From Clostridia bacterium (GTDB taxonomy: Bacteria; Bacillota; Clostridia; Christensenellales; RUG350): 40,712 nt of DNA. The position numbers were made by a program, and so were the translations under genes. The notes beneath the pieces are model-generated. The model was not told the DNA's origin. It did no database searches and was given only the letters and a program-made list of their open reading frames with translations. The stretch lies in assembly GCA_017407285.1 (NCBI GenBank), contig JAFQWW010000058.1, forward strand, positions 1 to 40,712, in the 5' to 3' direction. This document shows, piece by piece, positions 1-40,712 of this stretch (positions are counted from its first letter, which is position 1; each line of letters begins with the position of its first letter).

Positions 1-9
1 CCTTTTGCC

Positions 10-34
10 ACCCTTTTGGGCGCGACAAAAGGGT
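10..34. repeat. Inverted repeat ACCCTTTTG/CAAAAGGGT
   Basis: A 9-bp perfect inverted repeat (10-18 with 26-34) around a 7-nt GC-rich centre. Neither strand has a T-run directly after it, so it does not look like an intrinsic terminator. The window edge hides its context; it may be part of a palindromic intergenic element. Confidence 0.4.
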
Positions 35-71
35 GAGTAAAGTATATAAAAATAAGATTAAAAGTTTTTAC

Positions 72-102
72 AAAAAAAGGACCTGCTTTTTAGCAGGTCC
101 TT
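72..102 (-). terminator. glyS intrinsic terminator
   Basis: An 11-bp stem (77-87 with 92-102) with a 4-nt loop. On the minus strand it is followed by a run of seven T (complement of 72-78). It lies 18 bp past the glyS stop codon and is the expected end of that transcript. Confidence 0.9.
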
Positions 103-120
103 CCAATATAAAATATCTAC

Positions 121-1506
121 TTAGAACTCAATGGCTTTTGCGATATAAGCCTCAAGGTCTTCTATCTTGATTCTTTCTTGTTTCATCGTATCTCTCTCAC
201 GAATAGTTACGCAACCGTCTTCCAAGGTCTCAAAGTCAACCGTTACGCAGAAAGGAGTACCGATTTCGTCCTGTCTACGATAACGTTTACCGATAGAACC
301 GCTTCCGTCGAAATCACAGTTGAACTTTTTGGACAAAGCGGAGTAAATCTCTTCTGCTTTCTCGTTGAGTTGTTTCTGCAAGGGGAGAACGGCAACCTTG
401 ATAGGAGCGATGAAGGGGTGGAAATGCAAAACTACACGGGAGTCGCCACCTTCAAGTTCTTCTTGTTCGTAAGCGTTACACAAGAGAGCAAGCACCATAC
501 GTTCTACACCCAACGAAGGCTCGATAACGTAGGGAACGTACTTTTCGTTAGTAACGGGATCGGTGTAGGAGAGGTCTTTACCCGATCTATTCATATGTTG
601 AGTCAAATCGTAGTCCGTTCTATCCGCAATACCCCAAAGTTCGCCCCAACCGAAGGGGAAGAGGAATTCAAAGTCCGTGGTAGCTTTGGAATAGAAACAA
701 AGTTCTTCCTTGTCGTGGTCACGAAGACGGAGTTTGTTGTCGTCGAAACCTAAAGACAAGAGCCAATTATGGCAGAAGCTTCTCCAGTAATCAAACCATT
801 CAAGGTCGGTACCGGGTTTGCAGAAGAATTCAAGTTCCATTTGTTCGAACTCACGTACGCGGAAGATAAAGTTACCCGGAGTAATCTCGTTACGGAAAGA
901 TTTACCAACCTGACCGATACCGAAAGGAACTTTTTTACGAGTAGTACGTTGAACGTTTTTGAAGTTTACGAAGATACCTTGAGCGGTTTCGGGACGGAGA
1001 TAAACGGTGTTAGCAGAGTCCTCGGTAACGCCTTGGAAAGTTTTGAACATAAGGTTAAACTTTCTGATACCCGTAAAGTTGGACTTACCGCAAATAGGAC
1101 AAGGAATAGCGTTGTCTGCTATATACTGTTCCATCTGCTCGTTAGACCAACCAGCGATATTAAGGTCGAGTTTTTTGCGTTTAGCATAATCCTCTATAAG
1201 ATTATCCGCTCTATGACGAGATTTACATTCTTTACAGTCCATCAAAGGATCGGAGAAACCACCCAAGTGACCGCTAGCGTGCCAAACCTCGCTATTCATC
1301 AAAATAGCGCAGTCTACGCCTACGTTGTAGGGGGATTCTTGAACGAACTTTTTAAGCCAAGCTTTCTTAACGTTAGCCTTAAGTTCCGAACCTAAAGGAC
1401 CGTAATCCCAAGTATTAGCGAGACCACCGTAGAGTTCACTACCGGGGAAAATGAAACCTCTGCTTTTACAAAGAGCAACGAGTTGATCCATAGTTAAATT
1501 TGCCAT
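121..1506 (-). CDS. glyS: Glycyl-tRNA synthetase, single-chain alpha2 type
   Basis: Class II synthetase that charges tRNA-Gly with glycine in the cytosol. Visible motifs: a Cys-rich zinc-knuckle insertion (CKECKSRH, later CPICGK), the RPETAQGIF segment, motif 2 around FRNEITPGN with [14 protein letters not shown], and motif 3 at [14 protein letters not shown], followed by an anticodon-binding domain beginning near [13 protein letters not shown]. The 461 residues match the archaeal/eukaryotic-like family used by many Gram-positive bacteria, as opposed to the two-subunit GlyQS form. An in-frame GTG exists at 1515, but the ATG at 1506 is preferred because GAGAGGTG lies 6-8 nt upstream. No T-box fits in the roughly 35-nt leader. 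It has its own promoter just inside the end of the upstream gene. Confidence 0.97.
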
Positions 1507-1547
1507 AACACACACCTCTCGTGTAAATTTTTTTGATTATCCATAGT

Positions 1548-1576
1548 AGTATAACAAAAATTTTTTTTAATTGCAA
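1548..1576 (-). promoter_or_regulatory. glyS promoter
   Basis: On the minus strand, TTGCAA (1576-1571), a 17-nt spacer and TATACT (1553-1548). The start is predicted near 1541, giving a leader of about 35 nt. The -35 sits only a few bases past the stop codon of the preceding gene. Confidence 0.75.
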
Positions 1577-2517
1577 GTAAGAAGGTGTATTATATTGCTA
1601 ATTTTCCCATTTTCCACCTTGATTTTGTATAAATCGGGGCGTATTATTCTCTCTTTTGAGTTATAAAGAGCTACGACGTCTAAGTCCCATTCCCCAAAGT
1701 CGGGCGAAACCACGGTGTCTACCTCTCCGATAAATTCTAGAATAGCACTCCTATCGTTGGACAGTCCGTCGTCTAGAAGACGAGCGAAGTTCTCGTCCCC
1801 CATAAATAAAGACTCAAAGAAAAGATAGGGTAGTAAAATATCGGGATAGGAGTGTTTTATAGTCGGGACGAAATCACGCTTGACGGCGGTTGAGAAAGCA
1901 GGGTAGAAAGACCTAACCTCGTGGCGAAGCATAGTAGGCAAAACCTCTACAGTCTTAACCCCGTTCTCCAAAACTACTATTTCGTCCGCTATAAGTTCGT
2001 GCATTATTTTCCACTCTTGCTCGTTGGAATACAGTGCAAGTAGATATTCTTTATCCTGCACCCGTCCGTTTACGCAAACTATAGCCCCTCTATCCAATTC
2101 TTTTACCTTCATTTTCAAGTTTTCCACACCCTCTGGTAGATCGAAGGTGTAAAACGACGTTCCTTCGCACATAATTTTCTTTATTCCGTCGTCGTAGAGG
2201 GTAACGAGGTCTTTGTTGAGTTTTTTTTGACCGAGTACGCGAGGCGTAAACCGAAATTGTACCTTAGGTGGCGCTAGATGAATAGTCGCTCGTCCCTCTC
2301 CCCAACAAATAACTCGAGCCCCACCCGATATATCCGCTATTTTATCGTTAGTAATCGTGATTATTAAGGTGTAAGCGGAATATTTTTCGGGAGAAGAGGG
2401 GAGAACGGATAGTTGCACTCTCTCCTCCTCTTTCGTGATAATACTAAACGGAGCGATTTTTTGCGCCCCTTCGTAAAAGATACTACACGGTATTTCAGAA
2501 ACTATTTTAATATTCAT
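1567..2517 (-). CDS. Hypothetical cytosolic protein
   Basis: A 316-residue protein I do not recognise. It has no signal peptide or membrane segment. The N-terminal two thirds look beta-rich with alternating hydrophobic residues; the last third, from about LRHEVRSFYPAF, looks helical with an acidic loop (MGDENFARLLDDGLS). The first possible start is TTG at 2523, but ATG at 2517 is the better choice. A Shine-Dalgarno is not evident. TATAAT occurs five bases before the ATG, but a matching -35 is poor. glyS follows 60 bp downstream with its own promoter. Coding is supported by the long open frame and by codon use like its neighbours. Confidence 0.75.
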   Translation of the reverse strand: MNIKIVSEIPCSIFYEGAQKIAPFSIITKEEERVQLSVLPSSPEKYSAYTLIITITNDKIADISGGARVICWGEGRATIHLAPPKVQFRFTPRVLGQKKLNKDLVTLYDDGIKKIMCEGTSFYTFDLPEGVENLKMKVKELDRGAIVCVNGRVQDKEYLLALYSNEQEWKIMHELIADEIVVLENGVKTVEVLPTMLRHEVRSFYPAFSTAVKRDFVPTIKHSYPDILLPYLFFESLFMGDENFARLLDDGLSNDRSAILEFIGEVDTVVSPDFGEWDLDVVALYNSKERIIRPDLYKIKVENGKISNIIHLLTCN

Positions 2518-2835
2518 ACCCAATTATATTCTGTCCTTAATGAATAAATAACCGTAATAAATATAACTAACTTAAGTATATATATTATATACAATAAAAT
2601 ATAGGGTAAAAAACGAGTGCGGAATCTAATTATCCATAAGCAGACGACTAATATTGTCAGAAACTGACCTATAAAGGTGAAAATGTAAAACTTTTTACCA
2701 AATTCTTAAAAAAGCTATTGACACAAAATGAAAAATTGTATATAATCATAATGTATTATCGGCTAATTTGTCGAACGATACGAAATAAAATCCATTCGAC
2801 TTATGTCGGAAATATGATTTTGGAGGTTGTTCATT
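2518..2835. other. AT-rich regulatory intergenic region
   Basis: 318 bp between two divergent genes. The left half is very AT-rich with no clear feature. The right half holds two inverted repeats (2656-2668 GTCAG/CTGAC, and 2676-2699 GGTGAAAA/TTTTTACC, one mismatch), then a consensus promoter at 2718-2746. In the predicted leader, GTCGAA (2770-2775) and TTCGAC (2795-2800) could pair. No ORF with a credible ribosome binding site was seen before 2836. Confidence 0.6.
2718..2746 (+). promoter_or_regulatory. Consensus promoter for the secreted-protein unit
   Basis: TTGACA (2718-2723), exactly 17 nt, TATAAT (2741-2746): a perfect sigma-A type match. The start is predicted near 2753, giving a leader of about 83 nt before the peptide gene. 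Confidence 0.9.
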
Positions 2836-2988
2836 ATGAAAATTTACGAGAAACCTATGCTCAGTGTTATGAGTTTGGTTCAGAGTGAGACCGTAGCAGC
2901 AGATCCTTGGGGATCTTTTGCAGACGATTTGTCACAGTTGGGTGGCTCTATCACGTCTTATGAGTACGGCTCAGGTGTGCAGATTTAA
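2836..2988 (+). CDS. 50-residue peptide, function unknown
   Basis: A small ORF with a strong TGGAGG ribosome binding site 9 nt upstream and a consensus promoter further up. The peptide starts MKIYEKPMLSVMSLVQSE and ends SYEYGSGVQI. The K-x-Y-x-K-P-x-L-x-V opening resembles many tiny uncharacterised peptides of gut Clostridia and Bacteroidetes (recollection, not a search). The second half is rich in Gly, Ser and Asp and has no Cys. No hydrophobic segment long enough for a membrane span and no modification enzyme nearby. The next gene starts 12 nt after the stop behind AAGGAGG, so the two are almost certainly co-transcribed. It could be a secreted or RiPP-like peptide, a partner of the secreted protein, or a translated leader; the sequence does not decide. 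Confidence 0.75.
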   Translation: MKIYEKPMLSVMSLVQSETVAADPWGSFADDLSQLGGSITSYEYGSGVQI

Positions 2989-3000
2989 GGAGGGGCTAAG

Positions 3001-4998
3001 ATGAAAAAGATTTCTAAAATTGTTCTTGTATTAGCTGCTCTTTGCATGGTATTCAGCGCTTTCGCAGTAGTTGCTAGCGCAGAAAACACTGCATCTATGG
3101 CTGCTGATGCATATTTCGGCGAATATACTACTGCTAATCACAGTGGTGCCGCAAATATCTTCTTTGGTACTGTAAACACTGACGCTACCGAGTATGGTGT
3201 TATCATCACTCCCGAAGGCGCAGCTAATTCCCTTATCTTCCCCGGTCTTGTTAAAGGCGAAGACGGAAAATTCGGTGTTGCTATCTACGATATGCCCGAA
3301 GGACTCTACAGTGTAGCTATCTATTCTGGTGACATCGCTAACGCAGGTGCACAGTCTGAGTACGCTGTAAGCGCAGGTAAAAACTTCTATGCAAACAAAG
3401 GTCTTCAGGTTAAAGTTACCTTGGATTGGAACGGCGCGCGTAACCACGAACAGTGGTACATCTACGCTGCAGCTGGTGACAAGATCACTGCTCCCGATGC
3501 AACTGTTGAAGGTATCGTTCTTCCCGGTGAATTAGACGGTTGGTACAAAGCTGACGACACCGAGTTCGATTTCGAAAACGACGTTGTTACCGAAGACATT
3601 ACCTTGAAGGCTCAATGGATCGCAGACGACATATCCGAGAAAGTATACGACGCTTACACTACCGCTTCTGGTAAGATGAGCTTCGGTACCTCTGTTCCTG
3701 CAGATATCTCTGACGGTTCTACCTTGAACATTGAGTTCGACGTTATCGCAGCTAATATGCCTAAAGCTAACTACAACTTCTACGTAATGCTCGGATATGA
3801 TAACAACCACTACAACCAGTCTGGTCGTTTCTTCACCTTCCAGTACGCTAACTGGGCATATTTCGATCCGTGGCCCGGTCACTACTTGACTCAGAACAAT
3901 AAGAACAATGTAGGCGTTGACAACGGTACTGGTTGGGATCCCACCCAGATGATCGTTAAAGATCAGAGCGTTAAGTTCTCTTACACCGCTCCTACCGCAG
4001 AGACCACTGGTTCTTTGTACGTTTACGTAAAACATATGGCTCAGTCCGATAGCGAATACGTTTTGCTTGCTGACACTACCAATTTGACCTTGGATAACGT
4101 TCAGGACACCTCTAGAGTATTTATGGGACTTTGTCTTGATGAAAACGCTGGTGCTCGTGGCTGGACCTTCACTGGTTACAGATCTTGGGTAGATAGAGTA
4201 GGCGGTGGCGTAGAGGAAAACTACGGTTTCAACTCCGCTACTAACGGTGATGCAGACGTTGTTGAGAACACTGAAATTGAAGTTCCCACTTTCGTAACTT
4301 GGGAAGAAGGCAAACTCTTAAATATCCGCGCTAACACCGATGCATCTGTTGATTCAAACGGTTCCTTCCAGATGTGGTATGGTAACATGCAGGGTGTAGA
4401 TCTTGCTCCTGGTGAGACCTTGACTTGGGAATTCACCGTTGACTCCGTTGAGTACGGTTTGTGGTACAACGTTTGGGGTGGAGTATCCGTCGTTTCCGGC
4501 GTATTCCCCACTAGCGTACCTCAGTCCTACGGTAAGACCGTTGGTTTCTACGGAAACTTCGCATTAGACACCGGTTCTTACGACGGTCGTTACGCTACTA
4601 TCTGTGGTGACACCAACTACAACGAGTACTGTGAGCTTGAAGAAGGTTACTCCAACTTCGACCCCTACACCGATGGTTGTAACTACGGTGGCGAGGCTTT
4701 GAATATTAAGATCGAGTACACCGCTCCCGATTTCGATAACATGATCGACGGTAGCCTCGTATACTACAAGAAAGTTGCATCTAGCGAAGATTGGATCAAA
4801 GTTACCTCCGTTCTCTATCCTGATTTGACCGACGATCTCCATATCGTTATTTGGTACAATTCTGGTCAGAACGCAGGTGGTGCATGGGATTTCATCATGT
4901 CTGATTACAAGATGTACACCTCTGAAGGTCAAGACTTGAATAGAGTTATCTCCGTAGGTGGTATCGGTCAGGTTCAAGAATACGTTCCTGCTGAATAA
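3001..4998 (+). CDS. Secreted protein with InlB-type repeat and duplicated domain
   Basis: A 665-residue exported protein. Residues 1-27 form a Sec signal peptide (KK, hydrophobic core, cleavage expected after VASA). Residues about 139-207 match the Listeria-Bacteroides (Flg_new/InlB B) repeat: LDWNGA opening, DGWYKADDTEFDF centre, ITLKAQWI end. The rest appears to be two related beta-rich domains, roughly 210-405 and 430-655, each with a YTAP motif (Y328, Y573), a G-S-L-x-x-Y-x-K strand and a closing aromatic strand; they resemble carbohydrate-binding jelly rolls but I cannot assign a family. No LPXTG motif, C-terminal membrane anchor or catalytic motif is seen. Strong C-ending bias in Phe, Tyr, Asn and Asp codons, like the ribosomal genes here, suggests high expression. 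It follows the 50-residue peptide gene. Confidence 0.93.
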   Translation: MKKISKIVLVLAALCMVFSAFAVVASAENTASMAADAYFGEYTTANHSGAANIFFGTVNTDATEYGVIITPEGAANSLIFPGLVKGEDGKFGVAIYDMPEGLYSVAIYSGDIANAGAQSEYAVSAGKNFYANKGLQVKVTLDWNGARNHEQWYIYAAAGDKITAPDATVEGIVLPGELDGWYKADDTEFDFENDVVTEDITLKAQWIADDISEKVYDAYTTASGKMSFGTSVPADISDGSTLNIEFDVIAANMPKANYNFYVMLGYDNNHYNQSGRFFTFQYANWAYFDPWPGHYLTQNNKNNVGVDNGTGWDPTQMIVKDQSVKFSYTAPTAETTGSLYVYVKHMAQSDSEYVLLADTTNLTLDNVQDTSRVFMGLCLDENAGARGWTFTGYRSWVDRVGGGVEENYGFNSATNGDADVVENTEIEVPTFVTWEEGKLLNIRANTDASVDSNGSFQMWYGNMQGVDLAPGETLTWEFTVDSVEYGLWYNVWGGVSVVSGVFPTSVPQSYGKTVGFYGNFALDTGSYDGRYATICGDTNYNEYCELEEGYSNFDPYTDGCNYGGEALNIKIEYTAPDFDNMIDGSLVYYKKVASSEDWIKVTSVLYPDLTDDLHIVIWYNSGQNAGGAWDFIMSDYKMYTSEGQDLNRVISVGGIGQVQEYVPAE

Positions 4999-5020
4999 TC
5001 TTAGTTAATTGACTAATTAA

Positions 5021-5052
5021 AAGAGTGGTTCTTTTTGAACCACTCTTTTTTT
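5021..5052 (+). terminator. Terminator of the secreted-protein unit
   Basis: An 11-bp perfect stem (5021-5031 with 5037-5047), a 5-nt T loop and a T-run on the plus strand. It starts 23 bp after the stop codon. Confidence 0.93.
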
Positions 5053-5115
5053 ATTTTTCCGTAGAAAAAAATAAAAATCTTTACTAATTTTTTTTGTCTA
5101 CCCACCCTCAATTAC

Positions 5116-5144
5116 TTGAAAAATTTTCGTTATCGTATTATAAT
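5116..5144 (+). promoter_or_regulatory. Promoter of the F420 ligase-like gene
   Basis: TTGAAA (5116-5121), 17 nt, TATAAT (5139-5144). The predicted leader contains GTGATAA (5153-5159) and TTATCAC (5175-5181), a 7-bp hairpin ending 4 nt before the AGGAG. Confidence 0.85.
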
Positions 5145-5197
5145 AAATTGTCGTGATAATAAACAAAATCTTTTTTATCACAAAAGGAGTTTTTTCT

Positions 5198-6391
5198 ATG
5201 AGTCGCATGATTGGTACTGTATCACGTGGCGTACGCGCTCCCATCATCAGAGAAGGGGACGATATCATTGATATCGTTACCACCTCCGTATTAGATGCGT
5301 CCAAAGACGACGGTTTCAAATTCCGCGATCGCGATATCGTGGCTATGACCGAGGCTATCGTTGCACGCGCACAAGGCAATTACGCATCGGTTGACGATAT
5401 TGCAACCGACGTTAGAGCAAAGTTTGGCGGAAATACGGTAGGCGTTATTTTCCCTATTTTGAGCCGTAACCGTTTTGCTATATGTCTAAGAGGTATAGCA
5501 AAAGGTGCAAAGAAAATAGTTTTGATGCTCTCTTACCCCTCCGATGAGGTTGGTAACCATTTAGTGAGCCTTGATACCTTGGACGAAAAAGGAGTAAATC
5601 CCTATAGTGACGTTTTGTCCTTGGCTAAATATCGTGAACTTTTTGGATATGAAAAGCATAGATTTACGGGTATTGATTACGTTGAGTACTACGAAAACCT
5701 CATTCGTGAGTGTGGGGCAGAATGTGAAATAGTTTTTGCAAACAACCCTCGCGCTATTTTGGACTACACCAAAAACGTTTTAACTTGTGATATACATACT
5801 CGCGCACGTACCAAACGTATCTTAAAGTCCGCTGGTGCTAATATCGTTTTAGGTCTTGACGAGATTATGAATCATTCTATAAACGGTAGCGGTTATAACG
5901 CAGACTACGGTTTGTTAGGTTCAAATAAAGCAAACGAAGATAGAGTTAAACTCTTCCCTAGAGATTGTCAACCCATTGTTGATGCGATCCAAGCACGCTT
6001 GTTTGAAGCTACTGGAAAACACATAGAGGTTATGGTTTACGGTGACGGTGCGTTCAAAGATCCCGTAGGAAAGATTTGGGAACTTGCCGATCCCGTTGTT
6101 TCTCCTGCATACACTGACGGTTTGGAGGGCACTCCCAACGAGTTGAAACTCAAATATTTAGCAGATAACGAGTTTTCCAACCTCTCTGGTGACGAACTCA
6201 AAAATGCAATCAAAGAAAAGATTCACGCAAAAGACGGTAACCTCGTTGGTAAAATGGCATCTGAAGGAACTACTCCTCGTAGACTTACCGACTTAATAGG
6301 TTCTTTGTGCGACCTAACCTCAGGTTCGGGCGACAAAGGAACGCCGATAGTGTTTATTCAGGGGTATTTTGATAATTACACCGCTGAGTAA
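5198..6391 (+). CDS. Coenzyme F420-0:L-glutamate ligase family protein
   Basis: A 397-residue protein resembling the CofE/FbiB family, whose archaeal and actinobacterial members add glutamate to coenzyme F420-0 using GTP. The N-terminal part (IREGDDIIDIVTTSVLDA, then FKFRDRDIVAMTEAIVAR) follows the family's opening, and the repeated metal and nucleotide-loop regions appear as GDGAFKDPVGKIWELADP. Clostridia often carry this longer single-domain form although they are not known to make F420, so the real substrate is uncertain. The start was moved from 5153 to ATG 5198 because AAAGGAG lies 9 nt upstream. It is monocistronic, with its own promoter and a terminator-like palindrome after it. Its stop codon lies inside a 19-bp inverted repeat. 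Confidence 0.8.
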   Translation: MSRMIGTVSRGVRAPIIREGDDIIDIVTTSVLDASKDDGFKFRDRDIVAMTEAIVARAQGNYASVDDIATDVRAKFGGNTVGVIFPILSRNRFAICLRGIAKGAKKIVLMLSYPSDEVGNHLVSLDTLDEKGVNPYSDVLSLAKYRELFGYEKHRFTGIDYVEYYENLIRECGAECEIVFANNPRAILDYTKNVLTCDIHTRARTKRILKSAGANIVLGLDEIMNHSINGSGYNADYGLLGSNKANEDRVKLFPRDCQPIVDAIQARLFEATGKHIEVMVYGDGAFKDPVGKIWELADPVVSPAYTDGLEGTPNELKLKYLADNEFSNLSGDELKNAIKEKIHAKDGNLVGKMASEGTTPRRLTDLIGSLCDLTSGSGDKGTPIVFIQGYFDNYTAE

Positions 6392-6515
6392 AACGCGATA
6401 TTTGCGTCGATATACTTCAAAATAAAAAGGCTCCCTTCGGGTTACGTACCTTTTAGTACGCGCCCCTTAGGGAGCCTTTCTCTTTTTCGTCTCTCTCGCA
6501 AATATCGCGTTTTAC
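6388..6515. repeat. 19-bp perfect inverted repeat flanking a hairpin
   Basis: GTAAAACGCGATATTTGCG at 6388-6406 is exactly inverted at 6497-6515. The left arm overlaps the stop codon of the preceding gene. Between the arms is a 10-bp hairpin (6426-6435 with 6470-6479) containing a smaller CGTAC/GTACG hairpin, so the whole can fold as nested stems. Confidence 0.85.
6426..6490 (+). terminator. Terminator-like palindrome after the F420 ligase-like gene
   Basis: AAAGGCTCCC (6426-6435) pairs with GGGAGCCTTT (6470-6479), followed by a pyrimidine-rich tract ending in TTTTT. The large 34-nt interior itself folds, which is unusual for a plain terminator. Confidence 0.6.
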
Positions 6516-6520
6516 AAGTT

Positions 6521-6602
6521 AGTACGCTCCTCTCAAACGCTCACACTCCTCGTCTTACGTGTATCTCGGGCGTTTTACAAAAATTAACTATAAAAACCAA
6601 CC
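6521..6602. repeat. Direct repeat, copy 1
   Basis: An 82-bp copy of an imperfect direct repeat beginning AGTACGCTCC and containing AACGCTCACACTCCTCGTCT. The similarity resumes about 30 bp later at an ATAATTGCGTTTTACAAG block (to 6651). Confidence 0.85.
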
Positions 6603-6796
6603 AAAAATTGGTCGGTTTTTTATCTATCTTAGCATAATTGCGTTTTACAAGAAAATTCACGTACCACTTAGTACGCGCCCCTTGGGGCAGTTTTGCTATT
6701 TCGTCTATCTCGCAAATAATGCGTTTTACGATAAAACACCCGATATACGGCGTAATACTTCGTCGTGTATCACCTTTTATCAAGTCACGTACAAAA

Positions 6797-6880
6797 AGTA
6801 CGCTCCTTTCAAAAACGCTCACACTCCTCGTCTTACTTGCATTTCGGGCGTTTTATAAAAATCAAGCATAAAAATCATCC
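6797..6880. repeat. Direct repeat, copy 2
   Basis: An 84-bp second copy, 276 bp downstream of copy 1, with scattered substitutions and a 2-bp insertion. It is again followed by an ATAATCGCGTTTTACAAG block (to 6925), so the full repeating unit is about 130 bp. Confidence 0.85.
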
Positions 6881-6973
6881 TTTTTTATTCTTCTCGTCCT
6901 GCTCTGCATAATCGCGTTTTACAAGGTGTAGCACACGCTCGATACGTGCGCTTTTTCTACCTTTTTCTATTCC

Positions 6974-7003
6974 TTGACATAATACGCCAAAAGGGTATAT
7001 AAT
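6974..7003 (+). promoter_or_regulatory. Promoter abutting a glycosyltransferase start codon
   Basis: TTGACA (6974-6979), 18 nt, TATAAT (6998-7003). Only six bases separate the -10 from the ATG at 7010, so transcription should begin at or next to the A of the start codon. There is no Shine-Dalgarno. Confidence 0.85.
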
Positions 7004-7009
7004 ACGATT

Positions 7010-8134
7010 ATGAAGATTGCTATATTTACAGACAGTTTTTTGCCGGGAATAGGTGGTACGGAGAATGCCGTTTTAAGACTTGCAAAAGAACTCTCTCACT
7101 CTCACGAGGTCAAGGTTTTTGCACCCTCCTATCATAGAGAGTACGAGGAGAAAACGCCCTTGCCATTTTCCGTTATTCGTTCCAAAAGCATTGGCTTTGG
7201 TAACGACTTTTGGTCTATGCCCGCATTGACTAAAAAAATCAAAAAAGAACTTGATACTTTTACACCCGACGTTATTCACACTTGCACCCTAGGCACTATG
7301 GCAAAGTATGCAAATACTTACGGAAAAAAGCACTCCATTCCCGTCGCGTGCACCGTGCATACCAAGTACGCTTACTGCTACAAACAAGTTTTCAAGCTTA
7401 ACTTTATCGTAAAACTTATGTGTGCGCATTTCGTTAAGCGTGCTCAACGTGCGGACGTTTTGACCACGGTATCCGACTCTATGATTCCCGAACTTCAATC
7501 TTACGGCTTAAAGGATAAGTCCGTCCTCGTCATTCGTAACGGTCACGAGTCCTCTCAGTTTGTAGATATCGAGGTTAAAAAAGAGAATAGATTCACCTTA
7601 CTGTTCGTAGGACTTTTGTCTAATTTCAAAAACCTTTCTTTTTCCTTCCGTGCGCTTGCCGAACTAAAAAAGAGAAATCGTGATTTTGTCTTCTACGTAG
7701 TAGGACAAGGACCTCAAGAGAAAAAGTTTAAGCGCCAAGTAAAGAAATTAGGCTTAGCAGACAACGTTGTTATGACGGGTGCTATAAGGGATAGAGGTAA
7801 ACTCAATGAGATTTACGCAAAAAGTGACCTTTTCCTCTTCACTAGTATTTTTGATAACGATCCGCTAGTCGTTCTAGAGGCAGGGGAGTGTGGCGTACCC
7901 ACTTTAGCAATAGCGCACACTGGCTCGTCCGAGCGAATAACTCCCGACGTATCGGGATTCGTTGCGCCTTATAGTGAAAAAGGCGTTGCCGATAAAATAG
8001 AGCAATTAATGGACGATGAGGAGTTACTTAAAAGAGTTTCTCAAAACTCCGCCACTATGAGTATAACGTGGGAGGATATAGCAAAACGCTACGTTGAGGC
8101 ATACGAAAACGCAATAGATATGAAAAGGAAATAA
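7010..8134 (+). CDS. Glycosyltransferase family 4 (diacylglycerol-glycosyltransferase-like)
   Basis: A 374-residue retaining GT-B enzyme expected to move a sugar from a nucleotide donor to a lipid or glycan acceptor at the inner face of the membrane. The N-terminal MKIAIFTDSFLPGIGGTENA is the classic family 4 opening with the glycine-rich acceptor loop. The donor domain shows FTLLFVGLLSNFKN, VGQGPQEKKFK and LVVLEAGECGVPTLA. The usual E-x7-E motif has Asp in place of the first Glu (DNDPLVVLE). Similar proteins are annotated as 1,2-diacylglycerol 3-glucosyltransferases or mannosyltransferases; the exact sugar cannot be read. The start is fixed by the family's conserved opening even though no ribosome binding site precedes it. 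It is monocistronic, ending at a shared terminator. Confidence 0.9.
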   Translation: MKIAIFTDSFLPGIGGTENAVLRLAKELSHSHEVKVFAPSYHREYEEKTPLPFSVIRSKSIGFGNDFWSMPALTKKIKKELDTFTPDVIHTCTLGTMAKYANTYGKKHSIPVACTVHTKYAYCYKQVFKLNFIVKLMCAHFVKRAQRADVLTTVSDSMIPELQSYGLKDKSVLVIRNGHESSQFVDIEVKKENRFTLLFVGLLSNFKNLSFSFRALAELKKRNRDFVFYVVGQGPQEKKFKRQVKKLGLADNVVMTGAIRDRGKLNEIYAKSDLFLFTSIFDNDPLVVLEAGECGVPTLAIAHTGSSERITPDVSGFVAPYSEKGVADKIEQLMDDEELLKRVSQNSATMSITWEDIAKRYVEAYENAIDMKRK

Positions 8135-8143
8135 TTAACCTAC

Positions 8144-8174
8144 AAAAAAAGGAACTCTTACGAGTTCCTTTTTT
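8144..8174. terminator. Bidirectional terminator between convergent genes
   Basis: A GGAACTC/GAGTTCC stem (8151-8157 with 8162-8168), loop TTAC, flanked by seven A on the left and six T on the right. It can serve the rightward glycosyltransferase gene and the leftward lipoprotein gene. Confidence 0.9.
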
Positions 8175-8185
8175 ATTATACTATT

Positions 8186-9208
8186 TTATTTTTCCGTAAC
8201 AACGCTTATCAAACTATAAGTCATAGTGCCACGAGCATTGGGATTTGCATTCTCTTGAGAGATGGTTGATTTTGCTTGGTTTTCTACGATAAGCAAAGGC
8301 AATCTCTCACAAATTCCGTCCTTAGTTTTATCCGTTTGAGATAAGGAGTGAATGGACTGACGAGCGTAATAAACCTCGATACTCGAACCCCTTACTGCCT
8401 CACCAGAGGGCGTGATAGACACCTTGGTGTAGGACAAGGAAAAGTCCTCGTCGTCTTTGTAGGTTTCTTTAACGTAGGGGAAATTTGCCAAGTCCTTAGA
8501 TCCCTCTTCGCCGTTGCAGATAAGATATTTTGTGTTAGACTCCAACGCCATGGGCATATAGAACGTGTATTGGAATTTGTTATCGTGCAAACTCTTTACG
8601 CAACGAAGAGCGTAATAGGTTTGGTTTACGTCAAAATATCTTGAGTTGTTGGTAGGAAGATTGTCAAACGCCATGTTGGTGTGCTTCCACTTGGTTATAT
8701 CGTCACCGTATTTTTGTTGACGAATAAAATTGGAATTAGCCTTATTGCTACCCGCTTCGTACACGGTAGATAGAGCGTAGCTAACGCAAGCAGGCTCGTC
8801 CTCTTCTCCGCTCCATGCACTCTTTTCTTTATCAACCACGAGGGACTTGAAAGAATACAAGGGTTGGAAGGTAGATGAAGTGATGAGTTTGGACACCATT
8901 ACGTCACCGTTAAATTCCAAAGTAGAGGTCAAAACGAAAGCTTTAGTTGCAACGTTTACCTTTTTCTCCTCGATTTTACCGTCGTTATCAATTACGGTTA
9001 TGCTCTCTTCTCTAGAAAGCGCTACTCTCTCTGCCACCATAGTGAGCGTTCCAGTAAGAGTAGCCGACGTTCCCGACTCTTTTACCTCGTATACGAGTTT
9101 CTCGTAATCGGGGATATAGATTGAGGAAATTTCCGGCGTAGACGAGTTACAACCAAAGAAGGACAAACAAAGTACTACGCACAAAATAGAAATTAATATT
9201 TTTTTCAT
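8186..9208 (-). CDS. Lipoprotein, function unknown
   Basis: A 340-residue protein with a type II signal peptide: KK, a hydrophobic stretch and the lipobox LSFFGC, so Cys20 should be lipid-modified and the protein anchored on the outer face of the membrane. The mature part is rich in Ser, Thr and Asn with repeated beta-strand-like segments and no motif I recognise. GGAG lies 9 nt before the ATG. It stands alone between a terminator it shares with the convergent glycosyltransferase and its own promoter. No transporter lies next to it, so a solute-binding role is not supported. Confidence 0.88.
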   Translation of the reverse strand: MKKILISILCVVLCLSFFGCNSSTPEISSIYIPDYEKLVYEVKESGTSATLTGTLTMVAERVALSREESITVIDNDGKIEEKKVNVATKAFVLTSTLEFNGDVMVSKLITSSTFQPLYSFKSLVVDKEKSAWSGEEDEPACVSYALSTVYEAGSNKANSNFIRQQKYGDDITKWKHTNMAFDNLPTNNSRYFDVNQTYYALRCVKSLHDNKFQYTFYMPMALESNTKYLICNGEEGSKDLANFPYVKETYKDDEDFSLSYTKVSITPSGEAVRGSSIEVYYARQSIHSLSQTDKTKDGICERLPLLIVENQAKSTISQENANPNARGTMTYSLISVVTEK

Positions 9209-9240
9209 AGTTAAAACTCCGTATAGTTTCGTATAGGTCT

Positions 9241-9269
9241 ATTATAGTATAAAAACGCCAAAAACACAA
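9241..9269 (-). promoter_or_regulatory. Lipoprotein gene promoter
   Basis: On the minus strand, TTGTGT (9269-9264), 17 nt, TATAAT (9246-9241). The -10 is perfect and the -35 moderate. Confidence 0.65.
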
Positions 9270-9310
9270 CGTATTATTTGTGTTTTCAACTAAATTTTAA
9301 CAAAAATAAT

Positions 9311-9339
9311 TTTACAAAGTATTTATTTAGTGCTATAAT
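9311..9339 (+). promoter_or_regulatory. serS promoter
   Basis: TTTACA (9311-9316), 17 nt, TATAAT (9334-9339). The leader would be only about 30 nt, too short for a T-box. Confidence 0.8.
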
Positions 9340-9374
9340 ATATATCTAATATTAAAATTTTATAGAGGTGGGCT

Positions 9375-10655
9375 ATGTTAGACCTAAATCGTATCAGAAA
9401 TAATCCGCAAGAAGTTTTAGACCTTCTATGGAGAAAAAATCCCAATATCAACTTTGACGAACTCTTAAAGGCAGACAAAGAGCGTCGTGAACTTTTGCAA
9501 GAAACCGAGAAAATGAAAGCAGAAAGAAATCGCGTTTCCGCTCTCGTTCCCAAACTCAAAAAAGAGGGTAAACCCGTGGACGAGACTATCGCTGCTATGA
9601 AGAAACTCGGTACTGATATTTCTGAAATGGATAAAAAGGTAGCAGAGTTGTCCTCTTATATCAATACTTTTATGGCAGAGTTACCCAATATCCCTGACGC
9701 AGACGTTGTTGCAGGTGGTAAGGAAAACAACGCTGTCGTAAAAGTAGTAGGTGAAAAACCCGTATTCGATTTCGAGGCGAAAAACCACGTTGATTTGTGT
9801 AACAATCTTAAGATGATCGACTACGAGAGAGGCGCTAAAGTTGGCGGTAACGGTTTTTGGTTCTATCGTCACGACGGTGCTAGACTTGAGTGGGCTTTGT
9901 TGAATTTCTTTATCTCCGAGCATATAGCAGACGGATACGAGTTTATTCTTCCTCCCCACATGCTCAACTACAACTGTGGTTTCGGTGCAGGTCAGTTCCC
10001 CAAGTTTGCAGAAGAGGTTTATTGGATTGATTCTGAAGGCGCAAAAGAGGACGGACATTTCTTGTTGCCGACTGCGGAAACCGTTTTGGTAAATATGTAC
10101 CGTGACGAGATTATTGACGCTAACGAATTGCCTATGAAGTTCGCAGGCTACACTCCTTGCTATAGAAAAGAAGCAGGTAGTTATCGTTCCGAGGAGAGAG
10201 GTATGATCAGAGGTCATCAGTTCAACAAGGTTGAAATGATCCAATACACCACTCCCGAAGGATCGGACGCAGCGTTTGAAGAGATGTTAGGTAAAGCTGC
10301 TCGTCTTGTTGAAAAACTCGGTCTCCACTTTAGAATAAGCAAACTCGCAGCAGGAGATTGTAGCGCGTCCATGGCTCGTACCTACGATATCGAGGTTTGG
10401 ATTCCGTCCATGGGTATCTACAAAGAGGTTTCTTCCGTATCTAACGCTCGTGAGTACCAAGCAAGAAGAAATAATACTCGTTTCAGAAATGCACAAGGCA
10501 AACCCGAATTCATTCACACCTTGAACGGATCCGGTCTTGCAACCAGCAGAATATTGCCCGCTATCGTTGAGCAGTATCAAAACGCAGACGGATCTATTAC
10601 GATCCCCGAAGTTCTTCGTCCTTTCATGGGTGGACAAGAAAAGATTACGAAATAA
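9375..10655 (+). CDS. serS: Seryl-tRNA synthetase
   Basis: A 426-residue class II enzyme that charges tRNA-Ser (and tRNA-Sec where present). The N-terminal MLDLNRIRNNPQEVLDLL leads into the long antiparallel coiled coil (about residues 30-100) that grips the tRNA long arm. Motif 2 lies around YTPCYRKEAGSYRSEERG with GMIRGHQFNKVEM; motif 3 is LNGSGLATSRILPAIVEQYQ. Length and architecture are normal. TAGAGGTGG precedes the ATG. Only a weak hairpin follows, and the rplU promoter begins 22 bp after the stop. Confidence 0.98.
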   Translation: MLDLNRIRNNPQEVLDLLWRKNPNINFDELLKADKERRELLQETEKMKAERNRVSALVPKLKKEGKPVDETIAAMKKLGTDISEMDKKVAELSSYINTFMAELPNIPDADVVAGGKENNAVVKVVGEKPVFDFEAKNHVDLCNNLKMIDYERGAKVGGNGFWFYRHDGARLEWALLNFFISEHIADGYEFILPPHMLNYNCGFGAGQFPKFAEEVYWIDSEGAKEDGHFLLPTAETVLVNMYRDEIIDANELPMKFAGYTPCYRKEAGSYRSEERGMIRGHQFNKVEMIQYTTPEGSDAAFEEMLGKAARLVEKLGLHFRISKLAAGDCSASMARTYDIEVWIPSMGIYKEVSSVSNAREYQARRNNTRFRNAQGKPEFIHTLNGSGLATSRILPAIVEQYQNADGSITIPEVLRPFMGGQEKITK

Positions 10656-10677
10656 TTTACAAAACGCCTCATTTTGA

Positions 10678-10706
10678 TTGACTTAATGAGCATATTGTGG
10701 TAAATT
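10678..10706 (+). promoter_or_regulatory. rplU operon promoter
   Basis: TTGACT (10678-10683), 17 nt, TAAATT (10701-10706). The start is predicted near 10713, giving a leader of about 75 nt. Confidence 0.75.
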
Positions 10707-10712
10707 ATCTTT

Positions 10713-10787
10713 TGAGCCGCATAGAACAGGCACTAAAGAGTGGTTACACCGCCTTAATAGCGAGACTGGTAAGAGGAGGTATAGAAT
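10713..10787 (+). promoter_or_regulatory. Probable L21 leader RNA
   Basis: The roughly 75-nt leader before rplU can fold: AGGC and GCCT form an outer helix around a CACT-AAAG-AGTG hairpin, followed by GCGAGACTGGTAAGAGGAGG, which ends in the ribosome binding site. Position, size and the closing GGTAAGAGGAGG fit the L21 leader family of Bacillota. Assignment is by position and shape; a covariance-model scan was not possible. Confidence 0.55.
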
Positions 10788-11093
10788 ATGTACGCAATCG
10801 TTTTAACCGGTGGCAAACAGTACAAAGTAGAGAAGGACATGATCTTCAAGGTTGAGAAACTCGACGCTGAAGCAGGTTCTAAGGTACAGTTGCCCGTTAT
10901 CATGATTTCCGACGAAGGCAACGCTATCGTTGGAGATGCAGTTAAGAGCGCATACGTTGAAGCAGAAGTTCTCGGCAACGGTAAAGAGAGAAAAGTTATC
11001 GTTTACAAATACAAAGCAAAGAAGAACGAACGCAGAAAACAGGGCCATCGTCAGCCCTACAGCACTCTTAAAGTTTGTGAAATCGTAAAGTAA
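10788..11093 (+). CDS. rplU: 50S ribosomal protein L21
   Basis: A 101-residue large-subunit protein that binds 23S rRNA. It begins MYAIVLTGGKQYKVEKD and ends with the basic KNERRKQGHRQPYSTLKV segment typical of L21. AGAGGAGG precedes the ATG. It is the first gene of the conserved Bacillota unit rplU-prp-rpmA; prp starts 1 nt after its stop codon. Confidence 0.98.
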   Translation: MYAIVLTGGKQYKVEKDMIFKVEKLDAEAGSKVQLPVIMISDEGNAIVGDAVKSAYVEAEVLGNGKERKVIVYKYKAKKNERRKQGHRQPYSTLKVCEIVK

Positions 11094-11094
11094 T

Positions 11095-11421
11095 ATGACT
11101 CACGTAAAAGTAGTCAGAAATTGTGGCAAAATCCATTCCGTTTCGTGTGAAGGTCACACTGGTTACGGTGTAGAAGGCGAAGATATCGTATGTGCCGCAC
11201 TCTCGTCTATCATTCAAACGGCGCTCTTGGGACTTTTGCAAGTCGCAGGAATAGCAGTTGAATTTGAAAGACTGGACGAGGAAGGCAAGTTATCATTCTC
11301 TCTACCCGACGATCTTTCGGTATCTGCAGCGCACGACGCCGATATTATTCTCTCCACTATGTGGGCAGGGATAAAGGACTTACACGAAGGGTTTTCGGAT
11401 TTTATTGAATTGGAGGATTAA
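11095..11421 (+). CDS. prp: Ribosomal-processing cysteine protease Prp
   Basis: A 108-residue protease that removes the N-terminal extension of L27 before ribosome assembly, an essential step in Staphylococcus aureus and conserved in Bacillota. The catalytic dyad is visible as His21 in EGHTGYG and Cys33 in EDIVCAALSS, matching the family's GH...DIVCAA pattern. Its substrate, L27, is the next gene and carries the extension. The start follows the rplU stop by one base, implying translational coupling. Confidence 0.95.
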   Translation: MTHVKVVRNCGKIHSVSCEGHTGYGVEGEDIVCAALSSIIQTALLGLLQVAGIAVEFERLDEEGKLSFSLPDDLSVSAAHDADIILSTMWAGIKDLHEGFSDFIELED

Positions 11422-11424
11422 AAG

Positions 11425-11703
11425 ATGTTTATTAATATTCAATTATTCGCTCATAAAAAAGGAACGGGTAGCTCTCACAACGGTCGTGATAGCGAAAGCA
11501 AAAGACTTGGACCTAAGAAGTCTGACGGACAGAGTGTTCTCGCAGGCAATATCTTGGTACGTCAGAGAGGTACTGCTACTCATCCCGGTATCAACGTTGG
11601 TATCGGCAAAGACGATACTTTGTATGCCCTCGTAGACGGCGTAGTTAGATTTGAGCGCAAAGGTAAAAAGGATAAACAGGTTAGCGTATACCCCATAGTA
11701 TAA
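11425..11703 (+). CDS. rpmA: 50S ribosomal protein L27 with cleavable N-terminus
   Basis: A 92-residue protein whose mature N-terminus reaches the peptidyl-transferase centre. It starts [20 protein letters not shown]: the eight residues before Ala9 are the Prp-removed extension (family motif ends in F-F or L-F before A-x-K-K-G), and the conserved AHKKG then becomes the mature end. GGAGG lies 8 nt upstream, within the end of prp. A hairpin terminator follows 21 bp after the stop. Confidence 0.98.
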
Positions 11704-11724
11704 TCTACCTATATAGACTTTTTT

Positions 11725-11757
11725 AGGGCAATCGTATATCGGTTGCCCTTTGTTTTT
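11725..11757 (+). terminator. rpmA terminator abutting the ogg start codon
   Basis: A 10-bp stem (11725-11734 with 11740-11749, one G-U pair), loop TATAT, then TGTTTTT, with the ogg ATG as the very next bases. It has the form of an intrinsic terminator but lies where a ribosome binding site would be expected. See findings. Confidence 0.8.
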
Positions 11758-12594
11758 ATGAAATACGAAATAGAAAAAGACCAAATACGAATATACGACA
11801 AGACTCATTTCGATCCCGAACGCATTTTGGAATGCGGTCAAATTTTTCGCTACGAAAAAGTGGGAGAAAATTTTGAAATTATTGCAAATAATGCTAAATG
11901 TGTATTGATAAACCAAGAGGATTGTGTTATAATAAAAGGTAACCAAATCGAGCGTTTCGTGGATTATTTCGATCTCAATCGTGATTACGACGAGATTGAT
12001 AAGCGGATCGTGGAAAAGTTTGGTCTATCTCGCGAGGTTGAGTTTGGACGGGGGCTTAGGCTTTTAGTTCAAGATCCTTTTGAGATGCTCGTGAGTTTTA
12101 TCGTATCGGCAAACAACCATATCCCAAGAATACGCGCAATACTAAATAGACTTGCTCGTCACTACGGTAAGGATATGGGGGACTATTACGCTTTCCCTAC
12201 TCCTCAAGAGTTAGGCTTAGCAACGGTGGACGAATTGTATTCACTAGGGCTTGGTTATCGCGCTCCCTATATAGTCAAAACGGTTCAAAAAGTCTTGGAT
12301 ATGGGCGGTATCGAGGGTTTACGCTCTTTATCCGACGACGAGTTGAGACGCACGTTATGTTCTTTTATGGGAGTTGGGGGAAAGGTCGCGGACTGCATTA
12401 TGTTGTTTGCATACGCTCGTTACGGAGTTTTTCCTGTGGATACTTGGATCGTCAAAGCGTACGGTAGGAAAAAATCCGAGGGCGAAAAATTGCGCGCCGA
12501 GTTATGCGATAAGTACGGTGAACTATCGGGATTCGTTCAGCAGTACGTATTTTTCTATAAAAGAAGCAATCCCGAAGAAGAGATTATTTTTTAG
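11758..12594 (+). CDS. ogg: 8-oxoguanine DNA glycosylase, OGG1 family
   Basis: A 278-residue base-excision repair enzyme with glycosylase and AP-lyase activity toward 8-oxoguanine. The N-terminal OGG domain contains ILECGQIFRY; the HhH-GPD domain carries FMGVGGKVADCIMLFA and FPVDTWIVKAYG. Lys209 and Asp228 occupy the positions of catalytic Lys249 and Asp268 of human OGG1, with the same 19-residue spacing. The upstream in-frame TTG at 11743 lies inside a hairpin, so ATG 11758 is taken. No Shine-Dalgarno is present. It sits between rpmA and the VOR operon on the same strand, 21 bp before the latter. Confidence 0.9.
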   Translation: MKYEIEKDQIRIYDKTHFDPERILECGQIFRYEKVGENFEIIANNAKCVLINQEDCVIIKGNQIERFVDYFDLNRDYDEIDKRIVEKFGLSREVEFGRGLRLLVQDPFEMLVSFIVSANNHIPRIRAILNRLARHYGKDMGDYYAFPTPQELGLATVDELYSLGLGYRAPYIVKTVQKVLDMGGIEGLRSLSDDELRRTLCSFMGVGGKVADCIMLFAYARYGVFPVDTWIVKAYGRKKSEGEKLRAELCDKYGELSGFVQQYVFFYKRSNPEEEIIF

Positions 12595-12615
12595 TTTATA
12601 TAAGGAGTAATGAAA

Positions 12616-12822
12616 ATGGCAAAACTTAGCTTTAACAAGCCTTTGTGTAAGGGCTGTGGACTTTGCGTTACCGCTTGTCCTAAAAAATTGTTGTCATTAT
12701 CCAAGACCGAGAGCAACGCCAACGGTTATTTCGTAGCCGTTATTGAAAACGAAGAGGCGTGTATCGGTTGCGCTGCTTGCGCTACTATGTGTCCCGATTG
12801 TGTTATCGAGGTGGAAAGATGA
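12616..12822 (+). CDS. vorD: VOR delta subunit, 2x[4Fe-4S] ferredoxin
   Basis: A 68-residue ferredoxin-like subunit that passes electrons from the 2-oxoacid oxidoreductase to ferredoxin. Two cluster motifs are visible: CKGCGLCVTACP (Cys11, 14, 17, 21) and CIGCAACATMCP. ATG 12616 is chosen over 12610 because AAGGAG at 12602-12607 gives 8 nt spacing to it but only 2 nt to the earlier ATG. Its TGA overlaps the next ATG (ATGA), so translation is probably coupled. Confidence 0.92.
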   Translation: MAKLSFNKPLCKGCGLCVTACPKKLLSLSKTESNANGYFVAVIENEEACIGCAACATMCPDCVIEVER

Positions 12823-13874
12823 AAAAGTTGATGAAAGGAAACGAGGCTATAGCTGAAGCCGCTATCCGTGGTGGCTGTAGATTTTTCGCGGGCTATCCTA
12901 TCACTCCGCAGAACGAAATCCCCGAGTATTTGTCTTGGAGACTTAACGAGGTCGGTGGAGCATTCGTTCAAGCAGAGAGCGAGGTAGCCGCTATCAATAT
13001 GGTATACGGTGCAGCGGGCGCAGGCGCTCGCGCTATGACGAGTTCGTCTAGCCCCGGTATCAGTTTGAAACAGGAAGGTATTTCCTACATTTGTGGCGCA
13101 GAACTTCCTTGCGTTATCGTAAATATCGTTAGAGCAGGCCCCGGTCTTGGTGGTATTCAACCTGCGCAAAGCGACTATTTCCAGACCGTAAAAGGTGGCG
13201 GACATGGGGACTATCACATGCTCGTTTTAGCGCCTGCTACCGTTCAAGAAGCAGTAGACTTGGTTTACTCTGCTTTTGATAAAGCGGACAAATATCGTCT
13301 TCCCGTTATGATTTTGGGCGACGGTATGATAGGTCAGATGATGGAAGCGGTTGAGCTTCCCGAAATGGTAGACGTTAACGCTTTAGCTAAAAAGGAATGG
13401 GCAACGGACGGCACGGGTGTTGGCGAGAATAGACGTATCGTAAATTCTTTGTACATACAACCCGACGTTTTGGAAGAGATTAACCACAAACTTTTTGCAG
13501 TTTACGCAGAAATGAAAAAGAACGAGACTGCAGTTGAAGAATATATGTGCGAGGACGCTGAAATCGTTTTGACCGGTTACGGCACGGTTGCTCGTATTGC
13601 AAAGAGCGCAGTTCATATGCTTAGAGCAAAGGGAATAAAGGCAGGACTTATCCGTCCTATTACCTTGTATCCTTTCCCCGACGAGGCGTACGCTCGTATT
13701 GCAGGAAACGGTATTTGTCGTGAAATGCTTTGCGTTGAGCTTAGTATGGGACAGATGATCGAAGACGTTAAACTCTCCGTCAACGGCAAAGTTCCCGTTG
13801 AGTTTTACGGCAGAGTAGGTGGTAACGTTATGACTGCGGAAGATATCGTTAAGAAGGTAATGGAGGGTAGATAA
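12819..13874 (+). CDS. vorB: 2-oxoacid:ferredoxin oxidoreductase alpha subunit (VorB type)
   Basis: A 351-residue catalytic subunit that, with the beta subunit, oxidatively decarboxylates a 2-oxoacid to its acyl-CoA and reduces ferredoxin. Family segments are RFFAGYPITPQNEIPEYLS, TSSSSPGISLKQEGISY and RAGPGLGGIQPAQSDYF. The sequence is closest in my recollection to 3-methyl-2-oxobutanoate (2-ketoisovalerate) enzymes, though 2-oxoglutarate enzymes are near relatives. An open frame extends upstream to 12759, but ATG 12819, overlapping the vorD stop, has GAGGTGG ahead of it. The beta gene starts at the base after its stop codon. Confidence 0.93.
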   Translation: MKKLMKGNEAIAEAAIRGGCRFFAGYPITPQNEIPEYLSWRLNEVGGAFVQAESEVAAINMVYGAAGAGARAMTSSSSPGISLKQEGISYICGAELPCVIVNIVRAGPGLGGIQPAQSDYFQTVKGGGHGDYHMLVLAPATVQEAVDLVYSAFDKADKYRLPVMILGDGMIGQMMEAVELPEMVDVNALAKKEWATDGTGVGENRRIVNSLYIQPDVLEEINHKLFAVYAEMKKNETAVEEYMCEDAEIVLTGYGTVARIAKSAVHMLRAKGIKAGLIRPITLYPFPDEAYARIAGNGICREMLCVELSMGQMIEDVKLSVNGKVPVEFYGRVGGNVMTAEDIVKKVMEGR

Positions 13875-14624
13875 ATGGCAAAAGGATTTAAGAAAACTAA
13901 AATGCTTACGGATACCCCGTTTCATTATTGTCCGGGTTGTACCCACGGTATTGCACATAGACTTACGGCAGAGGTTTTGGAAGAGATTGGCGCAGAAGGC
14001 AATTGCGTAGGCGTTGCTCCCGTTGGTTGTGCCGTATTTGCGTATAACTATTTTAATTGCGATATGCAAGAAGCGGCTCACGGACGTGCTCCTGCAGTTG
14101 CAACTGGTATCAAACGCGTTCATCCCGATAAAATCGTATTCTCTTATCAAGGCGACGGTGACCTCGCTAGTATCGGTATGGCAGAAACCGTACACGCTGC
14201 TGCAAGAGGGGAAAACATCACCGTTATCTTTATCAACAACTCCATCTACGGTATGACGGGTGGACAGATGGCTCCTACCACTTTGGAAGGACAAAAGGCT
14301 ACCACTTGTCAAGCAGGACGTATCCCTGAACTCAACGGTAATCCCGTAAACGTTGCCGAGATGCTTGCTCAACTTAAAGGACCTTCCTATATAGCGCGTG
14401 TTGGTTTGTTTGACCTAAAACACGTTATGGAAGCAAAGAGAGCGATAAGAAAGGCTTTTGATATGCAGATCAATAAGAAAGGTTTTGCTATGGTTGAGAT
14501 TCTCTCCACCTGTCCTACGAACTGGGGATTAAATCCTATCGACGCATTGGAGTGGAGCAAGAACGAGGCAACCAAGACCTTCCCGTTAGGCGTGTTCAAA
14601 GATATCACTAAGGAGGAAGAGTAA
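13875..14624 (+). CDS. vorA: 2-oxoacid:ferredoxin oxidoreductase beta subunit (VorA type)
   Basis: A 249-residue thiamine-diphosphate subunit. Evidence: the CPGCTHG cysteine motif at residues 19-25 and the ThDP/magnesium signature GDGDLASIG (93-101) with NN at 121-122, followed by YGMTGGQMAPTT. Cysteines C19, C22 and C47 are in the places used for a [4Fe-4S] cluster in this family. GGAGG at the 3' end of the alpha gene serves as its ribosome binding site. It begins immediately after the alpha gene. Confidence 0.94.
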   Translation: MAKGFKKTKMLTDTPFHYCPGCTHGIAHRLTAEVLEEIGAEGNCVGVAPVGCAVFAYNYFNCDMQEAAHGRAPAVATGIKRVHPDKIVFSYQGDGDLASIGMAETVHAAARGENITVIFINNSIYGMTGGQMAPTTLEGQKATTCQAGRIPELNGNPVNVAEMLAQLKGPSYIARVGLFDLKHVMEAKRAIRKAFDMQINKKGFAMVEILSTCPTNWGLNPIDALEWSKNEATKTFPLGVFKDITKEEE

Positions 14625-14625
14625 T

Positions 14626-15159
14626 ATGGAAGAGAAGATTATAGCCGCAGGTTTCGGTGGACAAGGTGCTTTAAGTATCGGTCAATTTATAGCGTACTCG
14701 GCTCTAGAGGAAAACTTGGAAGTAACTTGGCTTCCCTCATACGGACCGGAGATGAGAGGTGGTACGGCAAACTGTAGCGTAGTTGTATCCGACAAACCCG
14801 TAGCTTCTCCTATTATTGCAACTCCCGACTGCTTGATTGCGATGAATAAGCCCTCTTTAGCAAAATTCGTTAACGACGTAAAACCGGGTGGTCTTATTAT
14901 CGTAAACAGTTCTCTTATCGAGGACAAGGTAGAAAGAGAGGACGTTAGAGTAGCATACGTTGATGCAAACGCTATAGCCCTAAAAGCAGGTAACGTTCGT
15001 ACTGCTAATATAGTAATATTAGGTGCGTATATCAAATTGTCTGGACTTTTGCCTCACGATACGGTATACAACACTATAGACAAAATATTTGCTAAAAAAC
15101 CCAAAGTTATCCCTGTAAACAAACAAGCGTTTGAACTCGGATACGCTATAGAGATCTAA
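14626..15159 (+). CDS. vorC: 2-oxoacid:ferredoxin oxidoreductase gamma subunit
   Basis: A 177-residue subunit that binds the CoA side of the reaction and completes the heterotetramer. Typical opening IIAAGFGGQGALSIGQFIAY and the WLPSYGPEMRGGTANC motif are visible. AAGGAGG precedes the start, which comes one base after the beta stop. It is the last gene of the operon; a long hairpin follows. Confidence 0.94.
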   Translation: MEEKIIAAGFGGQGALSIGQFIAYSALEENLEVTWLPSYGPEMRGGTANCSVVVSDKPVASPIIATPDCLIAMNKPSLAKFVNDVKPGGLIIVNSSLIEDKVEREDVRVAYVDANAIALKAGNVRTANIVILGAYIKLSGLLPHDTVYNTIDKIFAKKPKVIPVNKQAFELGYAIEI

Positions 15160-15164
15160 ATTCG

Positions 15165-15199
15165 TTAGGCGGTTTTTGGTTAAAAAACCGCCTAATTTA
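15165..15199 (+). terminator. Hairpin ending the VOR operon
   Basis: A 13-bp perfect stem (15165-15177 with 15183-15195), loop GGTTA, followed by only a short T-run (TTTAT). The A/T-rich stem base may help release. It is similar in design to the hairpin at 25730-25751. Confidence 0.7.
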
Positions 15200-15246
15200 T
15201 GGCTAAAAACCTTTTTTAAGGAAATAAAAAAAAGTCGTTTTTTTCC

Positions 15247-15276
15247 TTGACAAGGTGGCAAACTTTATGATATATT
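15247..15276 (+). promoter_or_regulatory. rpmG-secE-nusG promoter
   Basis: TTGACA (15247-15252), 18 nt, TATATT (15271-15276). The leader is about 43 nt to the rpmG start. Confidence 0.75.
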
Positions 15277-15325
15277 ATATAAGCACCTTTTTATGGGGTG
15301 TAATTTTTTTGGAGGTGTTTTAACA

Positions 15326-15475
15326 ATGCGCGTTAAAATTACGCTCGCCTGTACGGAGTGCAAGCAGAGAAACTATGACAGTATGAAGAACAAAAAGAAT
15401 ACTCCGGACAGAATGGAGATGAACAAATATTGCAAATTCTGCAAAAAACACACTCTTCACAAAGAGACGAAATAA
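15326..15475 (+). CDS. rpmG: 50S ribosomal protein L33, zinc-binding form
   Basis: A 49-residue protein with two CxxC pairs (Cys9/12 and Cys36/39), the zinc-ribbon type of L33. It begins [19 protein letters not shown]. The open frame runs from 15293, but GGAGGTG and 10 nt of spacing pick ATG 15326. It is the first gene of the classical rpmG-secE-nusG-rplKA order. Confidence 0.97.
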
Positions 15476-15486
15476 GGAGATCAACA

Positions 15487-15708
15487 ATGGCACAGAGCAA
15501 CGCTCCCGTAAAGAAAAAGGAGAAAAAAAGAGGTCGTATAGCGACTTGGTTTAGAGAACTTCGTTCTGAATTAAAGAAGATTTCCTGGCCTACCGTTAAG
15601 AAGGTAATGAAACAACTCGGCGTAGTTTTAGCCGTAGTTGCATTTTTCCTTATCGCAATTTTTGCTTTCGATTCTCTGTTTGCTTGGTTGTTGGGCCTTT
15701 TGGTGTAA
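15487..15708 (+). CDS. secE: Preprotein translocase subunit SecE
   Basis: A 73-residue single-span form of SecE that clamps SecY in the membrane. An amphipathic helix with the conserved FRELRSELKKISWPT segment precedes one transmembrane helix (about residues 47-70). The start at ATG 15487 has AAGGAG upstream; the longer frame from 15430 overlaps rpmG and is not used. It lies between rpmG and nusG as in most bacteria. Confidence 0.96.
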   Translation: MAQSNAPVKKKEKKRGRIATWFRELRSELKKISWPTVKKVMKQLGVVLAVVAFFLIAIFAFDSLFAWLLGLLV

Positions 15709-15726
15709 TACTTGCGAGGTGGCAAA

Positions 15727-16254
15727 GTGAGTAATATCGAAGAAGCTAAGTGGTATATTATCCATACCTATGCCGGCTACGAAAATATGGTCAAAGAAAA
15801 GTTGTTGAAGATTCGTGACAACAACGATTTAGGCGACTATATCGTAGACGTAGTTATTCCCATCGAAGACGATATTATCGAAAAGGACGGCAAACGCAAG
15901 GTTGTACAACGCAAGAAATTCCCTGGTTACGCATTTTTGAAAATGGTTTACACCGACCAAATTTGGTACGTTGTAACGAGTACCCAGGGCGTTACGTGTT
16001 TCGTCGGACCGGAAGGCAGACCTAAGCCTTTGACTGAGGACGAAGTAAAGAGAATGCATCTTGAGAAAGTGAAGGTAGACGACTTGGATTACAAAGAGGG
16101 CGATACCGTCAGAGTTATCATGGGCGCATTCGAAAACTTTATTGGTGAAGTTGAAAAGATCAATCGTGAGCAAGAGAAGGTACGTGTAAACGTAACCATG
16201 TTCGGCAGACAGACTGCAGTTGATTTCGATTTTCACCAAATCGAGAAGGTATAA
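15727..16254 (+). CDS. nusG: Transcription termination/antitermination factor NusG
   Basis: A 175-residue elongation factor that contacts RNA polymerase with its N-terminal domain (KWYIIHTYAGYENMVKEKL, FPGYAFLKM, TQGVTCFVG) and Rho or S10 with the C-terminal KOW domain (GDTVRVIMGAFENFIGEVE). GTG 15727 is chosen over TTG 15712 because GAGGTGG lies at the right spacing and NusG normally begins a few residues before the KWY strand. Confidence 0.97.
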   Translation: MSNIEEAKWYIIHTYAGYENMVKEKLLKIRDNNDLGDYIVDVVIPIEDDIIEKDGKRKVVQRKKFPGYAFLKMVYTDQIWYVVTSTQGVTCFVGPEGRPKPLTEDEVKRMHLEKVKVDDLDYKEGDTVRVIMGAFENFIGEVEKINREQEKVRVNVTMFGRQTAVDFDFHQIEKV

Positions 16255-16275
16255 ATCCCGAAAGGGTTTATATAT

Positions 16276-16322
16276 GTGGGAGAATTGCACAAAATCTCAA
16301 TCGGTGCGATTTGTTTGACCAC
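16276..16322 (+). promoter_or_regulatory. L1 autoregulatory operator in the rplK leader
   Basis: GTGG (16276-16279) pairs with CCAC (16319-16322), leaving an asymmetric loop (GAG opposite TGTTTGA); above it AATTGCAC (16283-16290) pairs with GTGCGATT (16304-16311, one G-U). This reproduces the 23S rRNA-like site that ribosomal protein L1 binds to repress the L11-L1 mRNA. It lies 18 nt before the rplK start, just ahead of the GGAGG. The structure is seen in sequence; L1 binding is inferred from known operons. Confidence 0.75.
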
Positions 16323-16339
16323 GTTGGAGGAATTTTATC

Positions 16340-16765
16340 ATGGCAAAGAAGATTACTGCAGTTGTAAAATTGCAACTTCCCGCCGGTAAAGCAACTCCGG
16401 GACCTCCCGTAGGATCCACCCTTGGACCTCACGGTATCAACATTCCCGGCTTTACCAAGGAATTTAACGAAAAAACCGCAAAACAGGCAGGACTCGTTAT
16501 CCCTGTCGTTATGACGATCTATGCAGACCGTTCGTTCACCTTCATTTTGAAGACCCCTCCCGCACCCGTACTTATTCGTAAGGCATGCGGTATTGAGAGT
16601 GGTTCCGCTCGTCCTAACAAGGACAAGGTTGCAAAACTCACCAAGGCTCAACTTCGTGAGATCGCTGAAATGAAGATGCCCGACCTTAACGCATCTAGCG
16701 TTGAGACTGCTATGAGCATGATTGCCGGCACCGCACGCTCCATGGGCGTTACGGTAGAGGACTAA
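16340..16765 (+). CDS. rplK: 50S ribosomal protein L11
   Basis: A 141-residue protein of the GTPase-associated centre and base of the stalk. The opening [20 protein letters not shown] and the [13 protein letters not shown] segment are standard. The C-terminal RNA-binding domain ends with [20 protein letters not shown] precedes the ATG. Control by L1 is expected from the operator upstream. Confidence 0.98.
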
Positions 16766-16778
16766 TGGAGGTGGATTT

Positions 16779-17465
16779 ATGAAAATAGCAAAAAGATTAT
16801 CTGATTCCCTCAAAAAGTACGACTTTAAGTCCGCATACGAGGCAACTGATGCAATGAAGATGGTAGTAGATACCGCTACCGCAAAATTTGACGAAACTAT
16901 CGAACTTCACGTTCGTTTGGGCGTAGATCCCAGACACGCAGACCAACAGGTTCGTGGCGTTTGCGTACTTCCTAACGGAACTGGTAAAACCGTAAAGGTT
17001 TTGGTTATCGCTAAGGGCGCAAAAGCAGACGAAGCACAGGCTGCAGGCGCAGACTTCGTTGGAGCAGAAGACATTGCTGCAAAGATCCAGAACGAAGGCT
17101 GGTTTGGATTTGACGTATGTATTACCACCCCTGATATGATGGGCGTTGTAGGTAGATTAGGTAAAGTATTAGGACCTAAAGGTCTTATGCCTAACCCCAA
17201 GTCTGGTACCGTTACTATGGACGTTACCAAGGCAATCAACGACGTTAAAGCAGGTAAAGTTGAGTACAGACTTGACAAATCCGCTATCGTACACGTTATC
17301 ATCGGTAAGAAATCCTTCGGTGAAGAGAAACTTCTTGAGAACTTCAACACCGTTATGGAAGCGTTGGTTAAGGCTAAACCTGCTGCTGCAAAAGGTACCT
17401 ACATTAAGAGCGTAGCAATTGCAAGCACGATGGGCCCCGGCGTAAAAGTAAATTACCGCGGATAA
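16779..17465 (+). CDS. rplA: 50S ribosomal protein L1
   Basis: A 228-residue L1-stalk protein and translational repressor of its own operon. Visible: [41 protein letters not shown] and the C-terminal [25 protein letters not shown] lies upstream of the ATG. It starts 13 bp after rplK; the L10 leader promoter begins 5 bp after its stop codon. Confidence 0.98.
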
Positions 17466-17469
17466 TCGC

Positions 17470-17498
17470 TTGACAAAGTAGTTTAATAGTTATATAAT
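17470..17498 (+). promoter_or_regulatory. rplJL promoter
   Basis: TTGACA (17470-17475), 17 nt, TATAAT (17493-17498): a perfect match, directly after rplA. The start is predicted near 17505. Confidence 0.9.
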
Positions 17499-17504
17499 TG
17501 TAAA

Positions 17505-17634
17505 GTAAATTACACCCGAGACCACGAGTACAAAGGTAAATCTCGTGTAGGCGTAAGGAAAAGCAAAGAGTTATTGCGTCCCTATGCCTATGGTGTAGGG
17601 ACGTTTTTTTGAAACTTATAAGGAGGTAAAAAGA
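17505..17634 (+). promoter_or_regulatory. L10 leader RNA with attenuator hairpin
   Basis: A leader of about 130 nt before rplJ. CACGAG and CTCGTG flank an internal arm, followed by TAGGCGTAAGGAAAAGCAAAG, in the manner of the L10 leader family bound by L10(L12)4. It ends in a CGTCCCTA/TAGGGACG stem (17577-17584 with 17596-17603) followed by seven T, which would act as a terminator, so control may be partly transcriptional. Assigned by position and structure. Confidence 0.8.
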
Positions 17635-18162
17635 GTGTCAGAGGCAAGAGTACAAAAAGAACAGGAAGTTGCCGTTATTAAAGAACGTATTGATAATTGC
17701 AAATCTTTTATCATTATGGACTTTAAAGGCATTACGGTTGCTCAAGATACCAAACTCCGTGCCCTTTTCAGAAAGGAAAACGTAGAGTACAAAGTATTGA
17801 AGAACAGACTCGTAAGCATCGCTTTGAAACAGAGCGGATTCGGCGACGAATTTGACAAATATCTCGAAGGACCTACGGCAGTAGCATTTGCAAACGAAGA
17901 TGCAGTATCCGCCGCTAAAATTATTAAGGATAACGGAAAGGATTTCCCCCAAGTATCCGTAAAATGCGGTATGGTAGACGGCACCTTTATTGATGCTAAA
18001 GGCGTAGAAGCACTCGCAAGTTTGCCCAGCAAAGAGGCTTTGCTCGGTATGCTCGCTGGTGTATTGCAGGCTCCTATTTCCGGACTTGCAAGAGCGCTCA
18101 ACGCAACAGTCGGCGGCTTGGCTATCGCATTGAAAGCCGTTGCAGATCAGAAGGCTGAATAA
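17635..18162 (+). CDS. rplJ: 50S ribosomal protein L10
   Basis: A 175-residue stalk base that carries the L7/L12 dimers. N-terminal RNA-binding domain with FIIMDFKGITVAQDTKLR and YKVLKNRLVSIAL; C-terminal helix (LARALNATVGGLAIALKAVA) for L12 dimers. The start codon is GTG behind an AAGGAGG. It is the first gene after the L10 leader. Confidence 0.97.
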   Translation: MSEARVQKEQEVAVIKERIDNCKSFIIMDFKGITVAQDTKLRALFRKENVEYKVLKNRLVSIALKQSGFGDEFDKYLEGPTAVAFANEDAVSAAKIIKDNGKDFPQVSVKCGMVDGTFIDAKGVEALASLPSKEALLGMLAGVLQAPISGLARALNATVGGLAIALKAVADQKAE

Positions 18163-18218
18163 TCAGCGACAAAAACAAAAAACAAAAAAAATAATTCAAA
18201 ATTTTGGAGGAAACTAAA

Positions 18219-18599
18219 ATGGCAGATATCGCAAAGATGATAGAAGAAATTAAAGGTATGACCGTACTTGAGCTTAACGAGCTCGTAAAAGCAATCGAAG
18301 ATGAATTCGGTGTATCCGCTGCAGCTCCCGCAGCAGTAGCAGTAGCAGCTCCCGCAGCAGCAGGTGCAGCTCCCGCAGCTGAAGAGAAAACCGAGTGGAC
18401 CGTTATCTTGAAGTCCGCTGGCGCTAACAAAATGGGCGTTATCAAAGCAGTTAAAGAAATCACCGCTCTTGGTCTTGTTGAAGCTAAAGGTCTTGTTGAC
18501 GGCGCTCCCAAGGCAGTTAAAGAGAACGTTTCTAAAGACGAAGCTGATGAAATCGCTAAGAAACTCACCGAAGCTGGCGCAGAAGTTGAAGTTAAATAA
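18219..18599 (+). CDS. rplL: 50S ribosomal protein L7/L12
   Basis: A 126-residue stalk protein: N-terminal dimerisation helix, an Ala/Pro-rich hinge (about residues 35-57), then the factor-binding domain with [20 protein letters not shown] and [18 protein letters not shown]. The frame is open from 18204, but TTGGAGG picks ATG 18219. A strong terminator follows; rpoB, which usually comes next, is absent here. Confidence 0.98.
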
Positions 18600-18615
18600 G
18601 TTTTCAAAAAACGTA

Positions 18616-18647
18616 AAAGTCCTGAACGAGAGTTCAGGACTTTTTTT
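18616..18647 (+). terminator. rplL terminator
   Basis: A 12-bp perfect stem (18616-18627 with 18632-18643), loop GAGA, with a continuous T-run through 18647. It separates the ribosomal operon from the next gene. Confidence 0.93.
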
Positions 18648-18720
18648 ATGCAATTTTAAGTTACAACGTGTACTTTCGTGCATAAAAAATTCACTTTTGC
18701 ACATTTTTAAATTACAAGTA

Positions 18721-18748
18721 TTGAAAAAATTTTATTCTTTGGTATAAT
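18721..18748 (+). promoter_or_regulatory. Promoter of the DegT-family gene
   Basis: TTGAAA (18721-18726), 16 nt, TATAAT (18743-18748). The leader is about 25 nt and carries AAGGAG. Confidence 0.8.
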
Positions 18749-18780
18749 GAAACTAACCTAAAATTAAGGAGTATATAATT

Positions 18781-20094
18781 ATGGCAGAGAAAAGAAATTC
18801 GGCATTTAGATACAATACCGGTGCAACCAAAGTACCTTGGGCTGCAGTAGGCGAGGACTATAACGCACAAGACTTGTTGGAAGTAGTACGCTTTATGATG
18901 CAAGGCGAGGGCGACGAGTACGAAGCAATTTTGGACAATATTAAAAAAGAAGTTTATAAATTGAACGAAATCGCAACTCCTCCGGGAAATCTTTCCATGG
19001 GACCTTACGTTCAGAAAGCAGAAGCAGACGTTAAAAAGTTTTTGGGTTCGGACAACGCGTTGTTCGTTGCAAACGCTACCGCAGGGTTTGAAATTGCTTG
19101 TAAATACGCAAATTTAGGACCTGGTGATGAAGTTATCGTTCCTGCCATAACCTTTATTGCAACCATCGCTTATCCTCTTGAGGTAGGCGCAAAACTCGTA
19201 TTTGCAGACCTTGATCCCAAGACCTTGTGTATGGATCCGAAGGACGTTGAAAAGAAAATCACTCCTAAGACCAAGATGATTATCCCCGTACACTTGGGTG
19301 GATATCCTGTAGATATGGATCCTATTATGGAACTCGCGAAGAAGCATAATATCATCGTTTTGGAAGACGGTGCGCATGCATTCGGCGCAAGCTACAAAGG
19401 CAAAAAGATCGGAACTATCGCAGACTTTACCGGATTTTCTTTCCACGAAGTTAAAAACTGCACCTCTTTCGGTGAGGGCGGTATCTTGACCACCAATATT
19501 CCCGAAATGAAACAGTATCTAGTTCCTTCTCGTTTCTTAGGTTTGGATAACACTAGAAAGATTCCTTGTTGGTTGTACGACGTAATAGCAATCCCCGGAA
19601 AAGAGAAGCCTTTTGTGACCAGCAATAGTTCGGTTACCGAAATTCAGGCATTGGGACTTTCTTTACAAGTTGACCGTTACGAGGACATCTTGGCAAAACG
19701 TCGCGCAGTTTATAACTATATTACGGAAAGATTGTCCGTTTGCGACGCTATCATTCCTAACAATCTTGAAAACGATGATTACAAACCTAGTTATCACCTC
19801 TATTTGTTGCAGATTGATCCTAAAAAAGCAGGTGGAGACGTTCAAGTATTGAAGAAAAAATTGGAAGAGAAGAGCGTTACCAATATTCCTCACTTTGGTC
19901 CTTTGTATTACTTTGATATTCTCAAGACTTTCGGATATGACGTTAACGAGATCAAAGCAAGTTGTCCCGTTTGTGAAGAAGCGTTCTTCCATCGCTTTAC
20001 CCATCTTCCTTTGTACGGACTCAGTGATGAGCAGATTGAGTATATGATTAACGCAGTTTTAGAATCTATTGAAGAAATGAAACAAGGCAAATAA
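18781..20094 (+). CDS. DegT/DnrJ/EryC1/StrS-family aminotransferase
   Basis: A 437-residue PLP enzyme of the sugar-aminotransferase family. Features: NATAGFEIACKYANLGPGDEV and VIVPAITFIAT (cofactor pocket), Asp196 in VLEDGAHAFGA, and the Schiff-base Lys225 in FSFHEVKNCTSFGEGG. Between the usual first helix and the GPYVQKAEADVKKFLG segment it has about 30 extra residues (near 40-72). The C-terminal part has a CPVCEEAF cysteine pair. Family members usually act on nucleotide-4-keto-sugars for surface glycans, but no sugar pathway genes lie next to it, so the substrate is unknown. Monocistronic between terminators. Confidence 0.88.
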   Translation: MAEKRNSAFRYNTGATKVPWAAVGEDYNAQDLLEVVRFMMQGEGDEYEAILDNIKKEVYKLNEIATPPGNLSMGPYVQKAEADVKKFLGSDNALFVANATAGFEIACKYANLGPGDEVIVPAITFIATIAYPLEVGAKLVFADLDPKTLCMDPKDVEKKITPKTKMIIPVHLGGYPVDMDPIMELAKKHNIIVLEDGAHAFGASYKGKKIGTIADFTGFSFHEVKNCTSFGEGGILTTNIPEMKQYLVPSRFLGLDNTRKIPCWLYDVIAIPGKEKPFVTSNSSVTEIQALGLSLQVDRYEDILAKRRAVYNYITERLSVCDAIIPNNLENDDYKPSYHLYLLQIDPKKAGGDVQVLKKKLEEKSVTNIPHFGPLYYFDILKTFGYDVNEIKASCPVCEEAFFHRFTHLPLYGLSDEQIEYMINAVLESIEEMKQGK

Positions 20095-20105
20095 TCAAAT
20101 TTCCA

Positions 20106-20153
20106 ACAAAAAGAGGACGAAACGCCAATAAATGCGTTTCGTCCTCTTTTTGT
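20106..20153. terminator. Strong bidirectional terminator
   Basis: A 20-bp perfect stem (20106-20125 with 20134-20153), one of the longest in the window, with A-rich and T-rich ends. It ends the DegT-family gene and touches the azlD stop codon (20153-20155), so it can also end the leftward azlCD transcript. Confidence 0.92.
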
Positions 20154-20470
20154 TATATTAAATTTATTACTACTTGGGTTATATACGCCGATATGCAAGT
20201 TAGCAGTGCAACGGTTACCAAACTTCGATTGAAGTAAGCGGAAACGAGAGCGACTATAAGTCCTACGATTCCAGATATTATAGAACCCGTTGCGTATATC
20301 ATAGTCGGGAAAGTCATCACGGATAGCACGGCGTAGGGCATATAGTGGAGAAAGGATAGCACGAACACGTTCTTGATCTTCTTTTTGAATAGAACGAGGG
20401 GAATGGTTCGAATGAGATAGGTAACTCCTGCCATAACCAATAGATAGAGGAAAAATTCCGGTCTTATCAT
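20153..20470 (-). CDS. azlD: AzlD-family branched-chain amino acid export subunit
   Basis: A 105-residue integral membrane protein with about four hydrophobic segments, matching the small AzlD partner: TYLIRTIPLVLFKKK and YMPYAVLSVMTFP are characteristic. With AzlC it forms an exporter associated with branched-chain amino acids in Bacillus and relatives. It overlaps azlC by 4 nt and has GGAGG upstream within azlC, so the two are translationally coupled. Confidence 0.9.
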   Translation of the reverse strand: MIRPEFFLYLLVMAGVTYLIRTIPLVLFKKKIKNVFVLSFLHYMPYAVLSVMTFPTMIYATGSIISGIVGLIVALVSAYFNRSLVTVALLTCISAYITQVVINLI

Positions 20471-21180
20471 ACGTTATCCTCCGTCGTTGGTTTTATAGGT
20501 TTAAGTATTGCCATAACTGCAGATGCTATGACGGAGCAAATTATAACAACGAATCCCGTGGATATAGTATTTAATACGGGTAGGTAGAAGAATAAACAAC
20601 TCAAAACTATTGCAAAAAGCACGCATAACGCCGTAGGTTTACTATGTTTTACCTCTGGCACGACTATTGCAACGAACATTCCGTATATAGCAAGGCTCAA
20701 GCAGTTTACGATATCTGCAGGTAAAACGTCGCCTAGTACTGCTCCAAGTAAAGTTCCTAATCCCCAACCAAGATAGGGGGTTAGAATCAATCCGTACATA
20801 TATTTTTTGCTAACCAAATACGGTTTAGAGGCAGACACTGCAAAAACCTCGTCCGTATTTACGAAGGCTATCAAAAATCTATCGTAGAGTTTGATATCGT
20901 TCCCCATTTTTTGAGAAAGGGTTAAAGACATCAGTGCGTAACGCAGATTTATGACGAGTTGAGCTAACGCGAGTTCGACCAATAGCCCACCGCCTGCGAT
21001 TATAGGAACTGCCGCAAGTTGACCTGCGCTCGTTACGTTAGTCAAAGAAATCAAAACCGTTTCCAAAACGGAGAGTCCGCTAGCAACGGCAAAAATCCCG
21101 AAAGTGAAAGCCACTGCGAGATAACCGAAGCATATAGGAAGCCCGTCCTTTATTCCGTTTTTGAAAGTGTTTTTTATCAT
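20467..21180 (-). CDS. azlC: AzlC-family branched-chain amino acid export subunit
   Basis: A 237-residue membrane protein with several transmembrane segments. The N-terminal NGIKDGLPICFGYLAVAFTF and the TNVTSAGQLAAVPII and FLIAFVNTDEVFAV segments are typical of AzlC. An in-frame TAA lies 7 nt upstream of the ATG, so the start is fixed, yet there is no Shine-Dalgarno: the ATG follows a hairpin by 11 nt. thrC lies 40 bp upstream on the same strand, so it may be made by readthrough from the thrC operon. Confidence 0.9.
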   Translation of the reverse strand: MIKNTFKNGIKDGLPICFGYLAVAFTFGIFAVASGLSVLETVLISLTNVTSAGQLAAVPIIAGGGLLVELALAQLVINLRYALMSLTLSQKMGNDIKLYDRFLIAFVNTDEVFAVSASKPYLVSKKYMYGLILTPYLGWGLGTLLGAVLGDVLPADIVNCLSLAIYGMFVAIVVPEVKHSKPTALCVLFAIVLSCLFFYLPVLNTISTGFVVIICSVIASAVMAILKPIKPTTEDNV

Positions 21181-21191
21181 TATAAATTAGT

Positions 21192-21215
21192 AGCCGATGG
21201 TTTTCACCATCGGCT
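21192..21215 (-). terminator. Hairpin between thrC and azlC
   Basis: A 10-bp stem (21192-21201 with 21206-21215) with loop TTTC. On the minus strand it follows thrC by 5 bp, but what comes after is ACTAATTTATA rather than a T-run, so it is at best a weak terminator. It could instead protect mRNA ends or form part of the azlC leader. Confidence 0.55.
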
Positions 21216-21220
21216 TAAGG

Positions 21221-22693
21221 TTATTTTAAGAAATTGACGACCGTTTCAAATATCTTGTCTCTGTCGCATACCGTGTCGTGGCGTCTATCTAAAGTTTTCA
21301 AAAGGGATAAGCCTTCGGGTTGCATTTCCGCCGTATATTCTTCTAATTGTTCACAAGCGTAGAACGCATCGTCCGTTTTCTTGTGCGTTAAAGCTTCGTA
21401 TACAACGGTGGGGAACTTGTAAGCACTTGCGGTGGATACCGTCACGATCTTGCTGTCTATTTTATCTTTTAACTTTTCGTTAGCAGATATAGCAACTGCG
21501 GTGTGCGGATCGAGAGCGTAACCACAATCTTCAAAATATTCCTCAATCATACCCGTGGTATCTTCCTCACTCGTCCACTCGGCGGAGAAGTTTTCTTGTA
21601 ATTCTTTTAATTGCTCTGCGGATATGGAGTAAATACCGTCCTCTTTCAACTCTTTCATCTTCGTGGACAAAGCGTTGCTATCACGACCTAAGAGTTCAAA
21701 CAAGAATCTCTCAAGGTTGGAGGATACGAGAATATCCATAGAAGGGGATACAGTTTTATAAAACTCACGTCTTACGTCGTATACACCGGTGGTGATGAAA
21801 TCGTAGAGTATTTTATTGGTGTTGGACGCACAAATAAGTTTGTCGACGGGTAATCCCATACGTTTAGCGTAATAAGCAGCGAGAATGTTTCCAAAGTTAC
21901 CGCAAGGAACGGAGTAGGAAACCTTATCTCCCATCTCAATTTCTCCCGCGTTAACCAAATCACAGTAAGCCGAGACGTAGTAGGCAACTTGAGGAACGAG
22001 ACGTCCGAAGTTTATAGAGTTTGCACTCGATAAATCGTAGCCAAGTTTTTTGAGTTCACTCTTATTATCTTCGCTCGTGAATATGGTTTTAACTGCGGTT
22101 TGAGCGTCGTCAAAGTTACCGTTTAGCGCGGCAACGTGCACGTTTTTACCTCTGCTCGTAACCATTTGAAGTTCTTGCATAGGAGAAACGCCCTTGTTAG
22201 GATAAAACACGATGATTTCCGTTCCGGGAACGTCGGAAAAGCCTTCTAGAGCCGCTTTACCCGTGTCACCGCTAGTTGCAACGAGAATAAGGGTTTTGTC
22301 GTCTACGCCCAATTTCTTTTTGGAATAAGTCAAGAGGTAGGGGAGTACGGTTAAAGCCATATCCTTGAAAGCCGAGGTAGGACCGTGCCAAAGTTCGAGA
22401 ATAAACTCTCCTTCGCGCGTTTTTACCAAGGGTGCGGGATCTCCGTCGAATTTGGAGTATGCGTTGTTACAAATCTCCAAAAGTTCGTCGTAGGTAAAAT
22501 CGGTTAAATATTTACTCATAACGAGAGCGGCACGTTCAGGGTAGTTAGAATTTAGGAGTTTTTCCCACTCATCTTTCCCTATAACGGGAAAAGATGACGG
22601 CACGAAAAGTCCGCCGTCATCAGAAATACCCTTTACTATTGCAGCCGAGGCACTCAAAGAAAGAGCGCTATTTCTCGTACTGTAAAAATGCAT
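21221..22693 (-). CDS. thrC: Threonine synthase
   Basis: A 490-residue PLP enzyme that turns O-phosphohomoserine into threonine. It begins MHFYSTRNSALSLSASAA, a hallmark of the long threonine synthase form; the cofactor lysine is Lys110 in ELWHGPTSAFKDMALTVL. TLILVATSGDTGKAALEGF and SVPCGNFGNILAAYYAKRMG are further family signatures. AAGGAG precedes the ATG. It is 12 bp downstream of a small P-loop gene and probably transcribed with it. Confidence 0.97.
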   Translation of the reverse strand: MHFYSTRNSALSLSASAAIVKGISDDGGLFVPSSFPVIGKDEWEKLLNSNYPERAALVMSKYLTDFTYDELLEICNNAYSKFDGDPAPLVKTREGEFILELWHGPTSAFKDMALTVLPYLLTYSKKKLGVDDKTLILVATSGDTGKAALEGFSDVPGTEIIVFYPNKGVSPMQELQMVTSRGKNVHVAALNGNFDDAQTAVKTIFTSEDNKSELKKLGYDLSSANSINFGRLVPQVAYYVSAYCDLVNAGEIEMGDKVSYSVPCGNFGNILAAYYAKRMGLPVDKLICASNTNKILYDFITTGVYDVRREFYKTVSPSMDILVSSNLERFLFELLGRDSNALSTKMKELKEDGIYSISAEQLKELQENFSAEWTSEEDTTGMIEEYFEDCGYALDPHTAVAISANEKLKDKIDSKIVTVSTASAYKFPTVVYEALTHKKTDDAFYACEQLEEYTAEMQPEGLSLLKTLDRRHDTVCDRDKIFETVVNFLK

Positions 22694-22705
22694 AGTAATT
22701 ACTCC

Positions 22706-23113
22706 TTAGATGTATTTTTTCATATACTCAGGAAGATCGCTTTCAGGACAACTTACCGTCAAAACGAAACTGGTGTCGTTCTTTTTAGCCAAGTCTTCGA
22801 GTTTGTTATAGAACCAAGTCATATCAGCGATATCACGGTTAGCCATACGATGAGCGCCGTCAATATAAACGGTCGTGATATCGGAGTTACCTGCGAGCAT
22901 ACCACGAATGAAACCTAAAAGTCCGAGTTCGGTCTGGATTTCAAATTCGTCAACGTTTACGAAACGAACGGTACGTTTCAATTCGTACATATATCTGTTA
23001 GTATCAGTTAAGAAAACGACGTTACCGGTAGAGTTCAACGCGTCTTCGTTGCAAGTGTCGATAATTCTTTTGGTTTTGCCTGTGCCTTTAGCGCCATAGA
23101 TTAATTTGATCAT
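22706..23113 (-). CDS. Small P-loop ATP-binding protein
   Basis: A 135-residue protein with a Walker A motif at residues 7-14 (GAKGTGKT) and a Walker B-like TTVYIDGAH with Asp85. The size and layout (P-loop, short insert, Walker B, C-terminal VLTVSCPESDLPEYM) are those of a minimal nucleotide-binding domain without an obvious effector domain. Homologues in Clostridia are usually just called ATP-binding proteins; I know no function. AGGAGG lies 6 nt before the ATG. First gene of a unit with thrC. Confidence 0.85.
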   Translation of the reverse strand: MIKLIYGAKGTGKTKRIIDTCNEDALNSTGNVVFLTDTNRYMYELKRTVRFVNVDEFEIQTELGLLGFIRGMLAGNSDITTVYIDGAHRMANRDIADMTWFYNKLEDLAKKNDTSFVLTVSCPESDLPEYMKKYI

Positions 23114-23140
23114 ACAAGACCTCCTAAACTTTATACTAAT

Positions 23141-23169
23141 ATTGTATAACAGTTTTCACAAAATTTCAA
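23141..23169 (-). promoter_or_regulatory. Promoter of the P-loop gene-thrC unit
   Basis: On the minus strand, TTGAAA (23169-23164), 17 nt, TACAAT (23146-23141). The predicted leader is about 20 nt. Confidence 0.8.
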
Positions 23170-23187
23170 TACCTTTTTCAAAAAAAA

Positions 23188-24597
23188 TTAACGAGATTTG
23201 AAAGTTTTAATTTTGTTGTAAAGGTCTATATCGAGTTCTTGAACCATTTTGTCCAACTCCTCATCTGCCATGACCGTAGTTCTTCCATCTGCGTACAAAG
23301 CGTCCACACGATTTTTCATCTTTTCAATCAAGGGGTGCTTTTTGTCTACGCGGTTGGGTTCGGGAATTTCATAATAAGAATTGATCCAGAAGGACAAACC
23401 TGCAAGACCGCTATGTACGTCTACTGCTACATATGCAGGACGATTCAAAATCTTTTGGGTGTTGAAGATATTATATATCTCCTCGTTTTTCAAAAGACCG
23501 TCCGCGTGTATACCTGCGCGAGTTGCGTTGAAATAGCGACCAACGAAAGGCGTGCGAGGAGGAATCTTATAGTTAAGAGCGTTCTCGAAATAATCGGCAA
23601 TCTCGGTAATAACCTCAAAATTCATACCGTCTCTAGAACCTTTCAAGCTAGCGTATTCTATGAGCATAGCTTCCAAGGGACAGTTACCCGTTCTCTCACC
23701 AATACCCAAAAGCGAGCAGTTAACGCCCGAAGCACCGTATAACCAAGCCGTAGTTGCGTTGGTAACTACTTTATAGAAATCGTTATGACCGTGCCACTCA
23801 ATCCACTCGTGGGGGATATCTGCGTACTGATTCAAGCCGTAGATAATGCCGGGAACGGAGCGGGGTAAGGACGCACCGGGGTAGGTAACGCCGTAACCCA
23901 TAGTGTCGCACGCACGAATTTTTATAGGCATACCGAATTGATCGGAAAGTTTTTTGATTTCGATAGCAAAAGGAATAACGAAACCATAAAAATCGGCACG
24001 CGTAATATCTTCAAAGTGGCATCTGGGGATAATGTTGTGCTCCAACGCCGCTTTGATAATAGCAAGATATTTATCAAGTGCTTGTTTACGGGTAAGATTC
24101 ATCTTTTTGAAGATATGGTAGTCCGAACAACTAACCAAAATACCCGTTTCCTTTACACCCATTTCTTTAACGAGCGCGAAGTCTTTTTCGTTTGCACGTA
24201 TCCAGCTCGTAACTTGAGGGAATTCATATCCGAGTTCCATACATTTTCTTGCCGCCGTTCTGTCTTTTTCGGTGTACAAGAAAAACTCACTCTGACGGAT
24301 AATGCCTTTCGGTCCGCCGAGCTTGTGCATCAAAGAGAAAAGGGTTACGATGTTTTCTACGCTAAAAGGAGCGGTTGCTTGTTGACCGTCACGGAAGGTG
24401 GTGTCGGTTACCCAAATGTTTTCAGGTACGTTCATAGGAACGGAACGGAAGTTGAAAGAAACCTTGGGTATCTCGTCGTAGTCGAAAATTTCTCTAAAGA
24501 GATTGGGCTCTGCTACGTCTTGTAGAGAATGTTCGTAACTGTGCTCTTCGATTACGTTTCTTTTGGTGTTATAGAAAAAATTATCTTTGTTCATCAT
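23188..24597 (-). CDS. Re-citrate synthase-like DRE-TIM metallolyase
   Basis: A 469-residue enzyme of the isopropylmalate/homocitrate synthase family. The metal-binding opening WVTDTTFRDGQQ, the HFEDITRADFYGF segment, RACDTMGYGVTYPGASLP and the EWHGHNDFYK histidines are visible. It lacks the C-terminal regulatory domain of true LeuA. From memory, its long N-terminal lead (AEPNLFREIFDYDEIPKVSF, FRSVPMNVPENIWVTDTTF) is close to Clostridium kluyveri Re-citrate synthase, which makes citrate from oxaloacetate and acetyl-CoA in anaerobes lacking the ordinary enzyme. Of three near-by ATGs, 24597 has the best spacing to GAGG. Own promoter; no leucine genes nearby. Confidence 0.8.
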   Translation of the reverse strand: MMNKDNFFYNTKRNVIEEHSYEHSLQDVAEPNLFREIFDYDEIPKVSFNFRSVPMNVPENIWVTDTTFRDGQQATAPFSVENIVTLFSLMHKLGGPKGIIRQSEFFLYTEKDRTAARKCMELGYEFPQVTSWIRANEKDFALVKEMGVKETGILVSCSDYHIFKKMNLTRKQALDKYLAIIKAALEHNIIPRCHFEDITRADFYGFVIPFAIEIKKLSDQFGMPIKIRACDTMGYGVTYPGASLPRSVPGIIYGLNQYADIPHEWIEWHGHNDFYKVVTNATTAWLYGASGVNCSLLGIGERTGNCPLEAMLIEYASLKGSRDGMNFEVITEIADYFENALNYKIPPRTPFVGRYFNATRAGIHADGLLKNEEIYNIFNTQKILNRPAYVAVDVHSGLAGLSFWINSYYEIPEPNRVDKKHPLIEKMKNRVDALYADGRTTVMADEELDKMVQELDIDLYNKIKTFKSR

Positions 24598-24622
24598 AAT
24601 CATTTACCTCGTTAGTCTATCT

Positions 24623-24651
24623 ATTTTACATAAAGAAAGTAAATTTGTCAA
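24623..24651 (-). promoter_or_regulatory. Promoter of the Re-citrate synthase-like gene
   Basis: On the minus strand, TTGACA (24651-24646), 17 nt, TAAAAT (24628-24623). It lies 4 bp past the stop codon of the upstream AI-2E-family gene. Confidence 0.85.
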
Positions 24652-24655
24652 TCTT

Positions 24656-25717
24656 TTATTGGCTATTCTTGGATTTTGAGTTGATAAATACTGAAAAAAA
24701 TGCTTTTATAGTGGCTATAACGGGTGGAGCGAGCAAAAAACCCAATATTCCAAACGCTGAACCGCCTACGACTACGCTCGTAGTTATGGTGAGCGCGCTG
24801 ACCTTAAGTTTGTTTTTGAATATTAAGGGTGATACGACGGAGCCTATTACGTTTAGTATAACTATACCGACTATAACGAGTATTAGAGCGTTGGTTGTTG
24901 AGGATTGGAGAAGCAAGAGGACGGGTGGTACGAGTGCTATATAACCACCGACGTAGGGTATGATGAAGAGTACGCCCATCAAAAAACCAAAGAGTAGGGC
25001 GTAAGGGGTAGATAGGATATAGTACAATAGGGTAAAAGACAATCCAGTGATAGTTGCCTCCAAGATTTTACCATACAAGTATCCGTCTAATATAACGGTT
25101 ACGCAACTTGCTCCTTCCTTTATCCTCTCAGGAGAAGAAAAAACCCTATCCGTAAATTTTTTCAAGGCGCTAAATATAGCGTCTTTTTCGAGTAGAATGA
25201 GCACGGAAAGTAACAAAGATATAGAAAGGGGAGCAAGATAATTCAAACAATTTGATAGAAAACCGCTTGCGTAACTCTCGATCTTTGAGGTATCGAAAGA
25301 GCGCAAAAGAGAGGATAGAGAAATATCTCCCGATAGATTAAGTGTTCGGTCTATATCTTGTGCAATTTCCTCTAATCGGCTTAAATAACTGGATAGATTT
25401 TGACTCAACGTGTTTAGATTGTCAACGAGCGCGGGTACGCATAAAATTAAGATTACGGACAGTACTGCAAGTACGGATAAAATTCCCGAGATCACGGATA
25501 GGAGTCGTCTTAGGGAGTGTTTGCGAACTTTATTGACTAAAAGTTTTTCGTAAAACTTAACTGCGTGATTTAGAAAATAAGCGATTACGATACCAAAAAT
25601 TAAGGGCGTAAGCGCGGATAAAAGAGAATTGAGCAAGGAAATAATAGGTCCTTGCAACCAAAAAGCGCAAAGCAGTGCGCATAAAATAGCAAAAAATAAA
25701 AAATAATACTTTTTCAT
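24656..25717 (-). CDS. AI-2E-family (YdbI/PerM-like) membrane transporter
   Basis: A 353-residue protein with about eight hydrophobic segments, an N-terminal pair, a central cytoplasmic or amphipathic part (LSQNLSSYLSRLEEIAQDI), and the C-terminal family stretch with YALLFGFLMGVLFIIPYVGG and PLIFKNKLKVSALTITTSV. Members export autoinducer-2 or exchange sodium and protons; which one applies cannot be told. An in-frame TAA lies just upstream of the ATG, so the start is fixed, but there is no Shine-Dalgarno near it: a hairpin lies 12 nt upstream and AAGGAG is on its far side. Confidence 0.88.
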   Translation of the reverse strand: MKKYYFLFFAILCALLCAFWLQGPIISLLNSLLSALTPLIFGIVIAYFLNHAVKFYEKLLVNKVRKHSLRRLLSVISGILSVLAVLSVILILCVPALVDNLNTLSQNLSSYLSRLEEIAQDIDRTLNLSGDISLSSLLRSFDTSKIESYASGFLSNCLNYLAPLSISLLLSVLILLEKDAIFSALKKFTDRVFSSPERIKEGASCVTVILDGYLYGKILEATITGLSFTLLYYILSTPYALLFGFLMGVLFIIPYVGGYIALVPPVLLLLQSSTTNALILVIVGIVILNVIGSVVSPLIFKNKLKVSALTITTSVVVGGSAFGILGFLLAPPVIATIKAFFSVFINSKSKNSQ

Positions 25718-25729
25718 AAATTAGAAAGC

Positions 25730-25751
25730 ACGGTTTTTGGGTAAAAACCGT
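25730..25751. promoter_or_regulatory. Hairpin between divergent genes
   Basis: ACGGTTTTT (25730-25738) pairs perfectly with AAAAACCGT (25743-25751), loop GGGT. It lies in the leader of the leftward permease gene and touches the -35 of the rightward gene. No upstream leftward gene exists for it to terminate. Confidence 0.6.
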
Positions 25752-25779
25752 TTACAAACTCCTTGAAAACTGATAAAAT
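25751..25779 (+). promoter_or_regulatory. Promoter of the ketoreductase gene
   Basis: TTTACA (25751-25756), 17 nt, TAAAAT (25774-25779). The leader is about 35 nt. Confidence 0.7.
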
Positions 25780-25821
25780 TATTTTGTCTTAAATTTATAA
25801 AATTATAGCCGGAGTATTAAA

Positions 25822-26829
25822 ATGAAGGTTTTAATTATAGGCGCAGGTGCGATAGGTGGAAGTTTGGCTTGCTACTTGAGCACGGCGAAAGATTTAGAAA
25901 TTACCATTTTAGAGAAAAATCAAGAGGTAGTATCCGCGATTAAAGAGCACGGAATTTTCTTGCGTGACGTGGATAAGACTTATCAAAAAAAGGTAAACGT
26001 CGTAAGTGAGTTAGGTGACGAGATATACGACTGTTGTTTTTCTGCAACTAGAGCCTATCACATGAAGAGTGCCGTGAGCGGAGTACTCAAAAATATCTCG
26101 CCCGACGGATTTGTGGTTTCCATGAATAACGGCGTGTGCATAGAACCTTTACTTGAGGTCGTGGGAGAGGATAGAGCGTTGTGGTGTTCTATCAACTTCG
26201 GCGCAGGGATAGAGGATAAAGGCAAATATTTTATAAAGATTCACGGCGGAGTCGTGATGGGCGGAAGAGGAAAGATTAGTGACAAGTTAAGAGAGTTCAA
26301 AGATCGTTTAGCGTGTGACCTTGATATAACCTTGACGGACAACGTTGTGGGCGCACTGTATTCTAAAATGCTTATAAATTCGTGCATCACGTCGACCGCT
26401 ATCGTGTCTGGGTTGACTTTAGGAGATATCCTCTCGCGCAAGAGTGGCAAGAAGGTATTTTTGAATATTATTCGAGAAGGGGTAGAGGTCGCAAAACGAG
26501 CAGGTATAACCATTCCTAACTACGGTAGTTTGAATTATTACACCTTCACCTCTAAAAGTCCGATAGGATTTATCTATCGCGCAGTCGTATTTCCCTATCT
26601 TAGAAAAAAATACGGCAAGAGAACGTCCGCTACCCTTGAAGCCATGAAAAAGGGTGTCAAGAGCGAGATAGATTATTTCAACGGTTACGTCGTTAGACTA
26701 GGCGAGAGTTGCGGTGTTTTAGCCAAGGTCAATAAAGCCGTTGTGGATTGTGTAAAAGAAGTGGAAGAAGATATGAGTAAAATAAGCGCAGATCGACTAA
26801 GTGCGTTGGCTTGCGTTGGAAAAAACTAG
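25822..26829 (+). CDS. Ketopantoate reductase (ApbA/PanE) family protein
   Basis: A 335-residue NADPH-dependent reductase. The Rossmann loop is GAGAIGG at residues 7-13; the family's catalytic region appears as GALYSKMLINSCITSTAIVSG (Lys and Asn of the active site), followed by a C-terminal helical domain that is longer than in classical PanE. True PanE makes pantoate for CoA; many paralogues reduce other 2-oxoacids, and with no pan genes nearby the substrate is uncertain. GGAG precedes the ATG. A three-gene group (UPF0237, UPF0210, dtd) follows after 28 bp and is probably co-transcribed. Confidence 0.87.
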   Translation: MKVLIIGAGAIGGSLACYLSTAKDLEITILEKNQEVVSAIKEHGIFLRDVDKTYQKKVNVVSELGDEIYDCCFSATRAYHMKSAVSGVLKNISPDGFVVSMNNGVCIEPLLEVVGEDRALWCSINFGAGIEDKGKYFIKIHGGVVMGGRGKISDKLREFKDRLACDLDITLTDNVVGALYSKMLINSCITSTAIVSGLTLGDILSRKSGKKVFLNIIREGVEVAKRAGITIPNYGSLNYYTFTSKSPIGFIYRAVVFPYLRKKYGKRTSATLEAMKKGVKSEIDYFNGYVVRLGESCGVLAKVNKAVVDCVKEVEEDMSKISADRLSALACVGKN

Positions 26830-26857
26830 AAAAGGATTAAAAAACAAGGAGATAGAA

Positions 26858-27127
26858 ATGAAAGCAGTAGTATCCGTTATAGGACGCGACAAGGTTGGCA
26901 TTATTGCAGAGGTAAGCAATTTCCTCTCCTCCCTTGACGTAAATATCGAAGATATTTCTCAGACCGTCATGCAAGATTATTTTGCAATGATAATGCTTAT
27001 TGAAACGGAAGGCGCAAAGGTATCTTTGTCCGAACTCGCAAGACTTGGAAAAGAAAAGGGAGAGCATATAGGCGTAACCGTCACCGTGCAACACGAGGAC
27101 ATTTTTAACGCTATGCATAAGATCTAA
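26858..27127 (+). CDS. UPF0237 ACT-domain protein
   Basis: An 89-residue stand-alone ACT domain beginning [20 protein letters not shown], with the [18 protein letters not shown] strand typical of UPF0237. ACT domains sense small ligands such as amino acids. It is almost always followed by the UPF0210 gene, as here, with the stop codon sharing its last base with the next ATG; a regulatory pairing is likely. AAGGAG fixes ATG 26858; the frame open from 26801 overlaps the previous gene. Confidence 0.93.
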
Positions 27128-28485
27128 TGTTAACTAATTACGAAATTTTAGAAACTATAGAAATGATAACCCACGAGCATTTGGACGTACGTACGGTAAC
27201 CGTGGGAATATCTTTATTGGATTGTATAGGAAGTACTACGGAGGAAACGGCAAAAAAGGTATACGAAAAGGTTACTCGTCGTGCCGAAAAGCTCGTACCC
27301 GTTTGTCGTAAAATGGAAGCGGAATACGGTATACCTATCGTAAACAAAAGAGTATCCGTAACCCCCGTTAGTATGATTATGAACGGCAAAGGCGAAGAAG
27401 GCGTTATTATTGCTAAAGCCTTAGATAGAGCCGCAGAAGAGTTGGGAATAGACTTCGTTGGAGGATATTCCGCCCTCGTGCATAAAGGAATGAGTGAGTC
27501 CGAAAAGGCGTTTATAAACACCATTCCCGAAGCGTTGAGCGTAACCAATAAGGTTTGCTCTTCAGTAAATATCGGTTCTACTAAAGCAGGACTTAACGTG
27601 GACGCTGTGAAACTTTGTGGTGAGGTTATAAAACGCGCCTCCGAGATGACCAAGGATCGTGAGAGTATAGCGTGCGCTAAGTTCGTAGTGTTCTGTAACG
27701 CAGTTGAGGACAATCCCTTTATGGCGGGTGCGTTCCATGGTGTTGGAGAAGGAGATAGCGTTATAAACGTAGGTGTAAGCGGACCGGGTGTTGTTAAGCA
27801 AGCCTTGAGCAGATTAGGAAAGGACGCAGACTTTAGCGAGGTTGCAGAAACTATCAAAAAGACGGCGTTCAAGATCACTCGTGTTGGTCAACTTATAGCA
27901 CGTGAGGCAAGTAAACGTTTGGGAATAGAATTCGGTATCGTGGACCTATCTTTAGCCCCCACTCCTGTTATAGGTGACTCCGTAGCCCACATTTTGGAAG
28001 AAATGGGCTTGGAGAGAGTAGGTGGTTGTGGTACGACTGCAGCGCTTGCGCTCTTAAACGACGCCGTTAAAAAGGGCGGAGTTATGGCTAGTAGCTCGGT
28101 TGGCGGATTGTCGGGTGCTTTTATTCCCGTCAGTGAAGATATTGGTATGATAGACGGGGTTAGAAGCGGTTCTTTAACGATAGAAAAGTTGGAGGCTATG
28201 ACCGCGGTGTGCTCGGTTGGTTTGGATATGATAGCAATAAGCGGAGATACGAGCGCGGAAACTATATCTGCACTCATATTAGACGAAGCCGCTATAGGTA
28301 TGGTCAATAGCAAAACGACTGCGGTTAGAGTTATTCCCGTGTGCGGAAAGAAGGCTGGAGACAACGTTGAGTTTGGTGGACTTTTAGGTCGAGCACCCAT
28401 TATCGATCTTAACCAATCTTCTCCCAAAGTGTTCGTTGAGAGAGGAGGACGAATTCCTGCTCCTATGCAGAGTTTGAAGAACTAA
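27127..28485 (+). CDS. UPF0210 (DUF711/PFL) family protein
   Basis: A 452-residue protein of the DUF711 family, structurally related to pyruvate formate-lyase but of unknown activity. Family features include [35 protein letters not shown] and [18 protein letters not shown]. It overlaps its UPF0237 partner and the next gene by one base each (TAATG junctions), which implies coupled translation. No membrane segment; expected cytosolic. Confidence 0.93.
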
Positions 28486-28925
28486 TGAAAGCGGTCGTAC
28501 AAAGAGTAAAATCTACCACGCTATCAGTGGACGGGGAGTTAATTAGTAAGATTGACAAAGGTTTGGCGGTATATTTAGGTGTGGAGAAAGGGGACGAAGA
28601 TTCTTTTTCTGATTACCTTGCTAAAAAAATAGCCAATATGCGTATCTTTGAGGACGAAAACGGCAAGATGAATTTGTCCGTTTTGGATATAAAAGGAGAA
28701 ATTCTCTTAATATCCCAGTTCACTTTGTGCGCGGATACCTCAAGGGGAAATCGTCCGGGATTTGATATGGCGGAAAAACCCGATATAGCCAAAAAAACTT
28801 ACGAGGAATTTGGCAAAAAACTAGAAGGGTGGGGAGTCAGTGTTAAATACGGTGTGTTTGGCGCAGATATGCAGATTGACCAACACAACGACGGACCGGT
28901 AACCATAATTATAGAAAAGAGATAG
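28485..28925 (+). CDS. dtd: D-aminoacyl-tRNA deacylase
   Basis: A 146-residue proofreading enzyme that removes D-amino acids (and glycine misattached to tRNA-Ala) from tRNA. The two active-site motifs are present: SQFTLCAD and the cis-Pro motif NDGPVTIII at the C-terminus. It begins [18 protein letters not shown], typical for the family. Its start overlaps the UPF0210 stop by one base; a GC-rich hairpin follows. Confidence 0.96.
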   Translation: MKAVVQRVKSTTLSVDGELISKIDKGLAVYLGVEKGDEDSFSDYLAKKIANMRIFEDENGKMNLSVLDIKGEILLISQFTLCADTSRGNRPGFDMAEKPDIAKKTYEEFGKKLEGWGVSVKYGVFGADMQIDQHNDGPVTIIIEKR

Positions 28926-28930
28926 AAAAA

Positions 28931-28957
28931 ACGCGCCGTGTAGATTGCACGGCGCGT
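28931..28957. terminator. Hairpin between dtd and the convergent ligase gene
   Basis: A 10-bp GC-rich perfect stem (28931-28940 with 28948-28957), preceded by AAAAAA. On the plus strand it is followed by AACTATTTTATTT (weak tract); on the minus strand by six T, a better terminator for the leftward ligase operon. Confidence 0.8.
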
Positions 28958-28979
28958 AACTATTTTATTTAGTGAGGTT

Positions 28980-30461
28980 TTAGTTGAAAATCTCACTTTT
29001 TTTATCGATTTTTCCAATAGGAGTGAGGGGGAGAGAGGATAGAAAAACTATACTCTCCGGCACAGCCCATTTCATCAAATGAGCGCGACAGTAGTCTAAT
29101 AATTCCGCCTCGTTCACCTTTGTACCCGTATTTTTGACGACGAAAGCCTTGAGTTTTTGATTTTCCTTAGAGGTAGGTTTGACGAAAACGTCGCGCACAC
29201 CGTGGTGAGTGTGCAAAATCATCTCCACCTCACTTGGAAACACGGTAACACCGCTTATTTTGACGATTCTCTTTTTTCTCTCGACGAAATAATAAAATCC
29301 GTCCGCATCACGATACCCAAAATCTCCCGTTTTTAGCCAACGTTTCCCTTCTTTTTCCATAAAACATTTATTTTGACGAGATAGATATCTCTGCATTACG
29401 ATATCGCCCGATACGCATATCTCTCCGATGCATTCGTCACTAGAAAAATCACCGTTTTCAGATAAAATAGCAAGTTCGACACCCTTTAGAGGTAGACCGA
29501 TAGAGCCTGCTTTGTAGTGATCGTTTCTATTTACCGCGCACACGGACACACATTCCGTAAGTCCGTAACCTTCGCACAAAAGAGCGGAAGATTTTTTACT
29601 CTTTAATAGTTCGTTGAATCTTAAGGTGAGTTCGTGCGGAATGTTATCCCCACCAACGTAACAATTTTTGACAAAAGACAAATCCTTGGTTTGTTGGATT
29701 TTAGGGCTATTCAAAATAGCCGAGAAAATGAGTGGAACGCCCAAAATCATATTTATTTTTTTGTCTAGCACCAAGTCGGGCGTGGTGGATTTATCGAATT
29801 TTGGGACTAAAACGAGTTCTACGCCAAGATTTAACATAGCGTGAACGCCTGCACCTAGACCAAATCCGTGGAACATAGGGAGGGTAGTTAGCGCTCTATA
29901 CCCCCTTGCTTCGTTTTCTTGGAACATATCGAAAAGTCCGTCGGATAGAGCGTTGAAATTGTCGTCGGATAACACGATAGTTTTAGGCTTGTCCGTAGTA
30001 CCGCCACTGTGAAGATAAACGGCGGTAGAACTCTTCTTTTTATATTCTATAGTAGGCGAGGATAAAGAGATAAAATTATCCCACGAGTTCTTAACCGCAA
30101 CTTTGGATCTACAAGTGATTTTTTTGTTTATGCTTTTATGTTGATAGAGTCCTATAAGCAGGGAACTGTGGGTGGATTCTTGTATTTCTTTGAGCATGAG
30201 AGAGGGGAGAGAGGGGTGTACCATATTTGCAATACAGCCCGATGCGTTCGTACCATAGAATGCAATTACCGCCTCAATTACGTTTGGTAAGCATACGGTA
30301 ACGACGTCCCCTGATTTTACGCCAAGGGAGCGCAAGTTGTTTGCAAAAGTTCTAACCCTTTCTTTTAGTTCTGAAAAGGTTAGAGTTTTATCTCCCTCGC
30401 TCAAAGCAATTTCATTATCGTAGGGCGTATTATTTAGTTTTTCATACAAAGATATAGCCAT
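28980..30461 (-). CDS. AMP-forming acyl-CoA ligase
   Basis: A 493-residue adenylating enzyme that activates a carboxylic acid with ATP and usually transfers it to CoA. Motif A3 is HSGGTTDKPKT at residues 151-161; A5 appears as EGYGLTE, A7/A8 as KTGDFGYRDADGF and ERKKRIVKISGVTVFP, and the catalytic lysine near the end is Lys484 in TPIGKIDKK. The acid substrate cannot be read. AGGTG lies 5 nt before the ATG. It follows a DUF1624 membrane acyltransferase-like gene by 7 bp, suggesting the activated acyl group is used in membrane or surface modification. Confidence 0.9.
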   Translation of the reverse strand: MAISLYEKLNNTPYDNEIALSEGDKTLTFSELKERVRTFANNLRSLGVKSGDVVTVCLPNVIEAVIAFYGTNASGCIANMVHPSLPSLMLKEIQESTHSSLLIGLYQHKSINKKITCRSKVAVKNSWDNFISLSSPTIEYKKKSSTAVYLHSGGTTDKPKTIVLSDDNFNALSDGLFDMFQENEARGYRALTTLPMFHGFGLGAGVHAMLNLGVELVLVPKFDKSTTPDLVLDKKINMILGVPLIFSAILNSPKIQQTKDLSFVKNCYVGGDNIPHELTLRFNELLKSKKSSALLCEGYGLTECVSVCAVNRNDHYKAGSIGLPLKGVELAILSENGDFSSDECIGEICVSGDIVMQRYLSRQNKCFMEKEGKRWLKTGDFGYRDADGFYYFVERKKRIVKISGVTVFPSEVEMILHTHHGVRDVFVKPTSKENQKLKAFVVKNTGTKVNEAELLDYCRAHLMKWAVPESIVFLSSLPLTPIGKIDKKSEIFN

Positions 30462-30468
30462 AATTCAC

Positions 30469-31356
30469 CTAAAAGAGTCTAAATACACCGGTAAAAAACC
30501 AACCTATAAGGGCTAGTAAAAAATATAAAACGGGTTGATGTACGATATATATTATAAGGGATTTTCTTCCGATTTTAGCAAGTGGTGTGGAGGACAAGAA
30601 GTCACAAGACGGGAAAAGTGATTTTTTATCTTTGTAAAATCTTTTAGACACCGTAGCACCGCACAAAAATATTGCAAGCCAAGGGAGTAGGGGTAGGTAA
30701 TCAGCCGAAGGTAAAAGGTCGGGGGTTAGTCCCAAGATATACCCGAATTGAGAGAGCAGGGGCGCATCGAATAAAGTTTCGTATATATTACCCGTTGCAA
30801 AGAATATAGGAACGGAATTCGTGGCAGTCAGATATCCTACGAGAAAAATCAAAATTATTGATAAAATATCGGACAAAAATATCTCAAATCCCTTTATTTT
30901 GAAGGATAATTCGCCTTTTTCTATGCAAAAAGCGTATATAAGTATGGAAAAAGCGAGCATGTGTAATACGCCGAAATTTATAGTCATCTCCACACCCGAA
31001 ACCGTACTGATAATTTGGGTAACGCCCGTTATAAGGTAGGCGACGAGTAAGAGCTTAAAACCTCTTTTTGCGTTGTTTTTACTTAGTCCCGAACTAATTC
31101 CCGATAAAAATATAAATACTCCTATCGTAAATATCCACCCGAACACCCTTAAATCGCTTATAAAATATGCAGATGCTATTTTGGATAGAGAGCGGAGTGC
31201 GGGGGAAAAATGAAAATGATAAAATCCCGTTGCAAGATTGACCATCAAGTGATCAAATAGCATTAAAACCATACAAATACCCCGCGCAATATCTAGTTCC
31301 CATATTCTTGCGCGAGGTGAGTTGCGTTTTTTAATTTCTTGAGCGTAATTTATCAT
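30469..31356 (-). CDS. DUF1624 (HGSNAT-like) membrane acyltransferase homologue
   Basis: A 295-residue multi-span membrane protein (about eight hydrophobic segments). The opening RIWELDIARGICMVLMLFDH is the signature of DUF1624, related to heparan-alpha-glucosaminide N-acetyltransferase and YeiB-type acyltransferases, which move acyl groups across or at the membrane. The His in MLFDH is the likely catalytic histidine; IVHQP closes the family pattern. Paired with an acyl-CoA ligase 7 bp downstream. Its start codon has no ribosome binding site and lies 6 nt after a -10 element, so a leaderless mRNA is predicted. Confidence 0.85.
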   Translation of the reverse strand: MINYAQEIKKRNSPRARIWELDIARGICMVLMLFDHLMVNLATGFYHFHFSPALRSLSKIASAYFISDLRVFGWIFTIGVFIFLSGISSGLSKNNAKRGFKLLLVAYLITGVTQIISTVSGVEMTINFGVLHMLAFSILIYAFCIEKGELSFKIKGFEIFLSDILSIILIFLVGYLTATNSVPIFFATGNIYETLFDAPLLSQFGYILGLTPDLLPSADYLPLLPWLAIFLCGATVSKRFYKDKKSLFPSCDFLSSTPLAKIGRKSLIIYIVHQPVLYFLLALIGWFFTGVFRLF

Positions 31357-31362
31357 AGGATA

Positions 31363-31391
31363 AGTATAACAAATTTTTTTTCCTTTTACAA
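31363..31391 (-). promoter_or_regulatory. Promoter abutting the DUF1624 start codon
   Basis: On the minus strand, TTGTAA (31391-31386), 17 nt, TATACT (31368-31363), then six bases and the ATG. The -35 includes the stop codon of murC. Confidence 0.75.
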
Positions 31392-32678
31392 CAATATTGA
31401 GTCACAAACCAAACGGTTTACGTCGCCTGCGCCTAAAACTAATACGGTGTTGTTGGAAAAATCCTCTTTTGTAAAGTATGAGTAGACCTCGTCCTTTTGT
31501 AAATATATAGTTTTAGTGCTATCTAATAAAGCCTCGTATATATCTTTCGCCCGCTTGCCGTCCGAAGGCAATTCCCTTGCCGAAAACTCTTCTATTATTA
31601 CCACTTTATCTCCCTCTTTTAGCGCACTTACAAAGTCGTCGAATAGGGCTTTCGTTCTAGAATAGGTATGAGGTTGAAAATAAACGACGATAGGTTTTTT
31701 AGCGCATTTAGCCGTATCGATAGCGCATTTTATCTCGGTTGGGTGATGAGCGTAATCAAGGGTAAATTCTCCAAACGGCGCGCGGATTTTTTGATACCTT
31801 CTGTCCACGCCGTGAAAAGAGGAGAGAGTAGCGCAAGCGTGAGAGAGAGGTAATTTAAGCGCGTGTGCCACGAGCAAGGCAAATAGGGCGTTTTGTACGT
31901 TGTGCTTGCCGGGAATAGAGAGGGTTATTCTATCCAATCTTTTTCCATATAAAACGGGGATAAAGGAATAATATCCATTTTCTTCGACCATACTCTCACA
32001 GAGGATATCACGATTGATTTGTAGTTCTTTTGTGTCTCCACCAACGCAACCGTTAGATATAAGTATTCCACCTTTACGTATTCCCTTTATAAACTTACAA
32101 AAAGAGGCTACAAGGTCGGACTTTTGCTTGAAATAATCGGGATGATCGTATTCTACGTTTAATACGACTGCGACGTCGGGGTGGAGGGATAGAAAACTAT
32201 CCTTATACTCACACGCTTCGGTAACGAAATAGTCCTCACGAAAATCCGTTATGGGATAATTTCCTCCTAAATGCACGGCGGGAGAGAGGTTTAGTGCGGA
32301 CAAAATGTTGCCAACCATAGCCGTGACCGTAGTTTTTCCGTGAGATCCAGATATAGCGATTGTCGTTTTGAAGTTTTTAGATATCTCACCCAAGAATTCG
32401 GCACGAGATAAAGTCGGGATATTTAGTTTTTTTACAAACTCCATTTCAGGGGAGTTTTGGGGTATAGCCGAGGTGTAGACTATAAGGTCTGATATTCTCG
32501 CTCGATCTTCGTCAAACTCTTTAGTTATGGAGAAAGGATAGTTTTCGCCCTCCCTCCACGCACGGTCGTGTCCCCACACCTTTGCGCCGAATTTTTGAGA
32601 TATTAGAGCAAGGTTACTCATGCTTGAACCTAGCGCGCCCATAAAGTAAACGGTTTTGTTTCGCATTGAAATTTTCAT
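31386..32678 (-). CDS. murC: UDP-N-acetylmuramate:L-alanine ligase
   Basis: A 430-residue cytosolic peptidoglycan ligase adding the first amino acid to UDP-MurNAc. The ATP loop is GSHGKTT at residues 111-117; DYAHHPTEIKCAI and VYFQPHTYSRTKALFDDF are MurC signatures that exclude the other Mur ligases. The N-terminal nucleotide-sugar loop, normally G-x-G-G-x-G-M-S, reads GALGSSMS here, an unusual form, and the protein is about 20-30 residues shorter than average. No Shine-Dalgarno precedes the ATG, whose upstream bases form a promoter. No other mur gene is adjacent. Confidence 0.9.
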   Translation of the reverse strand: MKISMRNKTVYFMGALGSSMSNLALISQKFGAKVWGHDRAWREGENYPFSITKEFDEDRARISDLIVYTSAIPQNSPEMEFVKKLNIPTLSRAEFLGEISKNFKTTIAISGSHGKTTVTAMVGNILSALNLSPAVHLGGNYPITDFREDYFVTEACEYKDSFLSLHPDVAVVLNVEYDHPDYFKQKSDLVASFCKFIKGIRKGGILISNGCVGGDTKELQINRDILCESMVEENGYYSFIPVLYGKRLDRITLSIPGKHNVQNALFALLVAHALKLPLSHACATLSSFHGVDRRYQKIRAPFGEFTLDYAHHPTEIKCAIDTAKCAKKPIVVYFQPHTYSRTKALFDDFVSALKEGDKVVIIEEFSARELPSDGKRAKDIYEALLDSTKTIYLQKDEVYSYFTKEDFSNNTVLVLGAGDVNRLVCDSILL

Positions 32679-32685
32679 AAAACAT

Positions 32686-32715
32686 AGTATGACGAAGATT
32701 GGCGTTTGGTTACAA
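32686..32715 (-). promoter_or_regulatory. murC promoter, close to the start codon
   Basis: On the minus strand, TTGTAA (32715-32710), 18 nt, CATACT (32691-32686), then seven bases and the ATG. The match is moderate. Confidence 0.5.
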
Positions 32716-32739
32716 GTTCAAAATACCACGTAAAACGGC

Positions 32740-32808
32740 AAAAAATGAACGAAAAAGGCAAAAAAATGCAAAAAAAGTCAATATTTTTGCAAAAAATCGT
32801 TGAAAAAA
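32740..32808. promoter_or_regulatory. Phased A-tracts upstream of spoVG
   Basis: Runs of five to seven A (or T) centred near 32742, 32754, 32763, 32773, 32786, 32793 and 32805, mostly spaced by about one helical turn, ending at the spoVG -35. Such phasing is known to bend DNA and can act as an UP-type element. It includes TTTTTGCAAAAA at 32784-32795, also found upstream of the HU gene and gdhA. Confidence 0.6.
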
Positions 32809-32828
32809 GTTAAATTATGTGGTACAAT
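32800..32828 (+). promoter_or_regulatory. spoVG promoter
   Basis: TTGAAA (32800-32805), 17 nt, TACAAT (32823-32828). The leader is about 40 nt and ends in AAGGGGTG. Confidence 0.85.
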
Positions 32829-32873
32829 AATTAGGACCGATGAGTCGATTTTATGTATAAGGGGTGAAAAAAT

Positions 32874-33146
32874 ATGAAAATTACGGACGTTCGTATCAGA
32901 ATCGTCAAGAAGGACGACAAAAAGTTGAGAGCAGTTGCATCTATCACTTTAGATGATTGTTTCGTTGTACACGACATCAAAGTTATAGAAGGCGCAGAAG
33001 GCAATTTTATCGCAATGCCTAGCAGAAAGACTCCCGACGGAGAATACAAAGATATCGCACATCCTATCAACACCGAAACTCGTGAAGAGATCCGCAACGT
33101 AATTCTTGCGAAATACGACGAGGCTTTGGCAGCAGAACAGGAATAA
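32874..33146 (+). CDS. spoVG: SpoVG-family septation and nucleic-acid-binding regulator
   Basis: A 90-residue protein beginning [11 protein letters not shown], with the conserved core [18 protein letters not shown] and [20 protein letters not shown]. SpoVG affects septum formation in sporulating Bacillus and is a DNA- and RNA-binding regulator in other species. Length is normal. It is monocistronic with a strong promoter and two consecutive hairpin terminators after it. Presence of SpoVG does not by itself show that the organism sporulates. Confidence 0.97.
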
Positions 33147-33155
33147 GAGAAGATT

Positions 33156-33185
33156 AGCACGCCTATCGTAGGGTGCTTATTTTTC
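33156..33185 (+). terminator. spoVG terminator
   Basis: AGCAC-CCTA pairs with TAGG-GTGCT with one bulged G (33156-33165 with 33169-33177), loop TCG, followed by TATTTTT. It starts 9 bp after the stop codon. Confidence 0.75.
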
Positions 33186-33252
33186 AGTTTTTACATTTAC
33201 TCGAACTCATTCAGTCATAAAATATCCGTAAAAACAACAAAAGTTAAACGCA

Positions 33253-33284
33253 AAATGCACCCCAATTTGGGGTGCATTTTTTTA
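33253..33284. terminator. Terminator between spoVG and the convergent SDR gene
   Basis: A 12-bp perfect stem (33253-33264 with 33270-33281), loop AATTT, with T to 33284 on the plus strand and a short T-run on the minus strand. It is probably a backstop for spoVG and the end of the leftward SDR transcript. Confidence 0.85.
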
Positions 33285-33318
33285 TGTCAAAAGATGATAT
33301 ACTTTTGTTCGTATCGTA

Positions 33319-34059
33319 TTATTTACCGAATCCACCGTTGAGACCCATTATCTCGCCCGTTATGTATTCCGCGTCTTCAGAGCATAGGAAGGATACGAGA
33401 GATGCGACTTCGTTAGAGGAGGCAAATCTACCTACGGGAATTTGGGATAGGAGATAGTCTTTGTCTGAGGAGGAGAAATGATTTAGCATATTGGTGTCCA
33501 CGACACCGGGAGAAACTGCGTTTACCGTGATACCGGAGTCCGCCGTTTCTTTAGCGAGGGCTTTAACGAATCCCGATATAGCGGATTTCGTGGCGGAATA
33601 CAAGACCTCTTGACTAGCCCCGACCTCACCCCATATAGAGGATATGCAAACCACTCTACCGTAGTTTAGTTTGTACATATCTGAAAGGGCGTGTTTTACG
33701 CACATAAGAGTACCTTTGACGTTGACGTTAACGAGTCTATCGAAGTCCTCCTCTTTGGTGGATTCAAAACTTCCGTAATGCGCAATACCAGCGCAAGTAA
33801 CTACGGTATCGATTTTGGAAAAATAAGCGCGCGCCGAGAGAAAAAGTTTTTCAATCTCACACTCTTTAGATAGATCGGCTTGGATAGCTAAAGCGTTAGA
33901 GTATTTTTTTATCTCGTTCACCAAGTTTTGTGCTTTTTCTGCGTTTTTGTGGAAATGAACGACTACGTTATATCCTTTTTTAGCAAGGGATAGCGCTACC
34001 GCTTCTCCAATGCCACCGGTTGCTCCAGTTACTAGAGCGGTACGTGCTTTACAACTCAT
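33319..34059 (-). CDS. Short-chain dehydrogenase/reductase, FabG-like
   Basis: A 246-residue NAD(P)-dependent reductase. The cofactor loop is TGATGGIG (residues 11-18), followed by CAGIAHYG; the catalytic set is Ser141, Tyr154 and Lys158 in SSIWGEVGASQEVLYSATK. The C-terminal LNGGFGK ending is typical for FabG relatives. It is not inside a fatty acid cluster, so it is more likely a general SDR than the housekeeping FabG. Its start overlaps the end of the Dabb gene by 11 nt, implying coupling; its own ribosome binding site is weak. Confidence 0.9.
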   Translation of the reverse strand: MSCKARTALVTGATGGIGEAVALSLAKKGYNVVVHFHKNAEKAQNLVNEIKKYSNALAIQADLSKECEIEKLFLSARAYFSKIDTVVTCAGIAHYGSFESTKEEDFDRLVNVNVKGTLMCVKHALSDMYKLNYGRVVCISSIWGEVGASQEVLYSATKSAISGFVKALAKETADSGITVNAVSPGVVDTNMLNHFSSSDKDYLLSQIPVGRFASSNEVASLVSFLCSEDAEYITGEIMGLNGGFGK

Positions 34060-34339
34060 AATCTACCGCCACGCTACTCTCTCTCACTGCGTGCATATAG
34101 GTTTTGACGACGTCGCAGTGATAGGGGTGATTTTGATATTCCTCTAAAGCGTCCTTTGAGTCAAGGGTTACGGTGAGGATAACGTCGTAAGAGCGAGAAG
34201 AGGAGAGGAAGTCTACTCCAACCTCGATATCGCGTATCAAATCCACTTTATCCGTCATAGAAAGCAAAACTTTTTTTGCTTCCTCTTTTTTTTCTAAAGA
34301 ATTGTCTTTCAATTTGAAACAAACCACGTGTTTAATCAT
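34049..34339 (-). CDS. Dabb (stress-responsive A/B barrel) domain protein
   Basis: A 96-residue single-domain protein starting MIKHVVCFKLKD, with the YDVILTVTLDSKDALEEYQN core and HPYHCDV segment typical of the Dabb ferredoxin-like fold. Function in bacteria is mostly unknown; some members are small enzymes. AAGGAG lies 10 nt before the ATG. First gene of a two-gene unit with the SDR gene. Confidence 0.9.
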   Translation of the reverse strand: MIKHVVCFKLKDNSLEKKEEAKKVLLSMTDKVDLIRDIEVGVDFLSSSRSYDVILTVTLDSKDALEEYQNHPYHCDVVKTYMHAVRESSVAVDYEL

Positions 34340-34371
34340 ATCTCTGCTCCTTATATCGAGTAGTTTTTATA

Positions 34372-34401
34372 ATTTTACACCAAAACTGCGATATTCGTCA
34401 A
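34372..34401 (-). promoter_or_regulatory. Promoter of the Dabb-SDR unit
   Basis: On the minus strand, TTGACG (34401-34396), 18 nt, TAAAAT (34377-34372). The leader is about 25 nt. Confidence 0.7.
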
Positions 34402-34493
34402 CGAAAATCTTGATTAAGGGTAAATAATAGGCAAAAAATAGAATTTTTTTTGCAAAAAAAGCATAAAAATAGCCATTTTTTTGAAAATGCCTA

Positions 34494-34522
34494 TTGACAA
34501 AATGTGGGTATAGGAGTAAAAT
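34494..34522 (+). promoter_or_regulatory. HU gene promoter with A-tracts
   Basis: TTGACA (34494-34499), 17 nt, TAAAAT (34517-34522). Upstream A- and T-tracts from 34433 to 34487 are spaced by about 10-12 bp and include TTTTTGCAAAAA at 34447-34458. Confidence 0.85.
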
Positions 34523-34578
34523 AATAGACAGGTAGTAATGGGCTATCGAAAAATTATATGATAAGGAGTTTTCCACCA

Positions 34579-34851
34579 ATGAACAAAGCAGATTTTATTA
34601 AGGAACTTGCAGGAAAGGTAAACGTTACCAACAAGCAGGCAGGCGCTATTTTAGACGCATTCGTCGAGATCGTAGTTGACTCGGTTAAAGCAGGCGACAA
34701 AGTACAGATCGCAGGACTCGGCTCTTTTGAAATCAAAGAGAGAAAGGCTCGTACGGGCGTAAACCCCCAGACCGGCGCCGAAATCAAAATAGCAGCAAGC
34801 AAAGTACCCGCTTTCAAACCCGCAAAGAACTTCAAAGAAGCTGTTAAGTAA
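34579..34851 (+). CDS. hup: HU-family DNA-binding protein
   Basis: A 90-residue nucleoid protein that bends DNA as a dimer. It begins MNKADFIKELAGKVNVTNKQ and contains the HU core GLGSFEIKERKARTGVNPQT, the DNA-binding arm, and VPAFKPAKNFKEAV at the end. The frame is open from 34558, but AAGGAG and the family's start select ATG 34579. Strong promoter and own terminator indicate high independent expression. Confidence 0.97.
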   Translation: MNKADFIKELAGKVNVTNKQAGAILDAFVEIVVDSVKAGDKVQIAGLGSFEIKERKARTGVNPQTGAEIKIAASKVPAFKPAKNFKEAVK

Positions 34852-34866
34852 GACTGACGAAAAAAC

Positions 34867-34893
34867 CGCCGAGCGAGAGTTCGGCGTTTTTTT
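34867..34893 (+). terminator. HU gene terminator
   Basis: An 8-bp stem (34867-34874 with 34879-34886, one G-U), GAGA tetraloop, followed by seven T. Confidence 0.88.
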
Positions 34894-34926
34894 GTGGAAC
34901 AAGAACGCGAGTAAAAAGGAGAAAAC

Positions 34927-35589
34927 ATGTTTACTTTCGGTAACGAATGGGATAAATATTTAGGTGGAGAATTTTCCAAAGAGTATTATTTGAAATTACG
35001 TGAGTTTTTGAAACAAGAATATTTCACGGAGAAGATTTATCCCGATATGTACGATATATTCAACGCATTCACCTATACCCCGTACGACGAGGTCAAAGCC
35101 GTTATTATAGGTCAAGATCCTTATCACGGAGAAAATCAGGCGCACGGACTTTGTTTTTCGGTAAAAGAAGGAGTAACTCAACCTCCATCTCTTGTAAATA
35201 TTTTCAAAGAACTCTACACTGACCTTGGAATAGAAAGACCAAAGGACGGTACTTTGACCAAGTGGGCTAAAAACGGAGTGTTGCTCTTAAACACCGTATT
35301 GACAGTTCGAGCAGGTAGACCGGCGTCACACAAAGATAAAGGGTGGGAAATTTTTACAAACGAGGCGATAATCGCCCTCAATAAGTCCACCAAACCTATC
35401 GTGTTTATACTATGGGGCTCGCACGCAAGAGCAAAAGCCAAACTTATTACCAATCCTTTGCACAAGATTATAGAGTCCGCGCACCCAAGCCCACTATCTG
35501 CGTACAACGGATTTTTTGGTTCTAGACCGTTTTCTCGTGCAAACGAATATCTGAAAAATTTTGATAGAGAGATAGATTGGAGTTTGTAA
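34927..35589 (+). CDS. ung: Uracil-DNA glycosylase, family 1
   Basis: A 220-residue repair enzyme that excises uracil from DNA. The water-activating loop GQDPYHG carries Asp64, and the His loop is [25 protein letters not shown] and [16 protein letters not shown] are the remaining family motifs. Length is normal. AAAGGAG precedes the ATG. It sits downstream of the HU gene terminator; a promoter of its own is not obvious in the 33-bp gap. Confidence 0.97.
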
Positions 35590-35623
35590 GAGTTAAAAAT
35601 TTTTGTAAATGTTGGAAAAACCC

Positions 35624-35652
35624 TTGAAAGAGAAATCTTAAAATGCTATAAT
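35624..35652 (+). promoter_or_regulatory. Promoter of the DUF1846 operon
   Basis: TTGAAA (35624-35629), 17 nt, TATAAT (35647-35652). Leader about 28 nt. Confidence 0.88.
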
Positions 35653-35686
35653 AGAAAAGTATTATTACTTGAGAGGAAAATGGACA

Positions 35687-37165
35687 ATGACCGGATTTGA
35701 CAATGCGAAGTACATAGAAACCCAATCGGAAAAGATTTTGGAGCGTATCAATAAGTATAACAACAAACTTTATTTGGAGTTTGGTGGTAAACTTTTTGAC
35801 GACTACCACGCTAGTCGCGTGCTCCCCGGATTTGCTCCCGACGCTAAGGTAACCTTACTAAAAGCCTTGAAGGACAAATTAGAGATCATTTTCGTAATAA
35901 GCGCAGGGGACATAGAGCGTAACAAGATTCGCGCCGATTTTGGTATTACCTACGGCATGGACGTTTTGCGTCTTATGGACAATTTGCGTAGATTGGGTAT
36001 TTATATCAATAGCATAGTCATCACTCAGTATAAAGGTCAGACTCAAGCCGACGTTTTCCGTAAAAAACTTGAAATGAGAGGGGAGAAGGTGTACGTTCAC
36101 ACTCCCACGAAAGGTTATCCCGTTGACGTAGACACCATAGTTAGTGACGAAGGATACGGCGCAAATCCGTATATCGAGACCACTAGACCTTTAGTCGTTG
36201 TTACCGCTCCCGGACCGGGATCGGGAAAACTTGCAACTTGTCTGTCCCAGTTGTATCACGAATACAAGAGAGGGGTTAGAGCAGGTTACGCTAAGTTTGA
36301 AACCTTCCCTATATGGAATTTAGCCTTAAAACATCCCGTAAATATCGCGTACGAAGCAGCGACCGTAGATATTGGAGATTTCAACATAATCGATCCTTTC
36401 CATTTGGACGCGTATAACATGACCACGGTCAACTATAACCGTGACGTTGAGGTTTTCCCCGTAGTTAAGACTATTTTGGAAAAAATCACGGGAGAAGAGA
36501 TATACCGTTCTCCTACCGATATGGGCGTAAATATGGCAGGATGCTGTATTGCAGACGACGAAGAGGTTAGAGAGGCGGCAAAACAAGAGATTATCCGTAG
36601 ATATTTCAAGATTAATTGTGATTATAAACAAGGTTTAGTGTCTAAAGACGCTGCAGAGCGCGCTACCATGTTGATGAACGAGTTAAAGATCGTTCCAACT
36701 GATAGAGCGGTAGTAGCACCTGCTCGTGAAAAAGCCGAACTTCGTGGCGTTCCTGCTATGGCGCTTATGACGAAGAGTGGAGAAATAGTTACTGGCAGAC
36801 AAAGTGAACAGATGCAGGCAGCGGCAAGTTTAGTGCTAAACACCTTGAAAACACTCAGTGGCTTATCCGACGATATTATGCTTATTTCACCTAGCGTTAT
36901 GGATACCATTATGCAACTAAAACGCGGTGCTATGGGTAACGCTAAGTATAGATTGACTATGGAGGACGCACTTATTGCTGTATCTATCACGGCAGCAAGC
37001 GATCCTATATCGGCAAAAGCTATGGAAAAGGTAGAAGAATTGAGAGGATTAGAAGTTCATTCTACCGTTATGTTATCTCAAAACGAGGAAAACACTTTCC
37101 GTCGTATGAGAATGAACGTTACTGCAGACGCAGAGTTTGCATCTAAAGATTTGTTCTATTTATAA
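35687..37165 (+). CDS. DUF1846 family protein
   Basis: A 492-residue cytosolic protein of the DUF1846 family, known from streptococcal and clostridial genomes and solved structurally but without an assigned reaction. It contains a P-loop-like [20 protein letters not shown] segment near the middle and a [20 protein letters not shown] stretch. The frame is open from 35669; ATG 35687 is preferred, with GAGAGG about 10 nt upstream. A PucR-type regulator begins 10 bp after its stop codon, so they are likely one operon. Confidence 0.92.
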
Positions 37166-37175
37166 GGAGAAAAAA

Positions 37176-38252
37176 TTGCGAGAAGAGTTACAACACGTAT
37201 TAAACGACGTTAAGAAAAAGACCTCACTTGACGTATCGGTGTTTGATTTTTTAGGCGAACCCGTAGCAAACACGGGAGACGCTAGTTTGCCGTGCAGAAA
37301 TATTCGTACGGAAGAATTTAACGACGGTATTTATCAAGACGAGAAAAATAAACTTACCTATTTTCTCATCAACGTTCGCGCGTACGCTCAACCTTTTCGT
37401 GGCGTTATAGCAGGAGTAGGGGACATGGTGTCCAACTACGCCTATATGGTGTCAGCCATTATAGAAAATTCTTTTAGAAATTTCAATCCCGACCTATCTA
37501 AAAGCGATGCTTTGGTGTCCATTTTATCAGGTAAAGTTAGCGTAGCCGAAGTGAAATTAATGAAGGAGCGCTACTCTATCCCAGACGGCACGTATTACGT
37601 ATTTGCAATATCCGTGAGCGAAGAAAACGTAGGAGAAGTGCTTAATTTCTTGACTTCTTTCTCGACTTCAGATAACGACGAATGCGTTATTATGAAGTCT
37701 GACGTTTTGTGCTATCTAAAACACGTAGATTTCCAAGAAGAGGGTATAGGTATTAGCGATTTTGCCGTTATGCTTTGCGAAAACATTCGTGACGAACTCT
37801 CTTTGGACGTCAAAGTTTGTTCGGGTAGAGTGGTAAAAGGAGCAGAAGGCTTCCGTGATTCTTATGAAGAGGCGTTGACCGGACTAAGATTGGCAAAAAT
37901 CTTCTCTTATCCCGGCAAGGTCTATTCGTATAAAGAGTTTTTAATAGTAGATTTACTTGAAGAATTACCTAAAAACATCATTGATAGATATAAAGGCAAA
38001 TTGTTGGACGAGAGCACTGTTGCGATATTGAGAGATAGCGATATGACGGGAACGGCAGAGGCTTTTATGAATCACTCTTTGAATCTTTCCGAGACTGCAA
38101 GAAGCTTGTATATTCATCGTAACACGCTTATGTATAGATTGGATAAGATTGAGCGTGATACCGGGCTAAATATTAGAGTTTTTTCTGATGCAGTTACCTT
38201 TAGAATACTAGAAATTATTTATAGAATGGGAACTAACAATGAAGAAAAATAG
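37176..38252 (+). CDS. PucR/CdaR-type helix-turn-helix regulator
   Basis: A 358-residue transcriptional regulator. The C-terminal PucR-type HTH is visible as NLSETARSLYIHRNTLMYRL followed by DKIERDTGLNIR; the middle resembles the GGDEF-like sensory region of CdaR-type proteins. The likely start is TTG 37176, six nt after AAGGAG; the longer frame from 37137 overlaps the DUF1846 gene. The ligand and targets are unknown; an effect on its own operon is a reasonable guess. The next gene starts 14 nt before its stop. Confidence 0.85.
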   Translation: MREELQHVLNDVKKKTSLDVSVFDFLGEPVANTGDASLPCRNIRTEEFNDGIYQDEKNKLTYFLINVRAYAQPFRGVIAGVGDMVSNYAYMVSAIIENSFRNFNPDLSKSDALVSILSGKVSVAEVKLMKERYSIPDGTYYVFAISVSEENVGEVLNFLTSFSTSDNDECVIMKSDVLCYLKHVDFQEEGIGISDFAVMLCENIRDELSLDVKVCSGRVVKGAEGFRDSYEEALTGLRLAKIFSYPGKVYSYKEFLIVDLLEELPKNIIDRYKGKLLDESTVAILRDSDMTGTAEAFMNHSLNLSETARSLYIHRNTLMYRLDKIERDTGLNIRVFSDAVTFRILEIIYRMGTNNEEK

Positions 38253-39531
38253 TTTTTTCAAAAACGAAGGAATGCTTGACGACAAGTCGAGCGCAAGGTC
38301 AACACTCTACGGCGTGTTGACCGTTTTATTATGCTTGATTTTTTTATTCGTTGGATATTTTTTAGGAATAAACGTGGAGCGAAATTGGTGGAAAAAATCG
38401 TCTTCCGAGTACGAAATGGTTTTACAAGCCTTAAATTTTATCAAAGAGCATTACTATAAGGACGTGTCGGGCGAGGATTTAGTCGAGGGCGCGGTTCAAG
38501 GCATGCTAAACTCTTTAGATAACTATTCGGGTATATATATGGAGAGTGGAGGAGAGGGGGTTGCCACCATCGGAATATATATATCGTACGACGTGTGTGG
38601 AGAATTTAGAGTGGAGCACGTGGAAGAAAATTCTCCAGCCTATCTAGCAGGCGTTAGATCGGGAGATTTTATATATTCCGTGAACGGCGTTAGGGTAGAG
38701 CACGAGTTTACACAAACCTTTTCCACCTTGATGAACCCTGCAAAACGCGAGGGCGAGGAGATAGTACTTCGAGTCCGAAAAGAGAGGGGTGGCGCGATAT
38801 CTGGAGATATTAAGGTCGTATCTAGCGTAAGAGAGGAAGATTACGTCTATCAAATAAACGATTTTTCCAATATGGGATTCGATACCCCCGTACCTCAAGA
38901 CGTGGGATATATAAAATTGTTATCTTTTACCTCGGGAGCAGAGGATGAAATGAGAGAAGCTATTCAATCATTCCACGCAAACGGCAAGAAAAAACTAGTA
39001 TTAGATCTTCGTGGAAATTTAGGGGGAGAAGGTGGCGTTTTAGTCAAAATGGCGGAGTTCTTTATAAAAAGTGAGAGCGAGGGTGTCCCGGTTATAAAAT
39101 TAAAATATAAAGACGGTACGAGTTATACCTATAAGACGGAGAATAACGAGTATATATTCAAAAACGGAGAGGGAAAAATAGTCGTTTTAGTAAACGGAAA
39201 CACGGCGTCTGCGTCAGAAGCCTTAGTAGGTGCTATGCTCGTGAATAATAGTTGCGAGATAGTTGGAAGCACTACCTACGGCAAAGGGGTGGCGCAAAGC
39301 GTATATCCTTTCCCTAACGCACAAAATCCCGCATTCAAGATAAAACTAACGGTAGGAGAGTACGAGTTTTTATCAAGCGTATCTGAATACGTAAAAGGGG
39401 CGACGGGGGACACGTATTCCATAAACGACAAAGGTTTTACCCCGAAAGGCGCAAATTATATTCTTAATCGCGGAGGCAATTTTTTGAGCGAAGATCGTCA
39501 ATTTTCTCGCGCACTTGAGTTATTAAGTTGA
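38239..39531 (+). CDS. S41 family C-terminal processing protease
   Basis: A 430-residue membrane-anchored serine protease exposed outside the cell. One transmembrane helix (about residues 21-44) is followed by a PDZ-containing region (SPAYLAGVRSGDFIYSVNG) and the tail-specific protease core: LDLRGNLGGEGG, nucleophile Ser324 in NTASASEALVGA and general base Lys349 in TTYGKGVAQS. The 25-residue Ser-Lys spacing equals that of E. coli Tsp. Overlaps the regulator gene by 14 nt, which suggests coupled expression. Substrate unknown; sporulation or envelope signalling roles are known for relatives. Confidence 0.93.
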   Translation: MKKNSFFKNEGMLDDKSSARSTLYGVLTVLLCLIFLFVGYFLGINVERNWWKKSSSEYEMVLQALNFIKEHYYKDVSGEDLVEGAVQGMLNSLDNYSGIYMESGGEGVATIGIYISYDVCGEFRVEHVEENSPAYLAGVRSGDFIYSVNGVRVEHEFTQTFSTLMNPAKREGEEIVLRVRKERGGAISGDIKVVSSVREEDYVYQINDFSNMGFDTPVPQDVGYIKLLSFTSGAEDEMREAIQSFHANGKKKLVLDLRGNLGGEGGVLVKMAEFFIKSESEGVPVIKLKYKDGTSYTYKTENNEYIFKNGEGKIVVLVNGNTASASEALVGAMLVNNSCEIVGSTTYGKGVAQSVYPFPNAQNPAFKIKLTVGEYEFLSSVSEYVKGATGDTYSINDKGFTPKGANYILNRGGNFLSEDRQFSRALELLS

Positions 39532-39701
39532 CCGTCTTCACACAGTTCGAATAACGCTTTTGACAAATCGAGCGTGGTCAATTCCACGCTCTTTTTTTCT
39601 TGCGTTTGGCTCATAAGCTTGGCAAAAAGAGGGAGCAATTCACTCATATTTCCACTATTAGCACCGTTTATTCCCGAAAAAAGTTTTAATAATTCATCCA
39701 T
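39498..39701 (-). CDS. Small hypothetical protein
   Basis: A 67-residue protein starting MDELLKLFSG, soluble, with two predicted helices around SELLPLFAKLMSQTQ and LSKALFELCED and no motif I recognise. GAGG lies 5-6 nt before the ATG. Its last 34 bases are antisense to the 3' end of the S41 protease gene, and no terminator separates the two. It diverges from another small gene 63 bp away. Coding is probable but not certain at this size. Confidence 0.6.
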   Translation of the reverse strand: MDELLKLFSGINGANSGNMSELLPLFAKLMSQTQEKKSVELTTLDLSKALFELCEDGQLNNSSAREN

Positions 39702-39719
39702 AATATCCTCACGCAACAG

Positions 39720-39735
39720 TATATGCAGACATATA
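39720..39735. promoter_or_regulatory. Palindrome between divergent small genes
   Basis: TATATG (39720-39725) and CATATA (39730-39735) form a 6-bp inverted repeat around CAGA, centred in the 63-bp gap between two divergent small genes. It could be an operator or overlapping -10 elements for both directions. Confidence 0.4.
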
Positions 39736-39764
39736 TTGTAAAGTGTAAAAAGGAGGCAAAAAAA

Positions 39765-40064
39765 ATGCGAGATTTTAAAAATTTTAGACCAGAGAATAAG
39801 AAAAGCGAGGTAAAAGAGCAAAGCATTTATAATGGAATCGATAAAGAAGAAAAGGTAAAAGAGAGCGTTGAGAAAATGATAGAAGATAGGTCGGGGAGGA
39901 GCGAAGAAGAATTGATGAGCGAGTTAGTTAGTAGCGTCAATAGAGCGAAAGCGGAGGGAAGATTTAATAAAGCAGAACTAGAAAATTTCAAAAAAACCGT
40001 ACTTCCTTTTTTGTCCAGTGAACAAACAAAAAGGTTGGAAGAAATCCTTACCGTTTTGGAGTAA
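39765..40064 (+). CDS. Small hypothetical charged protein
   Basis: A 99-residue soluble protein beginning MRDFKNFRPENKKSEV, rich in Lys and Glu, with helical segments including EEELMSELVSSVNRAKAEGR and a C-terminal LPFLSSEQTKRLEEILTVLE helix. AAGGAGG lies 8 nt before ATG 39765; the frame open from 39723 has no such site. I do not recognise the family. It shares a short intergenic region with a divergent small gene, and gdhA follows 130 bp downstream with its own promoter. Confidence 0.75.
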   Translation: MRDFKNFRPENKKSEVKEQSIYNGIDKEEKVKESVEKMIEDRSGRSEEELMSELVSSVNRAKAEGRFNKAELENFKKTVLPFLSSEQTKRLEEILTVLE

Positions 40065-40085
40065 AAAAATCAAAAAAAATGGTGG

Positions 40086-40097
40086 TTTTTGCAAAAA
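40086..40097. promoter_or_regulatory. TTTTTGCAAAAA palindrome upstream of gdhA
   Basis: A 12-bp palindrome within A- and T-tracts (40063-40100, spaced about 9-12 bp), 28 bp upstream of the gdhA -35. The same motif lies upstream of spoVG and the HU gene. Confidence 0.45.
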
Positions 40098-40125
40098 AAA
40101 TGCCATTTACCCCCATTCAAGTATT

Positions 40126-40153
40126 TTGATTTTGAAAAAGCGAGTGATATAAT
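40126..40153 (+). promoter_or_regulatory. gdhA promoter
   Basis: TTGATT (40126-40131), 16 nt, TATAAT (40148-40153). The leader is about 35 nt and contains TTAAATGAAATTTAA, a small inverted repeat, before AAGGAG. Confidence 0.7.
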
Positions 40154-40182
40154 TACATATGTTAAATGAAATTTAATTTTAA

Positions 40183-40712
<530 letters not shown>

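Follow-up and report, generated by a model that had tools for sequence, protein, structure and literature searches.

The 40,712-nucleotide stretch of Clostridia bacterium DNA analysed here (hereafter the window) carries a 50-residue peptide gene directly upstream of the gene for a 665-amino-acid secreted protein, and there is good support for a real, translated and selected peptide family that is coupled to secreted proteins sharing an N-terminal module (the N-module). Judged from its paralogues and their pattern of substitution, the peptide is a real gene with a real function, and is multi-copy rather than a one-off. On sequence evidence, the peptide ORF is co-transcribed and translationally coupled with the secreted N-module gene.

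Organization of the two-gene unit

The following features were identified in the window.

2718..2746, forward strand: sigma-70 type promoter, TTGACA-17-TATAAT (12/12 consensus matches)
2821..2826, forward strand: Shine-Dalgarno sequence TGGAGG of the peptide gene (read in the sequence)
2836..2988, forward strand: gene for the 50-residue peptide MKIYEKPMLSVMSLVQSETVAADPWGSFADDLSQLGGSITSYEYGSGVQI (translation; paralogues; purifying selection)
2836..2901, forward strand: leader-like part of the peptide, residues 1-22 (YxKPxL ... ExxA), variable between copies (alignment; pN 0.28-0.31)
2902..2985, forward strand: core-like part, residues 23-50, DPWGSFADDLSQLGGSITSYEYGSGVQI (14 : 0 synonymous to nonsynonymous changes relative to C24)
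2987..2993, forward strand: Shine-Dalgarno sequence AAGGAGG of the secreted gene (read in the sequence; overlaps the peptide stop codon)
3001..4998, forward strand: gene for the 665-aa secreted protein (without a significant match in Pfam or NCBIfam; codon adaptation index 0.805)
3001..3378, forward strand: N-module, a signal peptide and ~100 residues of a domain that is probably beta-rich (present in 12 proteins and one divergent protein of this genome)
5019..5049, forward strand: intrinsic terminator closing the two-gene unit (13-bp stem, then a T-rich tail)

The perfect promoter described in the earlier note was recovered at 2718-2746, and is the sole 12/12 match between positions 2520 and 5180. 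Promoters could furthermore be recognized at paralogous loci on contigs C35 (11/12), C24 and C12 (both 10/12), while the C85 locus is without a clear promoter. The peptide ORF extends from the ATG at 2836 through 50 codons to a TAA stop codon at 2986-2988, and is followed by 12 nt to the ATG of the secreted gene at 3001. The tiny ORF with its TGGAGG, the 12-nt gap, the AAGGAGG and the 665-residue ORF previously reported are thus all in place, and the coupling of the two genes is, as read at this junction, tighter than had been stated, with AAGGAGG overlapping the TAA stop codon. A similar overlap is found in the C24, C85 and C12 copies. The promoter, peptide gene, secreted gene and terminator together look like a bicistronic transcript, because the strong terminator at 5019-5049 closes the unit downstream of the secreted gene.

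The ribosomal-like codon bias previously attributed to the secreted gene holds. Its codon adaptation index of 0.805 approaches that of the best genes in the small reference set, of which a ribosomal gene scores 0.819. The other window genes outside this set have indices of 0.39-0.75, and the peptide gene (0.555) is not codon-optimised. An Rfam search of the window gave no match.

The peptide family and selection on its two parts

Searching the genome's own assembly (G000; 1.19 Mb, 84% complete) with the peptide located it in six places, namely the window (contig C28), C24, C85, C12, C35 and C33. Five of these are full-length, one of them interrupted by a nonsense codon, and the C33 copy is a decayed remnant. 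The translated products are MKIYEKPMLSVMSLVQSETVAADPWGSFADDLSQLGGSITSYEYGSGVQI (C28), MKSYIKPELNVLSVLSSESIAADPWGSFADDLSQLGGSITSYEYGSGVQI (C24), MNVYEKPQIVVIALLQNESIADAPWGSFADDLEQLGGSITSYEYGSGVLL (C85), MKHYEKPTMDTTTVVQLETVAASPWGSFADSLDELGGAITSY followed by a stop codon (C12) and MKHYEKPTLTRVGVMQKENVASIWDVFTGVLPNVISNIGNGDNITSYPWNSGQEI (C35). In the C12 copy (L004:1501-1659), an in-frame TAG at codon 43 ends the peptide ~30 nt short of its natural end, with the frame remaining open to the old end, reflecting either a recent nonsense change or a sequencing error. A Phd/Doc-like toxin-antitoxin pair (L009:3679-4328), recognized by eye, is located upstream of this copy. The C33 copy (L010, near 5290-5370) has lost its middle and is out of frame, apparently through an internal deletion, and now precedes the gene of a lipoprotein that lacks the N-module. 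Pfam, NCBIfam and PDB profiles gave no significant match to the peptide. The earlier note had seen no modification enzyme or exporter adjacent to the window peptide, and this extends to all six copies, none being encoded within a few kb among the ORFs judged by eye.

Drift in the peptide is mainly confined to the leader (MKxYxKPxL...ExxA), in which M1, Y4, K6, P7, E18 and A21 are invariant and for which the pN of 0.28-0.31 was measured against the two intact close paralogues. The C-terminal end is almost unchanged, with the residues conserved across the aligned copies extending almost to the stop codon. Between the C28 and C24 copies, the changes in the 28-residue core are 14 in number and all synonymous (synonymous proportion: 0.71; p about 1.5e-9 under neutrality), compared to about 11 synonymous and 15 nonsynonymous changes in the leader (core versus leader: p = 3e-4). 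The peptide thus shows the excess of synonymous over nonsynonymous change by which a translated, selected small protein is recognized. This indicates that the ORF is translated and that its C-terminal half, approximately 28 strongly constrained residues, is the functional part. Given the 14 : 0 ratio in the core, neither a spacer role nor mechanical coupling by itself can fully account for the ORF.

The N-module and its secreted partners

The 665-aa protein begins with a typical signal peptide, recognized by eye, and its first 126 residues constitute the N-module, which is present in 12 proteins of the genome and in one divergent lipoprotein. No significant match to the N-module was obtained with Pfam, NCBIfam or PDB profiles. 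Its secondary structure is strand-rich, in low-confidence models only; the single-sequence AlphaFold2 models (pLDDT: 35 for the whole protein, 52 for the N-module) are both too poor to use, and a Foldseek search with the N-module model returned no significant match.

All five full-length peptides are encoded directly 5′ of an N-module gene. Assuming independent placement and ~1100 genes, the chance of all five lying beside the 13 N-module genes is about 1e-10. The previous suggestion that the peptide and the secreted protein belong together is therefore borne out at five loci, but the partner is better described as the N-module than as this particular 665-aa protein or InlB repeats. Whether homologues always precede an InlB-repeat or similar secreted protein was a check set by the earlier note; all five do precede secreted proteins, but the C-terminal parts of these differ and the shared element is the N-module. 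Behind it, the C35 protein carries LRR, Big_2 and Flg_new domains, the C85 protein a cohesin-like region below the cut-off, and the C28 and C12 proteins unclassified sequence, while the C24 protein has a metallophosphoesterase-like beginning that is cut by the contig end. A full Metallophos domain is found in the C68 protein, the N-module sister of C24. The C24 secreted gene departs from its homology to C68 ~150 nt before the contig end (L002:2540-2687), at either an inserted element or an assembly join. The Flg_new repeat following the N-module of the C35 paralogue, and a similar stretch seen by eye in the window protein, resemble the InlB B-repeat/List_Bact_rpt secreted proteins of Clostridia. 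However, what the peptide-linked proteins have in common is the N-module, for which no significant Pfam match was obtained.

At least 13 secreted protein or lipoprotein genes in this ~1.2 Mb genome carry the N-module, with several products exceeding 1000 aa, and its partners include LRR, tyrosine phosphatase, metallophosphoesterase, cohesin-like and other domains (C22, C75, C16, C51, C35, C24 and C68). On contig C22 (L034:2465-3824), a separate RiPP-like cassette is located just upstream of an N-module gene. It encodes a radical SAM protein and, behind it, a Cys-rich peptide of 64 aa, and ends in a strong terminator. The best matches of this radical SAM protein are PapB ranthipeptide and CXXX-repeat maturases, below their cut-offs. 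The pair was rejected as a second peptide type, as the terminator and a promoter-like site separate it from the N-module gene.

The peptide is absent from eight of the 13 N-module genes. In the weakly resolved N-module tree, the genes with a peptide are not grouped into one clade but pair with peptide-less genes, arguing against a simple duplication in one block without loss or gain. This scattered presence and the eight peptide-less genes further show that the peptide is not obligatory.

Leader similarity and the search for processing and export machinery

In lasso and LPP leaders, YxxP is the motif to which RRE domains bind (PMC13381572), and it is contained in the invariant leader residues of this family. 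YxKP is found in all five copies, two of which also have a Thr near the cleavage site, while the NCBIfam lasso_leader_L3 model matched one paralogue only (13.3 bits; cut-off: 19). As in the YxxP-leader RiPP precursors, the short, precursor-like peptide combines an N-terminal YxKPxL and a hydrophobic leader with a distinct C-terminal part. In contrast to them, it has no biosynthetic cluster and no detectable PqqD, B2 or C proteins, its core is conserved rather than variable, and it is coupled to a secreted-protein gene. In typical RiPP families, it is the leader that is better conserved than the core, a pattern that this family reverses.

A weakly similar leader, YEKPEMKFVALRNQDAVANKCWG, heads a Cys-containing small protein in a genome from another family of the order (G275), and resembles the window leader and the first core residues as far as the W-G residues. 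It belongs to a SynChlorMet-like cassette (L066:4095-7336, contig C45) that encodes PqqD, a radical SAM protein and a small precursor with a YEKP leader, as well as a ScmC-like protein and an S24/signal-peptidase-like protein. The match (E 0.0024 per genome) is near chance for a search of 396 genomes, and is suggestive through its position, at the start of a small ORF inside a RiPP-like cassette. The similarity is weak, the remainder of the Cys-containing peptide is unrelated and, unlike the window peptide, it has enzymes adjacent to it.

In the 84% complete genome, the B2 lasso protease family (PF13471) had no match at E<=1, and neither had the RRE/PqqD-like family (PF05402), a model that divergent RREs escape. 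RREs are divergent and are often missed by PF05402. Asn_synthase (PF00733) matched only in part, over 38 and 49 residues; one of these matches narrowly passed the cut-off, and they are probably other ATPases. The C39 peptidase (PF03412) gave only sub-threshold fragments. The absence of these enzymes, which is an absence from family searches, weakens the RiPP reading of the peptide, but no more than that, because the genome is incomplete and RREs are divergent. It agrees with the earlier view that a standard RiPP cluster is not shown, as neither lasso nor double-glycine machinery was found in this 84% complete genome.

The LSQLGG in the middle of the peptide is reminiscent of the double-glycine leader peptides exported by C39 ABC transporters. 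However, the hydrophobic spacing fits only if cleavage follows GS/GA, the C35 paralogue is without GG, and the LSxxELxxIxGG motif is absent from this paralogue and shifted in register in the other copies. With the motif missing from the C35 copy and no C39 domain over threshold, this candidate was rejected. On present tests, the peptide belongs to neither the lasso nor the double-glycine class.

Distribution of the system

The peptide profile was run on 81 and then 396 genomes of the order, the leader profile on 297 genomes of the order and 398 of the phylum, and the N-module profile on 297 of the order. Outside its own genome, these profiles gave only leader-type or borderline matches. The peptide core was not found in the 396 genomes of the order, nor was the N-module clearly found in the 297, where the few borderline matches extend over no more than part of the domain or the signal-peptide end. 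A relative of the same family (G002) encodes the same leader on a different, 49-residue peptide, which forms its own transcription unit and does not precede an N-module gene. Scans of genome contigs, viral contigs, plasmids and phages revealed no peptide/N-module system, and no described equivalent was found in the open-access literature. As the peptide core and N-module are absent from the order genomes and the other collections searched, the system appears, as far as the data go, to be lineage-specific and confined to its own genome.

Proposed role of the peptide

The single most likely mechanism, which we put forward tentatively and at less than even probability, is that of a lineage-specific, leader-directed precursor peptide which is co-produced and acts with the secreted N-module proteins. 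The peptide would be a ribosomally made precursor whose YxKPxL leader belongs to the type recognized by RRE (PqqD-like) domains, and residues 1 to about 22 may guide it to a protein for processing or export whose gene is located at another site in the genome. After release or modification, the conserved core would work at the cell surface, together with or upon the N-module of the protein translated from the shared mRNA. That the core is identical across loci suggests one common trans-acting enzyme, exporter or receptor. The 5/5 linkage, the 14 : 0 core, the leader invariants, YxxP, the weak lasso_leader_L3 match and the L066 likeness were counted for this mechanism. Against it were counted the lack of PqqD, B2 and C39 and of any adjacent enzyme, the reversed leader and core conservation, the 8/13 N-module genes without a peptide and the near-chance level of the L066 leader similarity. 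Rather unlikely is a lineage-specific two-part surface system, in which the near-invariant core of this leader-directed peptide, modified or not, would serve the N-module of several secreted proteins outside the cell as a dedicated ribosomal peptide ligand.

A regulatory leader peptide and a dedicated chaperone are both serious rivals. In the former, possible although not probable, translation of the small ORF would open or reload the overlapping Shine-Dalgarno sequence, possibly by sensing through, or stalling of, the nascent peptide at its conserved C-terminus. The stop codon does overlap the downstream Shine-Dalgarno sequence in four copies, good promoters precede four of the five units, and residue conservation runs almost to the stop codon. 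However, pure coupling requires no amino acid conservation, and yet the core shows 14 synonymous changes to none nonsynonymous. RNA folding of the junction between the two genes furthermore indicates that sequestration of the Shine-Dalgarno sequence is inconsistent between loci (P unpaired 0.20-0.48), eight N-module genes dispense with the peptide, and the C12 ORF is cut short by ~30 nt, at codon 43.

It is doubtful that the peptide is an unmodified intracellular partner which, like a small dedicated chaperone, would bind the N-module ahead of Sec export, while this is still nascent or unfolded. A conserved core, the lack of a signal peptide and the strict linkage to genes with an N-module are consistent with such a partner. 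However, most N-module proteins are without a peptide of their own, although supply in trans is possible, the lipoprotein encoded after the C33 remnant does not carry the module, and the structural models are of low confidence only.

The one nonsense-codon copy and the one decayed copy could point to a passenger of operon duplication, copied along with N-module genes as their family expanded, now being lost and lacking any function tied to the secreted protein. This is improbable given a core that is near-saturated with synonymous change between two copies yet has zero amino acid change, and peptide-bearing genes that are not a clade on the, albeit poorly resolved, N-module tree. A lasso peptide precursor with an A-to-D9 ring (ADPWGSFAD) is largely refuted and very improbable, since the YxxP leader and the Asp read in four copies at a distance of nine residues from a putative cleavage site are offset by B2 protease and PqqD families without a match, only partial Asn_synthase fragments, no cluster at any copy and a C35 copy without the ring residue.

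Short peptides with YxxP leaders but without neighbouring enzymes are easily dismissed as noise. Here, a multi-copy family, a conserved core and a reproducible secreted partner provide a testable link between an orphan precursor-like peptide and surface proteins. Should the peptide act on the N-module, this would offer a route to pairing peptide products with secreted proteins outside the classic clusters.
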